Below, one piece after another: positions 1-64,000 of a DNA stretch of 64,000 nt. Where the stretch lies: contig NZ_BRPL01000004.1 of NCBI RefSeq assembly GCF_027923585.1, positions 1-64,000 of the forward strand, in the 5' to 3' direction. The position numbers and the translations under genes are program-made. Position 1 is the stretch's first letter, and each line of letters opens with the position of its first letter. Source of the stretch: Philodulcilactobacillus myokonensis. GTDB taxonomy: Bacteria; Bacillota; Bacilli; Lactobacillales; Lactobacillaceae. The notes under the pieces were generated by a model. That model was not told the origin of the DNA. It saw only the letters and a list, made by a program, of their open reading frames with translations, and did not search any database.

Positions 1-273
1 ACCGTCTAATTTTTGATCATGTAACTTCTTTTTTGCATTGTTAATTCCACTATATCGATTAACATTGACATGTTTCATATCACTCATGTTACTAACAACT
101 TGATGATTCATATTGACCGTCCCAATTTTAACGTCAGTGGTTTGATTAGAATTAAAAGCTAGATGTACCAAAAATAAAATAAATACTGGTGCAATAATGA
201 CTAATGCTAGTGTTCGCTTGTCTTTAATTAATTCTAGTAAAATTCTTTTGGCAATTGTAAGTGACCTTCTCAT
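1..273 (-). CDS. ABC-2 type transporter permease, N-terminal part (runs off window)
   Basis: The first 91 codons of a membrane protein read on the minus strand from an ATG at 273 and continue past the left edge. The N-terminus is a short basic stretch followed by a hydrophobic helix (about residues 20-40, rich in L, V, I, A, F), then a polar, probably extracytoplasmic segment. This is the usual start of ABC-2 or YhgE-like exporter permeases. An AGGAGGGG ribosome binding site lies inside the end of the ATPase gene 7 bp upstream, so the two genes are translationally adjacent. The substrate cannot be inferred; the neighbouring TetR gene suggests a drug or stress exporter. Confidence 0.7.
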   Translation of the reverse strand, partial: MRRSLTIAKRILLELIKDKRTLALVIIAPVFILFLVHLAFNSNQTTDVKIGTVNMNHQVVSNMSDMKHVNVNRYSGINNAKKKLHDQKLDG

Positions 274-279
274 TATGAT

Positions 280-1026
280 TTACTTCCCCTCCTGATTTTC
301 AATTTTAATGAAGACATCTTCGATACTGTTCACATTATATTGAGTCTTTAATTTATCAGGAGCATCAAAAGCTGCAATTTGTCCATTCATCAGCATCGCA
401 ACTTTATCTGCCAATTCAGCTTCACTCATGATATGGGTGGTAACTAAAATGGTGTGACCCTGTTCCTTCAATTTCCTTAATTCATCCCAAATTTGCCGTC
501 TTAAAACCGGATCAATTCCAACGGTGGGCTCATCTAAAATTAATAATTTCGGTGAACCCAGAAGTGCGATGGCTAGTGATAAACGTTTCTTCATTCCACC
601 GGAGTACGACATTGCAGGTTGATTCAAATTATTTTCTAATTGGGTTAATTTAGCAACATGTTGAATTTCATCGTTAATTTTAGAATTTGGAATTCCTCGC
701 ATGTGAGCAAAAAATTCTAAATTATTTCTAGCTGATAAAGTTAAATATAAAGCATCTGCTTGGGCCATATAGCCAATCTGACTTAAAATATTTCGGTTTG
801 GCATTTTGGTGTTGAAAACTGAGTCGGTTCCGGAATCAATTTTGATCCGACCTAGTGCAACCTTGATAATGGTTGTTTTACCGGCTCCAGACGGTCCGAT
901 TAGACTGACAATTTGCCCGGCGGGAACGTGAAAATTAATGTTGTCTAAAACGACGTGGTTCCCAAATTTTTTATTAATATCTTTTAAATCAATAATATTT
1001 TTAACTTTAGTATTGATTGTGTTCAT
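280..1026 (-). CDS. ABC transporter ATP-binding protein
   Basis: 248 aa, the normal length for a stand-alone ABC ATPase of a DrrA/CcmA-like exporter. Visible motifs are Walker A GPSGAGKTT (about residues 44-52), the Q-loop region near GYMAQADAL, the signature YSGGMKKR and Walker B LLILDEPTVGID followed by the H-loop TTH. The ATG at 1026 is preceded by GGGAGG. It lies between the TetR regulator upstream (14 bp gap) and the permease downstream, so this is probably a regulator-ATPase-permease operon. It would energise export by the partner permease at the cytoplasmic membrane. The family is clear; the cargo is unknown. Confidence 0.9.
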   Translation of the reverse strand: MNTINTKVKNIIDLKDINKKFGNHVVLDNINFHVPAGQIVSLIGPSGAGKTTIIKVALGRIKIDSGTDSVFNTKMPNRNILSQIGYMAQADALYLTLSARNNLEFFAHMRGIPNSKINDEIQHVAKLTQLENNLNQPAMSYSGGMKKRLSLAIALLGSPKLLILDEPTVGIDPVLRRQIWDELRKLKEQGHTILVTTHIMSEAELADKVAMLMNGQIAAFDAPDKLKTQYNVNSIEDVFIKIENQEGK

Positions 1027-1039
1027 TTATGGTTCCTCC

Positions 1040-1681
1040 CTATTTTGTAATGGCGTTATAGATATATTTAGAGATTTGATCTAAATCGTTTGACGTATGA
1101 CTAGTATCCCGATTAAATTTAGTGACTTGGATAAAATAGCTGAAAACTAATGACACCATAAGATTAATTATATTTTGAATTTTAATGTCAGGTTTAATTT
1201 CATCAAAATGATTCAAAAATAATTTTTGTTTATTGATAAGTGGTAGTAATTGCTTTTTAAAATTAATTGTAATTTCTTCCCGTAATTTATCATTAACCAT
1301 GACTTCAGATAATAAAATGTTTATGATAATCTGATTTTGGGATAGAAATTCAAACCGGTTGTGAACAAAATGGTTGAGGAATCCATATAAACCACCTTGT
1401 TTTAAATTCTGATCATTGACTAATTCTTTTACATAATTAGGAGCTAAATTTTTAAAAATTGGTTTTAAAATGTGATCAAGCAAATTACTTTTGCTATGGA
1501 AGTATTTAAAAATGGTGCCTTCACTAACTTGTGCTTCCCTGGCAATTTGAGCGGTACTCGTTCTTTCATATCCCTGTTTCGATATTAGATTAAGGGCGGC
1601 AATTAAAACTTTAGTTTTGCCAGGTTGCATTTGATTGGTTTGGTATAATTTTTTTAAATCAACGGCAATATTTTGATTCAA
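1040..1681 (-). CDS. TetR/AcrR family transcriptional regulator
   Basis: 213 aa. The N-terminal TetR helix-turn-helix is visible at about residues 22-68 (LIAALNLISKQGYERTSTA, then IAREAQVSEGTIFKYFHSK). The C-terminal ligand domain is divergent. The start is TTG at 1681 with AAGGAAG about 8 bp upstream; there is no better ATG. It is the first gene of the ABC exporter cluster, and a perfect palindrome sits just upstream of its start, so it most likely represses its own operon and is released by an exporter substrate. Family assignment is firm; ligand and regulon are inference. Confidence 0.9.
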   Translation of the reverse strand: MNQNIAVDLKKLYQTNQMQPGKTKVLIAALNLISKQGYERTSTAQIAREAQVSEGTIFKYFHSKSNLLDHILKPIFKNLAPNYVKELVNDQNLKQGGLYGFLNHFVHNRFEFLSQNQIIINILLSEVMVNDKLREEITINFKKQLLPLINKQKLFLNHFDEIKPDIKIQNIINLMVSLVFSYFIQVTKFNRDTSHTSNDLDQISKYIYNAITK

Positions 1682-1706
1682 TTTAAATCATCTTCCTTTT
1701 ATTTGA

Positions 1707-1720
1707 TGAGTGATCACTCA
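1707..1720. promoter_or_regulatory. Palindromic operator, probable TetR binding site
   Basis: TGAGTGATCACTCA is a perfect 14-bp palindrome 26 bp upstream of the TTG start of the TetR gene, followed by a further ACTCAT half-site copy. Position and symmetry fit an autoregulatory TetR operator. Confidence 0.65.
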
Positions 1721-1768
1721 CTCATGATAATACAAAATTTTTTTAGAAATGTAAAGCATTTTTAGAAA

Positions 1769-1810
1769 TAAAAAACTCTAAAGTTATTCTTCGTAAATAA
1801 CTTTAGAGTC
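1769..1810 (-). terminator. Rho-independent terminator after the MFS gene
   Basis: A 13-bp perfect stem (ACTCTAAAGTTAT / ATAACTTTAGAGT) with a short loop, followed on the minus strand by a T run. It lies directly downstream of the MFS transporter stop codon. Confidence 0.85.
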
Positions 1811-1816
1811 GTCTAA

Positions 1817-3220
1817 CTAGTTCTTAGCATGTTTCCTTAACATCAAGGTCCCTAACAAAATGATATTGATGATAATGAACCCCAATGCAAATCGATATGA
1901 GAAATGCATCCCATAGACAAACCAATCTGGATGGTCATATGGATATGAAGTAAAATGTTGGTGAGCTTTAATACTGACACCCCAATATACTAATGATGTT
2001 GATAATGAAAGGCCAGTTGTAAATCCAATGTTACGGGTTAAAGCTGCTAGAGAACCAGCTATTCCCTGCTCTTCTTTTCCAACGTTATCCATAATCATTG
2101 GATTGTTTTGGAAGTTTCCGTTTGCAAAACCAAAGATCAAAAATGCTGCTAGCAAGATCAAGATTGACCATTTAGGTGTAATAAAATTAAAAATTGTGAT
2201 TGGAACAATGAAAATAAATAAAGCAATCATTGAAATCTTTTGGGAACCAATATGATCTGATAAATAACCACCGATGGGTGCACTAATAATGTTAGCAAGC
2301 GGAATAAACATTAAAATTAAACCGGTCGTTCCCGCACTGAACATTAAATTATTCTGAAGATAAAATGGCATGATGACGTTGTTAAAGTAAACCGTCATGA
2401 AAATTAACATCGTTGTGATAATTGCAATCGTAAAATTAGCATTTTTGAAGATTGATAATCGAATCAACGGTTCTTTAACATGATTTTCAATTCCAATAAA
2501 TGATCCAATTAGAATCAATGCTAGAACGAAGAATGAAATCACAAGTGGTGTGACATAACTGGTTGCCTGACCAATATAAATTGCTAGGTAGAAAAATAGT
2601 ATGAATCCAGCAAATGTGATAAAGCCAGGCCAGTCAATATTAATTTGATTTAGCTTTTCACGATGGTGTGGAAAAATATGGTGCCCAAACATGAATGCGA
2701 TAATTCCGATTGGGACGTTGACTAGAAAAATCCAATGCCAACTGGCAATTGATAAAATTAAACCGCCAATAGCAGGTCCAGAAACATTGCCTAATTGGAC
2801 AATTGAACCATTTAATCCGAGTGCCATTCCATGCTGACTAGGTGGGAAAATTTCAGTAATGATTCCCATATTAGTCGACATTGTCATTGCTGCACCAATG
2901 CTTTGGAGCCCTCTTGATATAATCAAAAACCATAAATTTGAACTAATTCCTGAAAATAGTGATCCAATAATGAAAACTAAGGTTCCATATTGAAAGATTG
3001 GAATTCGGCCAATTTGATCTGCTAATTTGCCAAATAGGATTAAAAGCATACAAATGAGAACCAAATAAACTGAAGTGATCCACTCGGTTTCATTCATCGG
3101 GGTGTTCAAGCTTTGGGAAATTTTTGGAATTGCCATTGTGACAATGCTGGCATCAATGGTCGACATGAACGATACCATTGATGTTGCAAATAGTAAGATA
3201 TACTGCGAGTGTTTTTGCAA
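1817..3220 (-). CDS. DHA2-family MFS drug efflux transporter (EmrB/QacA type)
   Basis: 467 aa with about 14 hydrophobic segments, the length and layout of DHA2 proton antiporters. DHA2 motifs visible are the helix 1 motif DASIVTMAIPKIS, motif A GKLADQIGRIP between helices 2 and 3, and motif C GNVSGPAIGG in helix 5. The start is TTG at 3220 with GGAAGGGAG upstream; no ATG gives a full first helix. It should export hydrophobic compounds in exchange for protons. It sits next to the TetR-ABC cluster on the same strand but has its own terminator, so co-regulation is possible but not shown. Confidence 0.9.
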   Translation of the reverse strand: MQKHSQYILLFATSMVSFMSTIDASIVTMAIPKISQSLNTPMNETEWITSVYLVLICMLLILFGKLADQIGRIPIFQYGTLVFIIGSLFSGISSNLWFLIISRGLQSIGAAMTMSTNMGIITEIFPPSQHGMALGLNGSIVQLGNVSGPAIGGLILSIASWHWIFLVNVPIGIIAFMFGHHIFPHHREKLNQINIDWPGFITFAGFILFFYLAIYIGQATSYVTPLVISFFVLALILIGSFIGIENHVKEPLIRLSIFKNANFTIAIITTMLIFMTVYFNNVIMPFYLQNNLMFSAGTTGLILMFIPLANIISAPIGGYLSDHIGSQKISMIALFIFIVPITIFNFITPKWSILILLAAFLIFGFANGNFQNNPMIMDNVGKEEQGIAGSLAALTRNIGFTTGLSLSTSLVYWGVSIKAHQHFTSYPYDHPDWFVYGMHFSYRFALGFIIINIILLGTLMLRKHAKN

Positions 3221-3340
3221 ACTATCTCTCCCTTCCGTAAATCAAATTAATACTATTATAATCCATTTAAATTCACTAAACTAATAAATAGTAAGTAATT
3301 GATTTGATTTTTATTTTCTAAAAAACTACAATATTGAATA

Positions 3341-3385
3341 AGCAGCGTTGCTTCCGGTACGGCTGCTAAAAAACAAAAGGAGATC
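3341..3385 (+). promoter_or_regulatory. Candidate NAD+-II (pnuC motif) riboswitch
   Basis: A compact structured element ends in the ribosome binding site of pnuC. An AGCAGC / GCTGCT stem encloses TTGCTTCCGGTACG, and an A-rich stretch leads straight into AAAGGAG. A short pseudoknot-like RNA that contains the ribosome binding site of a pnuC gene matches what I recall of the pnuC motif (NAD+-II riboswitch) of Lactobacillales. The covariance model was not run, so identity rests on position, size and layout. Confidence 0.55.
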
Positions 3386-3391
3386 TTAATT

Positions 3392-4123
3392 TTGAATATT
3401 CTTAATTCTGTTTTTAGTCCGAAGTTAAGACTAATGGCAAAGTCAAAGGTATTTGATTTAATCGGAATCATTATCATCGTTTTAGTTGCATGGCAATCTG
3501 GTTATTTGTTTGAAAATTTAAATCAGGTTACCCATTGGGGCGGAATGAGTGTTTATATTCCATTCGGAATCATCAGTGCCTTTGCTTCAGTATTATCAAT
3601 TATGTCCACCAGGCTGGTTGGCCGATTCAGTAATATTGGTAACTGGATTGGGATTCCAGAAATTATTTTATCTGGAACGATTGATTATCTTTTGGGTAAT
3701 AAAGGAGCAATCCTTACTTATCCAATCACTTTTATTATCCAGACATGGGCAATCAAGACATGGTTGAACAGTGAAAAATACAAAGCTAGAAAGCCAATTA
3801 AAGGCACTAAGGGTGCTTTATTAATGACCATTATTTTAATTGGATCATTAGCATTCAGTTTAGTTGTTAATAAAATTGGTTTCGGTGCCATTACATCTAG
3901 TGATGCTAGTATTTTCATTTTGACTGTTTTTGTCTTTGGCATTTCAATGACTGCTAACATCATGAATGCGATGAAATTAACTGTTCAATGGAAATTCTGG
4001 TTAGTATATGATTTTGTTCAATTTTTCAAAGCCCTTTCACAAGGCAACTTTGCAAACGTTGGCAAATACATTTACTACGTTTTGATGTCATTGGGTGGCT
4101 TAGCATTTTGGAATAGAAAATAA
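3392..4123 (+). CDS. pnuC: PnuC-family nicotinamide riboside/mononucleotide transporter
   Basis: 243 aa with about seven hydrophobic segments, typical of PnuC. The C-terminal part resembles the conserved region: TANIMNAMKLTVQW, then WLVYDFVQ, and a final helix ending GGLAFW. PnuC imports vitamin B3 ribosides by facilitated diffusion, trapped by phosphorylation inside the cell. The start is TTG at 3392 with AAAGGAG 8-9 bp upstream. The upstream hairpin looks like the NAD+-responsive pnuC leader. Lactobacilli usually depend on NAD precursors, which fits a regulated importer. Confidence 0.85.
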   Translation: MNILNSVFSPKLRLMAKSKVFDLIGIIIIVLVAWQSGYLFENLNQVTHWGGMSVYIPFGIISAFASVLSIMSTRLVGRFSNIGNWIGIPEIILSGTIDYLLGNKGAILTYPITFIIQTWAIKTWLNSEKYKARKPIKGTKGALLMTIILIGSLAFSLVVNKIGFGAITSSDASIFILTVFVFGISMTANIMNAMKLTVQWKFWLVYDFVQFFKALSQGNFANVGKYIYYVLMSLGGLAFWNRK

Positions 4124-4141
4124 TTAAGATTAATACTAATG

Positions 4142-4172
4142 GCAAGTCATCAATCATGACTTGCTATTTTAT
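4142..4172 (+). terminator. Terminator after pnuC
   Basis: A perfect 9-bp stem GCAAGTCAT / ATGACTTGC with a 5-nt loop, followed by TATTTTAT, 18 bp past the pnuC stop. Confidence 0.8.
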
Positions 4173-4224
4173 GCTATTTGGGGTTTAATGACCTTATAAA
4201 TACCGATAAGGAGTAATTTTTATT

Positions 4225-4557
4225 ATGAGTTTAAAATACAATACCGTTAACATTCATTTTTTGCGCTTAGGTAATCACAATACAATTCAAAAGAAGCCCT
4301 ATGCTTTTTTTGTTGGTTCAAATGATCAGAAACAATTGAAAATTGGCAGTATTGTCTTTATTCAAAGTTTTAATCAGAAAAAGATTCCATTTTTAAAACC
4401 AGCGGTCATTACTAAAAACTTCACTGAACGTTTATCACAGGATCATCATAAAAGAGTATCTAAAACAACCAGTTATAATTTGAATACTTATTTAGCAATG
4501 TTAGCTCAACAATCATCTAATCGTTTACAAAAAGTGATTGATAGGGAAAATAAATAA
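4225..4557 (+). CDS. Small hypothetical protein, 110 aa
   Basis: I do not recognise this protein. It is 110 aa and basic, with no membrane segment. The N-terminal half is beta-rich with a motif KIGSIVFIQSF that would suit a small SH3- or OB-like barrel; the C-terminal half (about 80-110) is helical with NTYLAMLAQQSSNRL. It has its own AAGGAG site 10-11 bp upstream of the ATG and its own terminator, so it is probably a real single-gene unit. It resembles in tone the small accessory proteins found near plasmid replication genes, and a RepA-like gene follows. Confidence 0.55.
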   Translation: MSLKYNTVNIHFLRLGNHNTIQKKPYAFFVGSNDQKQLKIGSIVFIQSFNQKKIPFLKPAVITKNFTERLSQDHHKRVSKTTSYNLNTYLAMLAQQSSNRLQKVIDRENK

Positions 4558-4585
4558 ATTAATTTTAATTAAATATAGATATACA

Positions 4586-4614
4586 AAAAGACCAGTTTAT
4601 TTGCTGGTCTTTTT
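4586..4614 (+). terminator. Terminator after the 110-aa gene
   Basis: AAAAGACCAG / CTGGTCTTTTT stem with an 8-nt AT loop and T run, 28 bp beyond the stop codon. The poly-A on the other side would let it work on both strands. Confidence 0.85.
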
Positions 4615-4684
4615 ATTTAGAATTTAAATATAAAATATTTACAAATGTAATTAATAGATGTTGTGAATTGCAATAAAATAATAA

Positions 4685-4713
4685 TTGACATAATTCCTAA
4701 TTCAGTCTATTAT
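4685..4713 (+). promoter_or_regulatory. Strong promoter far upstream of the RepA-like gene
   Basis: TTGACA, a 17-bp spacer and TATTAT give a near-consensus sigma-A promoter. The start codon of the next gene is 232 bp further on, so the transcript would have a long leader. The 388-bp stretch 4558-4945 holds no protein gene and is filled by this leader. Confidence 0.7.
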
Positions 4714-4779
4714 CAATATAGTAATAAATGGTCGTCCAAGTTAATTGAATGGACAAAATAAAATTGAATAATAAAAAAA

Positions 4780-4918
4780 GTTATTAATGCATCAATTCTT
4801 TGGCCAGAATTACATTAATAACTTCCACTAGTAGCTAAGTACTATAAATGCATTATATAATTTATAGACTAAAATTTCAAATACATACTAGCGGACTAGA
4901 ATATTTTCTAGTCTTTTT
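4780..4918 (+). promoter_or_regulatory. Structured leader with attenuator-like terminator before the RepA-like gene
   Basis: Downstream of the promoter at 4685 there is a long imperfect hairpin at 4780-4822 (arms GTTATTAATG and CATTAATAAC, inner AATTCT/AGAATT) and then an 8-bp stem GACTAGAA / TTCTAGTC at 4894-4913 followed by TTTTTAT. The last element looks like an intrinsic terminator located inside the leader, 28 bp before the start codon. A terminator in that place is what one expects of transcriptional attenuation, a common way to control plasmid rep genes. No antisense RNA promoter was verified. Confidence 0.55.
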
Positions 4919-4945
4919 ATTATTCCAACTAAGGGGAATAATAAT

Positions 4946-5827
4946 ATGAGATCATATCTTAAACAATATTTAGAATTTGAAGAATCTGGATTAAAGCCAA
5001 GCGAAGTTTCAGTCTTGGTACATCTATACGACCGAATGAATTTAAGTATTCGAAACGATTCATTTTATGATAAGAAATATAATGCCAGTTATGTTATTTA
5101 TCCAAGAACAGAATTAGCCAGACGAATGAATATTAATCCATCAACAATTACGCGTACAATCAAAAAGCTAGTTAAAAAAGGATGGATCATAATTAAAAAA
5201 CAGTTTAATGCGCCAAATAAATTCTTCCTACCTCATTTTATTTTGCCCGAATCGTATACAGCGCAAAACACAACTTCGAAAAGTGCAAAATGCAATTCTA
5301 ACCAGACTGATTATAACCATACTAATAAATGTACAAGTGAGACAGAAGTCACCAAAAACGTTGAAAAAAATTCTGAACAATCAAATTTTAACGAAAAATT
5401 TAAAGAAGATGCCGTAAATACTTTAGGCCGTGCTTTACATGAACAAACAGGTTTATCTAAACGGGTGGTTGACACGATAATTAGATATTCTTTTAACAGT
5501 AAAAAGACGTTGTATAAATATGCTAGTCTAATTTTTAAAGCAAAAAAGGCTGGATATTATCAAGCAATGAGATATAATGCTCATAACCGTAATAACTATG
5601 GGGCATTCCGGTTTGAAGTTAATCCCTACCTTTCTGATAAGCTTGAATTTAAACTAAAGGATATTATAATTAATGCTCGGGATAAAGCCAGAAATTTCTA
5701 TGGCTATGTCTTTAGTTCGCTCGTAGATTGGTTTACATCACGTGCTGATCAATATATGCAGGAAGATGCAACCAAATGTAAGGATAATGGGGCAATCCCA
5801 ATTTTTAGAATTGGTAAAAATAGTTAA
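4946..5827 (+). CDS. RepA_N-like replication initiator protein
   Basis: 293 aa. The first 95 residues carry a winged-helix domain of the RepA N-terminal type: LKPSEVSVLVHLYDRM, then NASYVIYPRTELARRMNI, then TITRTIKKLVKKGWI and IIKKQFNAPNKFFLP. A low-complexity Asn/Thr/Lys/Glu-rich linker (about 100-150) leads to a helical C-terminal region. RepA_N proteins start theta replication of low-GC Gram-positive plasmids. Here the gene sits among chromosomal-type genes, so it may be a remnant of an integrated plasmid or a domesticated relative. AAGGGGA precedes the ATG. The N-terminal family match is fair; function on this molecule is uncertain. Confidence 0.65.
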   Translation: MRSYLKQYLEFEESGLKPSEVSVLVHLYDRMNLSIRNDSFYDKKYNASYVIYPRTELARRMNINPSTITRTIKKLVKKGWIIIKKQFNAPNKFFLPHFILPESYTAQNTTSKSAKCNSNQTDYNHTNKCTSETEVTKNVEKNSEQSNFNEKFKEDAVNTLGRALHEQTGLSKRVVDTIIRYSFNSKKTLYKYASLIFKAKKAGYYQAMRYNAHNRNNYGAFRFEVNPYLSDKLEFKLKDIIINARDKARNFYGYVFSSLVDWFTSRADQYMQEDATKCKDNGAIPIFRIGKNS

Positions 5828-5936
5828 ATTTTAGCTAAATTAGTTGTAGATTATGCTATATTTACTAAATTAGTGGATGAAAAATGATTATAGTAGATGA
5901 ATAATCATTAATTAATAAATAAAGTGGCGATATAAA

Positions 5937-6262
5937 TTGAATCATGATATTTTTATTAATAAAAAATTATTTAGTGAAGATAAATTAGATGCTAACCATA
6001 CGGTTTGTTTAGCATATCTTAATAATTCTATGAAATTTAATCCACAATACGATAAAAATAATAAGCGTTATGTAGTTTGTGGTATAAAAGAAATGAGTAA
6101 AATTTTAAATTTAAATCGAAATGAAGTTAGTTTTTTATATCACGATTTAAAAAATTAGGATATTTAATTATTAAGAATGAAGATAACATTCATAAAATTT
6201 TCCTACCTAAATACAATCAGTATTGGGATGGATTCGATAAGGAACATCCAGATCAAATTTAA
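5937..6262 (+). pseudogene. Decayed RepA_N-like gene, frameshifted
   Basis: The first 73 codons (TTG start at 5937) resemble the winged-helix domain of the neighbouring RepA-like protein (VCLAYLNNSMKF, KEMSKILNLNRNEVSFLYHDL). The frame stops at a TAG, but the next frame continues the domain at once (LGYLIIKNED, then IHKIFLPKY) to a TAA at 6262. Adding one A to the A-run near 6153 joins the two. The reconstructed protein of about 108 aa is still only the N-terminal domain, so even the repaired gene is truncated relative to its neighbour. It is a partial duplicate in decay, or the A-run is miscounted. Confidence 0.6.
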
Positions 6263-6346
6263 TTGATTTTATTTAATTAAAGACATAAAACGTTATCTAT
6301 CAACTTGGTTTAACTAAATTGAATCAACAAATTAATCATTATATTT

Positions 6347-6375
6347 AGACTGGCATTTCATGTCAGTCTTTTTTA
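6347..6375 (+). terminator. Terminator after the decayed RepA-like gene
   Basis: AGACTGGCA / TGTCAGTCT stem with a short loop and a TTTTTT tail. Confidence 0.8.
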
Positions 6376-6481
6376 ATTAGTTATAGACTTTTAGTTTAAT
6401 GACTATTTAATATATTTAAAGGAGAAAGTGAAGATATTATAGTTATGCAATTGAATATATAATTAAAAAAGAAATAATATT

Positions 6482-7297
6482 TTAATTATTAACAATGTTA
6501 AATTCCAACCATCCATATTTCGAAGCACCTGTTTTAATTAAAGGGTTATCATCATTAATTTGCCAAAGATAATTGCTAGTTTTTAAGTTATTTTTTTGAC
6601 AAAAGTGCTTTAACTTTATTAATCCCTTATGGATACCACTGATATTGTTTTCAACATGGATAGTAACGTATCGATTTGATTTTTTGGGAATAACAGGTAT
6701 AATTTCGGAATTTTGTTGATGATTGATATTAGTTTCTTTAATAATTCTAAATGAAGCATTTGAATATGAATTGGGATTATTTAATGATAGATTAGTTAAA
6801 AATCCTGATTTATTAGCATTAATTAAAGTTAGTGGTTTCAATTGCTTATAAAATTCTGAGAATAATTGAGCAACTTCTTTTTTAGTACAGTTGACAGATT
6901 GTTTTGAACACCAAAAAATTTCCTTCCCCATTTTTTGAACCATCGGTTTATAAAAGATTTTATTATTTTTAATATTCTCTGTATTGATTTTTTTATTAAT
7001 TATTTTTTGAACTCTAACGAGATGATTAATTTTTTTATCGATTTTATTTTGAATATTAATTAAAGTATTCATTGGAAATAATTTAGATTTATTATTGATT
7101 TGTTTTATTTTATTTAATGGGATATTTAAACTGCGCAATTCTAATATAAACAATAAATTATATAATTGATCGTAATCATAATAACGATATCCTAAACGAT
7201 TTTTAAAAGCAGGTTTAAATATATTTTTTTGATCATAAAAAATTAATGTTCGACGCGTTGTTTGAGCCAATTTAGCCATATGACTTATTTTAATCAT
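6482..7297 (-). CDS. MerR-family regulator with C-terminal effector-binding domain
   Basis: 271 aa. Residues 1-70 form a MerR winged helix (ISHMAKLAQTTRRTLIFYDQK, then LGYRYYDYDQLYNL), followed by a Lys/Asn-rich coiled-coil linker (about 75-110). A C-terminal region of about 150 residues is probably a GyrI/BmrR-like ligand domain. The coding sequence is very AT-rich. It is divergent from rarA; the 95-bp spacer holds a tandem ACGTTACGTTACAGTAT stretch that may include its operator. The ligand and the regulated gene are unknown. Confidence 0.8.
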   Translation of the reverse strand: MIKISHMAKLAQTTRRTLIFYDQKNIFKPAFKNRLGYRYYDYDQLYNLLFILELRSLNIPLNKIKQINNKSKLFPMNTLINIQNKIDKKINHLVRVQKIINKKINTENIKNNKIFYKPMVQKMGKEIFWCSKQSVNCTKKEVAQLFSEFYKQLKPLTLINANKSGFLTNLSLNNPNSYSNASFRIIKETNINHQQNSEIIPVIPKKSNRYVTIHVENNISGIHKGLIKLKHFCQKNNLKTSNYLWQINDDNPLIKTGASKYGWLEFNIVNN

Positions 7298-7392
7298 AAA
7301 ATTATCTCTTCTCCTTGATTATAACGTTACGTTACAGTATATAGTTAATTATACATAATGATAATTATTTTTAAAAAGGGAGGTTTTAATTA

Positions 7393-8718
7393 ATGAAACA
7401 GGAATCACTTTTTGCCAATCAATCTAATAGCATGCCTTTAGCTGATCGAATGCGCCCTAAAACTTTGGATCAATTTGTTGGACAAGATCATCTACTGGGA
7501 CATGGAAAAATTTTACGAGAATTAATTGAAAATGATCAAATTTCATCAATGATTTTTTGGGGACCACCAGGCGTAGGTAAAACTACCTTAGCATCAATTA
7601 TTGCACGACATACCAAAGCACGTTTTATAAGTTTTAGTGCTGTTAATAGTAGCATTAGTAAAATCAAAAAAATTATGAAACAAGCTAGTTTAGATCGAGA
7701 TGAAGGCCAAAAAACAATTCTTTTTATTGATGAAATCCATCGATTTAATAAATCTCAACAAGATGCATTCTTACCTTATGTTGAAAAAGGAAGTATTATT
7801 TTAATTGGTGCTACAACTGAAAATCCATCTTTTGAAATAAATTCAGCATTATTGTCACGTTGTAAAGTATTTGTTTTGCATAAATTAAACCAAAAAGATA
7901 TTACTTTACTAATTTATCGAATAATTAAAAACATTAATCATTCAAATAAAAAGAAGGTTGATATTGGATCAGATGAAATTAAAATTATTGCTAATTTCGC
8001 AGACGGTGATGCAAGAAGAGCATTGAATACATTAGAAATGGCCATTTTAAATGGGAAAAAATATAATAATAAAATTAAAATTACTTTAAATGATTTAAGC
8101 CAGTTAATTACTAAAAAATTTATTTTATATGATAAAAATGGCGAAGAACATTATAATATTATTTCAGCTTTGCATAAATCAATGCGAAATAGTGATGTTG
8201 ATGCTGCTATTTATTGGCTATTAAGGATGCTTAATGGCGGCGAAGATCCAATTTACATTGCAAGACGATTAATAAGATTCGCAAGTGAGGATGTTGGATT
8301 GGCTGATACAAATGCATTAAATGTTGCTATTAATGTATTTCAAGCTTGCCATTTTATTGGAATGCCAGAATGTGATGTTAGCTTAGTTGAAGCAGTGACT
8401 TATTTATCATTAGCACCAAAATCTAACGCCATTTATAAAGCTAAATTAGCTGCAGAAAAAGACGTTAAAAGAACTGCAGATGATCCAGTCCCATTACAGA
8501 TTCGAAATGCACCAACTAAGTTAATGAAAAAATTAGGATATGGCAAGGGATACCAGTTGGCCCATTATGCTAAAGATAAATTAACAACGATGAAAACAAT
8601 GCCACCTTCAGTTGAAGGACATGTGTACTATAAGCCAACTGCTGAAGGAAAAGAAATACATTTTAAAAATCGATTAAATCAAATTAAAATGTGGCATGTT
8701 AAACATGATAAGAAATAG
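7393..8718 (+). CDS. rarA: Replication-associated recombination protein A (RarA/MgsA AAA+ ATPase)
   Basis: 441 aa, the normal length. The N-terminus matches the family pattern PLADRMRPKTLDQFVGQDHL. Walker A is GPPGVGKTT (about residues 56-64), Walker B LFIDEIHRFNKSQQDAF, sensor 1 GATTENPSFEIN and an arginine finger in LLSRC. The C-terminal tetramerisation domain is present (ASEDVGLADTNAL, then YLSLAPKSNAIY). RarA works at blocked replication forks with SSB. The ATG at 7393 follows GGGAGG. An octamer repeat starts in the base after the stop codon. Assignment is firm. Confidence 0.95.
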   Translation: MKQESLFANQSNSMPLADRMRPKTLDQFVGQDHLLGHGKILRELIENDQISSMIFWGPPGVGKTTLASIIARHTKARFISFSAVNSSISKIKKIMKQASLDRDEGQKTILFIDEIHRFNKSQQDAFLPYVEKGSIILIGATTENPSFEINSALLSRCKVFVLHKLNQKDITLLIYRIIKNINHSNKKKVDIGSDEIKIIANFADGDARRALNTLEMAILNGKKYNNKIKITLNDLSQLITKKFILYDKNGEEHYNIISALHKSMRNSDVDAAIYWLLRMLNGGEDPIYIARRLIRFASEDVGLADTNALNVAINVFQACHFIGMPECDVSLVEAVTYLSLAPKSNAIYKAKLAAEKDVKRTADDPVPLQIRNAPTKLMKKLGYGKGYQLAHYAKDKLTTMKTMPPSVEGHVYYKPTAEGKEIHFKNRLNQIKMWHVKHDKK

Positions 8719-8766
8719 TATTAAGACTTTATAATATTAAAGTACTATAATACTTTCATACTTTAA
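8719..8766. repeat. Octamer repeat locus 1 (about 6 TAYTNNNR units)
   Basis: Units begin at 8719, 8735, 8743, 8751 and 8759, each TAYT plus four bases; the unit at 8727 (CTTTATAA) is degenerate. The array starts in the first base after the rarA stop codon and fills most of the gap to the UvrA-like gene. Confidence 0.75.
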
Positions 8767-8800
8767 TGTAAATTAAAAAAATATGTAAGGAGGAATTTCA

Positions 8801-11323
8801 TTGGCTAATCAAAAACAACCTGATCAAATTGAAGTCCGTGGTGGAAACGTTCATAACTTAAAAAATATTAATGTGAACATTCCATTGAATAAATTTGTCG
8901 CCATTTCTGGACCATCTGGTTCTGGTAAGAGTTCATTAGCAATGGGAATTTTATATGCTGAAGGTTCAAGGCGTTATCTTGAAGCCCTTTCAACTTATAC
9001 CCGTCGAAGAATTGGTCAAACTAGGCGTTCAAAGGTTCGTGCAGTTAAACATATTCCGTCAGCAATTGCATTAAGGCAACGGCCAAACGTTCCATCTGAA
9101 CGATCTACCGTCGGTTCGATGAGTGAAATTTTTAATGTTGTTCGCTTAATTTTTTCACGACTTGGTTCACCCGTTTGTCCAAATGGGCATCGGATTCAGC
9201 CCAGTTTAGCAATTGCACAAGCGATGGATGAGCCTGGAAAAGATATGGGGATGATTAAATGCCCCGTTTGTGGAGCTAAATTTATGGCGAAGTCTGCTGA
9301 AGATTTTGCTTTTAATGCTGGCGGTGCTTGTCCTAAATGCCAAGGAACCGGTGTGGTTCGAGAATTGGATCCGTATCAAATCATTGAAGATGAAAATAAA
9401 ACGATTGATCAAGGGACCGTTGCACCTTGGCATCTTCCAGGACGTAATTTCATGAAAACCATTGCCGCTACTCTAGGTGTGAGAACTGATGTACCATTTA
9501 AAGATTTATCTAAACATGAAAAAGAGATTGTTTTACATGGTGAAAAGAAACAATACTCCGTTAATTTTCATACTTCAACGGGTCGTGTTTTTCATGCCAA
9601 CAAGGCATTGTACGAAAATGCGTATGCTTCCGTTTATGATTCACTTAAAAAAGCGAAGAGCGAACGGGCTATTAAACGAATCAATCAATTCTTTCATTTT
9701 TCAACCTGCCCAGTCTGCCATGGTTCCCGCTTAAATCCGAAATTATTGAAACAATTAGTCGCCGGTAAAAATATTGCTGAAGTCAGTAATTTAACCTTAG
9801 GCGAACTAACAAATTGGGAAAAAGCAACGAAACAACAGTTACCAGAAAATATGAACCGAATGGCTAAAATTTTATTTGAAAACTTAAATGAAAATTTGAA
9901 ACCATTACTTGAATTAGGATTAGATTACCTAACCCTTTCAAGAAGTGGCAATACCTTATCTACTGGCGAATTACAACGAATTCAATTAGCTAAAACTTTG
10001 CGGACGGAAACGACGGGAGTTTTATACGTCTTAGATGAACCATCAGTTGGCTTGCATCCCGATAATGTCAAAGGTCTAATTCATATCTTTCGGGCATTAA
10101 TTGCACAAGGAAATTCATTAGTGGTTGTCGATCATGAAGTTTCAATCATTAATGCGGCTGATTGGGTGATTGAAATTGGACCAGGTTCAGGTGATGCTGG
10201 CGGTCGTGTTATTGCACAAGGAACACCCCAAGCCCTTGCTCATGATCAGCATTCACTAATTGGTCCATTCATTTCTGGTCAAGCAAATATTTTACATCGG
10301 AAGGTTCAATCAAAACCGAATTCTGCAATGACTAAAATGCATGTGAATGACTACTTTAATCTTCATAATGTTGACGTCTCAATTCCAAATAATCAAATTA
10401 CAGCGGTAACTGGATTCTCCGGTGCTGGCAAAACTAGTCTTATATTAGATAGTTTAGTCCCTGCAATCAAGGCTTCCCATCATCATCAAAAATTACCCAA
10501 GCAGGTATCAAGTTTAAAGACAACCATTAAAAATGTTGTTAGCGTTGATGCTAAACCGGTTGGCAAAAATGAACGGTCAACTTTAGCAACCTATACTACG
10601 ATTATGGATCATTTAAGAAGGATGTTTGCTAAACTGCCTGCTGCAAAAGCTAATCATGAAGGAGCCGCCTACTTTTCATATAATAATAAACAAGGTGCTT
10701 GCCCGCACTGTGGTGGATTGGGCACGATTCATTTGGACGTTCAATATTTGCCAGACATTGAAGAAACATGTCCGTACTGCCATGGCAATCGATTCAATGA
10801 TGAAGTTCAAAAAATTAAATGGCATGGTTATAGTATTGTTGATTTATTGAAACTATCCGTTAAGGATGCCATTCCTGTCTTTAAAGATGTTCCAGTAATT
10901 GATCACCAATTAAAGATTTTAGATGAAATTGGGTTAAACTACCTTCACTTAGGAGAAAGCACCCCGAGTTTGTCTGGTGGTGAAGCTCAGCGTTTGAAGT
11001 TGGTTAAGCATTTGAATAAACAACAAGCTAATTCATTATTCGTGTTTGATGAGCCTTCCGTTGGCTTACATCCCAAAGATGTTCAAACCTTAATTGGTGT
11101 CATTAATAAATTAAAACAAAAGGGTGCGACTATTATCATCATCACTCATGATTTGGATTTAATGACGAATGCTGATAATTTAATTGATTTAGGACCCAAA
11201 GGCGGCCAAGCTGGAGGTAAAATCATGGCGAGTGGTAAACCATTAGATTTAATTAAACATCCAAATAGTTTAACACTAAAGTACTTAAATCAGCATTGCC
11301 GTAAATTTGGCATTATTAAATAA
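8801..11323 (+). CDS. UvrA paralogue (UvrA2-like ABC ATPase)
   Basis: 840 aa, about 100 shorter than housekeeping UvrA. Two ABC cassettes are present: Walker A GPSGSGKSS near residue 36 and GFSGAGKTS near residue 541, signatures LSTGELQR and LSGGEAQR, and two VxDEPSVGLHP Walker B/D-loop segments. Zn-binding Cys pairs CPVC...CPKC, CPVCHG and CPHCGG...CPYCHG are kept. The shorter length suggests that the UvrB-binding insertion is reduced, as in class II UvrA and drug-resistance DrrC-like proteins. The start is TTG at 8801 after AAGGAGG. It may serve damage tolerance or drug resistance and probably does not replace UvrA. Confidence 0.85.
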   Translation: MANQKQPDQIEVRGGNVHNLKNINVNIPLNKFVAISGPSGSGKSSLAMGILYAEGSRRYLEALSTYTRRRIGQTRRSKVRAVKHIPSAIALRQRPNVPSERSTVGSMSEIFNVVRLIFSRLGSPVCPNGHRIQPSLAIAQAMDEPGKDMGMIKCPVCGAKFMAKSAEDFAFNAGGACPKCQGTGVVRELDPYQIIEDENKTIDQGTVAPWHLPGRNFMKTIAATLGVRTDVPFKDLSKHEKEIVLHGEKKQYSVNFHTSTGRVFHANKALYENAYASVYDSLKKAKSERAIKRINQFFHFSTCPVCHGSRLNPKLLKQLVAGKNIAEVSNLTLGELTNWEKATKQQLPENMNRMAKILFENLNENLKPLLELGLDYLTLSRSGNTLSTGELQRIQLAKTLRTETTGVLYVLDEPSVGLHPDNVKGLIHIFRALIAQGNSLVVVDHEVSIINAADWVIEIGPGSGDAGGRVIAQGTPQALAHDQHSLIGPFISGQANILHRKVQSKPNSAMTKMHVNDYFNLHNVDVSIPNNQITAVTGFSGAGKTSLILDSLVPAIKASHHHQKLPKQVSSLKTTIKNVVSVDAKPVGKNERSTLATYTTIMDHLRRMFAKLPAAKANHEGAAYFSYNNKQGACPHCGGLGTIHLDVQYLPDIEETCPYCHGNRFNDEVQKIKWHGYSIVDLLKLSVKDAIPVFKDVPVIDHQLKILDEIGLNYLHLGESTPSLSGGEAQRLKLVKHLNKQQANSLFVFDEPSVGLHPKDVQTLIGVINKLKQKGATIIIITHDLDLMTNADNLIDLGPKGGQAGGKIMASGKPLDLIKHPNSLTLKYLNQHCRKFGIIK

Positions 11324-11355
11324 TATAAAAGTATTTTAGTACTAAAATACTGAAT
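11324..11355. repeat. Octamer repeat locus 2 (4 units)
   Basis: TATAaaag, TATTttag, TACTaaaa and TACTgaat follow one another without gaps from the first base after the uvrA-like stop codon. Its right half is nearly identical to locus 3. Confidence 0.75.
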
Positions 11356-11371
11356 AAATTAAGGAGAAATA

Positions 11372-11667
11372 ATGATTATGAAATTAAAAAAATTAAAGAT
11401 CATAACCATGGTTGTTTAAATGATTTAAGTGACTGGCTTTTTACTAATATTATCTTTTTGTTTATCGTTTCTTCTCCGATTGTTCTTTATGAAGCTATTC
11501 CTGCTTTTCTTCCACTATTAATCCTTCAAAAACCAAAAGTATCCAATTTTCACTTCACGCTCTGGCTAGAATTAATTATTGGTGGTGGCACTTTAGTTTT
11601 ATTAAATATTTATATATTAATTAGACTAGTGTATTTAAAAATAAAAAAACAAAAAAACAAAAAGTAA
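11372..11667 (+). pseudogene. Small membrane protein gene, frameshifted in an A-run
   Basis: An ATG at 11372 with a good AAGGAG site opens a frame that stops after 15 codons. A second frame with no start runs from the same place to 11667 and encodes a short polar N-terminus (DHNHGCLNDLSDWLF) and two hydrophobic helices, ending in a Lys/Asn-rich tail. Adding one A to the A7 run at 11386-11392 fuses them into a protein of about 98 aa. The lesion is either a real deletion or a homopolymer miscount. I do not recognise the family. Confidence 0.6.
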
Positions 11668-11670
11668 TAA

Positions 11671-11702
11671 TATTAAAATACTTTAGTACTAAAATACTGA
11701 AC
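11671..11702. repeat. Octamer repeat locus 3 (4 units)
   Basis: TATTaaaa, TACTttag, TACTaaaa and TACTgaac, starting 3 bp after the stop of the small membrane protein gene and ending 18 bp before the next start codon. Confidence 0.75.
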
Positions 11703-11720
11703 AAATTGAGATGATTAATC

Positions 11721-11936
11721 ATGAAAAAGATATGGGAATGGATTAAAACTATCTTCTTCTTGATTATTGCCGTTGGAATTTTCGCAGCCATTTTAGCTAT
11801 TTTCCGTGCACCAACCGATGGCTTTAGTTCGTTACGGGAACTTTGGGATAATTTTGGTTTTTAATTCATATTTGCCTTTATAATATTTTGGATTGAATTT
11901 GGTTATTCGTTAATTAAGGACCATTTTAAACACTAA
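11721..11936 (+). pseudogene. Small two-helix membrane protein with an internal stop
   Basis: The ATG at 11721 encodes 47 residues with one hydrophobic helix (about 9-30), then TAA at 11862. The same frame continues without interruption to a TAA at 11934 with a second helix (FIFAFIIFWIEFGY) and a charged tail. The likeliest reading is a 71-residue two-helix protein broken by one nonsense codon. The 47-aa form could still be made. The ribosome binding site (GAGATG) is weak. Family unknown. Confidence 0.5.
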
Positions 11937-11965
11937 AAGAAGCGTTCAAAATGAACGCTTCTTTT
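11935..11965. terminator. Bidirectional terminator
   Basis: AAAAGAAGCGTTCA / TGAACGCTTCTTTT perfect 14-bp stem with a 3-nt loop, between convergent genes. A and T runs on both sides suit both strands. Confidence 0.85.
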
Positions 11966-11975
11966 AGTGTTTAAA

Positions 11976-11999
11976 TATTAAAGTACTTTAATATTATTT
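11976..11999. repeat. Octamer repeat locus 4 (3 units)
   Basis: TATTaaag, TACTttaa and TATTattt. The last unit overlaps the stop codon of the convergent minus-strand gene at 11994-11996. Confidence 0.7.
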
Positions 12000-12689
12000 T
12001 TTCCAATGTTTAAAAATTTCATACCCAATGAACATATCAGTGATTCTATGATTGGAGGAACTGCTGTCATTATAATTAGATGATGAATTACCGCTACCAG
12101 AAAATGTTCCAACGATGAACATTAATATAATGAAACCACTAACAATCCATTCTAAGCCATGAATTACGAATAGTCCGAAAAACGACCAATGTCTGATCAT
12201 AGTAAAAACAATTGCTAGGATAATCGCTAAAACGTATTGCCATGTTGGAAACCTCTGATTATTTTTAGTGAATATTTTAGGAACCAATTTTCTTTTAACC
12301 ACATCGTATTTTAAAACATGATTTTGATTAAAAATTTGAAATAAATTATGGTATGTAATTGAGATTGCATTATCAAAATCATTTTTAACGATACTTGGTT
12401 TAAAATATAATGAATCTTCATTATGATCATTAAGTTGAAATGATTTATCAATATCATGCGAGCGCATGATATATTCAGGATTATTACTATGTTTAATTGA
12501 TTTGATAATTAATTTTGCATCATCACCACTAATGACATCATTATTATTTAAATTTCTTTTTAGATCATTTAATTCAACATTTTTAAAGTAAGATGTTTTA
12601 GCAATTTGATTTGAGTCCTTTAGTGGAATTAATTGCTTCTTAATTTCTTCCACTTGTTGATCGTATTTATTCATAAATCGTTTAATCAT
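11994..12689 (-). CDS. Hypothetical membrane protein, 231 aa
   Basis: I do not recognise the family. The first 145 residues are soluble and Asn/Lys/Asp-rich, with a helical start (YDQQVEEIKKQLIPLKDS). Two hydrophobic helices follow at about 148-165 and 170-193, then a short Gly/Ser/Asn-rich segment (SGSGNSSSNYNDSSSSN) and a basic end. This suggests a cytoplasmic domain tethered by two helices. The gene is flanked by octamer repeats on both sides and lies convergent with the small membrane protein genes. Confidence 0.6.
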   Translation of the reverse strand: MIKRFMNKYDQQVEEIKKQLIPLKDSNQIAKTSYFKNVELNDLKRNLNNNDVISGDDAKLIIKSIKHSNNPEYIMRSHDIDKSFQLNDHNEDSLYFKPSIVKNDFDNAISITYHNLFQIFNQNHVLKYDVVKRKLVPKIFTKNNQRFPTWQYVLAIILAIVFTMIRHWSFFGLFVIHGLEWIVSGFIILMFIVGTFSGSGNSSSNYNDSSSSNHRITDMFIGYEIFKHWKK

Positions 12690-12762
12690 TCCTTTAGAAT
12701 ATTCAATTGTGACAGCATTTCTAAATATACAGGATTATGATCAAATTAGCAAATTTTTATAA

Positions 12763-12802
12763 TACTATAATATTAAAATATTTTAGTACTTTAATACTAC
12801 TA
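12763..12802. repeat. Octamer repeat locus 5 (5 units)
   Basis: TACTataa, TATTaaaa, TATTttag, TACTttaa and TACTacta lie between the divergent starts of the 231-aa membrane protein and hisC, so this array is in a promoter region and not at a gene end. Confidence 0.75.
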
Positions 12803-12918
12803 ATTTTATTTTATTTAACACTAGCTTTTTCGAATCAAAAGCGTTATAAATATACGTTAAAGAAACTGATTTAGTTGATATATATGTTTCTTTAATTTGT
12901 TTAATTGAGGTGAAAATA

Positions 12919-13992
12919 ATGAAACCAACGATTGCTAATTTGCCTGATTACCATCCTGCTCAACCCTTGTCATCATTGGCCAAACAATTAGGGGTAAAAC
13001 ACCTTGTTCGCTTGTCAGCAAATGAAAATGCCTATGGAACATCTGAAAATGTAAAGAAAGTATTATTGAAATGGGGATTAACTAATTTAAATCGTTATCC
13101 TGATAGTGGAGCAAATCAATTAAGATTTGCCGTTGCCAAACATTTGAATGTTGATCCTAAACAATTAGTTTTTGGTGATGGTTCGGATGAAATTATCGGC
13201 TTAATTAACCGTGTCTTTTTGAATGACCATGATAATATGGTTGAATTAGCACCCACATTTCCAGAATATAAGGTGAATGCTTACGTCGAAGGTGCCACTA
13301 TCACGGATGTAAAAATTAATGATAATGGTCAAATCAATTTGAATCGCCTTGCAGATGCGATTAAAAAGCAGACTAGGTTGGTTTGGTTATGTAATCCTAA
13401 TAATCCTACCGGCCGTTATTTAAACAACGATAAAATTGTTGCTTTTATGGACCGGGTTCCTAAATCAGTTATCGTTGCAATCGATGAAGCTTACATTGAC
13501 TTTGTTAATTCAAGTAGTCATCCCTCATCAGTTGATTTATTAAAACGATATCCGAATTTGATTGTATTAAGAACGTTTTCAAAGGCATACGGCTTAGCTA
13601 ATTTAAGAATTGGATATGCAGTTACTAATTTGCCAATTGCCAATCAACTTCAAAAAATCCGTCCGCCATTTAATTTAAGTACTGTGGCAGATGTGGCTGG
13701 AACTGCAGCAATTTCAGATCAGAATTTTGTTAAACAAGTAGAACATAAAAATTCCATTGAAATTAAGAAATGGGAAGCATTCCTTGATCAAATTAAATCA
13801 AAATATTATCCATCACAAACTAATTTCATTTTCTTTCAGATTAAGGATGCAGCTAAACTAAATGATTACTTGCAAAAACATGGCTATCTATTAAATGCTG
13901 GATTAAGAAAAGGCTGGTTACGGGTTTCAATGGGAACTCCCAAACAGAATCAGGATGTAAGAAAATTAATTCAGAATTTTTTAAATCATTAA
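12919..13992 (+). CDS. hisC: Histidinol-phosphate aminotransferase-like PLP enzyme
   Basis: 357 aa from the ATG at 12919, chosen because GAGGTG lies 7 bp upstream; a GTG at 12910 overlaps that site. Fold type I PLP features are GDGSDEIIGL near residue 90, VWLCNPNNPTG, IDEAYIDF and the Schiff-base lysine in RTFSKAYGLANLRIGY, with the substrate arginine in RVSMGT near the C-terminus. HisC converts imidazole-acetol phosphate and glutamate to histidinol phosphate; relatives also act on aromatic amino acids. No other his gene is nearby, so here it may serve as an aromatic aminotransferase. Confidence 0.85.
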   Translation: MKPTIANLPDYHPAQPLSSLAKQLGVKHLVRLSANENAYGTSENVKKVLLKWGLTNLNRYPDSGANQLRFAVAKHLNVDPKQLVFGDGSDEIIGLINRVFLNDHDNMVELAPTFPEYKVNAYVEGATITDVKINDNGQINLNRLADAIKKQTRLVWLCNPNNPTGRYLNNDKIVAFMDRVPKSVIVAIDEAYIDFVNSSSHPSSVDLLKRYPNLIVLRTFSKAYGLANLRIGYAVTNLPIANQLQKIRPPFNLSTVADVAGTAAISDQNFVKQVEHKNSIEIKKWEAFLDQIKSKYYPSQTNFIFFQIKDAAKLNDYLQKHGYLLNAGLRKGWLRVSMGTPKQNQDVRKLIQNFLNH

Positions 13993-14024
13993 TACTAAAA
14001 TATTAAAGTACTTTAATATTATTA
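13993..14024. repeat. Octamer repeat locus 6 (4 units)
   Basis: TACTaaaa, TATTaaag, TACTttaa and TATTatta begin in the base directly after the hisC stop codon. Confidence 0.75.
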
Positions 14025-14042
14025 AAATTAATTTATTTAATT

Positions 14043-14077
14043 AAAAAACATCAGAATTATTAGTTCTGATGTTTTTT
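14043..14077. terminator. Bidirectional terminator after hisC
   Basis: AACATCAGAA / TTCTGATGTT stem, loop TTATTAG, with an A run on one side and a T run on the other, between convergent genes. Confidence 0.85.
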
Positions 14078-14081
14078 GATA

Positions 14082-14113
14082 TAGTATAGTGCTTTAGTAT
14101 TATGATACTATTT
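14082..14113. repeat. Octamer repeat locus 7 (4 units, degenerate)
   Basis: TAGTatag, TGCTttag, TATTatga and TACTattt; the last unit runs into the stop codon of the minus-strand gene at 14112. Confidence 0.6.
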
Positions 14114-14507
14114 ACATTTCAAACATAGTTTCCGTTAGAATCCAAATTATCATAATAATGATGACACATTCGCCAAGTAAATCTATATTGTTAATAATAA
14201 AAACAATCACATTTAAGAATTCATCGAATTTATTATTGACACGGTGGTATGGTAATAATTTTTGGTTATTATTACGGTTGATTGAACTCCGATATGTAGT
14301 TCTTCTTCTAGTTGGTCTAGTTTTAAAGATGGGTCTGGTTGATTTGTGATAAATGTGATTATATAACGCTTTTTTAGGGTTATTACCCCAACCTGCACCT
14401 TTTCTTCCGTAATATGGATTAATAGCACGTTTCATGCGTCGTTTATATTTACCAGTGGTTCTAGCTTTAAATGATTTCTTCCAACTTGGTTTTCTAAATA
14501 ATCTCAT
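14112..14507 (-). CDS. Hypothetical basic protein with C-terminal membrane helix, 131 aa
   Basis: Family not recognised. Residues 1-80 are very rich in Arg and Lys with aromatic spacing (KPSWKKSFKARTTGKYKRRM, then RPTRRRTTYRS), like a nucleic-acid-binding or cell-wall-associated tail. One strongly hydrophobic helix lies near the C-terminus (about 95-125, rich in I and V), which gives a C-tail-anchored layout. It forms a minus-strand pair with the small membrane gene upstream, next to the plasmid origin. Confidence 0.5.
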   Translation of the reverse strand: MRLFRKPSWKKSFKARTTGKYKRRMKRAINPYYGRKGAGWGNNPKKALYNHIYHKSTRPIFKTRPTRRRTTYRSSINRNNNQKLLPYHRVNNKFDEFLNVIVFIINNIDLLGECVIIIMIIWILTETMFEM

Positions 14508-14514
14508 GATTCAC

Positions 14515-14664
14515 CTAGATTCTAAAATGGGTAATAATGTGAAGTAGAACACATAGTAAAACGATAATTAAAAACAAAAGACCTATTTTGGGATGCCAAA
14601 GTAATAGGACAAAGAAGATAATAATTACCGTTGCCCAATTACTGCATCCGAATTGTTGATCCAT
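14515..14664 (-). CDS. Small membrane protein, 49 aa
   Basis: The ATG at 14664 follows AGAGGGAA, a clear ribosome binding site. After 12 polar residues there are two closely spaced hydrophobic stretches (TVIIIFFVLLLW and GLLFLIIVLLCVLL) with HPKI between, then a short basic tail. It ends 8 bp before the next gene on the same strand, so the two are probably co-transcribed. Role unknown; its place beside the iterons suggests a plasmid accessory gene. Confidence 0.55.
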   Translation of the reverse strand: MDQQFGCSNWATVIIIFFVLLLWHPKIGLLFLIIVLLCVLLHIITHFRI

Positions 14665-14850
14665 TAATGTTCCCTCTTTACTTTTGATTTCATAAACATT
14701 ATTTAGTTTAATTTGGGTAATTATTAATTGTCAAATTTAGTTGCCACTTTATGTTATTTTGTCTTTTCCTCTTTACATACTCTTTATAAACTCTTTAAAT
14801 ACTCTTTAGCTGCTTGTAATTGCTTATATATCATAGGGTTATAAATAAAT

Positions 14851-15269
14851 AAGGGGACTTTTTTACCGTGATAAGGGGACATTTTTACCCCAATAAGGAG
14901 ACTTTTTTACCCAGATAAGGGGACATTTTTACCCGAATATAATATTGATTTGGGATGATTTAGTAGATAGGTGCTTATGGGGACATTCTTACCATGATTT
15001 TTTGAACTCGTAAGCTGAGCTTATGGATAAATAAGGGGACATTTTTACCCGACCTATTCTATTACTGGTTTAATAGGCCTTGATAGCAGAATCAAGGGGA
15101 CATTTTTACCAAGTTAGCACTAGATTAATTAATTGATATGGGGACTTTTTTACCGTGGATAAATTACTAGTTGATTCATTGTCTTGATCTTAATTAAAAC
15201 GTAATTGGATTTATCGAAATAAGGGGACATTTTTACCCGTCATAAATCGGTGTAATAAGGGGACTTACC
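14851..15269. other. Iteron-type replication origin
   Basis: About ten direct copies of a 17-18 bp core, consensus AAGGGGACATTTTTACCC, begin near 14851, 14873, 14895, 14917, 14977, 15033, 15094, 15139, 15221 and 15257. The first four are spaced exactly 22 bp apart. An inverted half-copy (TTTGTCCCCTTTA) lies at 15280-15292, just before the rep gene, and may be its operator. A near-match to a DnaA box (TTATCCATA, minus strand) is at about 15020. Iterons upstream of a Rep_3 gene are the standard origin of theta-replicating lactobacillar plasmids. Confidence 0.85.
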
Positions 15270-15341
15270 ATTAATTGAATTTGTCCCCTTTAATGTGATA
15301 CTATAATTGCAAAACATTCTTTTGTGATTGGAGTGAAAAAA

Positions 15342-16328
15342 ATGAGCAATGAGATTGTGAAGTATAGTAATGAACTTAATGCCGTTCCATTTAGAAAATT
15401 TAATTCGAGAGAGTTTAATATTTTCTTCTCGATTGTTAGTCGAATGCGAGATAAGGGAACCGATACAGTTGTTTTTCCCTTTGATTCTATTAAAACGTTA
15501 AGCAGGTATGATCAGCATACCAATCATTTTGTAAAAGATTTGGAGAATACATATCACAAAATGCTAAATTTGAACATCTGGTATGAAGATACCCACGTAT
15601 ATAAAGCATGGGTCTTATTTACGGGATTTGAAATTAACAAAGATAAACAAACGGTTGCCATCACAATTAATCCTAAGTTAAAAGAAGTTTTAAATTCAAT
15701 TGTTAATTGGACGCGATTCTCGCTCTCTCAGTTTGTTGATCTTAGGTCTAGTTATGCTAAAACGGCCTTTCGCCTTTTTAAGCAATATCGGATTGTTGGT
15801 TATCGAAAATTTAATTTAAAGGAATTTAGGGTATTATTTGCAATTCCAAAGAGTTATAAGGCTAGAGACATTAATAAACGGGTTTTAAAGCCCATTCAAC
15901 AGGAATTATCGCAATATCTTAAAGGTTTACATATTTCCAAAATTAAAAAAGGCCGCAAAATCATTGCTTATGCTTTTTCATGGAAACCAGAAATGAAGAA
16001 TGCTGATGATTTTAGTCAGGGTACATTTTCGGATATTAGAAAGCGTTTAGATAATGTTGTTAATACGAACGAATTGGATCAGGAAGAGAAAAAATTGCTT
16101 GAAGAAAAAATTCTTAATGATGCTGATAATTTAGAAGCATCTAAGAAGAAAAAATTAATTAAGCTTTATTTGGGCCCGGATTACTTACAAAAGGAAAAAA
16201 TAAAATCTGATATAGCTACCTACCAAAAGAACGCAAATCATAAAAAGACAACATCGGATAAAAAAGAATCAGGTCAAAAGCATGATATTAGTGGGATTTT
16301 AGATGACATCAATAATTTATCCAAGTAA
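15342..16328 (+). CDS. repB: Rep_3 superfamily plasmid replication initiator (RepB)
   Basis: 328 aa from the ATG at 15342, with GGAGTGA 6 bp upstream. Two winged-helix domains of Rep_3 initiators are visible: MSNEIVKYSNELNAVPFRKF at the start, then about 30-125, and a second around 135-225 with YAKTAFRLFKQYR, FRVLFAIPKSY and VLKPIQQEL. The last 100 residues are charged and helical, rich in K, D and E. It binds the upstream iterons to start replication and, in this family, usually represses its own promoter. parA and an RHH partner follow, a complete low-copy replicon. Confidence 0.9.
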   Translation: MSNEIVKYSNELNAVPFRKFNSREFNIFFSIVSRMRDKGTDTVVFPFDSIKTLSRYDQHTNHFVKDLENTYHKMLNLNIWYEDTHVYKAWVLFTGFEINKDKQTVAITINPKLKEVLNSIVNWTRFSLSQFVDLRSSYAKTAFRLFKQYRIVGYRKFNLKEFRVLFAIPKSYKARDINKRVLKPIQQELSQYLKGLHISKIKKGRKIIAYAFSWKPEMKNADDFSQGTFSDIRKRLDNVVNTNELDQEEKKLLEEKILNDADNLEASKKKKLIKLYLGPDYLQKEKIKSDIATYQKNANHKKTTSDKKESGQKHDISGILDDINNLSK

Positions 16329-16346
16329 CAAATAAAAATGATTTAG

Positions 16347-16386
16347 TATTATAGTACTTTGATACCGTAATATTAAAGTACTATAA
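16347..16386. repeat. Octamer repeat locus 8 (5 units)
   Basis: TATTatag, TACTttga, TACCgtaa, TATTaaag and TACTataa fill the gap between repB and parA. Confidence 0.7.
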
Positions 16387-16427
16387 TGTAAATATAGACT
16401 GATTACTTAAGGGAGGCCATTAATGAA

Positions 16428-17195
16428 ATGTCCGCTAAAATAATTTCATTTGCTAATCAAAAAGGTGGGGTTGGTAAAACCACGACGACGATTGAAGTCG
16501 GCGAAAATTTATCACAGACCTTTCATAAAAAAGTATTACTGATTGATTTAGATCCACAGGCAAGTATGACCAGTGTCAAAAGTAATATGCATCAAATTGT
16601 TGATCAAAAATTACCAACGATGTCAGATGTGATGCTTGGTAATCAAGATCTTAGCAATATTATTTTAAATATTAAATCTAATTTAGATATTGCACCAGCT
16701 ACCCTTGTTTTATCAGATGCAGAATTAAATTTAGTTAATGCAACGTTAAGGGAATTAATTCTTAAAAAGGCATTATCAAGTGTGATTGATAATTATGACT
16801 ATGTCTTAATTGATTGTCCACCTTCCCGTGGAGTTTTGACTGTCAATGCTTTATCAGCTAGTGATTATGTTGTGATTCCGGTTCAATCTGAATATCAAGC
16901 ATTGCTGGGAATGCAACTATTGAAGAACACGATTAAAAATGTTCAAAGCCAGATTAATGCTGATTTGAAGGTATTTGGTTATGTGATTACAATGACTTCT
17001 CACACTAATCACAGTAACGAAGTGACCGAAAGTATTAAGCAAGATGAATACCCGACAATCGAAGAAATTCCGAGGACAATTGATGTTGCAGATGCGGCTG
17101 TCGCCAACATGTCGACCTATGAGTACAATAAGAATAGCAAGGCTGGTTTAGAATACCTTCATCTGACTAAAAAAATTATGAAACTGGGGGAATAA
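16428..17195 (+). CDS. parA: ParA-type partition ATPase
   Basis: 255 aa. The deviant Walker A motif KGGVGKTTTT is at about residues 11-20, with LLIDLDPQAS (A') and VLIDCPPSRG (Walker B) further on. This is the small ParA/Soj class without an N-terminal HTH. It segregates the plasmid together with a centromere-binding partner, most likely the RHH protein encoded 3 bp downstream. The ATG at 16428 was chosen over an out-of-frame ATG at 16423; GGGAGG lies at 16411-16416. Confidence 0.92.
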   Translation: MSAKIISFANQKGGVGKTTTTIEVGENLSQTFHKKVLLIDLDPQASMTSVKSNMHQIVDQKLPTMSDVMLGNQDLSNIILNIKSNLDIAPATLVLSDAELNLVNATLRELILKKALSSVIDNYDYVLIDCPPSRGVLTVNALSASDYVVIPVQSEYQALLGMQLLKNTIKNVQSQINADLKVFGYVITMTSHTNHSNEVTESIKQDEYPTIEEIPRTIDVADAAVANMSTYEYNKNSKAGLEYLHLTKKIMKLGE

Positions 17196-17198
17196 ATC

Positions 17199-17561
17199 GT
17201 GGCAAACAAGAATCGACAATCCATTTTGAGTAAAAATAATAATTACTCCAAAGATTTAGATACTTTGTTTAAATCTGAAACAGTAAAAAAACAACCAAAA
17301 TCGAAAGCAAATCAAAAACCAAAAGAAACCCGTTTAACTCGTTTTTCTAAAATCAAAGATTTTTATTTAAAATCAAATTCTAAGAAACAGTTTTCAATTT
17401 ACTTACCAGAAGAACTTCAAAAGCAAATGAAAGCTAAATCGGTTGCTGATGGTATGAGTATCAGTGATGTTATTAAACGATTAATTTTGGATCATTACCT
17501 GACTGATGCAGAAATCAAAGATGCGTATAATCGTGGTTATGATAAGCGTAATCAAAAATAA
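17199..17561 (+). CDS. Ribbon-helix-helix partition partner of ParA
   Basis: 120 aa from a GTG start 3 bp after parA. The first 60 residues are basic and low-complexity (Lys/Ser/Asn). A ribbon-helix-helix fold follows at about 65-100 (KQFSIYLPEELQKQMKAKS, then GMSISDVIKRLILDHYL). Small RHH proteins of this position and size act as centromere-binding ParB/ParG equivalents and as repressors of the par operon. No canonical ParB domain is present. Confidence 0.75.
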   Translation: MANKNRQSILSKNNNYSKDLDTLFKSETVKKQPKSKANQKPKETRLTRFSKIKDFYLKSNSKKQFSIYLPEELQKQMKAKSVADGMSISDVIKRLILDHYLTDAEIKDAYNRGYDKRNQK

Positions 17562-17562
17562 A

Positions 17563-17602
17563 TACTTAAACATTAAAATACTATAGTACTAAAATACTAA
17601 AA
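17563..17602. repeat. Octamer repeat locus 9 (5 units)
   Basis: TACTtaaa, CATTaaaa, TACTatag, TACTaaaa and TACTaaaa start 2 bp after the stop of the RHH gene and abut a terminator. Confidence 0.75.
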
Positions 17603-17635
17603 GCAAGTCATGGATATATTCATGACTTGCTTTTA
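17601..17635 (+). terminator. Terminator of the rep-par operon
   Basis: AAGCAAGTCATG / CATGACTTGCTT perfect stem with an 8-nt loop and a TTTT tail. Confidence 0.85.
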
Positions 17636-17685
17636 TTTCAAATTAGAATATAATGAGCATAATTTTAAGAAAGTTGGTGTTTAGT

Positions 17686-18263
17686 ATGCTAGGATTTCTT
17701 TCTTACGTTACCATCATGGCAATTACACCAGGGCCGAATAATTTAATGGCACTTCAAGAATGCCGTATTCGTGGATTAAAGGGATCACGTGCTTTTCTAT
17801 TGGGATTATTCGTTAGTTTCTTTATTCTGGATTTTATTGCTTTATTTCTTACTAGTTCTATGAAGGCCATTTCACCTGTTTTTCTGATTATTCTGAAATT
17901 AATTGGATCATTATATTTAGCTTATTTAATTTATTCACTATTTGTTTCTTCTGGAAAATCAAATCAGAGAAAAAGGAATTCCAGTCATCGTTTTTGGGCA
18001 GGAATGGCAGTGAACTTAACCAATTTTAAAGTGATGTTATATTTCTTAATCGGGTACGTATCATTTCTGTTTCCAATCTTTCAGCATCATTTCGGAATTA
18101 TTTTTACATGGGAATTGTAATGTGTTTGATCACTTCACTCTGTAATATCTTATGGGCATTGGTTGGCTCTGCCTTTCAATCTTGGTTTAATCACCATGGC
18201 TTGACGGTTAATATCGTTCTATCAATTTTGTTGTGTTATGCCATTGTTGAAATGTGGAATTAA
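17686..18263 (+). pseudogene. LysE/RhtB-family amino acid exporter, frameshifted
   Basis: The N-terminal 145 residues match LysE/RhtB exporters: FLSYVTIMAITPGPNNLMAL with the family PGPN motif, then hydrophobic helices and NLTNFKVMLYFL. The frame ends early at 18120, but the next frame carries on at once with two more helices (FYMGIVMCLITSLCNILW and IVLSILLCYAIVEMW) to a TAA at 18263. One extra T in the T5 run near 18101 would restore a protein of about 192 aa, close to the family size. The start at 17686 was preferred because it leads straight into the first helix. The octamer repeat begins 1 bp after the restored stop. Confidence 0.75.
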
Positions 18264-18264
18264 A

Positions 18265-18312
18265 TATTTTAATACTAAAATATTATAGTACTAAAATATC
18301 ATAATACTTTGA
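18265..18312. repeat. Octamer repeat locus 10 (6 units)
   Basis: TATTttaa, TACTaaaa, TATTatag, TACTaaaa, TATCataa and TACTttga. It starts 1 bp after the stop codon of the repaired LysE frame and 144 bp past the premature stop, which supports 18263 as the original gene end. Confidence 0.75.
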
Positions 18313-18401
18313 TGGGTAATTTATATTCAATTTAATTGCTCTTGGTTTAGCTATTTCTTAAGGATGATTTTAGATGTAAAATATAAATAGAGGATGTTAT
18401 T

Positions 18402-19448
18402 ATCAATTCATTTAAGAAAATACTTTGGCGTGTGTCCGTTGCCATCATGGCTGTTTTAGGCTTAACAATTTTATTTTCTGGACCTGCCAGCGCTAAACGA
18501 ACGCATCGTAAAATATCTAAACAGAAAGTTAGCGTCAGTATTCCCCCGGCTGGTAACAGTTATTGGGACACATTACAACGTGTTAAGTTGAATGCTCCAT
18601 TAAAAGTAACATTGAACGAATGGTCAAAGAAAAAAGGTTATCATGCTGTTAAAAGTGAGACCATTCCAGCTGGTTGAAATGTTTACTTAACTAATCAAGA
18701 TTTGATTAACAAATCTGGTAACCATTTAATTGTTGCCATGAGTCCAAACGAAAAGTTGATTGATGATGACCAGCCACTTTTAACCGCTAACTCATTTAAA
18801 ATTCCTAGCTGTAAACTATTTAATAAGGTAAAGTTGACAAATTATAAAGTCGCTCAAACTAAACACTTTACGTATAAGTGGCATGCAGCCACCCTTGGTG
18901 ATGATCAGGACATTTCTAAAAGTCAGCCGATTTTACTTTTTACTAATTTGTCAGACATGAATAAATACGATCGGATCGATAATCAAATGAATTCACTTGA
19001 AGATAAAATGGAAAACGAAGGCGATCTAGAAGATGCCGGTGAATATGGTCCAAAATATCAAAAGGAGTACAATCGATTAGGAAGTCAAACTAAGCGGGAT
19101 CATCGTTTAACAAAACAAATTAAAAAAGTTGAACGAAAGTCGATTCATTTCTACAACGTTCGACAATTAGTTGAAGCTAAAAAAATCCGGAGGAAAGATT
19201 TCTTGATGGTTAAAATTAATCATAGCATCTACTATTCCCCAACAGATGAAGAGAACGAGGCCTTTTCAACATCCAACACTGAGGATGGAATTTTTTCAAG
19301 TCTTAATCCGACTGCTAAGGATCGAAAATATGTCATCGCATCTAAAGGTGAACCACTATATTTATATAATGGTGCAGAGTGGTCAAATGGTAAATCAATT
19401 TGGCAATATAATGGTCACAAGTGGATTTACGAAGGTAAGGATTATTAA
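18402..19448 (+). pseudogene. Secreted protein of unknown function, broken by one TGA
   Basis: A signal peptide is encoded from about 18402 (FKKILWRVSVAIMAVLGL, then ILFSGPASA with likely cleavage after ASA). The frame meets TGA at 18675-18677 and continues in the same frame to 19448, so a single TGG-to-TGA change explains the break. The mature part is Lys-rich with a charged helical middle. It ends in aromatic Gly/Asn repeats (LYLYNGAEWSNGKSIWQYNG) like those of lactobacillar surface proteins. No normal start codon is in place; ATT or ATC after GAGG is the only choice, or the track GTG at 18432. Family not recognised. Confidence 0.6.
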
Positions 19449-19460
19449 TAATATGTGTAA

Positions 19461-19500
19461 AATAGAACGGATCTGATTTTCAAATCCGTTCTATTATTTT
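19461..19500 (+). terminator. Terminator after the broken secreted-protein gene
   Basis: AATAGAACGGAT / ATCCGTTCTATT perfect 12-bp stem followed by ATTTTAG. Confidence 0.85.
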
Positions 19501-19576
19501 AGTTGTTTTTCTAATTATTTCGCGCAATAATAAATATATACATAATAAATTTAAACAAAAAAGGATTGAATGAATT

Positions 19577-20713
19577 TTGAAAAAATATTCATTATTAATT
19601 GCAGCTGTTGTCATGGCTGGTGGAATGGCCGTTACTGCACCCAAGACATCTTTGGCCCAATCAATGAATCAGGATCATGTTGCAACTGTTAATCAACAAG
19701 ATAATGCACTTCCACAGGATATGGGGAGTAATTTTCATATTTTAGATAATCATAACTATGAAAATAAGGCGTATAAATATTATTATGCCCCTGATAATGG
19801 TGTTAAGCACCACTTAGCAACGATTGGTGGTAACCGCAAAGTTAAATTTAGCAGTTATCTTTTCTTGCCGAATAATATTAAGGACCGTAAGTACGATTGG
19901 GGAGACGTTCAAAGCATTACCTCAACGCCAAATGGCCGGTACATGTATGTTTTATGTAATCGTAACCAGAGCCATCACGATAACGATTATGATGGCTGGA
20001 TTGTAAGGTATGACATGGGTAAATTACGTCAGATGGGGATTGCTGGTCGTAACGTTGCAAAACTCAGACGAATTTCATATCTGTACTTCAACCACAAGAT
20101 TAATCATTTTAATAAACAGCAGCGAAAGGTGATAAGTGCCGTCAAAGTTGGTCCTCATTTCACAACCGGCCACGGTCAATCGCTATCGTATAATCCAAAG
20201 AATCATCAACTATGGTTGATCAGGATTGGTAAGATTGCCCAGACGCGTGCTGCTATGGTTGAGATTGGAACATCGTCTTTGAAACCAATTAAACAAATTG
20301 ATTTTCAGTTTAATAATAATTATCCCATCAGTGATTTCATGACTTTTGATAAAAATGGGAATGCGTATACGTTCACACGTAGTATGAATAGTTTCATTAA
20401 AATTTATCAAGGACGAATTACTAACGACGGTGTTCACTTTCATTTAATTCAACAAGGATTGAAACACTGGCCAGGTCAGAATCTTCAGGGGATGGCTTAT
20501 AACCAGCGAACCAATCGAATTTACATTGTTGCTGACGGCGGGATTATGTCGATGCCAGTTAATAAATTAGGTCATTTAAAGAATGCCGATGTTTATGATA
20601 GTAAAATTTCCGGTCACCGTGAATTTGAGGGATTAACCTTTGATAAACAGGGACACGGATATCTATTAGTTCACTTGATTCCAGAGATTATGAAATCGGA
20701 TCGAATATTATAA
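19577..20713 (+). CDS. Secreted protein with beta-propeller-like repeats
   Basis: 378 aa. TTG start after AAAGGATTG; the N-terminus is a classical signal peptide (MKKYSLLIAAVVMAGGMAV, cleavage near residue 27 after SLAQ). The mature part has several segments of the pattern strand-NPKNHQLWLIRIG, DKNGNAYTFTR, NQRTNRIYIVADGG and DKQGHGYLLV, spaced like blades of a propeller. No catalytic motif is seen and there is no LPXTG, so it is probably released or bound non-covalently. Proteins of this kind are common in lactobacilli without known role. Octamer locus 11 follows. Confidence 0.65.
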   Translation: MKKYSLLIAAVVMAGGMAVTAPKTSLAQSMNQDHVATVNQQDNALPQDMGSNFHILDNHNYENKAYKYYYAPDNGVKHHLATIGGNRKVKFSSYLFLPNNIKDRKYDWGDVQSITSTPNGRYMYVLCNRNQSHHDNDYDGWIVRYDMGKLRQMGIAGRNVAKLRRISYLYFNHKINHFNKQQRKVISAVKVGPHFTTGHGQSLSYNPKNHQLWLIRIGKIAQTRAAMVEIGTSSLKPIKQIDFQFNNNYPISDFMTFDKNGNAYTFTRSMNSFIKIYQGRITNDGVHFHLIQQGLKHWPGQNLQGMAYNQRTNRIYIVADGGIMSMPVNKLGHLKNADVYDSKISGHREFEGLTFDKQGHGYLLVHLIPEIMKSDRIL

Positions 20714-20718
20714 ATTGA

Positions 20719-20774
20719 TATTAAAATACTAAAGTACTGAAGTACTATAATATTTTAGTACTATAATACTTAAA
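20719..20774. repeat. Octamer repeat locus 11 (7 units, the longest)
   Basis: TATTaaaa, TACTaaag, TACTgaag, TACTataa, TATTttag, TACTataa and TACTtaaa in perfect 8-bp phase, starting 5 bp after the stop codon. Confidence 0.8.
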
Positions 20775-20776
20775 TT

Positions 20777-20824
20777 AAAAAAGAGACAAACCATTCATAA
20801 AATTAGTGGTTTGTCTCTTAATTT
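20777..20824. terminator. Bidirectional terminator
   Basis: AAGAGACAAACCA / TGGTTTGTCTCTT stem flanked by A and T runs, after the secreted protein and facing the arg operon. Confidence 0.85.
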
Positions 20825-20853
20825 ATTACATGAAAATTATTAATCTGATTTAA

Positions 20854-20934
20854 TTACTTATTTTTTATATATAAATATATAATTACCAGTGTCCATCCTA
20901 TTAATGAAATAATGTAAAAGAATGTTGCTTCCAT
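20854..20934 (-). CDS. Possible 26-aa membrane peptide
   Basis: A short ORF encodes one hydrophobic helix (FYIISLIGWTLVIIYLYI) and ends with a basic KNK. No convincing ribosome binding site is present. It is the only candidate gene in the 309-bp gap 20714-21022, the rest of which is repeat, terminator and AT-rich DNA. Low confidence. Confidence 0.25.
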   Translation of the reverse strand: MEATFFYIISLIGWTLVIIYLYIKNK

Positions 20935-21022
20935 TAAAAAACTATGAACAGATGATTACCATAAATAATAATACAAAAAATTGTTGATACAATGGAAAAT
21001 AATAATATACTCTATTATTTTT

Positions 21023-22168
21023 TTAGTGATTTTCATTGTGAATGACTTTTACAATCTGATCAAGGCCCCAACTAATGGCTTCTTCACTGATGATTAATGG
21101 TGGCAATAGTCTTAATGTATTGCCCCGGGCTGATAATGTTAGTAAGCCTAACCCTTGAAGTTTAGTAATGACGTCACTAACTTTGATACTTGGATCTAAA
21201 TGAATGCCAATCATGAGGCCCTTCCCGGAAACCGATTTAACATTTGGAAGTGGTTCAATCTTTTGATGCAACTGTTTAGATAAGAATTTACCCTTGACCT
21301 TAACTTGATACAGGAAATCGGGGGTGAGTTGATCTAAAACGGCATTGGCAGATGCCATAACAACCTTGTTCCCACCAAACGTATTTCCGTGGGAACCCGG
21401 ACCAAAAGCACTGGCCATTTCCTTCTTCGCCATCATAGCACCCACTGGTAAACCATTTGCGAGTCCTTTGGCAGATGTAATGATGTCTGGATGGAGCCCG
21501 TCTGCTTCAAAGGCAAATTTATATCCGGTTCTGCCCATCCCGCTCTGAACTTCATCAACAATTAACATTGTTTTAGTCTGATGACATTTTTGTTCTACTT
21601 TCTGCAACCACGTTTTTTTACCAACGTTGATGCCACCTTCACCTTGAATGACTTCTAGAATCACGGCAGCGGTATCTCTGTCAATTAGTTTCAATGATTC
21701 ATCATCGTTATAGTTGCCAAAACTAACGTCAGGGACTAACGGCTGAAATCCCTTTTGAATTCCAGGGTATCCGGTAACCGAGAGTGAACCGTATGTCCGG
21801 CCATGGAACCCATTGTTGAATGCCACCATCTTATGTTTACCAGTATGTCTACGTGCAATTTTGAAGGCAGCTTCGTTTGCTTCCGTTCCAGAATTACAGA
21901 AGAAAGCCAAGTAATTTTCTGGACAAAGTTTGCCAGCCACTTTTTCTGCCAATGAATTATGGTAGAGGTTAGACGTATGCCAAATGTGTTTGAATTGATC
22001 AGCAACCGCATTTTTAACTTTTTCATTACTGTAACCGAGGTTGCAAACACCAATACCGCTGGTGAAGTCGACGTACTCTTTGCTTTTGGAATCGATTAAA
22101 TGCCAGTCGTGGCCATCGACAAGTTCAATTGGAAACTGATTGTATGTTGGTAATAAATTTGATTTCAT
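21023..22168 (-). CDS. argD: Acetylornithine aminotransferase
   Basis: 381 aa class III aminotransferase, normal length. It converts N-acetylglutamate semialdehyde to N-acetylornithine with glutamate as donor. Visible are YVDFTSGIGVCNLGY near the N-terminus, the PLP-phosphate site FCNSGTEANEAAFK, FHGRTYGSL, LIVDEVQSGMGRTG and the Schiff-base lysine in TSAKGLANGLPVGA. The ATG follows AAGGGGAGA. It is the last gene of argCJBD, in the usual order of Gram-positive acetyl-cycle operons. argF, argG and argH are not in the window. Confidence 0.93.
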   Translation of the reverse strand: MKSNLLPTYNQFPIELVDGHDWHLIDSKSKEYVDFTSGIGVCNLGYSNEKVKNAVADQFKHIWHTSNLYHNSLAEKVAGKLCPENYLAFFCNSGTEANEAAFKIARRHTGKHKMVAFNNGFHGRTYGSLSVTGYPGIQKGFQPLVPDVSFGNYNDDESLKLIDRDTAAVILEVIQGEGGINVGKKTWLQKVEQKCHQTKTMLIVDEVQSGMGRTGYKFAFEADGLHPDIITSAKGLANGLPVGAMMAKKEMASAFGPGSHGNTFGGNKVVMASANAVLDQLTPDFLYQVKVKGKFLSKQLHQKIEPLPNVKSVSGKGLMIGIHLDPSIKVSDVITKLQGLGLLTLSARGNTLRLLPPLIISEEAISWGLDQIVKVIHNENH

Positions 22169-22189
22169 TTTAATGATCTCCCCTTAATT

Positions 22190-22912
22190 TTATAGTGTGA
22201 CTTTAGTACCAATATTTTTAAGACTGTTGGTGATAAAGACGTTATGAACGCCGTGTTGTAAAGCATAGAACGCTGCTTTGACTTTTGGTACCATTCCATT
22301 TTTGATTTCTTGTTTTTGAATTAATTGTTTAGTGTATTTGTAATTTAAATGATTAATCATTTGTTGATGAACCTTAACGCCGCAAACATCGGTGAGCAAC
22401 ACTAACTGATCGGCGTGAAGTAGGGCGGCAAGATCGCTAGCAGCGGTATCCGCATTGACATTTAACATTTGATGGTGATTGCCCATAGCAAGTGGTGATA
22501 AGATGCCCACTTTATGATCAATTGCTTGTTTAATACTATTTTCAACATGGGTAACTTGGCCAACTTCGCCATAAATCGATTGATTTAAGTAATCACCATG
22601 CAAAAATGATTGACCATTTTGGTTTAGCATGACGGATTGGATGTCATGTTGAGATAATAATTCATTCAGGTGTGGCTGAACAATCTGGTTTAGAACGAGC
22701 TCCGAAATTTTGATGGTGGATTTGTTTGTAATCCGAATGCCATTAATTTTATGAGTTATTTGCCCGATGAACTGGTCGCAGGTTGAAATTAAATTGCCAC
22801 CACCATGGACGATTAAAATCTGTTCACCGTTATTTTGCAATGACTTTAGCTGTTGATAGAATGGTTCCGATAGTTGATTTACCATATTACCGCCAATTTT
22901 AATAATTATCAT
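22190..22912 (-). CDS. argB: Acetylglutamate kinase
   Basis: 240 aa amino acid kinase. The N-terminal MIIIKIGGNM carries the nucleotide-binding lysine. LIVHGGGNLIS binds substrate, and NVNADTAASDLAALLHADQLVLLTDVCGV is the family core, ending with GMVPKVKAA. It phosphorylates N-acetylglutamate. ATG at 22912 was preferred to GTG at 22921 because GAGGGG lies 8 bp upstream, inside the end of argJ. It lacks the N-terminal helix typical of hexameric arginine-inhibited enzymes, so it may be arginine-insensitive, as expected when ArgJ recycles acetyl groups (inference). Confidence 0.93.
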   Translation of the reverse strand: MIIIKIGGNMVNQLSEPFYQQLKSLQNNGEQILIVHGGGNLISTCDQFIGQITHKINGIRITNKSTIKISELVLNQIVQPHLNELLSQHDIQSVMLNQNGQSFLHGDYLNQSIYGEVGQVTHVENSIKQAIDHKVGILSPLAMGNHHQMLNVNADTAASDLAALLHADQLVLLTDVCGVKVHQQMINHLNYKYTKQLIQKQEIKNGMVPKVKAAFYALQHGVHNVFITNSLKNIGTKVTL

Positions 22913-22917
22913 TCTGC

Positions 22918-24108
22918 TCACCCCTCGTATGCTGCGTTGATTTCAACGTATTTATATGACAAGTCGCATCCCCATGCAATGCCATGAAAATGACCACTGT
23001 TTAAATCAACTTCAATCTTAATTTCATCACCAGCTAAAATCCTTTTAATTTTTTGCTCATCAAATTTCAGCGGGGTGCTATCCTTGACGAGTGGCACGCC
23101 ACCGAACGTGATTCCAATTGCATTTGGGTCAACATGGGCTATGGTTTGGCCAATTGCTTGAACAATTCTGCCCCAGTTATTTTCTTCGCCAAAGATCATT
23201 GCTTTGACAAGGTTAGAACCGACGATGGCTCTGGCAACTTGATTAGCTTCTAATTGTGAATAGGCGTTGTGAACATGGACTTCAACTAATTTGTTGGCAC
23301 CTTCACCATCTTTGGCAACCATTTTAGCTAAACTAGTGAGAATTAATTCATATCCCTTTGCTAGTGCTTTGAATTCCTTGGTGTGTTCTTTGATGATTGG
23401 ATTGTCCGCCATGCCATTAGCCATTGATAGGACCATGTCATTAGTCGACATGCAGCCGTCAACGGTGATTTGGTTAAACGAAGTGGCGATTTTTTGTTGT
23501 AAAATTTTTTGTAGAACCAATTTGTCAACGTGAGCATCAGTCGTGATAAAGCTTAAGGTGGTTCCCATGTGGGGATGAATCATGCCGGATCCTTTGGCAA
23601 AACCGGTGATTGTAACAGGATGATTATCAATGTTTAATTCAATACATATTTTTTTAGCAGACGTATCAGTTGTCAGGATTGCCTTAGTGGCATCATAGTT
23701 TTGGTCGGAAAGTTGTAATTGGTTTAAACCGTTTTCAAACAGATCCATCTGCATCTGTTTGCCAATGATGCCGGTTGATGCGACCCCAATTAAGTTGGGA
23801 TTAAGATGTAATTTTTTGCTGACAAGTTGGGTTTCAATCTGGACATTTTGGATGCCCTGTTTGCCGGTAAACGAATTGGCATTGCCACTATTGATAATCC
23901 AAGCTTGCATTTGATGATGTTTATCAATTGTGTGTTTGGTAAACTGAACGGGGGCTGCTTGAAATTGATTGGTGGTGTAAACACCGGCGGCAACGGCAGG
24001 GACTTTTGATACCATCCAGCACAGGTCTTGTTTCTGATGATCCTTAAAACCAGCGTGAGTTGCTCCAGATTGGAAGCCAATTGGCCATTTAAAATTAATT
24101 GTTTTCAT
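22918..24108 (-). CDS. argJ: Ornithine acetyltransferase / amino-acid acetyltransferase
   Basis: 396 aa. ArgJ moves the acetyl group from acetylornithine to glutamate and may also use acetyl-CoA. KGSGMIHPHMGTTLSFITTD contains the self-cleavage site before the nucleophilic Thr that separates alpha and beta chains. The sequence GTT replaces the more common ATM but keeps the threonine. INSGNANSFTG and the C-terminal YVEINAAYEG ending are family hallmarks. The ATG follows AGGAGGA. It overlaps nothing and sits 11 bp from argC. Confidence 0.93.
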   Translation of the reverse strand: MKTINFKWPIGFQSGATHAGFKDHQKQDLCWMVSKVPAVAAGVYTTNQFQAAPVQFTKHTIDKHHQMQAWIINSGNANSFTGKQGIQNVQIETQLVSKKLHLNPNLIGVASTGIIGKQMQMDLFENGLNQLQLSDQNYDATKAILTTDTSAKKICIELNIDNHPVTITGFAKGSGMIHPHMGTTLSFITTDAHVDKLVLQKILQQKIATSFNQITVDGCMSTNDMVLSMANGMADNPIIKEHTKEFKALAKGYELILTSLAKMVAKDGEGANKLVEVHVHNAYSQLEANQVARAIVGSNLVKAMIFGEENNWGRIVQAIGQTIAHVDPNAIGITFGGVPLVKDSTPLKFDEQKIKRILAGDEIKIEVDLNSGHFHGIAWGCDLSYKYVEINAAYEG

Positions 24109-24119
24109 TGCGATTCCTC

Positions 24120-25145
24120 CTAAGGTAAAGTCGGTGTGAGTTTTAATCCGTCAGTAATTGAAAAATGAAATAGTTGATTTAAATTCTGAATTGCTTGTCC
24201 TGCGGCACCTTTAATCATGTTATCGATGACACTGTCAACGAGTAGATAGTTAGTCTTTGGATTATAAGAAAATCCAAGGTGACATTCATTTGTGCCGACG
24301 ACTTCTTTCACGGTCGGCAGATTGGGCGTGGTAAAAACAAACGGGCTGTTTTGATAACACGTCTTGAATGCATCTTGGATGTTTTGAAATCTAATTTTAG
24401 GTTTAATTTGAACATAAATGGAACTCATGATGCCCCTGTTCATCGGGACCACGGTGGTCATGAATTGAATGTAGTCTACATTTTGATTCCATTCTTTTAA
24501 TTTTTGCATGATTTCCGGGATGTGTTTATGTTGGTTGGGTTTATAGATCTGTAAATTATCATGAGCGTTCACAAAGTGATTCATGGTTGTCAGCTTTTTG
24601 CCGGCACCGGAAAATCCGGATTTAGCATCAATTAAAATACTATCCGGTTGAATTAAATCATTCTGAACTAATGGTGCCAGGCCAAGTAAAATCGAAGTAG
24701 CGTAGCAGCCAGGGTTAGCAACATATTTTTGATCATCATTATTTTGTAAATCAGCTAAGCCATAGTAGGCGGATTTTAATTCATCTTCATTAGCAGCCGG
24801 TTTTTGATACCATTTTTCATATTGTTTGGGATCATTTAACCGAAAATCACCCGAGAGGTCGATCACTGGAAATAATTGCTTCAAAAACGGTTGGGCTAAT
24901 TTTGATGTTACCCCCGCTGGAGTAGCAAAGAAAACCACGTCGTTATTTTCCATAATCTGTTGAGCATCATATGGATAAACAATTTGCTCCCCAAACGAAA
25001 ATTGGCCCGTAATCTTTCCCAGTGGAGTTGACTGAGTGAGATTATGGGCATACAAGTTGATCTGGCTAATTTGAGGGTGATTAGTCAGTAATTCATATAA
25101 TACAGTTCCTGCGTATCCTGTGATTCCAATAATTGCGACTTCCAT
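24120..25145 (-). CDS. argC: N-acetyl-gamma-glutamyl-phosphate reductase
   Basis: 341 aa from the ATG at 25145. This start places MEVAIIGITGYAGTVLYELL, the NADP-binding motif, at the very N-terminus; an in-frame ATG at 25166 would add seven residues and destroy the spacing to AAAGGAA. The catalytic cysteine lies in VANPGCYATSILLGL and a conserved His in the KHIPEIMQ region. It reduces acetylglutamyl phosphate to the semialdehyde. First gene of argCJBD. Its ribosome binding site lies inside an upstream arginine-rich leader ORF that overlaps the gene start. Confidence 0.93.
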   Translation of the reverse strand: MEVAIIGITGYAGTVLYELLTNHPQISQINLYAHNLTQSTPLGKITGQFSFGEQIVYPYDAQQIMENNDVVFFATPAGVTSKLAQPFLKQLFPVIDLSGDFRLNDPKQYEKWYQKPAANEDELKSAYYGLADLQNNDDQKYVANPGCYATSILLGLAPLVQNDLIQPDSILIDAKSGFSGAGKKLTTMNHFVNAHDNLQIYKPNQHKHIPEIMQKLKEWNQNVDYIQFMTTVVPMNRGIMSSIYVQIKPKIRFQNIQDAFKTCYQNSPFVFTTPNLPTVKEVVGTNECHLGFSYNPKTNYLLVDSVIDNMIKGAAGQAIQNLNQLFHFSITDGLKLTPTLP

Positions 25146-25237
25146 AATGCCGATATTCCTTTCCATTTGTTGATCATCGATTTAAGAATTTGAATGTTAG
25201 CGTTAAGACGTCGTCGCCTGATATTGAATTTAAGCAT
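25085..25237 (-). CDS. Arginine-rich leader peptide overlapping argC (candidate attenuator)
   Basis: A 50-codon ORF starts at the ATG at 25237 with AAAGGA 8 bp upstream. Codons 7-10 are AGG CGA CGA CGT, four arginines in a row, followed by CTT. It reads through the argC ribosome binding site and ends 61 nt inside argC in another frame. A ribosome that finishes the ORF would run over the argC initiation region; one that stalls at the arginine codons would not. The carA leader has the same RRRRL block. Function is inference; the ORF and codons are seen directly. Confidence 0.65.
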   Translation of the reverse strand: MLKFNIRRRRLNANIQILKSMINKWKGISALWKSQLLESQDTQELYYMNY

Positions 25238-25298
25238 TGTAATCATCCTTTTTTAAATTAAATTTAACATTTTTGAATTGAGAAATGTTATTGGCTAA

Positions 25299-25326
25299 AA
25301 TATATCACAATTATGTGAAAATGCAA
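25299..25326 (-). promoter_or_regulatory. argC: argC promoter with internal inverted repeat
   Basis: On the minus strand TTGCAT, a 16-bp spacer and TATATT. The spacer holds TCACATAATTGTGA, an inverted repeat that could bind a repressor. The right flank AAAATGCAAAT (plus strand) resembles half of an ArgR box, but a full TGAAT-N4-ATTCA operator is not visible. Confidence 0.5.
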
Positions 25327-25434
25327 ATCCTTTTTTAATTTTAATTTAATTTAAAATTAGGATTGATTTAATAATGGGCTTGTGGTAAATTAATAACAAC
25401 TGAAAAAATTTATGGACAGAAAGAAGTGAAACTG

Positions 25435-25542
25435 ATGACAACCTTAAACAACATTAAAAATTACAACCAAGTTGCATTGAGGAGACGACGTCTGGTGCCG
25501 TCCCCAATTTTTATGTTGGATAATTTTCTTTATTCACTATAA
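25435..25542 (+). CDS. Arginine leader peptide of carAB (candidate attenuator)
   Basis: A 35-codon ORF from the ATG at 25435. Codons 16-19 are AGG AGA CGA CGT (RRRR) followed by Leu, the same block as in the argC leader. It ends at TAA 25542, 292 bp before carA. The ribosome binding site is weak (GAAAGAAGTG). The following RNA folds into nested hairpins and ends in a terminator 47 bp before carA, the layout of leader-peptide transcription attenuation for a gene whose product feeds arginine synthesis. Confidence 0.7.
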   Translation: MTTLNNIKNYNQVALRRRRLVPSPIFMLDNFLYSL

Positions 25543-25582
25543 TTTATGAATTGTCATCATAATTTCGTTGGTGGCGGCCGAA

Positions 25583-25787
25583 TTCCAGTTTAAATCGTGA
25601 TATTAAGATATCTTGATTGGATTAGTGGTTCGTCATTAACGAAGATTTCACTGAAAACAAAATCAGATATCTTAAGTGCGGCTTCAAACTGGAAGATAAA
25701 TTAATTATTTGATCGACTGGTTTAAGAAGATGGATTGAAGATATCTCAAACTAAAAGGTCGATCATTAACTTGATCGATCTTTTTTA
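25583..25787 (+). terminator. Structured attenuator before carA
   Basis: Nested stems are TTCCAGTTT (25583-25591) with AAACTGGAA (25686-25694) and, inside, TTAAGATATCT (25603-25613) with AGATATCTTAA (25665-25675), capped by TTCGT/ACGAA. A terminator stem GGTCGATCA / TTGATCGATC is at 25757-25780 with a T6 tail. TGATCGAC (25710-25717) can pair with GTCGATCA (25758-25765), the 5' arm of the terminator, giving an antiterminator. All pairings are seen in sequence; energies were not computed. Confidence 0.75.
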
Positions 25788-25834
25788 TATATTCAATATC
25801 TTCATCACGGATTAACATGAAAGGAAATTTGATG

Positions 25835-26905
25835 ATGGAACGTTATTTAGTTTTAAAAAATGGTTCAGTCTATAAGGGCCATGCCTTTGGTTCTAAGAAG
25901 GCGGTCAACGGTGAAGTTGTGTTTAGTACCGGGATGACTGGCTACCAAGAAACCATTACAGATCCTAGTTACTATGGGCAAATCATGGTATTTACGAACC
26001 CACTAATTGGTAACTATGGAATTACTACCGGTGATGATGAAAGCTTACATCCCCAAGTTAAAGCCATCATTGCCCACGAAATTGCTAAATATCCCAGTAA
26101 TTATCGCTGTAAAATGACGCTAACTCGGTATGCGGAGAAACAAGATTTACCTGGTATCTCAGGAATTGATACTAGACGGTTAACCAAAGAAATTCGTGAC
26201 CAGGGATCCATGCCAGGTGTAATAACAGATGATCTGAACCATGAAAATGTTAATCAGCTGTTTGATCAAAAGACACCTAATAAATTATCTGATATGACGA
26301 CGATTGAGAATTCATATCCAGCACCTAATGACGGACCTAAAATTGCCATCATCGATTACGGAATTAAGAATTCAATCATGAAACAACTATCGAAGCGCCA
26401 CGCCAACATGGTGGTTTTCCAAAGCAACGTCAGTGCTAAAACTGTTTTGGATAGTTATCCTGATGCAGTTATGCTTTCAAATGGCCCTGGCGATCCTGAA
26501 AAAATGAGTGATGTTCTACCAACAATTCAAACGTTGGAACATCAATTGCCACTGATGGGAATTTGCTTTGGTAATCAGCTCCTGGCATTAGCCAACGGTG
26601 CTAAAACCTATAAGATGAAATTTGGCCACCGTGGTTTTAACCACGCCGTTAAAGATTTAACGACTGGTAAATGCTATTTTACATCCCAAAACCACGGTTA
26701 TGCGGTTGATCGGAATTCTTTAAAGGGGACCAACCTTGAAACCTGGTTTGAAGAAATTAACGATCATACCGTAGAAGGCATCAAAGTGAAGGACTGTAAC
26801 GCCTTTTCGGTTCAATTTCATCCGGATGCTTCACCAGGTCCGCATGATGCCCTTTACGTTTTCGATCAATTCTTTGAAATGATTAAGCAGAGTCAAAAGA
26901 AATAG
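25835..26905 (+). CDS. carA: Carbamoyl-phosphate synthase small (glutaminase) subunit
   Basis: 356 aa. ATG 25835 was chosen over 25817 and 25832 because AAAGGAA is 9 bp upstream. The N-terminal domain is typical ([22 protein letters not shown]). The class I amidotransferase domain has the nucleophile in [10 protein letters not shown] and the catalytic His in [14 protein letters not shown]. The usual GHQ is GNQ here and HPE is HPD; both are conservative changes around the glutaminase site. It supplies ammonia to CarB. Its RRRR leader suggests an arginine-pathway enzyme and not the pyrimidine-operon copy. Confidence 0.93.
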
Positions 26906-26916
26906 GAGGATTTTTG

Positions 26917-29900
26917 ATGCCAAAGAGAATGGATATTCATAAAATTTTAGTGATTGGTTCTGGCCCCATCGTAATCGGGCAAGCAGCAGAATTTGATTAT
27001 TCCGGTTCGCAGGCCTGTCTTTCACTGCGTGAGGAAGGTTACCAAGTAGTTTTGATTAACTCCAATCCCGCTACCATCATGACCGATAAGGAAATTGCCA
27101 ATCAAGTTTACATCGAACCAATTACCTTAGAATTCGTTTCAAAGATTATTCGAAAGGAAATTCCAGATGCCATTTTACCAACGTTGGGTGGTCAAACGGG
27201 TTTGAACATGGCTAAACAACTTGCTGACTCGGGAATTCTTGATGAATTAGGAATCGAATTACTGGGAACTAAACTAGATGCAATTGAAGAAGCGGAAGAC
27301 CGTGAAAAATTCAAGGATCTAATGAAACAGCTACATGAACCGGTACCGGAATCACAAATTGCCACGAATTATGATGAAGCGAAAGCGTTTGTTGAAAAAA
27401 TTGGCTTTCCAGTTGTCATTAGACCAGCTTATACCCTTGGTGGTAGCGGCGGAGGCTTCGTTGATAACTACCATGATTTAAAGAAAATTGTGACCCTCGG
27501 TTTAGGGTTATCACCAGTGACTCAAGTTTTAGTCGAACATTCGATTGCTGGCTATAAAGAAATTGAATTTGAAGTCATGCGGGATGCCAATGACAATGCG
27601 ATGATTGTTTGTTCAATGGAAAATGTTGATCCGGTTGGCATTCATACTGGTGATTCAATCGTAGTGTCACCAACCCAGACTTTGTCGGATCAGGATTATC
27701 AAATGATGCGGGATGCCGCTTTAAAGATTATCCGTGCCTTAAAAATTGAAGGTGGCTGTAACGTCCAAATGGCAATTGATCAATATAGTGGTCAATATTA
27801 CATTATTGAAGTTAATCCGCGGGTATCGCGTTCGTCAGCTTTGGCATCGAAAGCCACTGGATATCCGATTGCTAAAATGTCGGCTAAAATTGCGGTCGGT
27901 TTGCATTTAGATGAAATTATTAATCCAATTACCGGCAAGACTTTAGCTGAATTTGAACCCGCATTGGATTACGTGGTCACAAAAATTCCAAGATGGCCGT
28001 TTGATAAATTCACAACGGCTGATCGAACGTTAGGGACGCAAATGAAAGCTACCGGCGAAGTCATGGCAATTGGACGAAATTTTGAAGAATCATTTTTAAA
28101 AGCAGTACGTTCATTAGAAGTTGATACTAAATATGTTTTTAAACCACAGTTTCAAAAGTTATCAACTGATGAACTATTGAAACAATTAATGCCGGCTCAG
28201 AATGATCGGTTATTTGTTATCTTAGAATTATTAAGACGTCACGTTTCAGTTAATCAAATTCATGACATTACCCAAATGAATCAATTTTACTTATATAAGT
28301 TTCAACACATCATTGAAATTGAGGAACAATTAAAGCAAAATCACGGTGCCAAAGCTTTGAAAATTGCAAAACAAAATGGTTTTATTGATGACGTGATTGG
28401 AAAATTATGGCGAAAAACACCGGATCAAATTAGACAAATCAGAACTAAGCAGCATATTACACCAGTATATAAAATGGTTGATACCGCTGCCGGTGAGTTT
28501 GAATCAACAACCCCTTACTATTACAGTACCTATGAAGAATCTGATGAGTCCAAAGTCACTAAGAAACCTTCAATTGTGATTGTTGGTTCCGGTCCGATCA
28601 GAATTGGACAGGGAGTTGAATTTGATTATGCCACTGTTCACTGTGTCGATGCTGTCCAAAAAGCTGGCTATGAAGCAATTATCATTAATTCTAATCCCGA
28701 AACAGTTTCAACCGATTTTTCAATTTCTGATAAACTCTACTTTGAACCGTTAACGACCGAAGATGTTTTGAACGTCATTGATCATGAACAGCCTAAGGGG
28801 GTCATTCTCCAATTCGGTGGGCAGACCGCCGTTAATTTAGCCGAACCACTATCTAAACGGGGCGTGAAAGTAATTGGAACCTCCGTCGAAGATATTAACC
28901 GTGGTGAAGACCGGAAACTATTTGATCAAATTGTTAAGAAGTTATCCCTGCAGCAACCAAAAGGAAAGACGGCCACGAATACTAAGAATGCTTTAACGAT
29001 TGCAAATCAAATTGGCTATCCAGTTCTCATCCGACCATCATATGTAATTGGCGGGAAGGCAATGGAAATTGTTCATTCTGATGATGAACTGCAAAATTAC
29101 ATGCAAAAAGCTGTGAATGCATCTAATGACCATCCCGTCTTGATTGATTCGTACTTAATGGGGATGGAATCAGAAGTCGATGTCATTTCAGATGGGCATA
29201 GCGTTGTAATTCCAGGAATTTTAGAACACATTGAACGTTCTGGTGTTCATTCTGGTGATTCAATGGCCGTTTATCCGCCACAGCATATGAAGGAAAGCAT
29301 TCAACAAAAGATTGTGAAAATTTCAATTGAATTAGCTCATCAATTGCATACAATTGGTTTAATGAACATTCAATTTATTGTTTATCATGACCAAGTTTAC
29401 ATTATTGAAGTAAACCCCAGAGCTTCCAGAACGGTTCCATTTATTTCTAAGGTAACCGGGGTTCCAATGGTCCAACTTGCTACGCATGCCATGTTAGGAA
29501 AACCATTGGAAAAAATGGGATACCATACTGGTTTAGTCACACCAGCTAAAAAGATTGCGGTGAAATCACCCGTCTTTAGTTTCTCAAAACTACCATTAGT
29601 TAATGCCACTTTAGGACCCGAAATGAAATCAACCGGCGAAGTTTTAGGAACAGACAATAGTTATGATAAGGCTCTATATAAGGCCTTTGTTGCTGCTGGG
29701 TTTAACGTTCCAAAGGAAGGCAGCATTTTCTTCAAAGTTAAACCATCCGATTTAGATGAATCACTTAAATTAGCTCGTGAATTTAAATCAATTGGCTTTC
29801 AAATTCAAGCGGATCAATCAACTGCTGACTTTATGAAACAGCAGGGGTTACAAGTAGCGGTTAAAGATCCTGTTAATGAAATCAAACATGATGAACTTCA

Positions 29901-30069
29901 AGTCGTCGTCAATACCACTGATGAATACGATTTACACACCCAAAAGGGACAGACCACATTGAATGATGTCGCATTGGAACATCAAATTCCGTTGTTTACT
30001 GCTATTGATACGGTTAAAGCATATGAAACGGCAATTGCCGGATTATCTTTTAGTATTGATCCGATGTAG
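26917..30069 (+). CDS. carB: Carbamoyl-phosphate synthase large subunit
   Basis: 1050 aa, two homologous ATP-grasp halves (each begins [19 protein letters not shown] or [18 protein letters not shown]), with glycine-rich loops TLGGSGGGF and VIGGKAME and metal-binding VNPRVSRSS and VNPRASRT. The C-terminal regulatory MGS-like domain (from about residue 930) is present. It makes carbamoyl phosphate from bicarbonate, ammonia and two ATP. The ATG at 26917 follows AGGAGG, 11 bp after carA. The pair is transcribed divergently from argCJBD. Confidence 0.95.
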
Positions 30070-30177
30070 TTTTCTACTATCATATAGGAAGAAATGAATT
30101 CAAAGATCACCGGTTGACTTTTGATCTTAAAAAATTATATAATAAAGTTACTTAATCAAACAGGGAGGTTATTTATA

Positions 30178-30243
30178 ATGCAATCAAGCGATTTTCCATC
30201 GTTATTAAATTTACTTGTCCATCATCACACAGATCATTTTTAA
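30178..30243 (+). CDS. Histidine leader peptide
   Basis: A 21-codon ORF with a strong GGGAGG site. Near its end it reads HHHTDHF: four of the last seven residues are His (codons CAT CAT CAC, then CAT), directly before TAA. The first RNA hairpin of the attenuator begins inside the third His codon. This is a classic his-type leader peptide. The structural gene it should control does not follow directly: a tiny ORF and an IS607 element come next, then a YjeM-like permease. Confidence 0.85.
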   Translation: MQSSDFPSLLNLLVHHHTDHF

Positions 30244-30371
30244 CAATCTGTGTTGAATGAACAGTTTTTAAATTGCGTTATAAAAACCGGAATCCACACA
30301 GACTGCTATAAGTGCTGTGTGGGGCAAACTAATTAAAACCACATGGCTCAATAAAGGCTGTGTGGTTTTTT
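30227..30371 (+). terminator. Histidine attenuator hairpin ladder
   Basis: Six pairing segments in order: ACACAGAT 30227-30234 (1), ATCTGTGT 30246-30253 (2), CCACACAG 30294-30301 (3), CTGTGTGG 30315-30322 (4), CCACA 30339-30343 (5), TGTGG 30361-30365 (6) with T run. 1:2, 3:4 and 5:6 form the terminating fold; 2:3 and 4:5 form the alternative fold that abolishes the terminator. A ribosome stalled on the His codons would cover segment 1 and favour read-through. Pairing is seen; the switch is inference from known his attenuators. Confidence 0.85.
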
Positions 30372-30405
30372 GTTTGTCGCAATCGGATTAAAGGGGGAAC
30401 AATTT

Positions 30406-30468
30406 ATGAAAAAGCATATTCAGCATCGAAGCAATTGGTTATTAAAACGGATCTTGAATAAAAAATAA
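30406..30468 (+). CDS. Possible 20-aa basic peptide after the his attenuator
   Basis: An ATG with a very strong AAAGGGGGA site opens 20 codons containing two His and ten basic residues (MKKHIQHRSNWLL, then RILNKK). Such a good ribosome binding site right after an attenuator is where the first regulated gene should begin. The peptide may be a second leader or the stub of a lost gene; the IS607 element begins shortly after. Confidence 0.35.
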   Translation: MKKHIQHRSNWLLKRILNKK

Positions 30469-30551
30469 GAGGAATGATAAATTATAGCAATAGATATAAA
30501 TCAATATAAATAAAAGTAAATATATGGTAAACTAATTATAGAAAGTAAAAT

Positions 30552-31193
30552 ATGGAAGTGATTAGTTTGCAACAACATTATACAACCGGACAGTTTGCTA
30601 AAAAAATTGGTGTAGTTAATAAAACCTTAATAAATTGGGACAAAAAGGGAACATTAACTGCTTATCGGACGCCAACTAATCGGCGTTATTATACCCAAAA
30701 CCAGCTAGACCAAGTTTTAGGGATTAAAAATAAGCAGGAATCGAGAATTAACGTAGCTTATGCTCGTGTATCCAGTCGGAATCAAAAAGATGATTTAAAA
30801 AATCAAATTGCATTTATTCAGACTTTTGTTAATGCCAAAGGCATTATCTTAGATAAAACTATGACTGATATTGGGAGTGGACTTAACTATAATCGTAAAA
30901 ACTGGAATAAACTATTAAAATTAGTGTTAGAATCGAAAGTTAAAACGATTTACATTACCTATCAAGACCGCTTTATCCGCTTTGGATATCATTGGTTTGA
31001 GCATTTGCTCAACCAATTTGGAACTAAATTGGTAGTTTTGAACGATAAGAATAGTTCACCCAATGAAGAATTTGTGCAAGATATTATCAGCATTATTCAT
31101 GTTTTTAGTTGTCGTTTATATGGACTTCGTAAATATAAGGGTCAAATTAAAAATGATAAGACCATCCAGAAAGAAGAACATGATGATGCATAG
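30552..31193 (+). CDS. tnpA: IS607-type serine recombinase TnpA
   Basis: 213 aa. N-terminal MerR-like HTH (TTGQFAKKIGVVNKTLINWD, then LTAYRTPTNRRYYTQ) followed by a serine resolvase catalytic domain from about residue 65: INVAYARVSSRNQKDDLKNQ, with the nucleophilic serine in VSS, and TIYITYQDRFIRFGYHWFE. It catalyses single-strand-free transposition through a circular intermediate. The domain order DNA-binding first, catalytic second is diagnostic of IS607. It overlaps tnpB by 14 bp from the chosen tnpB start. It looks intact. Confidence 0.93.
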   Translation: MEVISLQQHYTTGQFAKKIGVVNKTLINWDKKGTLTAYRTPTNRRYYTQNQLDQVLGIKNKQESRINVAYARVSSRNQKDDLKNQIAFIQTFVNAKGIILDKTMTDIGSGLNYNRKNWNKLLKLVLESKVKTIYITYQDRFIRFGYHWFEHLLNQFGTKLVVLNDKNSSPNEEFVQDIISIIHVFSCRLYGLRKYKGQIKNDKTIQKEEHDDA

Positions 31194-32352
31194 CTGTAGT
31201 ATTAAAGTCAAGCTATATCCCAATCAACATATGAAGCGTTATCTCGATTTGATGTGTAATTATCGTCGCTATTGTTGGAATCAAGGTTTAGAAACCTGGA
31301 ACCATATGTATGATTGCAATTCAATTGATAAAGGACATAATTCTAAGCCCAATGAGCGTGAAATAAGGAATGAATTAGTTTTTAATAAATTTGATTGGCA
31401 ATATCAATATTCAGCTAGGATTTTGCAATTAGCGATTAAAGATTTAGGCCATGCTTTTAAAGCTTTTTTCGATAAAAAACAGCCTGATTTTAAACATCCA
31501 CGTTTTAAATCAAAGAAATGGCTGAAACAAGGTTTTAAAACTGATCGAGCTAAAATAATTGATGGTAAATTAAGATTAGACCGTGCTAGTGGGTATCCTA
31601 AAAATTTGTTTTACGATATTCGATTGAGTGGACTACGTCCACAACCAGGCCAATTGAAAATGGTTGCGATTACAATGCAGAATCATCAATACACAGCTAA
31701 TCTGCAATTTACTAATCTCCCGGATAATACCACTATTTATACCAATCAAAAAACGGCTGTGGATGTTAATGTAGGTCATTTTAACTATACTAATGGAGAT
31801 ATCAAAACCTATGGTCATAAATTAAAACGTTTATACGAACAAAATAAATACTATCAGCGTCTACTAGCTCGAAAACGGACAATTCATCCTAAAACTTTTC
31901 GGAAATCTAATAATTACATGCAAGTGAGAACCAAACTACAGCGTAATTATACAAGAATTAAAAATTTTCAGGATGATATTCTGCATAAGTTTACAAATAA
32001 ATTAGTACAAAATTATGACCAAATTGTAATCGAAAATTTAGACGTCAAACATATGTTCATGAGCCACGTAGCTTCGAAAGGAATGCAGCGAAGTATGTTT
32101 GGTAAATTTAGACAGTATTTAACATATAAATGCCAATGGTACGGAAAACAATTGATTTTAGCTGATCAAAGTTATCCTTCAACACAACGTTGTTCTAAAT
32201 GTGGCTATATAAAAAAAGGTACTGATAAGATTACCCTTAAGGGTAATCAAAAACATCATACTAATCATCACCAATTTATTTGTTATCATTGTGGTTTTAA
32301 AGCCGACCGTGATGATAATGCTGTCCAGAATTTATTAGCTTTAATTCAATAA
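31180..32352 (+). CDS. tnpB: TnpB RNA-guided nuclease
   Basis: 390 aa from the cluster of ATGs at 31180; starts at 31153 or 31063 only add residues from the tnpA overlap. The RuvC-like active site is complete: Asp in TAVDVNVGHFNY, Glu in IVIENLDVKHMF and Asp in KADRDDNAVQN. The zinc ribbon is CSKCGYIKKG ... FICYHCGF. TnpB proteins cut DNA guided by an omegaRNA from the element's right end and help keep the element at its site. Likely active. Confidence 0.93.
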   Translation: MMMHSCSIKVKLYPNQHMKRYLDLMCNYRRYCWNQGLETWNHMYDCNSIDKGHNSKPNEREIRNELVFNKFDWQYQYSARILQLAIKDLGHAFKAFFDKKQPDFKHPRFKSKKWLKQGFKTDRAKIIDGKLRLDRASGYPKNLFYDIRLSGLRPQPGQLKMVAITMQNHQYTANLQFTNLPDNTTIYTNQKTAVDVNVGHFNYTNGDIKTYGHKLKRLYEQNKYYQRLLARKRTIHPKTFRKSNNYMQVRTKLQRNYTRIKNFQDDILHKFTNKLVQNYDQIVIENLDVKHMFMSHVASKGMQRSMFGKFRQYLTYKCQWYGKQLILADQSYPSTQRCSKCGYIKKGTDKITLKGNQKHHTNHHQFICYHCGFKADRDDNAVQNLLALIQ

Positions 32353-32467
32353 AAACATGATTAGGGTAGGCTATACCCTACAAGCTCTGAGAGTTAGTCT
32401 CTGTGATTACTTCCTTTTAGGAAATATCGGAATACTAATGTAGACGAGAGTAAATAAAATATAGAAA
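32353..32467 (+). ncRNA. Candidate omegaRNA / right end of the IS607 element
   Basis: Directly after the tnpB stop the sequence forms a stem GGGTAGGC-TATACCCTAC at about 32364-32381 and another around AGCTCTGAGAG / GTCTCTGTG. TnpB guide RNAs of known elements overlap the 3' end of tnpB and run to the right end. Boundaries and guide position are not determined. Confidence 0.4.
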
Positions 32468-32548
32468 GGAGAGCTATATGATCCTTTCTGAACATATAAA
32501 AATAACTATTTATATGTTTTTCCGTATTTTATATAGCAGTGATTTTAC

Positions 32549-34054
32549 ATGGAAATGGAAGCAAAACCCGCTAAGAAAATATCGTTATTCAGTTTTATAT
32601 TAATTATTTTATCTGCCGTCTTTGGTTTTCCAAATACTGCCGTTGCGTTCGATCAAATGGGATACGCAAGTATTATTTGGTACATATTGGCAGCAGTGAC
32701 ATTCTTTTTGCCAACTTCATTTATGTTTGCCGAATACGGATCAGCCATTAAAGATGATACCGGTGGCGTTTACACCTGGCTTGAAAAATCAATTGGTACG
32801 AAATGGGCGTTCGTTGGCTCATTCATCTGGATTTGTGAATGGGTGTTAATTTTAGTCAATAACGCACCTAATGTCATGATTTCAATTTCAACATTGATTT
32901 TCGGAGATGACCGAACGGGCAAACTAAGTTTCTTTGGTCTAAATAGTAATGAAAGTATCTCAATTCTATCAGTCCTATTGGTGCTTGGAATTACCTGGAT
33001 TTCATGTCGCGGCATTAAATCGGTCGCATTATTATCCTCAATCGGTGGATTTTTCATTACACTGATCACAGTTGTCTTTTGTGGGGCTTCAATCCTTTTG
33101 ATTTTTATCAACCACGGTCAATTGGCACAACCAATCAATGGGATTAAAAGTTTTATTGTTTCACCGAATCCTGCATTTCAAAGTGGAACATCAATTATGT
33201 CATTTGTTGTCTATGCTATTTTTGCTTATGGTGGGATTGAATCTGCCGGTGGCATTATTGATAAAATTAAAAATCCAGCTAAAAATTTTCCACGAGGGAT
33301 TATTATCGCCGCAATTTTAATGACAACGCTTTACGTAGTTTCGATTTTCCTTTGTGGCTTCAGTATTAATTGGTCACAAGTAATGGGGAAAAGTAACGTT
33401 AATTTGCAAAATATCATGTTTATTTTGATGTATAACGTAGGTGATTTCTTTGGTAAAAGTATTGGAATGGCACCATCAGCTGCTGCGACACTTGGTTATG
33501 GCTTCTCTCGTTTTACTGGTTTCAGTAATTTAATTGGAACTTTAGGTAGTATGACAATTATTGTATATTCACCCATTAAAGCTTTCATTACTGGATCACC
33601 TGCTAAGTTCTGGCCAAAACGAATGGTTAGTTTAAACAAACACCAGATGCCGGCTTTTGCAATGTGGATGCAAGCTGCTGTCATTGCAGCTATTCTGCTC
33701 TTTACTTCCTTCGGTGGCGATGATGCTCAAAAATTTTACACCGTCTTAACCGACATGATGAACATTTCAAATGCTTGTCCATACTTATTCCTAGTCTTTG
33801 CGTTCCCATTCTTCAAAAAGCGTCGCGATTTAGACCGTCCATTTGTCTTTTTTAAAAATTATAAATTTATGATGACAACGGTTGTGATCGTTTTATTAGT
33901 ATTATCATTTGGAATTATCTTTAATTTGATTCAACCATTGATAGTTCACGATTACATGACAGCATTTTGGACATTTATCGGGCCCATTTTCTTTGGTGGG
34001 GTTGCTTACATTTTCTACCTTTATTCAATGCATAAGGAAAATAAATTGAATTAA
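32549..34054 (+). CDS. yjeM: APC-superfamily amino acid permease, YjeM-like
   Basis: 501 aa with about 12 hydrophobic segments. It resembles E. coli YjeM over its full length: the start KKISLFSFILIILSAVFGF, FAEYGSAIKDDTGGVYTWLE, SFVVYAIFAYGGIESAGG with the family glycine motif, and the late PYLFLVFAFPFFKKRRDLDR. It should import or exchange an amino acid at the cell membrane; the substrate of YjeM is not well known. The start codon lacks a good ribosome binding site, which fits loss of its native leader. A his attenuator lies upstream on the other side of the IS, so histidine is a possible substrate. Confidence 0.8.
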   Translation: MEMEAKPAKKISLFSFILIILSAVFGFPNTAVAFDQMGYASIIWYILAAVTFFLPTSFMFAEYGSAIKDDTGGVYTWLEKSIGTKWAFVGSFIWICEWVLILVNNAPNVMISISTLIFGDDRTGKLSFFGLNSNESISILSVLLVLGITWISCRGIKSVALLSSIGGFFITLITVVFCGASILLIFINHGQLAQPINGIKSFIVSPNPAFQSGTSIMSFVVYAIFAYGGIESAGGIIDKIKNPAKNFPRGIIIAAILMTTLYVVSIFLCGFSINWSQVMGKSNVNLQNIMFILMYNVGDFFGKSIGMAPSAAATLGYGFSRFTGFSNLIGTLGSMTIIVYSPIKAFITGSPAKFWPKRMVSLNKHQMPAFAMWMQAAVIAAILLFTSFGGDDAQKFYTVLTDMMNISNACPYLFLVFAFPFFKKRRDLDRPFVFFKNYKFMMTTVVIVLLVLSFGIIFNLIQPLIVHDYMTAFWTFIGPIFFGGVAYIFYLYSMHKENKLN

Positions 34055-34057
34055 TAA

Positions 34058-34073
34058 TATTAAAATACTAAAA
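34058..34073. repeat. Octamer repeat locus 12 (2 units)
   Basis: TATTaaaa and TACTaaaa, 3 bp after the permease stop and running into the terminator stem. Confidence 0.5.
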
Positions 34074-34109
34074 TCCTACCCTTTAATGTGATAAAAGGTG
34101 GGATTTTTG
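34071..34109 (+). terminator. Terminator after the permease gene
   Basis: AAATCCTACC / GGTGGGATTTTT stem with T tail. Confidence 0.8.
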
Positions 34110-34189
34110 TTTGTGCTGATAATATTATGAAACTGGTTTTACGTATGTATCTATGGGATTTAAATATATAAATTGGGGTGTGTTTTATT

Positions 34190-34678
34190 ATGCCAAGGAA
34201 TAAACTTAAGAAAATTGGTAGCCAACACAGATTTAGGTTTACTGGTATTTTTGTCAGAAGTGGGTTTAAAAGTTATCACGAATACTATTCACCAACTTTA
34301 CTTTTAAAAGATGTTCGTTTGAAAGAAAATAATCAATTGATGTGTGATCATTTATGGTTTAATTATACAAAGGGATTTCAAAAACTTGGTTCTTTAATCC
34401 GGGATGATTTAATATCATTTGATGCAAGGGTTGATGATTACTATAAAGGATATATTAATGGAAGCCATCATGATTATAAGTTAAGTCGGCCAACTAAGAT
34501 TGATTTAAAACCGATTAGTAATTTAAAGAGGCCTCCATTGCCAATTGGCAATAATGCGGTGATAATCGGTAAAATTATGTTAGAAAATAAAAAATTTTAC
34601 TTAAAACATGGTCGCCCTTATGATGATTTCTTTGTTGACTTGTATCAAAAGTGGCTCGTTAAAACTAATAAAGATTAA
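34190..34678 (+). CDS. Hypothetical protein, 162 aa
   Basis: Not recognised. The ATG at 34190 follows GGGGTG; the longer GTG start at 34178 overlaps that site. The protein is basic, with a beta-rich N-terminal part (KIGSQHRFRFTGIFVRSGFK, then YYSPTLLLKDVRL) and an aromatic middle, HLWFNYTKGFQKLG. It has no membrane segment or signal peptide. The pattern suggests a small nucleic-acid-binding fold, perhaps OB-like, but no catalytic motif is visible. Single gene with its own terminator region. Confidence 0.55.
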   Translation: MPRNKLKKIGSQHRFRFTGIFVRSGFKSYHEYYSPTLLLKDVRLKENNQLMCDHLWFNYTKGFQKLGSLIRDDLISFDARVDDYYKGYINGSHHDYKLSRPTKIDLKPISNLKRPPLPIGNNAVIIGKIMLENKKFYLKHGRPYDDFFVDLYQKWLVKTNKD

Positions 34679-34702
34679 TTTCAATTAAACAATTTGGATA
34701 AT

Positions 34703-34737
34703 AAAAAACAGACATTTCCTTTTGAAAATGCCTGTTC
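34703..34737 (-). terminator. Terminator, minus strand
   Basis: ACAG-CATTTTC / GAAAATG-CTGT type stem with AAAAAA on the plus strand, lying beyond the stop of the minus-strand gene at 34778. Confidence 0.65.
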
Positions 34738-34777
34738 TGATTAGTATATAGGTTTTAGTTGATATAGATTGGGGAAA

Positions 34778-35104
34778 CTATATTGCATTTGGCCGCGGCC
34801 TAAATGTTTCCCCCAGATAGAGTGCTGCCGCTAGATTGGCACTTTCAACCATTGCGGTATCGAACATGTCCTTTATCCATTCAGCAACAGTGCCACCGAC
34901 TTTGGATAATTGACTGCCTAAGCCACCAAGGTAGTTACCTTTGCTGCCGGTAATCTCATTACGATCGTCTTCTGGTGCAACTTGTTCCTCTTTAACTGGT
35001 GCTGAGTTCCAATTTAATACCGGGCGATAGTCCCCTGTATCAATTTTAATTTCAGACATCATAAGAAGGATAGGTTCTAAAAGTCTTTCTGTGAAATCAA
35101 ACAT
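34778..35104 (-). CDS. Hypothetical small acidic protein, 108 aa
   Basis: Not recognised. The start at 35104 is set by GAAAGGAG 9 bp upstream; the longer ORF would begin before that site. The N-terminal helix (FTERLLEPILLMMSEI) is followed by a charged middle part and a Gly/Ala-rich amphipathic stretch (GNYLGGLGSQLSKVGGTVAE), then FDTAMVESANLAAALYLG. There is no signal peptide. The gap 35105-35421 behind it holds only its promoter region and AT-rich DNA. Confidence 0.5.
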   Translation of the reverse strand: MFDFTERLLEPILLMMSEIKIDTGDYRPVLNWNSAPVKEEQVAPEDDRNEITGSKGNYLGGLGSQLSKVGGTVAEWIKDMFDTAMVESANLAAALYLGETFRPRPNAI

Positions 35105-35421
35105 TATAATCGCTCCTTTCGGTCGCGATCCATAACTATCATGATGCACTAGAAATGACTCACGGTTTTGATGACTAAACTACTATTAACATCACAACTT
35201 ACATCGAAATCTGCTAAATTCGTTTCTATCATCTCCTGCACACATATAATTTTTAGTGGCAATCAATAGATATCTAACAACTTCTAATTGCTATCTATCA
35301 ATCTATCCAACTATAAGGTTAATCATCCTGAGTCAAGATGCAAGGTTTTAACTCAACTTTTTGAATTAATTTTTTGCTTGCTTAAAATCATGATAAACTA
35401 GGTAAAAATGGAGGGGATAAA

Positions 35422-35790
35422 ATGAAAAAATATTCTGAAATCGACCATCAAGTTACTAATTTAATTGATGCTTTTAAAGCCTATTGGAATGGATATTTTG
35501 ATTTTACTGGCGTTAGCAGTAGAAGTGAATACTAGTGGAATTTCCTCTGGTTAGCTTTAGTAGCAATCCTATCAACAGTTTTAAAGTTACCTGATTCTAT
35601 TATTAATTTAATCCAACTTGCAATCATTACTCCTAACGTCGCTTTATTAATGCGAAGATTGAAAGACGGTGGCCATTCGTATGGTCATATCTTCTGGGTT
35701 TTCTTACCGGTGATTGGATGGTTGATTATCGTGATTCTTGCTTGCATGCCTACTGATGATAGTGGTCATGTTAATCAAAATAATGATTGA
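35422..35790 (+). pseudogene. DUF805 membrane protein, broken by one TAG
   Basis: The ATG at 35422 follows GGAGGGG. The first 37 codons (AFKAYWNGYFDFTGVSSRSEY) match the N-terminus of DUF805 proteins, whose next residue is a conserved Trp. Here a TAG at 35533-35535 stands in that place and the same frame continues for 84 codons (LWLALVAILSTVLKL, then NVALLMRRLKDGGHSYGHIFW) to TGA at 35790. A TGG-to-TAG change or sequence error explains it. About 122 aa if read through. Confidence 0.7.
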
Positions 35791-35893
35791 AAACGGTTAA
35801 TATCTTTGATATATTAAATATGGTTGAGAAAGGCACTGGATCCATGTCGATTGGTAACATGATGAGTTGATTACTTGAGTTACCGCCCAGCAT

Positions 35894-35928
35894 AAAAGAG
35901 AAGCTAGCTGATTACTAGCTTCTTTTTT
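35894..35928 (+). terminator. Terminator
   Basis: AGAAGCTAG / CTAGCTTCT stem with T7 tail, upstream of the DUF488 gene. Confidence 0.85.
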
Positions 35929-36001
35929 ATTTGGATTGATTTGTTTATATGAAACGATGTTGGTATTATTTACATAATTATTGATTAAAGGGGATTTTAC
36001 A

Positions 36002-36580
36002 TTGCTAAAAATTGAACGGATTTATAATAAACCTTTTGATTTAGATGGTTATAGAATTTTAGTTGATCGGATGTGGGCCAGGGGAATTTCTAAATCTGAC
36101 GCTAAACTCGATCAATGGGCGAAAGATATTACGCCATCACCGGATTTAAGAAAATGGTTTAATCACGATGATGATAAATTCAAAGAGTTTAGTCAAAATT
36201 ATATGCAAGAATTGGAACAGAATCAGGATGCACCTAAGTTTGCTAATTTAGTTCAAGACAAATTAAAAGATGAAAACGTAATTTTATTATATGGTGCTAA
36301 GAATACTAAGTGCAGTCATGCCATCGTTTTGAGGCATTACCTGAATCAAAAATTAAATTTAAAGGCACAACCAGATGATTTTAAATCACTACTTTATAAT
36401 GATGGTGAGGGCAATCGTGCTAAGAATTTAGAAGGACCATACCAATGGTTGAAACAGCATCCTGAAATGATTAAAAAATTAAATTTAAATTTGGGCAAAC
36501 CGGGTAAAATTTATATTGGAAATTCTAATAAGTCACTCGATCACCAAAGTTTAACTAAATTAGTTTTGAATAGAGGATAG
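36002..36580 (+). CDS. DUF488-family protein
   Basis: 192 aa from the TTG at 36002, with AAAGGGGA at the right distance. Residues 1-115 are DUF488: KIERIYNKPFDLDGYRILVDRMWARGI, DITPSPDLRKWF and VILLYGAKNTKCSHAIVLRHYL with the conserved Cys. The remaining 75 residues are an extension not found in the basic domain. DUF488 proteins are small and widespread; their biochemical role is not settled. It is followed at 7 bp by a CHY zinc-finger gene, so the two are probably one operon. Confidence 0.85.
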   Translation: MLKIERIYNKPFDLDGYRILVDRMWARGISKSDAKLDQWAKDITPSPDLRKWFNHDDDKFKEFSQNYMQELEQNQDAPKFANLVQDKLKDENVILLYGAKNTKCSHAIVLRHYLNQKLNLKAQPDDFKSLLYNDGEGNRAKNLEGPYQWLKQHPEMIKKLNLNLGKPGKIYIGNSNKSLDHQSLTKLVLNRG

Positions 36581-36587
36581 ATAAATT

Positions 36588-36890
36588 TTGAATAAAATTT
36601 ACGGAATTAAGTTAGATGAGCAGGGACGTTGTATTCATTACCATACTGAAAATGACATTGTCGCTTTGATGTGTGCACAATGTCAATGTTTTTATGCTTG
36701 TTATAAGTGTCATGACGAGATGAATGATCATCAATTTAAACCGATGCCAATTGATAGTACTAAGGTACTATGTGGTAATTGTAAACATGTGCTATCTTAT
36801 CAACAGTATCAGAAAGGCAGTTGCCCGTTTTGTAAGCACGCGTTTAATCCAAGGTGTAAATTGCATAAGGAAATTTATTTTAGAAAATAG
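36588..36890 (+). CDS. CHY-type zinc finger protein
   Basis: 100 aa, TTG start 7 bp after the DUF488 gene. The CHY zinc-finger pattern is complete: RCIHYHTENDIVALMCAQC, FYACYKCHDEMNDH, then LCGNCKHVLSYQQY and GSCPFCKHAFNPRCKLH. Bacterial CHY fingers are small stand-alone zinc proteins; in eukaryotes the domain occurs in ubiquitin ligases and Hot13. Metal binding is secure from the Cys/His spacing; the partner is unknown. Confidence 0.85.
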   Translation: MNKIYGIKLDEQGRCIHYHTENDIVALMCAQCQCFYACYKCHDEMNDHQFKPMPIDSTKVLCGNCKHVLSYQQYQKGSCPFCKHAFNPRCKLHKEIYFRK

Positions 36891-36899
36891 ATTTGGATA

Positions 36900-36934
36900 G
36901 GATCAGGGATGATGGTTATTTCTGATTTTTTTAT
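36900..36934 (+). terminator. Weak terminator after the CHY gene
   Basis: ATCAG / CTGAT stem with a T7 tail. The stem is short, so this is tentative. Confidence 0.45.
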
Positions 36935-36943
36935 ATATGTAAG

Positions 36944-36983
36944 TACTTTAATATTATAGTATTTAAGTATTATAATAGTTATT
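36944..36983. repeat. Octamer repeat locus 13 (5 units)
   Basis: TACTttaa, TATTatag, TATTtaag, TATTataa and TAGTtatt, between the CHY gene and the tracrRNA terminator. Confidence 0.65.
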
Positions 36984-37030
36984 ATTTTAATAAAATTTTA
37001 TATAAATGTATTAAAGAAATTATGAGAAAA

Positions 37031-37184
37031 TAAAAAAGCACTATATTAGAATATTATTTCTAGTATAGTGCTTTTACATTTTATGTATGCCCTTTATAAA
37101 AGGGCCAAAGATATAAACTTTTGCGTTTGATTTTAACTCAGTATGTTAAATCAATAAGTTTTAAATGTTGGGAGCTGCCCAACA
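37031..37184 (-). ncRNA. tracrRNA of the type II-A CRISPR system
   Basis: Plus-strand positions 37140-37167 repeat the CRISPR repeat almost exactly (17 identical bases AGTATGTTAAATCAATA, then AGTTTTA-AT), so the minus strand carries the anti-repeat. Reading down the minus strand, the anti-repeat is followed by a nexus-like GGCCCTTTTATAAAGGGC hairpin and a strong terminator (AAAGCACTATA / TATAGTGCTTT, T6) ending near 37032. A GTTGGG/CCCAAC hairpin precedes the anti-repeat. The place upstream of cas9 on the opposite strand is the same as in S. pyogenes. Confidence 0.9.
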
Positions 37185-37190
37185 AAATAA

Positions 37191-37219
37191 ATTATATACT
37201 TAAATCCATCTAAATTCAA
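37191..37219 (-). promoter_or_regulatory. tracrRNA promoter
   Basis: On the minus strand TTGAAT, exactly 17 bp, TATAAT. The expected start is near 37184, just ahead of the GTTGGG hairpin. The -35 half is part of a perfect 12-bp inverted repeat at 37209-37237. Confidence 0.8.
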
Positions 37220-37270
37220 TGAAAAATTGAATTTAGATATTAAGTAGAATATAATTATTTATTGTCTACT

Positions 37271-37326
37271 AATTATATATTTACCAGAATAGTTTATAAA
37301 TTATATATTTACCAGAATAGTTTATA
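37271..37326. repeat. 28-bp tandem duplication in the cas9 promoter region
   Basis: Two identical adjacent 28-bp copies beginning AATTATATATTTACCAGAAT lie 19-74 bp upstream of the cas9 start codon. The duplication includes TATATT and TTTATA stretches that could serve as -10 elements, so it may double the promoter. Confidence 0.85.
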
Positions 37327-37344
37327 AATTTTAAGGAGATTTAA

Positions 37345-40300
37345 ATGAAAAAAATCAAAAATTATCATATTGGATTAGATATTGGTACTTCATCAATTGG
37401 TTTTGCCGTAATTGATGATCACAATAAGATAATACATAAAAAAGGTAAAAATATTATTGGAGCTCGCTTGTTTAATGAAGGGAAAACGGCAGCTGAACGT
37501 CGTAGTTTCAGAACGACAAGGCGTCGATATAAACGTCGCCAATGGAGAATTAATTTATTAAATCAACTTTTTATTAATAATTCTAACTTAATAAAAGAAG
37601 ATCCTAATTTCTTTAAACGTTTAACACAATCTAACATATCTAATAAAGATCCACGCAAAAAGTATTTTGGCTCTTTACTCTTTCCAGAAAATGAAAAAGG
37701 AGATAGTGATTTTTATCGAAATGGGGACCATCATTTAACCATATATCATTTAAGACATAAATTAGCTACGGAAAATAAAAAGGCTGATATTAAGGAAATT
37801 TATCTTGCAATTCATCATATTGTAAAATATCGTGGTAATTTTTTGGATAATACCCCGGTTTCTTCCTTTGAAGCTTCTGAATTACATCTTGATGAACTTT
37901 TTCCTTTAATTAATAATTTATATGATAATTTACAAATTAAATTTCATTTAAACACAAGTAATTATAAAAAAATCGGTAATGTTTTATTAAGTCATGAAAT
38001 TAAAAATGTTGATAAGAAGAAACAGCTTTCAGAATTAGTATTAAATAATAGTATTTGGAAAAATATTCAAGATAAGGATATTCAAAAAAATGTAAATAAA
38101 GTTAATCAGAATATTGGAAAAGAAATTGCTGCTCTTATTATTGGATATAAATCTAAAATAAATGTTCTTTTAAATATGGTTGACGCTGATAAAATAACTT
38201 TAAAATTATCTGATGCAAATAGTGATGACCAACTACTATCTATTATTGATGATAATAATTTAAATGATAATCAAAAGGATATTTTATTAACATTAAAGAA
38301 AATATATTCTCGATACAAATTAAATCAAATTATTCCTAACGGTAAAACATTTTCTGAAGCGATGATTGATCGTTATCATCAACATCATGATCAGTTATCA
38401 AATCTTAAAAATTTGATATCATTAATAAATAATAAAGAATTACAAAATGATTTTAAATTAGCTTATGCACTATATATTGGAAATCTAAATCAGGAAAACT
38501 TTAATCAAGATGATTTTAAAAATTTACTTAACAATATTAAGGGTAATGCTACTAAGAGTATTAAGAGTGTTAATAAGGGTAATGGGTAATCAACATAAAA
38601 TATCACAAGATGATTTTTATTCTATTATGAAAAATTTATTTGATTGTGATGCATTTCAAAATATCATTAGAAATTCAAATAAAATTAAAAGTTATGTTGA
38701 TGAAATCAGTGAATTAATTGATAATCAAAATTATTTATTGAAACAAAGAAATAACGAAAATGGAAATATACCACATCAAATTCATCAAATTGAATTAGAT
38801 AATATTATTAGAAACCAAAGTAAGTATTATCCTTGGCTTAAAGAACAACAACGTAAGCTTGATATGCTTGTTTCATTTAGGGTTCCTTATTATGTTGGTC
38901 CAATGATTACTAAAGAAGACCAGCAAAAATCGTCTAATGCTGATTTTGCATGGATGGTTAGAAAAGAAGCTGGTCAGATTACTCCTTGGAATTTTAATCA
39001 AAAAGTTAATCGAATGGCAAGTGCTAATCGATTCATTAAGCGCATGACGGTGAAAGATACCTATTTACTAAGTGAAGATGTGTTACCAGATAATAGCTTG
39101 ATTTATCAAGAATTTAAGGTGTTAAATGAACTTAATTTTATTAAAATTAATGGTAAACGTTTAGCAGATGATGTAAATCTTAAACATAAAATATATAATG
39201 ATCTTTTTAAGAAAAATAAAACCGTTTCAGTTAAAAAACTTCAAAATTATTTCTTATCTAAATTAGGGTATCCTAATAAACCAACTATTACAGGATTATC
39301 CAATCCAAAGAAATTTAATAATGGTTTAATTGCATATAATGACTATCATAAAATTTTTGGTGAACAAATAGATAATCCAGATTTACAAGATGATTTTGAA
39401 AGAATAATTGAATGGTCAACTGTTTTTGAGGATCGTAATATTTTTGAACAAAAATTATTGGATATTAAATGGTTAACTAAAGATCAACGTAAGCAACTTA
39501 TTAATAAACGTTATAACGGTTGGGGAAGATTATCTAAAAAGCTTTTGACCGGATTAAGGAATAAGCAAGGCGAACGGATTATTGATGTTTTATGGAATGA
39601 GCGTGCTAATTTTATGCAGGCTATTTCTGATCCATCAATTAAAGAACAAATTGATAAAATTAATGGTCAACAAGTTCATGAGATGGGGATGGAAAGTATT
39701 TTAGATGATGCTTATACTTCACCACAAAATAAAAAGGCCATCCGACAGGTTATGAAAGTCGTTGAAGATATTCAACGCGCAATGGGTGGACAAGCTCCAA
39801 CTTCAATTTCCATTGAATTTACCAGAAATCCAGAAGATAATTCAGAAATTAAAAAAAGCCGCGCAAGCGAAATCAATAAAAAATATGTGAGATTATCTAA
39901 ACAAATAGATAAAGGATTAATGGATGAATTTAAGTCAGCTAAGAAGAAATATAAGGGACTGACCGATCGATTATACTTATACTTTACACAACGAGGTAAG
40001 GATATTTATACAGGTCATAATCTTAATATTGATCAACTTCAAGATTATGATATTGATCATATTATTCCCCAATCATTTATGAAAGATAATTCTCTGTCTA
40101 ATCGGGTCCTTACGAGTTCCAGTATTAATCATGAAAAGGGGGATGCAACACCTTTAGATGGATTGTCTAATTCTAGTAAATGTAATATTTATACCATGAT
40201 TCCAAAATGGCAAAGTATGGAACGTCAAGGTTTAATTTCGAAACGTAAATTAAAGAATCTTCAATTACGTGTTGATAAAATTAATAAGTATGTGAAAAAT

Positions 40301-41629
40301 GGTTTTGTTCATCGCCAATTAGTAGAAACTAGCCAAGTGATTAAATTAGTTGCTAACATTTTAAAGAGTCATTATCAAAGTGATGACACTAAGATTATTG
40401 AAATTAAAGCTAAAATGAATTCTGAGATGCGTGATACTTTTGATTTATATAAGAGTCGTGAAGAAAATGATTATCATCACGCTTTAGATGCATACCTAAC
40501 GACATTTAATGGATGCTATTTATACAGAAGATATCCTAAATTAAGAAATTATTTTGTATATAGTGATTTCAAGAAATTTGCTAGTATTGATAACGTGAAA
40601 AATCTAAATAATTTTACTTTCTTGCATGATATTACAAATCCTAGAGATAAAAATGAAAATAAAATCTATAACAATGATGGTGATCTAATTCTAAAGCGTT
40701 TAGATGCTATTAAGTATATTAAATCTATTTATAACTATAAATTTATGCTGATAACCCACGAAGTTTCTACCAGGAAGGGTCAACTATTTAATCAGAGTGT
40801 TTACCCAGCCGGAAATGTTCATAGTAAAATAAAAATTAAAAAAGATAGACCCGTTAATATTTATGGTGGGCATAGTGGTAATACAGATGCCTATATGATG
40901 CTTGTAAAAATTAACGATCCTAAAGGAACTAAATATAAAGTTGTCGGATTGTCATTAAGATATTTAGATAAGGTTAATCGGTTAAAGAAAAATGATTCTG
41001 TAGAATATAAAAAGATGATACACCAAATTGCAGGTGATTCATTATCTAAGAAAGACCGAAAAAATGGATACCAAGTTGTTTTAGATAAATTAATGTATCG
41101 TCAGTTAATCATTGATGGTGATGAGAAGTATACTTTAGGAAGCTCGACATATAAATATAATGCTCGTCAATTGGTCTTTAATAATGAGACCAATAGAACA
41201 ATGGCGCTCTTAAATCCAGATCGTAAAGTAAGCCAACGCTATCATAGTGATTTAAATGAATTGTCTGATAAAGAAATTAGTCAACGCTTTGTAGATGCCT
41301 ATCAAGATATTTTAAATAAGGTGAATAAATATTTACCACTTTATGATAAGAGTAATTTTAGAAATGGATTGAATAAAGGATTGAATCTATTTAGAGACTT
41401 ACCTAATTATTATATTAATAAGCAGAATGGTAAATTCGATTTATTGATCAATATTTTAAATGGGATCCATGCTAATCCGACGTATATTTCAGTTAAAGAA
41501 ATTGGTATAAAAACGCCTTTAGGGCAAATGCAGTATAGTTCAGGAATAAATTTATCGCCAAATGCATACATTATTTACCAATCACCAACGGGGCTATTTG
41601 AACGTAAATTACAAGTTAAAAAACTATAG
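37345..41629 (+). pseudogene. cas9: Cas9 (type II-A), frame broken at a 7-bp tandem duplication
   Basis: The gene reads in one frame to TAA 38587-38589 (414 codons) and in the +1 frame from about 38582 to 41629. All Cas9 parts are present across the two: RuvC-I Asp in HIGLDIGTSSIGFAV, bridge helix RRSFRTTRRRYKRRQWR, PYYVGP and WGRLSKKL in the REC region, HNH DYDIDHIIPQSF, RuvC-III NDYHHALDAYL and the C-terminal PI region. At the junction GGGTAAT occurs twice (38577-38590). Removing one copy gives an open frame of 1425 codons reading VNKGNQHKISQDDF. As it stands full-length Cas9 needs frameshifting or repair. Confidence 0.9.
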
Positions 41630-41687
41630 TAAATTAAAAAACGATCATATTTAAAATCGGTTTTTAATCATGGAAAGGAATTTATTT

Positions 41688-42590
41688 ATGGGATGGAGAA
41701 GCGTTATTATATCTCAACATGCTAAATTATCATATTCAGCACATTCAATGAATGTTCAGACAATGGATGGAATTAATATTATTCCAATTGATGATATTTA
41801 TTTAGTATTAGTGGCAACAACACAAGCAGTTATTACAACAGAATTAATTAGTCAGTTGAATAAGAAACAAGTAAAAATTATTTTCTCAGACAATGATGGT
41901 GAACCAGCTTGTGAAACAATTAATCATTATCCAAATGATAGAAGTTTATTGCTTTTAAACCATCAATTTAAATGGTCAAATGACAGAAAACAAATTCTTT
42001 GGACTAAAATTGTTAATCAAAAAATGATTAATCAAATATCCGTTTTAAGAATATATAGAATTGATACTAAATCATTAGATAATGAGTTAGATAAATTAGA
42101 AGTAGGAGATACAACTAATCGTGAAGCAGTTGTAGCAAGAAAATATTTTAAATTACTTTTTGGAAAAGAATATTCTAGGCGAGATTTCTTACCTATGAAT
42201 GCAGCATTAAATTATGGTTATTCGATATTACTATCTGATTTTAATCGAGAAATTACTGCTAACGGTTATCTAACATATTTAGGAATCCATCACCACAGTG
42301 AAGAAAATCATTTTAATTTAGGATCAGATTTAATGGAACCATTTAGGCCAGTTATTGATTTATGGTTGGCTAATCAAAGATTTAATCAATTAACTCCGGA
42401 TGTGAAATTTGGTTTAGTTCGTTTATTAAATATTGAAGTAAAATACAATGGTCGAAAGACAATTTTAAAAAATGCAATTGCTCAATATACTAGAAATTGT
42501 TTAAAATATTTAACTAAAGGGAAAGATTGTACAGTAAAGGTGGAACTAATAAATGAGGTACCGAATAATGCGATTAATGATAATGTTTGA
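41688..42590 (+). CDS. cas1: CRISPR-associated integrase Cas1
   Basis: 300 aa from the ATG at 41688 (MGWRSVIISQHAKLSYS), with GGAAAGGA 10 bp upstream; the ATG at 41670 has no ribosome binding site and would contain it. Type II-A Cas1 features: the helical domain with NAALNYGYSILLSDFNREI carrying the catalytic Glu/Asn region, LGIHHHSEENHFNLGSDLMEPFRP with His and the final acidic residues. It forms the spacer integrase with Cas2. It overlaps cas2 by 38 bp. Looks intact. Confidence 0.95.
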   Translation: MGWRSVIISQHAKLSYSAHSMNVQTMDGINIIPIDDIYLVLVATTQAVITTELISQLNKKQVKIIFSDNDGEPACETINHYPNDRSLLLLNHQFKWSNDRKQILWTKIVNQKMINQISVLRIYRIDTKSLDNELDKLEVGDTTNREAVVARKYFKLLFGKEYSRRDFLPMNAALNYGYSILLSDFNREITANGYLTYLGIHHHSEENHFNLGSDLMEPFRPVIDLWLANQRFNQLTPDVKFGLVRLLNIEVKYNGRKTILKNAIAQYTRNCLKYLTKGKDCTVKVELINEVPNNAINDNV

Positions 42591-42873
42591 TTTACCGACT
42601 GAAACGAGCGAAGATAAAAGAAACTATCGTCATTTTAGAAAAAGTTTGATAAATGAAGGCTTCGTGATGATTCAATATTCTGTTTATGCTAAGGTTTGTG
42701 TTAATCGTCTTTCAGCTAAATTTATTGATAACCGAGTTTCAGCCTTTGCACCGCAAAAAGGTGTTATTCAAAGTATGATGATGACTGAAAAACAATATAA
42801 TGACATGCATTTTATTACAGGAAAGCCAGTTGAAGACATAAGAAACACTTCAGATCGGACAATTATTTTATGA
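42553..42873 (+). CDS. cas2: CRISPR-associated protein Cas2
   Basis: 106 aa. ATG 42553 with AAAGGTGG 9 bp upstream; the N-terminus MRYRIMRLMIMFDLP aligns with streptococcal Cas2 from its first residue, which supports this start over 42568. The ferredoxin-like core shows FDLPTETSEDKRNYRHFRK and a QYSVYAKVC strand. Dimeric scaffold of the Cas1-Cas2 integrase. It overlaps cas1 by 38 bp and csn2 by 4 bp (ATGA). Confidence 0.95.
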   Translation: MRYRIMRLMIMFDLPTETSEDKRNYRHFRKSLINEGFVMIQYSVYAKVCVNRLSAKFIDNRVSAFAPQKGVIQSMMMTEKQYNDMHFITGKPVEDIRNTSDRTIIL

Positions 42874-43538
42874 ATTTAACGTATGAAACGCATCATAGTA
42901 TTAAAATTGATAACGGTAAAATTTCAGTGATTGGTACTAACAATCGAACGGTGTATATGGATTTTATAAATGCTTTTTCTGGAAATGATGATCAAAAGAT
43001 ACACTTGTTTAATGATAAATATGAAGAATTAGAATTAAATCGAAATGTTGATTGGATTGGCGATTTAATGGAAGTTCCTATTAATTCTAAATATAGTCGC
43101 CAATTAATTAAACAAATTACTGAAAATTTAACTGACAACGAGATGAATGAATTACATGAAATTAATCGTAAATTATATACTCTAGTCCAGAAGAGTTTGT
43201 TTATGGTTGATTTGCCGTTGAAAGTAACTCCTAATGACGATTTAAAAAATACCTTTAAATATGCAAATGTTCATTTTGATTCACTGGCATTAAATAATCC
43301 ATATGATAAACTAAGTTCTATAATTAAGCTTCATTTAGAATGTCATGACTTATCCATTATTGGACTAACAAATGCCAGTCATTATTTAGATGGTAAACAA
43401 ATTACTGAAATTGAATCTTTATGTAATAGTTCAGGAATTTCATTGATTATGTTAGAATTTAACAATATTAGTGATAGAAAATTATATCCAAATTGTCTTT
43501 TTAATTATATTGATCGGGATTTTGTTGATTGGTATTAG
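42870..43538 (+). CDS. csn2: CRISPR-associated protein Csn2
   Basis: 222 aa, the short Csn2 form. The order cas9-cas1-cas2-csn2 followed by the array defines subtype II-A. Residues near the start MNLTYETHHSIKIDNGKISV and the C-terminal half (HLECHDLSIIGLTNASHYL) match the family pattern of a tetrameric ring that binds DNA ends during adaptation. The start overlaps the cas2 stop (ATGA). Confidence 0.9.
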   Translation: MNLTYETHHSIKIDNGKISVIGTNNRTVYMDFINAFSGNDDQKIHLFNDKYEELELNRNVDWIGDLMEVPINSKYSRQLIKQITENLTDNEMNELHEINRKLYTLVQKSLFMVDLPLKVTPNDDLKNTFKYANVHFDSLALNNPYDKLSSIIKLHLECHDLSIIGLTNASHYLDGKQITEIESLCNSSGISLIMLEFNNISDRKLYPNCLFNYIDRDFVDWY

Positions 43539-43729
43539 AAAATAGATAATATAATTGTAAATGTTTTAGATGATGTAGCTCATCATCATTATTTAATCAA
43601 TAAGTTAAAAATATTATCATAATTCAAATGATAATTAATATTCATAATAAAAGCTGTTATACAAGTGCTTAAGCTGAAATTATATTGATGCGTATTTTTA
43701 AGCCATTAGAAAATGATTATAAAAAAACG
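43539..43729 (+). promoter_or_regulatory. CRISPR leader
   Basis: A 191-bp AT-rich non-coding stretch between csn2 and the first repeat. The array decays at its far end, so this side is the active leader. A hairpin-forming GATGATGTAGCTCATCATC lies at about 43569-43587. Confidence 0.7.
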
Positions 43730-44882
43730 GTTTTAGAAGTATGTTAAATCAATAGGTTTTAGATCTTTTTTTATATGAATGTTCATGGTGAATCGGTTTT
43801 AGAAGTATGTTAAATCAATAGGTTTTAGATCCACTAAATACTTCAACAAAACGTTTGGGCTGTTTTAGAAGTATGTTAAATCAATAGGTTTTAGATCTGA
43901 ATCAGTTATTAATTGATAATCAAGGCTGTTTTAGAAGTATGTTAAATCAATAGGTTTTAGATCAGATAGAAGAAAATATGTTGATGACATTGTGTTTTAG
44001 AAGTATGTTAAATCAATAGGTTTTAGATCAACACAAAAAAGAATCGTATTTCTGAATAAGTTTTAGAAGTATGTTAAATCAATAGGTTTTAGATCTCAGT
44101 CAATGAATTAAGGATTAAGCAAGGCGTTTTAGAAGTATGTTAAATCAATAGGTTTTAGATCAAATAAGAATGTCGTTTATAATGGTTCAACGTTTTAGAA
44201 GTATGTTAAATCAATAGGTTTTAGATCGCAGCAGGATTAGCACCAGCATCAAAGTAAGTTTTAGAAGTATGTTAAATCAATAGGTTTTAGATCCAACGGG
44301 TTTTCCCTGTTTCATTCCATTACGTTTTAGAAGTATGTTAAATCAATAGGTTTTAGATCTCAAGTCAGTAACAGTCCAATTCCAATCTTGTTTTAGAAGT
44401 ATGTTAAATCAATAGGTTTTAGATCATATTGCTTATCTGATAGTGGGTTTCGTCGGTTTTAGAAGTATGTTAAATCAATAGGTTTTAGATCAACAAATAT
44501 TTCTAGACATCAGCGCGCTTTGTTTTAGAAGTATGTTAAATCAATAGGTTTTAGATCTATCAGAGTTATTCAATCTATGATGAGCGGGTTTTAGAAGTAT
44601 GTTAAATCAATAGGTTTTAGATCATCATTGTTGTTTGGTATCAACAATTCCAAGTTTTAGAAGTATGTTAAATCAATAGGTTTTAGATCTTCCAACCGTT
44701 ATTTTTCGTTTACTCACTAGTTTTAGAAGTATGTTAAATCAATAGGTTTTAGATCACGACTTTATATGATATTTTTAATAATTCTGTTTTAGAAGTATGT
44801 TAAATCAATAGGTTTTAATTATATAAGAATCACTTCTGCGCATGCAGTTTTAAAAGTACGTTAAATTAATAAGTTTTAGATT
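43730..44882 (+). CRISPR. Type II-A CRISPR array, 17 repeats plus one degenerate
   Basis: 36-bp repeats beginning GTTTTAGAAGTATGTTAAAT recur at an exact 66-bp period from 43730 to 44786 (17 copies, 16 spacers of 30 bp). The seventeenth repeat has lost its last four bases (ATTA for GATC). A 25-bp spacer follows and then a degenerate eighteenth copy at 44847 with five changes. Decay at the right end marks the leader at the left. The first 16 repeats look identical. No spacer matches other parts of this window by eye. Confidence 0.97.
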
Positions 44883-44950
44883 TTATACTATTCATAGTAG
44901 CTCTATGAATATATACCAATAGAAAGAAAGGAATTTTTAAATAAATTATC

Positions 44951-45037
44951 ATGAACAATAAAACATTAAGTATAGCCGCATTAATAGTATCAATTATTGC
45001 TTTGATGATAAGTATTATTAACTATTTTATTTTCTAA
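44951..45037 (+). CDS. Possible 28-aa single-helix membrane peptide
   Basis: Just past the array an ATG opens 28 codons, MNNKTLSIAALIV and on, one hydrophobic helix of about 20 residues ending NYFIF. AGAAAGGAA lies about 19 bp upstream, too far to be ideal. It looks like a small membrane peptide of the kind seen in type I toxins or regulators, but nothing identifies it further. Confidence 0.3.
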   Translation: MNNKTLSIAALIVSIIALMISIINYFIF

Positions 45038-45192
45038 GGTTAGATTATAAAATAAAAACCGTCCGGAACTTTCGACAAAGTGATCTTATTAAAAAAGTAA
45101 TTGCTAGACATCATACGGTATTATTTTTATAATGACTTAATTATATATAATTAGCGTACTCACAACAAAAGTAATAAATAAGTTGGTGAAAA

Positions 45193-45684
45193 ATGTTAAC
45201 CTCAAACGTCCTAATTTCATTATTTCCCTCTTTCTTCATGCTCCATGAAATGGAAGAAATTATATTTTTTAATAAATTTAAACAAACTATAATTCCGAAA
45301 TTACCTTTAAAAATTAAGGATAAAATGGTGAATGCATCACAATCATTATTCAGCTTAATTATTTTAGAAGAATTAATATTACTGATGATATTTACATATA
45401 TCATTTTGATTCATCCTAATTTTAATTATTTATATGTTTCACTTATTTTAGCTTATGATTATCACATTATTGGTCATATTATTCAATCAATTTTAGTTCG
45501 ATCATACACACCTGGACTAGTTTTAGGAGTGATTAGTGGTATTTTAAGTATCTACTGGATAGTTAATATTCCAGTTTTAAACTGGATTTTGACGTTTATC
45601 CTATCTCTTGTTTTCATAATTTTAATTGTGATTAATTTAATTTGTTGTTATCAAATTGGTTTAAAATTTAGATTTAAAAAATAA
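45193..45684 (+). CDS. HXXEE-domain membrane protein
   Basis: 163 aa with four to five hydrophobic helices. The family motif HxxEE is visible as MLHEMEEI at about residues 17-23, and the second conserved block as DYHIIGHIIQSILVRSYTPG near 95-115. HXXEE proteins are small membrane proteins of unknown function; conserved His and Glu inside the membrane suggest a metal-binding or enzymatic role. The ATG follows AAGTTGGTG. It is transcribed away from the CRISPR array. Confidence 0.8.
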   Translation: MLTSNVLISLFPSFFMLHEMEEIIFFNKFKQTIIPKLPLKIKDKMVNASQSLFSLIILEELILLMIFTYIILIHPNFNYLYVSLILAYDYHIIGHIIQSILVRSYTPGLVLGVISGILSIYWIVNIPVLNWILTFILSLVFIILIVINLICCYQIGLKFRFKK

Positions 45685-45887
45685 ATTAATGTTTATTGTA
45701 ATTGTAAAAGGATTATAATGATGCTCTTAAGGTAATAACGTTGGTTAATCGCTTTGTTGCTTACCTTGGTATTAGGGACTAGATTTAACTAGACCTTTCT
45801 TTTTACCCCATTTTTTAAAATTATTTTAATAATTCCCTTGCATTTATTAGAATTTGATTGTATTATGCTTATAACATAATTAATTGC

Positions 45888-46168
45888 AACGAGCGGATAA
45901 GTAATGAAGAGGTTTTGATCTAAAGAGAGCTGTGCTGATGAAATGCAGTGTTTGAATGCTTCATGAAAATGGTCCGGGAGCAATGTTAGCTAATGAGATG
46001 AATTCAAGTTAGCTACGAACAACCTTCGTTATCAGGTTCAAGGATTCCTCGGAGTCCTTCGTAAGGGTAATTAGATTTAATTACCGAAATAGAGTGGCAC
46101 CGCGTTATACATAAACGCCTCTAAACTAATCATTAAGTTGATATAGTTTAGGGGCGTTTTTTATTACC
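45888..46168 (+). promoter_or_regulatory. Methionine T-box riboswitch
   Basis: Stem I is closed by ATGAAG / CTTCAT with AAGTA on the 5' side and GAAA on the 3' side, and the triplet right after GAAA is ATG (45969-45971), the Met specifier. AGAGAG occurs at 45919-45924. The T-box core AGAGTGGCACCGCG is at 46091-46104, followed by the terminator AAACGCC-TAAACTA / TAGTTTA-GGCGTTT with a T run. Uncharged tRNA-Met should open metE-metF. The variable base of UGGN is C here. The 520-bp gap 45685-46204 holds only this element and its promoter. Confidence 0.95.
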
Positions 46169-46204
46169 CAAATTAATTAATTACAAATTAAAGGAGCGAG
46201 TCAT

Positions 46205-48487
46205 ATGAGTACAACGATTATTGGATTTCCCAGAATTGGTCATCATAGAGAATTAAAATTTGCAACAGAGCATTATTGGAAGCATGAAATTGACCAGAAG
46301 GCATTATTAAAAGTGGGCCGTCAATTGCGTAAAACACATTGGCTCGCTCAAAAGAAGGCTGGGATTGATTTAATTCCAGTTGGTGACTTTTCATTTTATG
46401 ATAACTTATTAGACGTTGCGAACGTTTTGAACATTGTTCCAAGCCGATACAAACAATTAAAGCTTTCAAAGCTAGATGAATACTTTGCCCAAGCTCAAGG
46501 TTATCAATCTAATCAAGGCAATGTCAGGGCATTACCATTAAAGAAGTGGTTCAACACCAACTACCATTACATTGTGCCGGAATTTAGCGATGAAACTAAT
46601 ATTAAGTTGGTTGGCGACAAATTATTTAATGAGGTTGATGAAGCCAAAGCACTAGGTATCAATCCGAAGGCGGTTATTATTGGCCCTTACACCATTTTGA
46701 AGTTAGGACGTTTCGTTGATGGCAAGCAGCCAGTTGATTTTGTTAAACCACTGATTGAAGCATATTCAAAAGTTTTAGACCGTTTGAATCAACAAAATGT
46801 TTCATGGCTTCAAATTGACGAACCGGCTTTATCATTCGATGTTGATTCAGAAGACCACCAACTCTTTGACAAATTATACGATGGAATTTTGCGACGAAAG
46901 GGCAACGTTAAAGTTGTTTTGCAAAATTACTTTGGTGACATTCGCGATGTTTATACCGACGTGATCAAGAAACCATTTGATGGAATTGGTTTGGACCTTG
47001 TTGAAGGTGATGAAAATATTCACTTGATCCAACAACATGGTTTTCCATCAGACAAGGTTCTCTTTGCTGGGGTTGTGAATGGCCGTAACGTTTGGCGAAA
47101 TAATTATGACCAAACAATTGAATTATTAAGGTCATTGAATGTTAAATCGCCAGTCGTTTTAAACACATCGACTTCACTTTTGTTTGTTCCATACACTGCT
47201 GAAGATGAAGACGAAGTGGCACCGGATGTTAGACAACATTTAGCATTTGCCATCCAAAAGTTGAATGAACTGCATGAATTAGACCATGTTTTACAAGATG
47301 ATGATGAAGGAAAACGAGCTTTAGCTGCCAATGAAAAATTGTTTCATGACGTTAAACATCCCTATCGTCCCGCTGTCCACCACCGAATCAATCAACTTCA
47401 ACCGCAGGATTACATTAGAAAACCGGAACGATCCGAACGTGAAAAAATTCAAAAGAAGACCTTTGACTTGCCAATCTTACCAACCACGACGATTGGTTCG
47501 TTCCCGCAAACCAAGGATGTTCGTGCTAACCGCCATAAGTTTAATCAAGGTAAGATTACAAAAGAAGAATACGACCAGTTTAACCGCAACAAGATCAAGC
47601 GGATCATCAAATGGCAAGAAGATGTTGGGTTAGATGTCCTAGTTCACGGTGAATATGAACGAAATGACATGGTTGAATACTTCGGTGATAACCTGGATGG
47701 CTTTGCATTTACCAAGAACGGTTGGGTTCAATCATACGGAACTAGAGGTGTTAAACCACCCATTATCTGGGGTGATGTTCAAAGGACCCATCCGATTACC
47801 GTTGCCAGTTCGGTCTATGCCAATAGTTTAACGGATCACTATGTTAAAGGGATGATTACTGGCCCCGTTACCATCTTCAATTGGTCGTTCTCGCGTGAAG
47901 ACATTCCGCAAAAGGAAGTTGTTACCCAAATTTCATTAGCATTGCGGGATGAAGTCCTTGATTTAGAAAAACATGGGATTAAAATTATTCAAATTGATGA
48001 ACCAGCATTACGTGAAGGATTACCCCTAAGAAAATCTGATTGGTACGTTAAGTATTTGAACTGGGCGGTTCCTGCATTCCGTTTGGTTCATAGTGGTGTG
48101 AAACCAACGACCCAGATTCATACCCACATGTGCTATAGCCGTTTTGGTGATATTTTGGATGCCATCGATGATTTGGATGCTGACGTCATTTCATTCGAAG
48201 CTTCCCGTGGTGACTTTACTTTAATTAATGAGTTAGCTGAAAATCATTTCCAGACAGAAATGGGTCCAGGAGTCTATGATATTCATTCACCACGGATTCC
48301 ATCTGAAGAAGAAGTTCAGGATTTGATTACTAAATTAGTTCATAAGTTGCCGGTTAAAAAACTATGGGTCAATCCAGATTGTGGATTAAAGACTAGAACT
48401 GAAAAACAGGCATTTGAAAGTTTAAAGAATATTGTTGAAGCAACCAAGCGGGTTCGGAAGGAGTTGTCTGAAAATGTGCATTCATGA
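46205..48487 (+). CDS. metE: Cobalamin-independent methionine synthase
   Basis: 760 aa, full length. N-terminal substrate-docking half begins TTIIGFPRIGHHRELKFA; the C-terminal catalytic half has LPTTTIGSFPQT, the zinc ligands in IHTHMCYSRF (His and Cys), the Glu in the DVISFEASRG block and the late Cys in WVNPDCGLKTR. It methylates homocysteine using methyl-tetrahydrofolate polyglutamate, which MetF supplies. AAAGGAG is 9 bp upstream of the ATG. Controlled by the Met T-box. Confidence 0.97.
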   Translation: MSTTIIGFPRIGHHRELKFATEHYWKHEIDQKALLKVGRQLRKTHWLAQKKAGIDLIPVGDFSFYDNLLDVANVLNIVPSRYKQLKLSKLDEYFAQAQGYQSNQGNVRALPLKKWFNTNYHYIVPEFSDETNIKLVGDKLFNEVDEAKALGINPKAVIIGPYTILKLGRFVDGKQPVDFVKPLIEAYSKVLDRLNQQNVSWLQIDEPALSFDVDSEDHQLFDKLYDGILRRKGNVKVVLQNYFGDIRDVYTDVIKKPFDGIGLDLVEGDENIHLIQQHGFPSDKVLFAGVVNGRNVWRNNYDQTIELLRSLNVKSPVVLNTSTSLLFVPYTAEDEDEVAPDVRQHLAFAIQKLNELHELDHVLQDDDEGKRALAANEKLFHDVKHPYRPAVHHRINQLQPQDYIRKPERSEREKIQKKTFDLPILPTTTIGSFPQTKDVRANRHKFNQGKITKEEYDQFNRNKIKRIIKWQEDVGLDVLVHGEYERNDMVEYFGDNLDGFAFTKNGWVQSYGTRGVKPPIIWGDVQRTHPITVASSVYANSLTDHYVKGMITGPVTIFNWSFSREDIPQKEVVTQISLALRDEVLDLEKHGIKIIQIDEPALREGLPLRKSDWYVKYLNWAVPAFRLVHSGVKPTTQIHTHMCYSRFGDILDAIDDLDADVISFEASRGDFTLINELAENHFQTEMGPGVYDIHSPRIPSEEEVQDLITKLVHKLPVKKLWVNPDCGLKTRTEKQAFESLKNIVEATKRVRKELSENVHS

Positions 48488-49370
48488 TTTGTTTAAACAC
48501 AAGACTGTCTTTTCACTGGAAGTTTTTCCACCCAGACGTCAATCATCCAATGGCCGCATTATTAAAACCCTTTACGATTTGAACACCGTTCAACCTGATT
48601 TCATCTCGGTGACACTTGGCGCTGGTGGAACAACCAGAAGTCAACAAACGACCAAGATTGCTGATATCATTCAAAACACTTTTCACGTTCCAGCGGTGGC
48701 ACATGTTCCAGGCTTATATCAAACAAAAGCACAAGTTATTAATTTAATTAAGCAATTACAACAATCAAACGTTAAAAATATTTTAGCTTTGCGTGGTGAC
48801 AAGATCAAGGGACTACAATCTGAAGGTGATTTTCAGCATGCCAATCAATTAGTTCGCTTTATTCATGCTAATTTTCCAAAGATTGACATTGCGGGCGCCT
48901 GTTATCCCTATCCACATCCCGAATCACAAAACTATGTCGATGACATCGAGCACTTGAAGTTAAAGGTTGATGCCGGTTGCACTCATTTAATTTCACAATT
49001 ATTTTTTGATAACCAAACTTTTTACAATTTTGAAGAACGGACAGCGTTAGCAGGGATTCACGTTCCAATCGAGGCTGGAATTATGCCCTGCACTAGTAAA
49101 AAGCAAATTGAACGGATTACTGAAATTGCCCACGTCCCGATTCCAGAAAAGTATCGTCACATGATGAATCAATATGCAGATGATCCAAAAGCAATTAAGG
49201 ACGCTGGGATTGCCTATGCCATTGATCAAATTATTGACTTGGTATCCCACGGTGTTGATGGCATCCATTTATACACAATGGATAAAGCAGATGTAACGCA
49301 GAGAATTTGGGATGCAACTAAAAATATTTTCGCATCCAAACGAAATCAGCACCGTCACGTCCTTTCTTGA
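48474..49370 (+). CDS. metF: Methylenetetrahydrofolate reductase
   Basis: 298 aa from the ATG at 48474, overlapping the metE end by 14 bp; AAGGAG lies 10 bp upstream. TIM-barrel FAD enzyme with the catalytic Glu16 in FSLEVFPP, SVTLGAGGTTR and Asp109 in LALRGDK, which corresponds to the folate-site Asp120 of E. coli, then CYPYPHPES and LISQLFFDN. It reduces methylene-THF to methyl-THF for MetE. A divergent second copy lies at 52428 and lacks several of these residues. Confidence 0.95.
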   Translation: MCIHDLFKHKTVFSLEVFPPRRQSSNGRIIKTLYDLNTVQPDFISVTLGAGGTTRSQQTTKIADIIQNTFHVPAVAHVPGLYQTKAQVINLIKQLQQSNVKNILALRGDKIKGLQSEGDFQHANQLVRFIHANFPKIDIAGACYPYPHPESQNYVDDIEHLKLKVDAGCTHLISQLFFDNQTFYNFEERTALAGIHVPIEAGIMPCTSKKQIERITEIAHVPIPEKYRHMMNQYADDPKAIKDAGIAYAIDQIIDLVSHGVDGIHLYTMDKADVTQRIWDATKNIFASKRNQHRHVLS

Positions 49371-49399
49371 AAGCACCATCAAAAATAAAATAGGATCAA

Positions 49400-49442
49400 G
49401 AATCCGCACTCTAATAAAATTAGAATGTGGATTTGCTTTTTA
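49400..49442 (+). terminator. Terminator of metE-metF
   Basis: AATCCGCACTCTAAT / ATTAGAATGTGGATT stem with one mismatch and a CTTTTT tail. Confidence 0.85.
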
Positions 49443-49488
49443 ATATATATTTTAAAATTATTAGGCTATAATAAAGTTGATTCATAGA

Positions 49489-49502
49489 TGAAAGCGAATT
49501 CA
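49489..49502. promoter_or_regulatory. Candidate cre (CcpA) site before the first GH3 gene
   Basis: TGAAAGCGAATTCA fits the cre consensus TGWAANCGNTNWCA with one mismatch and lies inside a GATGAA...TTCATC inverted repeat. It is 16 bp downstream of a TATAAT box (49467-49472), a roadblock position typical of catabolite repression. Confidence 0.6.
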
Positions 49503-49573
49503 TCATTTTGCTGTTCATCATTTTTGAATGTTGTTTAGCTTGATTGCATTAGTATGTAAGGGGATTATCGGTT

Positions 49574-51766
49574 ATGAACAACAAATTTAATTTGGCTTTT
49601 GTTCAAAAGTTAACGGTGGAAGAAAAAGCTGCATTAGTTACTGGTAGAGAATTTTGGTTTACAGCAGAGAATAAGGATAAAAATATTCCAAGTATTTCAA
49701 TGTCAGATGGACCCTCGGGACTTAGTCGACAATCAGACATGTCAGGAAATTCTGCTAAAGCAGTCGGTTACCCAAGTTCGTGTCTAACTGCATCTTCATT
49801 TGATACCAAAATGCTATTTAATTTAGGCAAACATCTTGGGAGTGCCGCACGTTCCCAGGATGTTAATTTATTATTAGGCCCCGGAATTAATATTAAACGT
49901 TCACCGCTAGGCGGCCGTAACTTTGAATTCTTTTCGGAAGATCCATATTTAACTGGTGAATTAGGCGTTGCCTATGTTAATGGGGTTCAATATGAAGGTA
50001 CCGGAGTTAGTGTAAAACATTTTGCTGCTAATAATCGTGAAAACCAACGTTTCACTGCTTCTGTTAATGTTGACGAAAGAACCCTAAGGGAAATTTACCT
50101 TCCAGCATTTGAAAAAATCGTAAAGAACGCTAATCCAGCTTGTATCATGTGTTCATATAACCCGATTAATGGAAAATTAAATTCACAAAATTACCATTTA
50201 TTGACTGAAATTCTTCGAGATGAATGGGGATATAAAGGTGTCGTGATGTCTGATTGGGGAGCCGTTGCTGATAAGATTGCTTCTTTAAATGCTGGTTTAG
50301 ACCTTGAAATGCCAGGGAAAGGTCAATATTCAATCAAACAAGTTGTTGATGCCGTTAAAGACGGCAGTTTAGAAGAATCAAAATTAAATTCAGCTGCATT
50401 GCAGGTACTAGAATTAGTTGATCAAGTCACTTCGAAAACTTTTGATTATGATAATTTTAGTATGGATAATCAACACCAATTTTCTGAAGAAGCTGCCGAA
50501 GATAGCATGATTTTATTAAAAAATGAACATAAAACCTTACCGGTGAAAAAATCAGATAACATTGCCATTATTGGTCAGTTAGCCAAAACTCCTCGATACC
50601 AAGGTGGTGGCAGTTCCCACGTTAATACTTATAAAGTTGAAACGCCTTTACAAATTGCGGAAAATAGTGGTTACAAAGTTAAATACGCTGATGGGTACAA
50701 CATTAAAGAAAATGGTGACAATCAGGATTTAACCGATCAAGCTACCAATCTAGCTAAAAACAGTGATAAAGTAATCTTTTTTGCAGGCGTTCCGGCAAGC
50801 TTGGAAGCAGAAGGTTTTGATAAAACTAATATTTCATTACCTGATAACCAAAATCGTCTCATTAAAAAACTTGCTCAATCCAATTCTAATATGGTTGTAG
50901 TTTTGCAAAATGGTTCGCCCGTTGAAATGCCGTGGATTGACGATGTCTCTTCCATCCTAGAATCGTACCTAGCCGGTGAAGCTGTCGGATCTGCTACTTG
51001 GAATATCTTAACCGGTAAAGTTAATCCTTCTGGTAAGTTACCTGAAACTTTTCCAATTAAACTATCAAATAATCCTACTGCTGGTACTTTTGATCGTAGC
51101 AAGAGTGAAGAAAATTATCATGAAGGAATCTTCGTTGGTTATCGTTTCTATGACTTAGCAAAAGTTGATGTGAACTATCCATTCGGTCATGGCTTAAGTT
51201 ATACGACTTTTAAATACAGCAATTTAGTTGTTAATGATGATACTGACCATGTTGATGTTGACTTTGATATCATTAATACTGGGGATGTTGTTGGTAAAGA
51301 AGTTTCCCAAGTCTATGTTCAAAATAAAGTTAGTTTAGCAGAATTACCATTAAAAGAATTGAAGGGGTTCCGCAAGGTTGAATTACAACCTAACCAAACT
51401 AAACATGTCTCTTTGAAATTAGATCGTCGTAGTTTTGCTTGGTATGACACTAAAATTCCAGGTTGGCATGTCGATAATGGAACCTACACTATTTTAATTG
51501 GTAGTTCATCACGAGACATTAGATTAAAGGAAAATGTGCAAGTTGATTTAGGTAGCAATTTATACAAAAAAGTTACCCCGAATACCTATATTAAAGAAGT
51601 TGTCGAACGTCCCGATTTACAGCCTGCCCTTGAAAAAGTTGGCATTAAAGATGCCATGCACAAGATCAGAGCTGATCATCAAATTTTTCCAATTCGAGGA
51701 GCCAATATGTTTGGTGTTGATCCGAATAAAGTTGATGAATTTATCAGATTAGTTAATCATAAGTAA
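49574..51766 (+). CDS. Family 3 glycoside hydrolase, beta-glucosidase type
   Basis: 730 aa without signal peptide, so intracellular. N-terminal GH3 barrel with ISMSDGPSGL, LLGPGINIKRSPLGGRNFEFFSED (split), VKHFAANNRENQR and the nucleophile Asp in VVMSDWGAV. The C-terminal sandwich and a fibronectin-like domain with NYPFGHGLSYTTF follow. It should cleave terminal beta-linked glucose or related sugars from taken-up glycosides or phenolic glucosides. A probable cre site in the promoter indicates catabolite control. A paralogue of nearly the same length lies at 53330 on the other strand. Confidence 0.93.
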   Translation: MNNKFNLAFVQKLTVEEKAALVTGREFWFTAENKDKNIPSISMSDGPSGLSRQSDMSGNSAKAVGYPSSCLTASSFDTKMLFNLGKHLGSAARSQDVNLLLGPGINIKRSPLGGRNFEFFSEDPYLTGELGVAYVNGVQYEGTGVSVKHFAANNRENQRFTASVNVDERTLREIYLPAFEKIVKNANPACIMCSYNPINGKLNSQNYHLLTEILRDEWGYKGVVMSDWGAVADKIASLNAGLDLEMPGKGQYSIKQVVDAVKDGSLEESKLNSAALQVLELVDQVTSKTFDYDNFSMDNQHQFSEEAAEDSMILLKNEHKTLPVKKSDNIAIIGQLAKTPRYQGGGSSHVNTYKVETPLQIAENSGYKVKYADGYNIKENGDNQDLTDQATNLAKNSDKVIFFAGVPASLEAEGFDKTNISLPDNQNRLIKKLAQSNSNMVVVLQNGSPVEMPWIDDVSSILESYLAGEAVGSATWNILTGKVNPSGKLPETFPIKLSNNPTAGTFDRSKSEENYHEGIFVGYRFYDLAKVDVNYPFGHGLSYTTFKYSNLVVNDDTDHVDVDFDIINTGDVVGKEVSQVYVQNKVSLAELPLKELKGFRKVELQPNQTKHVSLKLDRRSFAWYDTKIPGWHVDNGTYTILIGSSSRDIRLKENVQVDLGSNLYKKVTPNTYIKEVVERPDLQPALEKVGIKDAMHKIRADHQIFPIRGANMFGVDPNKVDEFIRLVNHK

Positions 51767-51786
51767 TTAAAATTAAGATATTAAAA

Positions 51787-51830
51787 AATAAAAATTCATC
51801 CCCAAATTAAATTATTTAGGGATGAATTTT
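51787..51830 (+). terminator. Terminator after the first GH3 gene
   Basis: AAAATTCATCCC / GGGATGAATTTT stem flanked by A and T runs. Confidence 0.85.
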
Positions 51831-51952
51831 GATTTGACTATGTATTGGATAACGCACGAAAGGAGCCCTTAAAGTTAAATTAATTGTAATTTAACGCTAG
51901 GGGTTCATTTCGGATTTAATTTTTGTGAATTGATTAAAATCTATCTCTTAAA

Positions 51953-52234
51953 TTATTTATTAGCTTTATTGGGGAATTCACTAACATGACCCAAAGCAAC
52001 ATTGAATGGCAAAATATCTTCCACCGTTCCGAATGTATTTCTAGTTCGATTAATAGCATGAAACAGTGCCTTGATAATTTCGACAACATCATCATGGGTT
52101 AAATTATTTGGTTTGGATGATTTTAATTTTTCACTCAATTCTTTCGCAGAATCTGTTTCAGTATCATCCAATGCAGAGTGAATAATTGTTAAATCATCGT
52201 CAGTTAGTTCGCCTGATAAATCATATGTTTTCAT
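51953..52234 (-). CDS. Hypothetical small acidic protein, 93 aa
   Basis: Not recognised. ATG 52234 follows AAAGGAGAA; the longer ORF start would contain this site. The protein is acidic and helical: LSGELTDDDLTIIHSALDDT, AKELSEKLKSS, LTHDDVVEIIKALFHAIN, then a hydrophobic turn near the end. No membrane segment or cysteine. It stands alone between the GH3 and the metF paralogue. Confidence 0.55.
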   Translation of the reverse strand: MKTYDLSGELTDDDLTIIHSALDDTETDSAKELSEKLKSSKPNNLTHDDVVEIIKALFHAINRTRNTFGTVEDILPFNVALGHVSEFPNKANK

Positions 52235-52380
52235 AACTATTTCTCCTTTCACCTAGAATATACGCTTAATGTATTCAAGATTCAAATGAAAATAATTATA
52301 TTAATCATTAAAATCATTTTGCCAAAAGTAAATTTTATGCTTTATAATAATATTAATTATAATTTGTTATATAATTTTAA

Positions 52381-52412
52381 TACTAAAGTATTTTAATATT
52401 AAAATACCATCA
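52381..52412. repeat. Octamer repeat locus 14 (4 units)
   Basis: TACTaaag, TATTttaa, TATTaaaa and TACCatca lie in the promoter region of the metF paralogue, 16 bp before its start codon; the only locus in the right third of the window. Confidence 0.65.
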
Positions 52413-52427
52413 AAGGATCTTTAATAC

Positions 52428-53258
52428 ATGCCAATTTTTTCACTTGAAATTTTTCCCCCTAAACATAATTTACCAAATTTCAAAATACAACTAATGTTAA
52501 AAAAATTTCAGCAAATGCATCCCGCTTTTACGTCTGTTACCTTAGGAACTAATGGCACCATTCAAAATCAAAATACTATTGATGTTGCAAATTATCTTCA
52601 AAATAATTTAAAAATTCCCGCCATGGTTCATTTGCCTGGAAGGTATCAAACCAAAGCACAAGTTATCTCTGTATTGAAACGGCTTGATCAAATTAACGTT
52701 CACCAAATTTTAGCACTACAGGGTAATCAAATTAGTAATTTAGCATCACCACATGTTTTTGAGCATGCCAATCAATTAATTAATTTTATTCACTCCAATT
52801 TTCCATCATTTATAGTTGCAAGTGCTTGTTATCCATCTAATGATATTCAATTTTTGCATGATGAGATGCCATTTTTAAGATTAAAACGGGATGCCGGAAG
52901 TACTCAGATGATTTCACAATTGTTTTTTGATAACCAAAGTTTTTATCATTTACAAAAGTGTTCTGATGATGCCTATCTAAACATTCCAATTGAAGCAGGA
53001 ATTATGCCTTGTACAAGTGTTCACCAATTAAAAAAGATGTCTCAAATGTCACATGCAACTATTCCAAAATCATTTGCTCATAATATGAATGTTAATCAAG
53101 ATGATCTGCAGGCGATGAAACAAATTGGCATTCAACATGCAATTGACCAAATCCATGATCTAGTTGAACACAATGTTCACGGAATCCATTTATATTCAAT
53201 GAATCAGATTGATGTTGCCCAAAGTATTTGGGATGCAGTTAAATCTGATTTTATATAG
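52428..53258 (+). CDS. Divergent MetF paralogue with altered active site
   Basis: 276 aa, collinear with MetF at 48474 over its whole length and about as similar as a within-genome paralogue (shared HLPGRYQTKAQVI, ISQLFFDNQSFY, IPIEAGIMPCTS). Glu7 in FSLEIFPP is kept. The folate-site block LRGDK has become LQGNQ (Asp to Asn100), GAGGTTR has become GTNGTIQ, and CYPYPHPES has become CYPSNDIQF. The loss of these residues argues against ordinary MTHFR activity. No clear ribosome binding site beyond AAAGGA is seen. Confidence 0.8.
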   Translation: MPIFSLEIFPPKHNLPNFKIQLMLKKFQQMHPAFTSVTLGTNGTIQNQNTIDVANYLQNNLKIPAMVHLPGRYQTKAQVISVLKRLDQINVHQILALQGNQISNLASPHVFEHANQLINFIHSNFPSFIVASACYPSNDIQFLHDEMPFLRLKRDAGSTQMISQLFFDNQSFYHLQKCSDDAYLNIPIEAGIMPCTSVHQLKKMSQMSHATIPKSFAHNMNVNQDDLQAMKQIGIQHAIDQIHDLVEHNVHGIHLYSMNQIDVAQSIWDAVKSDFI

Positions 53259-53273
53259 TTTTTAAATTAACAA

Positions 53274-53322
53274 AATAAAAATCCATTTCCAATTAAAAAA
53301 CTGGAAGTGGATTTTATTTTTA
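53274..53322. terminator. Bidirectional terminator between metF paralogue and second GH3
   Basis: AAAATCCATTTCC / GGAAGTGGATTTT stem with A and T runs on the two sides, between convergent genes. Confidence 0.85.
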
Positions 53323-53329
53323 CTAATTA

Positions 53330-55540
53330 TTATTTGTTAGCTAGTTCAATAAATTTTTTCATTTGTTCAGGTTTAATATTAATCATATTAGTTGCTCTTA
53401 GCGGGATGTTGGCTAGAACGGCTGCATCGGCGCCAATACTATCTAACTGTGATTTAATACCAGCTTCTTTAATTGCTGGTTTGAGATCGGATCGGTTTAG
53501 AATTTCACTGACATAAGTGTTTTCAGTAATCTTTTGAGATGGTTTAATACCTAAATGAATGTGAACAGATTGTTCTAATTGAATATCTCGTGATGAACGG
53601 CCAACCTTGATCGTGTAATTACCATTGTCAACACGCCAACCTGGAAGTTGGACATCATACCAAGCAAAGCTACGGCGGTTTAATTTGATTGATAAGTGTT
53701 TAGTTTCACCTGGCTGTAATTCAACTTTAGTGAATGCTTTCAATTCTTTTTCAGGTAATGGAATTGAACTAGCTTCATTTGACACATAGATTTGAGCAAC
53801 GTCTTTACCACGAACATTGCCAGTATTTTTAATATCAAAATCGACAGTGACACGGTTACCATCTTGATTGATTTGAAGTTTACTATAATCAAAAGTTGTA
53901 TAACTTAAGCCATGTCCAAACGGATAGTTAACTTTCATGTGCTTCAAATCATAATAACGATAGCCAACGAAGATCCCTTCATAGTAGTTTTCTTCACGAT
54001 GACTAACATCAAAGGTGCCATAAGTTGGATTATCTTCTAATCGAATTGGGAAGGTTTCAGCTAATTTACCAGATGGATTGACCTTGTCAGTTAAAATGTC
54101 CCATGTGGCATCACCAACTGCTTCGCCAGCAAGGTAAGTTTCTAGAATTGCAGAAACATCATTGCGCCACGGCATTTCAACAGCGGATCCGTTTTGCAAA
54201 ACAACCGTAATGTTATGGTTGACCTGGGCTAATTTCTTAATTAAGTCGTTTTGGACATTAGGGAGTGCCATGCTAGTTTTATCAAATCCCTCTGATTCAT
54301 AACTTTCAGGGAAACCAGCAAAAACAATTACGCGGTCATTAGTTTTAGCTAAATTAATGGCTTGTTGAACTAAATGGTTATCAGTTTGGTCACGGTCTAA
54401 TGAATATCCAGCAGCGTATTGAATTTTGTAACCACTGTTTTTAGCAGCTTCCAATGGGGTCGTGACTTGATAAGAATTAACATGTGAGCTGCCACTTCCT
54501 TGGTATCGTGGCTTCTCTGCTAATTTACCAATAATTGCAATTTTTTCATCTTTGTGGATGGGTAAGGTTTGATGATCGTTTTTAAGCAAAACAATACTAT
54601 CTTCAGCAGCTTTTTTAGCAAATTCATGTTGAGTGCCCTTATCATATGAAGAAATTGTTTTGGCATCAAGATGATACTTTTCAACCAATTTAAGGACATG
54701 TAAAACAGCTAAATCTAATTTGGATTCACTTAATGTTCCATTTTGGATGGCATTCATTACTAATTGAGCTGAATATTCCCCCTTACCAGGCATTTCAAGA
54801 TCAAGACCAGCATTTAATGATGCAGGCTTGTTGTCAACGGCGCCCCAATCGGACATCACAAGTCCTTGATAACCCCATTCATTTCGTAAAATTTGGGTTA
54901 ATAAACGTGGATTCTGTGAATTTAAAGTACCATTAATTTTGTTATAAGAACACATGATTGTTGCTGGATTAGCTTCTTTAACCACTTTTTCAAAACCTAA
55001 AAGATAAATTTCGCGTAGTGCACGTTCGTCAATATTAGATGAATTAGAGAAACGTTGGTTTTCACGATTGTTAGCAGCAAAATGCTTTACGCTCACGCCA
55101 ACGCCTTTGTTTTGAACGCCATTTACATATGCACTACCTAATTCACCGGATAAATATGGATCTTCTGAAAAGAATTCAAAGTTGCGGCCACTTAATGGTG
55201 ATCGTTTAATATTGATTCCAGGACCAAGTAAAACATCGACATTTTCAACTCTGGATGCAATTCCTAACTGTTGACCCAATTTAAAAAGCATCCTGGTGTC
55301 GAATGAGCAGGCGGTCAATGCAGAACTAGGGAAACAGATGGCTTGAACACTTTGATTGATTCCTTCCGTTTGATTAGATATTGATTTTCTTAATCCTGAT
55401 GGTCCATCTGAAACTTCTACTTTTGGAATGCCCTTATTCTTAATTTCATAGGTATACCAAGAATGATGACCAGTGACTAACTCTGCTTTTTGTTTGAGGG
55501 TTAATCGTTTTACAAAATCTAAATTAAACTTACTTTTCAT
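53330..55540 (-). CDS. Family 3 glycoside hydrolase, second copy
   Basis: 736 aa, paralogous to the enzyme at 49574 over the full length, with the same motifs: VSDGPSGLRKS, VKHFAANNRENQR, nucleophile Asp in LVMSDWGAV and VNYPFGHGLSYTTFDY. No signal peptide. AGGAGA precedes the ATG. It is in opposite orientation to the first copy and no cre box was found in its promoter, so the pair probably differ in regulation and perhaps in substrate. Confidence 0.93.
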   Translation of the reverse strand: MKSKFNLDFVKRLTLKQKAELVTGHHSWYTYEIKNKGIPKVEVSDGPSGLRKSISNQTEGINQSVQAICFPSSALTACSFDTRMLFKLGQQLGIASRVENVDVLLGPGINIKRSPLSGRNFEFFSEDPYLSGELGSAYVNGVQNKGVGVSVKHFAANNRENQRFSNSSNIDERALREIYLLGFEKVVKEANPATIMCSYNKINGTLNSQNPRLLTQILRNEWGYQGLVMSDWGAVDNKPASLNAGLDLEMPGKGEYSAQLVMNAIQNGTLSESKLDLAVLHVLKLVEKYHLDAKTISSYDKGTQHEFAKKAAEDSIVLLKNDHQTLPIHKDEKIAIIGKLAEKPRYQGSGSSHVNSYQVTTPLEAAKNSGYKIQYAAGYSLDRDQTDNHLVQQAINLAKTNDRVIVFAGFPESYESEGFDKTSMALPNVQNDLIKKLAQVNHNITVVLQNGSAVEMPWRNDVSAILETYLAGEAVGDATWDILTDKVNPSGKLAETFPIRLEDNPTYGTFDVSHREENYYEGIFVGYRYYDLKHMKVNYPFGHGLSYTTFDYSKLQINQDGNRVTVDFDIKNTGNVRGKDVAQIYVSNEASSIPLPEKELKAFTKVELQPGETKHLSIKLNRRSFAWYDVQLPGWRVDNGNYTIKVGRSSRDIQLEQSVHIHLGIKPSQKITENTYVSEILNRSDLKPAIKEAGIKSQLDSIGADAAVLANIPLRATNMINIKPEQMKKFIELANK

Positions 55541-55725
55541 GATGATGATCTCCTCATGAGGGGATGTAGATTGGCATCCGATAAAAACTTAAATTGTAAA
55601 CACTGGGCGTTTAGTCGTCTGTTCAAGCTCCAACTTGATTATATCATCATCATAGGTGAGTAGTATAAAATATATATTAAAAATTTAACATTTCATTTAA
55701 TTGGCATTGTTACTAAGGACGTGAT

Positions 55726-56337
55726 CTAGAAAGTACGGTTATAATATGGAATATAAAATTGATCGTGATCTAACATAATTTTAGTGACGCTAGCATTATC
55801 AGGTTCTTGGATTACCATAAAATGATCTTTTAAATCTAATGCTGCCATGCAAGCAGCTTTAACCGTGAAACCATGGGTAACAACCACGATTTTTTGATCC
55901 GGGTAATGTTTTGCAATATCATTCATAAATTGTTTGATTCGTTTCATAATTGATTCAAAAGTTTCACCATGCGCTACTTTAGCATATGTTGGTAAAACAT
56001 CATGAACATGGGAATCAAAATATTTAGGGTACTTTTGTTCTAAATCAACATTATTTTGACCGTCCCAATCACCGTATGAAATTTCCAATAACCGCTGGTC
56101 ATCTTGTACCGGTAATTTAGCATCGTGATTAAGAATCTCCGCGGTTTGATGGGTGCGATGAAGTGGACTAACAAATAGTCGATCCGCAAATGAAATCTTA
56201 AAATGATTTTTTAGATTTCTAACTTGCTGCTTTCCATGGTCAGTTAAATAAGTCATTTTAGAATTAATCGTTCCTTGCTTTAATTTCATAATATTTGCCT
56301 TGGTTTCACCATGGCGAATAAAGTAAAATGTCGTCAT
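55726..56337 (-). CDS. Histidine phosphatase superfamily protein
   Basis: 203 aa of the phosphoglycerate-mutase-like branch. YFIRHGETKAN carries the phosphohistidine, and the second catalytic His is in VVVTHGFTVKAA; LFVSPLHRTHQTAEIL and LLEISYGDWDG are family blocks. It is probably a phosphatase, not a mutase. It lies divergent from serC-serA, and no SerB-type phosphatase is in the window, so phosphoserine is an attractive substrate (inference). AGGGG precedes the ATG. Confidence 0.88.
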   Translation of the reverse strand: MTTFYFIRHGETKANIMKLKQGTINSKMTYLTDHGKQQVRNLKNHFKISFADRLFVSPLHRTHQTAEILNHDAKLPVQDDQRLLEISYGDWDGQNNVDLEQKYPKYFDSHVHDVLPTYAKVAHGETFESIMKRIKQFMNDIAKHYPDQKIVVVTHGFTVKAACMAALDLKDHFMVIQEPDNASVTKIMLDHDQFYIPYYNRTF

Positions 56338-56487
56338 TTTTTATGTAAACCCCTCAAATTATATTTTTAATATTATTATGGCATAGTTCGGAAATCAACA
56401 CAAAATTAAAGATTGAAGTTTTTAAGAATTTATGATACTTTCTTTTTAAGCACTAAAATAATTAAAGAATAATTAGAGGGGATTCTT

Positions 56488-57567
56488 TTGTCAACTGTAT
56501 ATAATTTTTCTGCTGGTCCAGGAGTACTGCCAGCACCAGTCATTAAACAAATTCAAAAGGAACTAACATCTTTTCACGGTAGCGGGATGAGCATCTTAGA
56601 AATTTCTCATCGCTCCACTTTATTTGAAAATGTGATTGATAATGCTAAACAGGATTTAAAAGATTTAATGCAAGTACCTGATAATTACCAGATTCTTTTC
56701 TTTCAAGGTGGTGGAACGGGCCAATTTGCTGCTGCACCAATGAACCTAGCTTCTAAGCATCATCGCCTAGCACTACTTGACAGTGGTCATTGGGCATCTA
56801 AAGCTCATGACGAAGCGATCAAGTTAGGCTATCAAGTTGACGTTCTTGATTCCACTAAATCAGAACATTATCATGAATTACCTCATTTATCGTTAACATT
56901 TAATCAAAAAAATGATGATTACTTACATGTGACAATCAATAATACGATCGAAGGAACCACTTATCATCAAATTAATAATCCGACCCACTTGCCATTAGTT
57001 GGGGATATGTCATCTAATTTTCTTGCTGAGCGGTATAGCGTCAAAGATTTCGGGATGATTTTTGCTGGTGCTCAAAAGAATTTAGGGCCTGCCGGGGTCA
57101 CGATTGTGATCGTTAGGGATGATTTGCTCAAAAAAGTTCCTAAGATACCTAGCATCCTTGATTATTCATTATTTGCTAAAAAGAATTCACTTTATAATAC
57201 CCCACCGGTCTTTTCAATCTATGCTGCCGGTTTAGTTTTGAAATGGCTGAAGAAACAAGGTGGAGTCGACGTGATGGAATCACATAATCGTAAACAGTCA
57301 AAGATGATGTATGATTTTTTGGATCAATCCAAGTTGTTTAGAAATGATGTGAAACCAAGTGATCGTTCTTTGACCAACACCATCTTCACCACTGGAGATC
57401 AGAAATTAGATTTACAAGTTGCTAAAGAAGCCACTCAGCATGGGCTAATGAGTATCAAAGGCCACCGGAGCGTTGGTGGATTGCGAGCTAGTTTTTACAA
57501 TGCCATGCCAACAGCAGGTGTCCAATCATTAATTGATTTCTTACATGATTTTGAAAAGAAGCATTAA
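56488..57567 (+). CDS. serC: Phosphoserine aminotransferase
   Basis: 359 aa, TTG start after GAGGGGA. Class V PLP aminotransferase starting VYNFSAGPGVLPAPV, with SHRSTLFENV, FFQGGGTGQFAAAPMNL and the Schiff-base lysine in FAGAQKNLGPAGVTIVIV, then NTPPVFSIY and the arginine of GHRSVGGLRASFYNAM. It converts 3-phosphohydroxypyruvate and glutamate to phosphoserine. It is followed by serA at 17 bp. Confidence 0.95.
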   Translation: MSTVYNFSAGPGVLPAPVIKQIQKELTSFHGSGMSILEISHRSTLFENVIDNAKQDLKDLMQVPDNYQILFFQGGGTGQFAAAPMNLASKHHRLALLDSGHWASKAHDEAIKLGYQVDVLDSTKSEHYHELPHLSLTFNQKNDDYLHVTINNTIEGTTYHQINNPTHLPLVGDMSSNFLAERYSVKDFGMIFAGAQKNLGPAGVTIVIVRDDLLKKVPKIPSILDYSLFAKKNSLYNTPPVFSIYAAGLVLKWLKKQGGVDVMESHNRKQSKMMYDFLDQSKLFRNDVKPSDRSLTNTIFTTGDQKLDLQVAKEATQHGLMSIKGHRSVGGLRASFYNAMPTAGVQSLIDFLHDFEKKH

Positions 57568-57584
57568 TTAAAGGAGTGGAGACG

Positions 57585-58745
57585 ATGTACCAAGTTAAAA
57601 CTTATAACGTAATTGCACAAGAAGGTTTGGACACATTTACGAAGGATTACCAAATTAATAAATCTGATCATGCCGATGCATTTTTGATTCGTTCGGCTGA
57701 CATGCACCACGTTAATTTCCCTGACAGACTAAAGGTAATTGCTAGATCCGGTGCTGGATTCAATAATATTCCATTAGAACGTGCTACGAAACAAGGAATT
57801 GCAGTTTTTAACACGGCCGGTAGTAATGCTAATGCCGTTCGTGAACTGGTAATTGCGGTTATGGTTGCTACCTCCAGAAATTTAATCCCGGCCTACCACT
57901 ATGCTGAACAAAATAGTGGCGCCGATATTTCACTCCATACTGAAAAAGCTAAAGATAACTTCAGAGGTAGTGAACTTGCCGGTAAGAAACTAGCTGTGAT
58001 TGGCGTTGGTCATGTTGGCTCATTAGTTGCCAATGCTGCTAGTGCCTTAGGGATGGATGTTTATGGCTATGATCCGTATTTAAATACCGATGCCGCATGG
58101 CGAATTTCAACTAGCATTCATCGAGTGGATTCGATGAAGGAAGCCATTCAAAATGCCGATTACGTGACCGTCCACGTTCCAAAGAACAAACAAACGACTG
58201 GTTTAATCAGTGCTAAAGAAATGGAAATGATGAAACCAGGGGTCCACCTCTTTAATTATTCTCGAATTGGAATTGTAAATAACACCGATGTTGTTAAATA
58301 TTTAGATAACCATAAGATTAAAACTTATGCCACTGATTTCGGTGAAGATCAAATTTTAGGCAGAGATGATGTGATTGTTACACCCCATATTGGTGGTGCG
58401 ACCCACGAAGCCGAACGAAATGGATCAACCCAAGCTGCTAGAACGATTATGAAATATTTGAAGACTGGCGATACAACTAACTCAGTTAATTTGCCTCAAT
58501 TAAGGTTGCCATTTGAAGGACCACTAAGAATTACTTTGATTCATCAAAATGTTCCCAAAATGGTTGGGAAGTTAACTGATATCTTAGGGGATGCCGGTGT
58601 TAACATTGATAAAATGAGTAATGCCAGTTTAGAACATACGGCTTATACGATTATTGACGTTGACGGATTAAAAGACGAACAAAAAGTTCTCAATCAATTG
58701 AAGCAAATTGATGGCGTTTATGGCGTTCGTTTATTAAAGAAATAA
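57585..58745 (+). CDS. serA: D-3-phosphoglycerate dehydrogenase
   Basis: 386 aa from the ATG at 57585, with AAGGAG upstream. Substrate site RSGAGFNNIP, Rossmann motif GVGHVGSLVANAASALG with YDP, active-site Arg in FNYSRIG, Glu in TDFGEDQ and His in VTPHIGGATHEAE. A short C-terminal ACT domain (about 320-386) suggests feedback by serine. First step of serine synthesis; forms an operon with serC. Confidence 0.94.
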   Translation: MYQVKTYNVIAQEGLDTFTKDYQINKSDHADAFLIRSADMHHVNFPDRLKVIARSGAGFNNIPLERATKQGIAVFNTAGSNANAVRELVIAVMVATSRNLIPAYHYAEQNSGADISLHTEKAKDNFRGSELAGKKLAVIGVGHVGSLVANAASALGMDVYGYDPYLNTDAAWRISTSIHRVDSMKEAIQNADYVTVHVPKNKQTTGLISAKEMEMMKPGVHLFNYSRIGIVNNTDVVKYLDNHKIKTYATDFGEDQILGRDDVIVTPHIGGATHEAERNGSTQAARTIMKYLKTGDTTNSVNLPQLRLPFEGPLRITLIHQNVPKMVGKLTDILGDAGVNIDKMSNASLEHTAYTIIDVDGLKDEQKVLNQLKQIDGVYGVRLLKK

Positions 58746-58747
58746 AT

Positions 58748-58780
58748 TAAGAATCCATATTTAATATGGGTTCTTTTCTT
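58748..58780 (+). terminator. Terminator after serA
   Basis: AAGAATCCATAT / ATATGGGTTCTT stem with a G-T pair and a TTTCTTTC tail. Confidence 0.75.
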
Positions 58781-58792
58781 TCACTCTTAATT

Positions 58793-58835
58793 AATACGAA
58801 CAATATAAACATAATATAATTAAAAAGTTCGTAAA
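58793..58835. promoter_or_regulatory. Paired PurBoxes (PurR operator) of the pur operon
   Basis: Two inverted copies of the CGAA core: AATACGAACAATAT at 58793-58806 and AAAAAGTTCGTAAA at 58822-58835, 15 bp apart. Inverted boxes about 16 bp apart are the PurR binding arrangement of Gram-positive purine operons. A TATAAT-like box lies between them. Confidence 0.75.
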
Positions 58836-58911
58836 ATGTATTGAATTGATGAATTATCATTGATATAATTATAACTGAAATCACAAGTACAAGCTGAGGA
58901 GGATATTTTAA

Positions 58912-59394
58912 ATGCAAGTTGCATTAGTCATGGGATCAATTTCTGATTGGCCACATGTTAAAGCTACGGCTCAATTATTGGATCAACTTCATGTTTCTTA
59001 TAGTAAACGGGTTATTTCAGCTCATCGGATGCCAAAACAATTACAATCATTCGGTAGCAAAGCTAAATCCGAACATTATCAATTAATTATCGCAGCTGCT
59101 GGTGGCGCTGCTCATTTGCCGGGAATGTTGGCTGCTAATACACCACTTCCGGTGATTGGAGTACCAGTTCAGACAAAAGCATTGGGTGGTATGGATTCAT
59201 TATTATCCATGGTTCAAATGCCAAGTGGCATCCCAGTTGCAACGGTTGCCATTGGTAATGCTGGCGCTAAAAATGCTGCTTTATTAGCTGCTCAAATTAT
59301 CGGGCTTCATGATTCAGACGTTGAAAAACAATTAATTAATTATCGCCAAAATCAAACGAAAGAAGCAATTAAAAGTAATGAAAATCTCAAATAA
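58912..59394 (+). CDS. purE: 5-(carboxyamino)imidazole ribonucleotide mutase
   Basis: 160 aa. VALVMGSISDWPHVKATAQL, the active-site His in VISAHRMPKQL and the AAGGAAHLPGMLAANTPLPVIGVP block are class I PurE. It converts N5-CAIR to CAIR. GAGGAGG precedes the ATG. First gene of purEKCSQL; it overlaps purK by 17 bp. Confidence 0.96.
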   Translation: MQVALVMGSISDWPHVKATAQLLDQLHVSYSKRVISAHRMPKQLQSFGSKAKSEHYQLIIAAAGGAAHLPGMLAANTPLPVIGVPVQTKALGGMDSLLSMVQMPSGIPVATVAIGNAGAKNAALLAAQIIGLHDSDVEKQLINYRQNQTKEAIKSNENLK

Positions 59395-60493
59395 ACCAAT
59401 TTTACCTCCAGCGACAATCGGTATCTTAGGCGGCGGACAATTAGGCCAGATGATGGCTTTGTCTGCTAAGTACATGGGTTATAAAGTCGGTGTTTTAGAT
59501 CCGACGCCCCATGCACCAGCAGCTCAAGTCGCTGATTTTCAAATTGTTGCTCAATATGATGATGTCGATGCTTTAACTAAACTGGCTAAACGTTCTGACG
59601 TTTTAACCTACGAATTTGAAAACGTTGATCAGGATGCTCTAGCTAAGGTTTCAAGCTTAACCGAAGTTCCACAGGGAACCCGTGAACTAGCAATTACTAG
59701 TCACCGGCTTCATGAAAAGGACTTTTTAAGAAGCTGTGGAGTTCCAGTTACTGATTATGCTGATGTTAAAACCGAAGCTGATTTAAGAGCTGCCGTTAAA
59801 AAGATTGGCATGCCTGGCATCATCAAGACTGCTGAAGGTGGTTATGACGGTCACGGTCAATATGACATTAATAAAGAATCAGACATTAGCACGGTTAATT
59901 TAGACCACCGTGAGTGGATCTATGAAGAACGCCAGGAATTTACAAAAGAAGCTTCGATTATGGTTACCAGGGATGCGAAGGGAAAGGTGATTGTCTTTCC
60001 GCTTAGTGAAAATCATCATTGGCACCATATTCTACACACCAGCATTATCCCGGCCCGGGTTGATGATTCCGTTAAGAAACAGGCCGTTTCAATGGCAACC
60101 AAGATTGCCAATGCTCTGCACTTGACCGGCATTTTAGGAATTGAATTCTTCGTCATGCCAGATGGTAATTTAATGGTCAATGAATTAGCACCTCGTCCCC
60201 ATAATTCTGGCCACTATTCGATTGAAGCTTGCAATATCTCTCAGTTTGAAGCTCATATCAGAAGTATCTGTCATTTAGAAATTCCAGAAGTTCACCAGTA
60301 TCAACCAGCAGTGATGGTTAACATGCTTGGGGATGAATTAACGTTAGGCAGAAAAGAATTACCAAAGCACCCTGAATGGCATTTCCACGATTATGGTAAG
60401 GCCGAAATCAGACCTCGCCGTAAAATGGGACACATTACCGTGATGGGCAATTCAATCGATCGTTTGCTCCAATCATTAAAGCAGTTTGAATAG
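59378..60493 (+). CDS. purK: 5-(carboxyamino)imidazole ribonucleotide synthase
   Basis: 371 aa ATP-grasp enzyme: TIGILGGGQLGQMMALSAKY at the start, TAEGGYDGHGQY as the nucleotide loop, EERQEFTKEASIMV and NELAPRPHNSGHYSIEAC as metal/substrate site. It carboxylates AIR with ATP and bicarbonate. The start lies inside purE and has no strong ribosome binding site, so it depends on translational coupling. Confidence 0.96.
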   Translation: MKISNKPILPPATIGILGGGQLGQMMALSAKYMGYKVGVLDPTPHAPAAQVADFQIVAQYDDVDALTKLAKRSDVLTYEFENVDQDALAKVSSLTEVPQGTRELAITSHRLHEKDFLRSCGVPVTDYADVKTEADLRAAVKKIGMPGIIKTAEGGYDGHGQYDINKESDISTVNLDHREWIYEERQEFTKEASIMVTRDAKGKVIVFPLSENHHWHHILHTSIIPARVDDSVKKQAVSMATKIANALHLTGILGIEFFVMPDGNLMVNELAPRPHNSGHYSIEACNISQFEAHIRSICHLEIPEVHQYQPAVMVNMLGDELTLGRKELPKHPEWHFHDYGKAEIRPRRKMGHITVMGNSIDRLLQSLKQFE

Positions 60494-60523
60494 ATTTGTT
60501 AATTTCTAGGAGGATTAATTATA

Positions 60524-61237
60524 ATGGCTAATTTAGTAAAACAAGGTAAAACCAAACAAATGTTTACAACTGACGATCCAGAAGTTTATCGCGTTCACTA
60601 TACCAATCACACCACTGCTGGTGATGGTTTAAGAAACGAATTGATTAATAAAAAAGGTGAAGTTAACAATAAAATTTCCAGTTTGATTTTTAAATATTTA
60701 GATCAAAAGGGCATTAAGACTGATTTTATTAAACAATTATCAGATACTGATCAATTGAACCGTAAAGTTACTATGATTCCATTAGAAGTGGTTGCTAGAA
60801 ACCATGCTTCCGGCAGCATTGAAAAACGTTTCGGTTTAAAACACCTTCTAGAGTTCAAGAAACCGGTTGAAGAATTTTATTACAAGAGCGATGAACTTCA
60901 TGATCCCATTATTAACGACTCAGAAGTTGAAGAATTTGGAATTTTAACCGGAAAAGAAATTGATTGGATCAGAAAACAAACCCGTTTAATTAATCAAGAT
61001 TTAAAAGCTTTGTTTGCTGAAATTGGCATTATCCTCGTCGATTTCAAAGTTGAATACGGTAAAACTAGTGATGGCCACATTATCTTAGCCGATGAAATTT
61101 CACCAGATTCATGCCGTTTAGTTGATGCTAAAACTAAGAAATCATTAGATAAGGATGTCTTCAGAAAACGTCTTGGTAACATGATGGTCGGATACGACGA
61201 AGTTTTGAACAAATTAGAAACCGTTTTAAACAAATAA
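60524..61237 (+). CDS. purC: SAICAR synthetase
   Basis: 237 aa, normal bacterial length. KQGKTKQMFTTDDPEVYRVHY, IPLEVVARNHASGSIEKRFG, and SDGHIILADEISPDSCRLVD with DKDVFR are the ATP and aspartate sites. It joins CAIR and aspartate. AGGAGG is 11 bp upstream of the ATG. Confidence 0.96.
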   Translation: MANLVKQGKTKQMFTTDDPEVYRVHYTNHTTAGDGLRNELINKKGEVNNKISSLIFKYLDQKGIKTDFIKQLSDTDQLNRKVTMIPLEVVARNHASGSIEKRFGLKHLLEFKKPVEEFYYKSDELHDPIINDSEVEEFGILTGKEIDWIRKQTRLINQDLKALFAEIGIILVDFKVEYGKTSDGHIILADEISPDSCRLVDAKTKKSLDKDVFRKRLGNMMVGYDEVLNKLETVLNK

Positions 61238-61251
61238 GAGGGATAAAATTC

Positions 61252-61500
61252 ATGTATCTTGCAAAAATTTACGTTAGCCATAAGAAATCCATTCTTGATC
61301 CACAGGGAGAAGCCATTAAAAGTGCTTTGCATCGTTTAAATTACAATGATGTGAATTCCATTACACAGGGGAAGTACTTTATTACGAAGTTAGATAGCCA
61401 AAGCAAATCCGATGCAGATCAAACCGTTAGATCCATCTGTAAAGATCTTTTGGTTAATCAGAACATGGAAACATACCAATACGAATTGAAGGAGGTCTAG
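61252..61500 (+). CDS. purS: FGAM synthase subunit PurS
   Basis: 82 aa. Small alpha/beta protein starting YLAKIYVSHKKSILDPQGEA and containing ITQGKYF, the PurS pattern. It links PurL and PurQ in the Gram-positive three-part FGAM synthase. Only 14 bp after purC and 3 bp before purQ. Confidence 0.95.
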   Translation: MYLAKIYVSHKKSILDPQGEAIKSALHRLNYNDVNSITQGKYFITKLDSQSKSDADQTVRSICKDLLVNQNMETYQYELKEV

Positions 61501-61503
61501 GAA

Positions 61504-62181
61504 ATGAGATTTGCTGTAATTAGTTTTCCAGGATCCAATTGTGACCGTGATTTGTATTATGCCATTGTTGACAGTTTAGGTGAACAAGCAGATTTGATTT
61601 CCTATACCTCAACTGATTTATCCAAGTACGACACGATTTTAATTCCCGGTGGTTTTTCATACGGTGATTACTTGAGAAGTGGTGCAATTGCTAAGTTTGC
61701 ACCAGCCATGAAATCTGTCAAAGCATTTGCTGCATCCGGTCGTCCGGTGATTGGAATTTGTAATGGCTTTCAGATTTTAACTGAAGCTGGTTTATTACCA
61801 GGAACCTTACAGCATAATACCAACATATCGTTTATTTCAGAATGGGAACCATTGGAAGTCGTTAATAACAAAACACCATTTACCAATCAATACCAAGTTA
61901 ACCAAAAGATTAAGTTGCCAATTGCTCATGGTGACGGTAATTATTATTGTGATGATGATACATTGAAGTCTTTAAAACAGAATCATCAGATCGTTTTTAA
62001 ATACCGCAATAATCCGAATGGCAGTGTTGATGATATTGCTGGAATCGTGAATCGAAAGGGCAATGTTTTAGGGATGATGCCCCATCCGGAACGGGCAACC
62101 GAAAAAATTCTCGGTGGTCAAGATGGCCTCACGTTGTTTCAGTCGATTTTGAATTCAATTAAAGTAAGGAGTTTGTCATAA
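61504..62181 (+). CDS. purQ: FGAM synthase glutaminase subunit PurQ
   Basis: 225 aa class I amidotransferase. [38 protein letters not shown], the nucleophilic Cys in [10 protein letters not shown] and the His/Glu pair in MPHPERATE. It feeds ammonia to PurL. GGAGG lies before the ATG. purL starts in the base after its stop codon. Confidence 0.96.
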
Positions 62182-64000
62182 TTGTTAAAGCAAGCTGAGA
62201 AGTCTCCAGAAGAAATTCGTGACCAAAAGATATATCGTCAGTGGGGCATGAGTGATAACGAGTACCATACCGTTGTTAATAAATTGCTTCATCGCCTTCC
62301 TAACTTTACTGAAGCTGGGATTTTAGCTGGGATGTGGAGTGAACATTGTTCTTATAAGAATACGAAACCGTTACTTAGACACTTTTGGAGTAAGGGTTCG
62401 AAAGTACTTGAAGGCCCTGGTGAAGATGCTGGCGCGATTGATATTGGCGATAACCAAGCTGTCATTTTTAAAGCTGAAAGTCATAATCATCCTAGTTATG
62501 TTGAACCATTTGAAGGTGCTGCTACCGGTGTTGGTGGGATTATCAGAGATATCTTTTCAATGGGTGCTAGACCAGTCGCCTTGCTTGATAGTCTCCGTTT
62601 TGGTGAACTGACCAACCAGAAAAATAAATTCTTAATGGATCGAACCGTCGATGGAATTGCCCACTATGGTAACAGTATTGGAATTCCGACTGTTGGTGGT
62701 GAAATTGGTTTTGATTCAACATACGATAAAAATTCATTAGTTAATGTGATGTGTGTGGGAATCGAAAATCAAGATGATTTAAAACAGGATAAGGCTTCCG
62801 GAATTGGTAACAGTATCATTTACGTTGGTGCGAAAACTGGTCGTGATGGAATTAACGGTGCTACCTTTGCTTCGAATGAATTTAGTGATAGTAAGGAATC
62901 CGACCGATCCGCCGTTCAAGTCGGTGATCCATTCATGGAAAAACTATTGGTAGATGCCTGCTTAGATATTATTCATCACCATTCTGACATCCTCGTTGGA
63001 ATTCAAGATATGGGGGCTGCCGGCCTTGTTTCATCATCTGCTGAAATGGCTTCTAAAGCCAAAAGCGGAGTGGACCTAAATCTTGATTTAGTTCCACAGC
63101 GTGAACCACACATGACCCCGTATGAAATTCTATTATCCGAATCACAAGAACGGATGTTGCTATGTGTTAAAAAGGGTCATGAAAAAACTATTATTGATAT
63201 CTTTAAACGTTTTGGTTTAGATGGGGTTGTGATTGGCCACGTTAACAACAATGGACAATACCATTTAACCCAGCATGGTGAAACTGTATGTAATATTCCT
63301 GTTCATACCATCGTTGATGATGTTCCTGAATATACCCATCCCATTATTGAACCAGATCGGATTAAACATCCCGCTGCTGATTTCGTACCAACCGTAAATG
63401 ATGCCGGTCAAATGTTAGCTAAGTTACTATCACAACCAACGATTGCATCAAAACAATCTGTTTATCGTCAGTATGATAGTCGGGTTCAAACTAATACGGT
63501 CGTTGCACCAGGTAGTGATGCCGGAATTATCAGGATTAGGCATACAGATAAGGCATTGGCAATGACAACTGATTGTAACGGTCGCTACGTTTACTTGAAT
63601 CCAGAAATTGGTGGTGAAATTGCCACTAGTGAAGCCGCAAGAAACATCGTTGCCGGTGGTGGCCTACCAATTGGTGCCACCGATTGCTTGAACTTTGGTA
63701 ATCCAGAAGATTCAGAGAGTTACTATGCCTTAGCTAAATCTATTGATGGCATTACCAAGGCATGTAAGTTATTTGATACACCGGTGATTTCAGGAAACGT
63801 TTCACTTCATAACGAAACTGACAGAAAACCAATTTATCCGACACCATTGATTGGAATGGTGGGTTTAATCAAACATGATGATGAAATTACGACCCAAGAT
63901 GCTAAACATGCTGGTGATTTAGTCTACATTGTCGGGAAAACCTACGATGACTATAGTGGATCGGAAATTCAAAAATTAATTCAACATCAAATTAGCGGTC
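62182..64000 (+). CDS. purL: FGAM synthase large subunit PurL (runs off window)
   Basis: The first 606 codons read from TTG 62182, directly after the purQ TAA, with AAGGAG at the correct distance. The frame is open to the right edge. PurL small-type motifs: [57 protein letters not shown], then [18 protein letters not shown] and [11 protein letters not shown]. It makes FGAM from FGAR with ATP and ammonia from PurQ. The end, and any purF beyond, lie outside. Confidence 0.96.

Follow-up and report, generated by a model that had tools for sequence, protein, structure and literature searches.

An arginine-codon leader conserved ahead of carAB in Lactobacillaceae without a detectable ArgR, probably a transcription attenuator

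Attenuation through a leader peptide is the textbook control of the trp, his, leu, thr and phe operons, but for arginine biosynthesis the regulator usually named is the repressor ArgR. Fungi have the arginine attenuator peptide (AAP), a uORF whose nascent chain arrests with arginine in eukaryotic translation. Bacterial ribosomes can also read arginine. In the Salmonella speF leader orf34, arginine is sensed at two consecutive Arg codons where ribosomes pause; the pausing refolds the leader and controls ornithine decarboxylase via Rho, folding of the ribosome-binding site and RNase G (PMC6386406). In Staphylococcus aureus, AGA/AGG codons in the tiny rbfL uORF sense arginine restriction; when ribosomes pause there, the downstream ribosome-binding site is blocked and a regulator gene is expressed less (PMC13009471). 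Histidine leader peptides stand in for T-boxes at hisS/hisZ in bacilli (Naville and Gautheret, PMC2965389), a carA leader peptide in Pseudomonas aeruginosa and pyrimidine control of carAB by attenuation are mentioned in PMC4997734, and leaders have been surveyed in Actinobacteria (PMC1262725). But is there an attenuator of arginine biosynthesis with an Arg-codon leader? None appears among the matches listed in the PMC literature, and the same holds for lactobacilli, for which the original prediction of the leader studied here likewise knew of no description.

Such a leader lies ahead of carA in the window, the whole 64,000-nucleotide stretch of Philodulcilactobacillus myokonensis DNA analysed here (Table 1). 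According to the ORF list and the letters of the window, its 35 codons encode MTTLNNIKNYNQVALRRRRLVPSPIFMLDNFLYSL, and codons 16–19 are the run of four Arg codons, AGG AGA CGA CGT, that had been predicted. AGG makes up 0.34% of the codons in the window's genes; the sole rarer Arg codon is CGC, at 0.28%. When genes were called crudely as ORFs of at least 80 aa, leaving 14,217 intergenic bases, and the Arg run itself had to be intergenic, three ORFs of 8–80 aa with RRR were found: the car leader, a leader at argC and the antisense shadow of the latter. Between the car leader and carA lies an intrinsic terminator with a 13-bp stem (25753–25784, with the T run reaching 25786), and GATCGAC at 25711–25717 can pair with its 5′ arm at 25758–25764, forming a mutually exclusive antiterminator; here too the original prediction is borne out. 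None of 100 dinucleotide shuffles folds as well as the RNA of 25435–25834 (z −4.4). A promoter-like element 44–72 nt upstream of the leader start codon is absent from the hits of the promoter scanner; the alignment places TTGTTT-17-TAAATT at the equivalent position in four Apilactobacillus genomes. NCBIfam models confirm carA, carB, argC, argJ, argB and argD, the arg genes being divergent from carAB. The region 25100–25860 has no Rfam match, either at gathering scores or at E up to 1. This includes the T-box model RF00230, which does have two matches at argG in this genome, and the PyrR site model RF00515, which is found before another of its genes. Elsewhere in the window, an IS607-like element (resolvase, TnpB-like protein and Transposase-1 RNA RF03014) lies just 3′ of carB at 30552–32444, and a T-box at 45880–46125 precedes a metE-like gene (46205–48487) and then an MTHFR gene.

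Table 1. Features of the carAB and argC upstream regions (window coordinates)
Feature	Position	Strand	Basis or remark
argC, heading the argCJBD operon (to 21023)	24120..25145	-	NCBIfam
argC leader ORF with Arg run, overlapping argC; start perhaps 25237	25085..25246	-	Apilactobacillus counterpart, same end point inside argC
argC leader Arg codons AGG CGA CGA CGT	25208..25219	-	sequence
likely argC promoter TTTGCA-17-TATATT, extended -10	25299..25327	-	scanner; similar Apilactobacillus sequence
likely car leader promoter TTGATT-17-TAAATT, TG before -10	25363..25391	+	sequence; Apilactobacillus counterpart
car leader peptide ORF	25435..25542	+	homologous ORF in 4 Apilactobacillus genomes
putative regulatory Arg codons 16–19	25480..25491	+	AGG AGG ACA CGT in Apilactobacillus
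segment A, GCCGTCCCC, leader codons 21–24	25497..25505	+	predicted to pair with B on a stall at Arg16/17; identical letters in Apilactobacillus
segment B, GGTGGCGGC	25570..25578	+	candidate partner of A or of C; terminator arm in Apilactobacillus (as GGGACGGCA)
segment C, alternative partner of B	25628..25637	+	constrained folding
P hairpin, CCAGTTT 25585–25591 with AAACTGG 25686–25692	25585..25692	+	predicted to form with A:B and free the antiterminator strand
anti-antiterminator hairpin, predicted to sequester 25719–25726	25683..25726	+	Apilactobacillus equivalent, letters changed on both strands
antiterminator 5′ strand, GATCGAC and GGTTTAAG	25711..25726	+	folding, alignment
intrinsic terminator and T run before carA	25753..25786	+	terminator scan, alignment
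carA, putative regulated gene; further in-frame ATG at 25817	25838..26905	+	ORF list, NCBIfam
carB, 3′ of carA	26914..30069	+	NCBIfam

How does this arrangement compare with the described systems? Like the trp, his and leu attenuators, the car leader joins an ORF with successive codons for the amino acid that the pathway makes to an antiterminator and a terminator that exclude each other before a biosynthetic operon. Unlike them, it would read arginine, both its sensing codons and the 5′ strand of its first switch helix are part of the ORF, the signal in the window would pass through intermediate helices, and ArgR is missing. Compared with orf34, the car leader has four Arg codons rather than the two described there (PMC6386406). 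It shares with the hisS/hisZ leaders that these are amino-acid leader peptides of Firmicutes, but those read histidine and precede hisS paralogues, not a biosynthetic operon (PMC2965389). With the fungal AAP it shares the enzyme subunit, without a sign of peptide-specific arrest. Three elements go beyond the original prediction: the argC leader, the intermediate segments of the switch and the absence of ArgR.

The Arg leader before carAB is real and conserved. A degenerate pattern derived from the peptide was searched in 397 genomes of the family and matched 17 places in 14 genomes. Five of these places lie before carA, in the window and in four Apilactobacillus genomes; the other 12 were counted as false. 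Eight of the 12, of FRSVRLIPSP type, are Apilactobacillus places whose open frame lies some 0.6 kb ahead of a dehydrogenase gene (which we take to be zwf); they look like the complement of another gene, and four further places in other genera are unrelated. The homologous leader precedes carA in four of 16 Apilactobacillus genomes, exactly the four with argC; neither argC nor the leader was found in the remaining 12. Among 29 carA loci of relatives (L004–L032), three hold the leader (L008, L011 and L014), and the long ORF upstream of carA at most of the others is presumably pyrC; at 80 named carA loci, none of the listed upstream ORFs resembles the car leader. The Apilactobacillus leaders read MNNK[TS]NNTLTEY[TN]ALRRTRIVPSPTFR.. 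and share the core ALRRTRIVPSP, with Arg at codons 16, 17 and 19 and Thr at codon 18. In both genera 14 codons separate the start codon from Leu-Arg-Arg without a gap and, although codons 2–13 have diverged, the frame stays open from the upstream ATG in all five genomes. The V-P-S-P codons are identical in all five, third positions included. The anti-antiterminator, antiterminator and terminator near carA can form in five of five genomes, with letters of the anti-antiterminator/antiterminator altered on both strands between the two genera. In an alignment of these five sequences, which represent two lineages, 94% of 65 cells are paired for the terminator and 100% of 35 for the antiterminator, against at most 57% for slid versions. 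Thus the expectation that the Arg run and stems would recur in close relatives is borne out in the four argC-bearing Apilactobacillus genomes, which keep three of the four Arg codons and both pairings. The compensatory stem changes also expected there amount to one two-sided change in the terminator and none in the antiterminator; covariation is not demonstrated by number, because 102 of 500 shuffles equal that one change. The ORF, the Arg run, the mutually exclusive pairings and their conservation can all be read from the letters.

What would the leader do? We consider it probable, on the strength of this anatomy and of folding models, that it is a ribosome-mediated transcription attenuator of the trp/his type reading the supply of charged tRNA-Arg. 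We infer that the leader is translated, that ribosomes stall within it and that the switch has the following sense. Transcription would begin near 25398 and the 35 codons would be translated. When arginine is short, the ribosome would stall at Arg16/17 and leave segment A free to pair with B; A:B would block B:C, the P hairpin would close and the antiterminator strand would be released to pair with the 5′ arm of the terminator, so that RNA polymerase reads into carAB. When arginine is ample, a ribosome at the stop codon would allow B:C, the antiterminator strand would be locked in its own hairpin and the terminator would form. In constrained folds of the full leader RNA of the window, the probability of A:B is 0.74 for a ribosome at Arg16, 0.14 for RNA without a ribosome and 0.02 when the ribosome has reached the stop codon. 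If the stall falls on codon 18 or 19 instead, A is masked (A:B 0) and the outcome would be the opposite. At a length of 320, counted like all lengths from the leader ATG, a ribosome at the stop gives B:C 0.98 with the antiterminator strand locked at 0.97, and the Arg16 stall gives A:B 0.98 with the P hairpin formed; in the stalled RNA the freed strand pairs with the first codons of the leader unless those are masked. At length 331 the antiterminator reaches 0.99 when the ribosome is stalled, yet also 0.92 with the ribosome at the stop, and the full-length RNA at equilibrium holds the terminator in every ribosome state, so folding order must decide. The difference in accessibility (0.22) was equalled by 19 of 300 shuffles of the RNA between the ORF and the antiterminator, and by seven of 300 with the upstream RNA masked. 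As a model, the relay in the window is no more than moderately beyond chance. The fold check proposed for the locus thus came out in the expected direction, the modelled ribosome at Arg16 freeing the antiterminator and that at the stop codon leaving it locked, a result equalled by 2–6% of shuffles. With the ORF, the Arg run and the exclusive pairings conserved and the window fold responding in the predicted sense, the trp/his-type logic proposed for arginine is supported at the level of the model, although the folds of two relatives do not follow it.

In Apilactobacillus, the leader segment may act more directly. Within V-P-S-P, TGCCGTCCC is complementary to the 5′ arm (GGGACGGCA) of an additional terminator-like hairpin directly 3′ of the leader ORF, so that B itself would be the 5′ arm of this post-ORF terminator. 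The predicted behaviour varies among the four relatives. In G140 and G238, A:B is near 0 at the Arg16 stall and 0.25 at the stop, the reverse of the model, and in the second switch the antiterminator strand is locked in most stalled states and less so at the stop. G163 shows the expected dependence in part (A:B 0.87 at Arg17, 0.35 at Arg16 and 0.25 at the stop), and in G186 A:B forms in every ribosome state except the Arg19 stall; the second switch is locked in all ribosome states of both genomes. Since the folds of the relatives disagree while the anatomy is conserved, folding alone is not proof of the sense of the switch. G140 (L129) also has a mini-ORF, MNNWILFA, which follows terminator 1, precedes the second switch and has its stop just before the anti-antiterminator; as a candidate in Apilactobacillus it was rejected, having no visible ribosome-binding site.

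Could the same features arise in another way? The strongest alternative, though an unlikely one, is that a protein or metabolite acts on the conserved three-way switch beside carA and that the ORF is irrelevant there. In keeping with this explanation, G186 and G163 keep the anti-antiterminator locked wherever the ribosome stands, and G140 and G238 do so in most of their stalled states. But the region matches neither the T-box nor the PyrR model nor any other in Rfam, even with E up to 1, and the Arg run and the first Apilactobacillus terminator would be left unexplained. Far less probable is ordinary ArgR repression beside a meaningless ORF and a chance terminator, to which we give almost no credence. 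ArgR is the usual state of the family, carried by 64 of 86 argC genomes, but the leader and the stems are conserved, and neither ArgR domain (PF01316, PF02863) was found in the window genome, which is 99.7% complete, or in the four leader-bearing Apilactobacillus genomes; both were found in G032 and G066, searched alongside.

Two further explanations concern the ORF itself. The nascent chain of the leader peptide might arrest the ribosome on free arginine in the manner of the AAP and so control carA, and conservation does reach past the Arg codons, in ALRRxR[LI]VPSP. The third positions of V-P-S-P are invariant, however, and since these codons are able to pair with B, an RNA stem would account for the conservation and no sign of nascent-peptide arrest is left; moreover, an arrest by arginine would have the wrong polarity for this terminator ahead of a biosynthetic operon, and the argC leader has an Arg run without the motif. 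We regard such arrest as very improbable. The fungal parallel drawn by the original prediction therefore holds for the enzyme and stops there, VPSP being kept nucleotide by nucleotide as an RNA stem. It would be equally surprising if the AGGAG(G) in the leader were a Shine–Dalgarno sequence for an internal GTG start (MPSP...) with the Arg run as its by-product. In its favour, AGGAGG precedes the GTG by 9 nt in Apilactobacillus, AGGAG precedes it by 10 nt in the window, and the same artefact accounts for the RRR before argC in g31. Against this stand the upstream ATG, at equal distance in five genomes and followed by an open frame despite the diverged codons, the CGA CGT of the window, which extend beyond any Shine–Dalgarno sequence, and the AGG CGA CGA CGT of the argC leader, which does not resemble one. 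Attenuation by arginine supply is the best account of the car leader.

The argC leader reads MITMLKFNIRRRRLN... and enters argC by 58 nt, out of frame; its Apilactobacillus counterparts read MTKQ[NS]LNQRRRSNVFSTG.... By itself the overlap is no evidence, since ORFs that straddle the argC start out of frame are also common in other genera. The Arg run lies about 60–75 nt upstream of the argC start, from which a sign opposite to that of rbfL would follow: the argC leader may be related in kind to this uORF (PMC13009471), with the predicted effect reversed. Our guess is that the leader, as a uORF, occludes argC.

How is arginine biosynthesis controlled when ArgR is lost? The original prediction placed the leader in a group governed by ArgR, which is true of most argC genomes of the family but not of this one, where no ArgR was found; the leader system would therefore replace ArgR and not add to it. 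PF01316 was not found in 12 of 16 genomes tested (the window genome, nine Apilactobacillus and two g7 genomes) and was found in the other four; PF02863 agrees with it in the nine genomes tested. After exclusion of 16 weak matches (E above 1e-6), 86 of the 90 family genomes matched by argC were kept, 64 with ArgR (14 genera) and 22 without it (7 genera). The 22 divide into Arg-codon leaders in three genera, T-boxes in three and nothing recognised in one. Arg-run leaders at both car and argC occur in the genus of the window and in Apilactobacillus, in five genomes. In g30, all four ArgR-less genomes (L194, L195, L201 and L202) have a conserved leader upstream of argC that ends N-I-[AV]-R-R-stop, the Arg-Arg-stop directly preceding a terminator-like hairpin. 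T-boxes at argC are found in eight genomes of g2, g7 and g39; one of the eight reaches the Rfam gathering score and the other seven have E below 1e-14, those of g2 lying about 1.2 kb upstream of argC, before the preceding gene. The five g4 genomes (L155, L156, L160, L162 and L164) have neither a T-box nor an Arg-run leader that was recognised. This T-box search covered 19 of the 22 loci, all but L130, L134 and L136. Of the 64 ArgR-bearing argC loci 40 were searched, and none of the 40 has an Rfam match at E 0.01 in stretches reaching about 1.1 kb upstream, so a T-box as distant as those of g2 could be missed. On a 30-row tree of argC proteins, three changes are needed to account for the ArgR-less rows, and the ArgR-bearing g33 adjoins the genus of the window with weak support (81/75); the association of leaders with ArgR loss was noticed after the fact. 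Several other candidates were set aside: three g31 genomes and one g6 genome have RRR ahead of argC, which is the Shine–Dalgarno sequence of argC read as codons, and TTG-started VRRIR ORFs in g21 are perhaps promoter sequence. In g7 (L139 and L140), a short ORF with KRRRGFP[AD]I lies between the T-box and argC.

T-boxes also appear at argG. In the window genome argG (L225, G000:C4:163609) lies behind two tandem T-box matches, one below the gathering score, and in Apilactobacillus G140 (L226) behind three. The argG specifiers, read by eye from the alignments, are CGU (Arg), as are those of one g39 and one g2 locus. The 234,944-bp contig C4 of the window genome carries the arg cluster together with argG and two carbamoyltransferase genes (ornithine/aspartate family). 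It is separate from contig C2, which measures 1.4 Mb, and is possibly a second replicon. Tandem PyrR-site matches of 60.5 and 39.8 bits, the latter below threshold, lie upstream of the second carbamoyltransferase gene (L233 1946–2175).

Did the lineages that lost ArgR rebuild their arginine regulon? We put at about even chances the broader proposal that ArgR-losing Lactobacillaceae rebuilt it on tRNA-Arg charging, with an Arg-codon attenuator at carAB, a uORF that overlaps argC and occludes it unless ribosomes stall upstream, two to three tandem Arg T-boxes at argG and, in ArgR-less g30, an Arg-codon leader of another make. If true, this would show a regulon moving from a DNA-binding protein to RNA control, through an Arg-codon attenuator and Arg T-boxes in ArgR-less genomes, and the ArgR-bearing, T-box-bearing and leader-bearing relatives would form a natural comparison set. 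The cell itself could gauge arginine by the speed of its ribosomes on the car leader.
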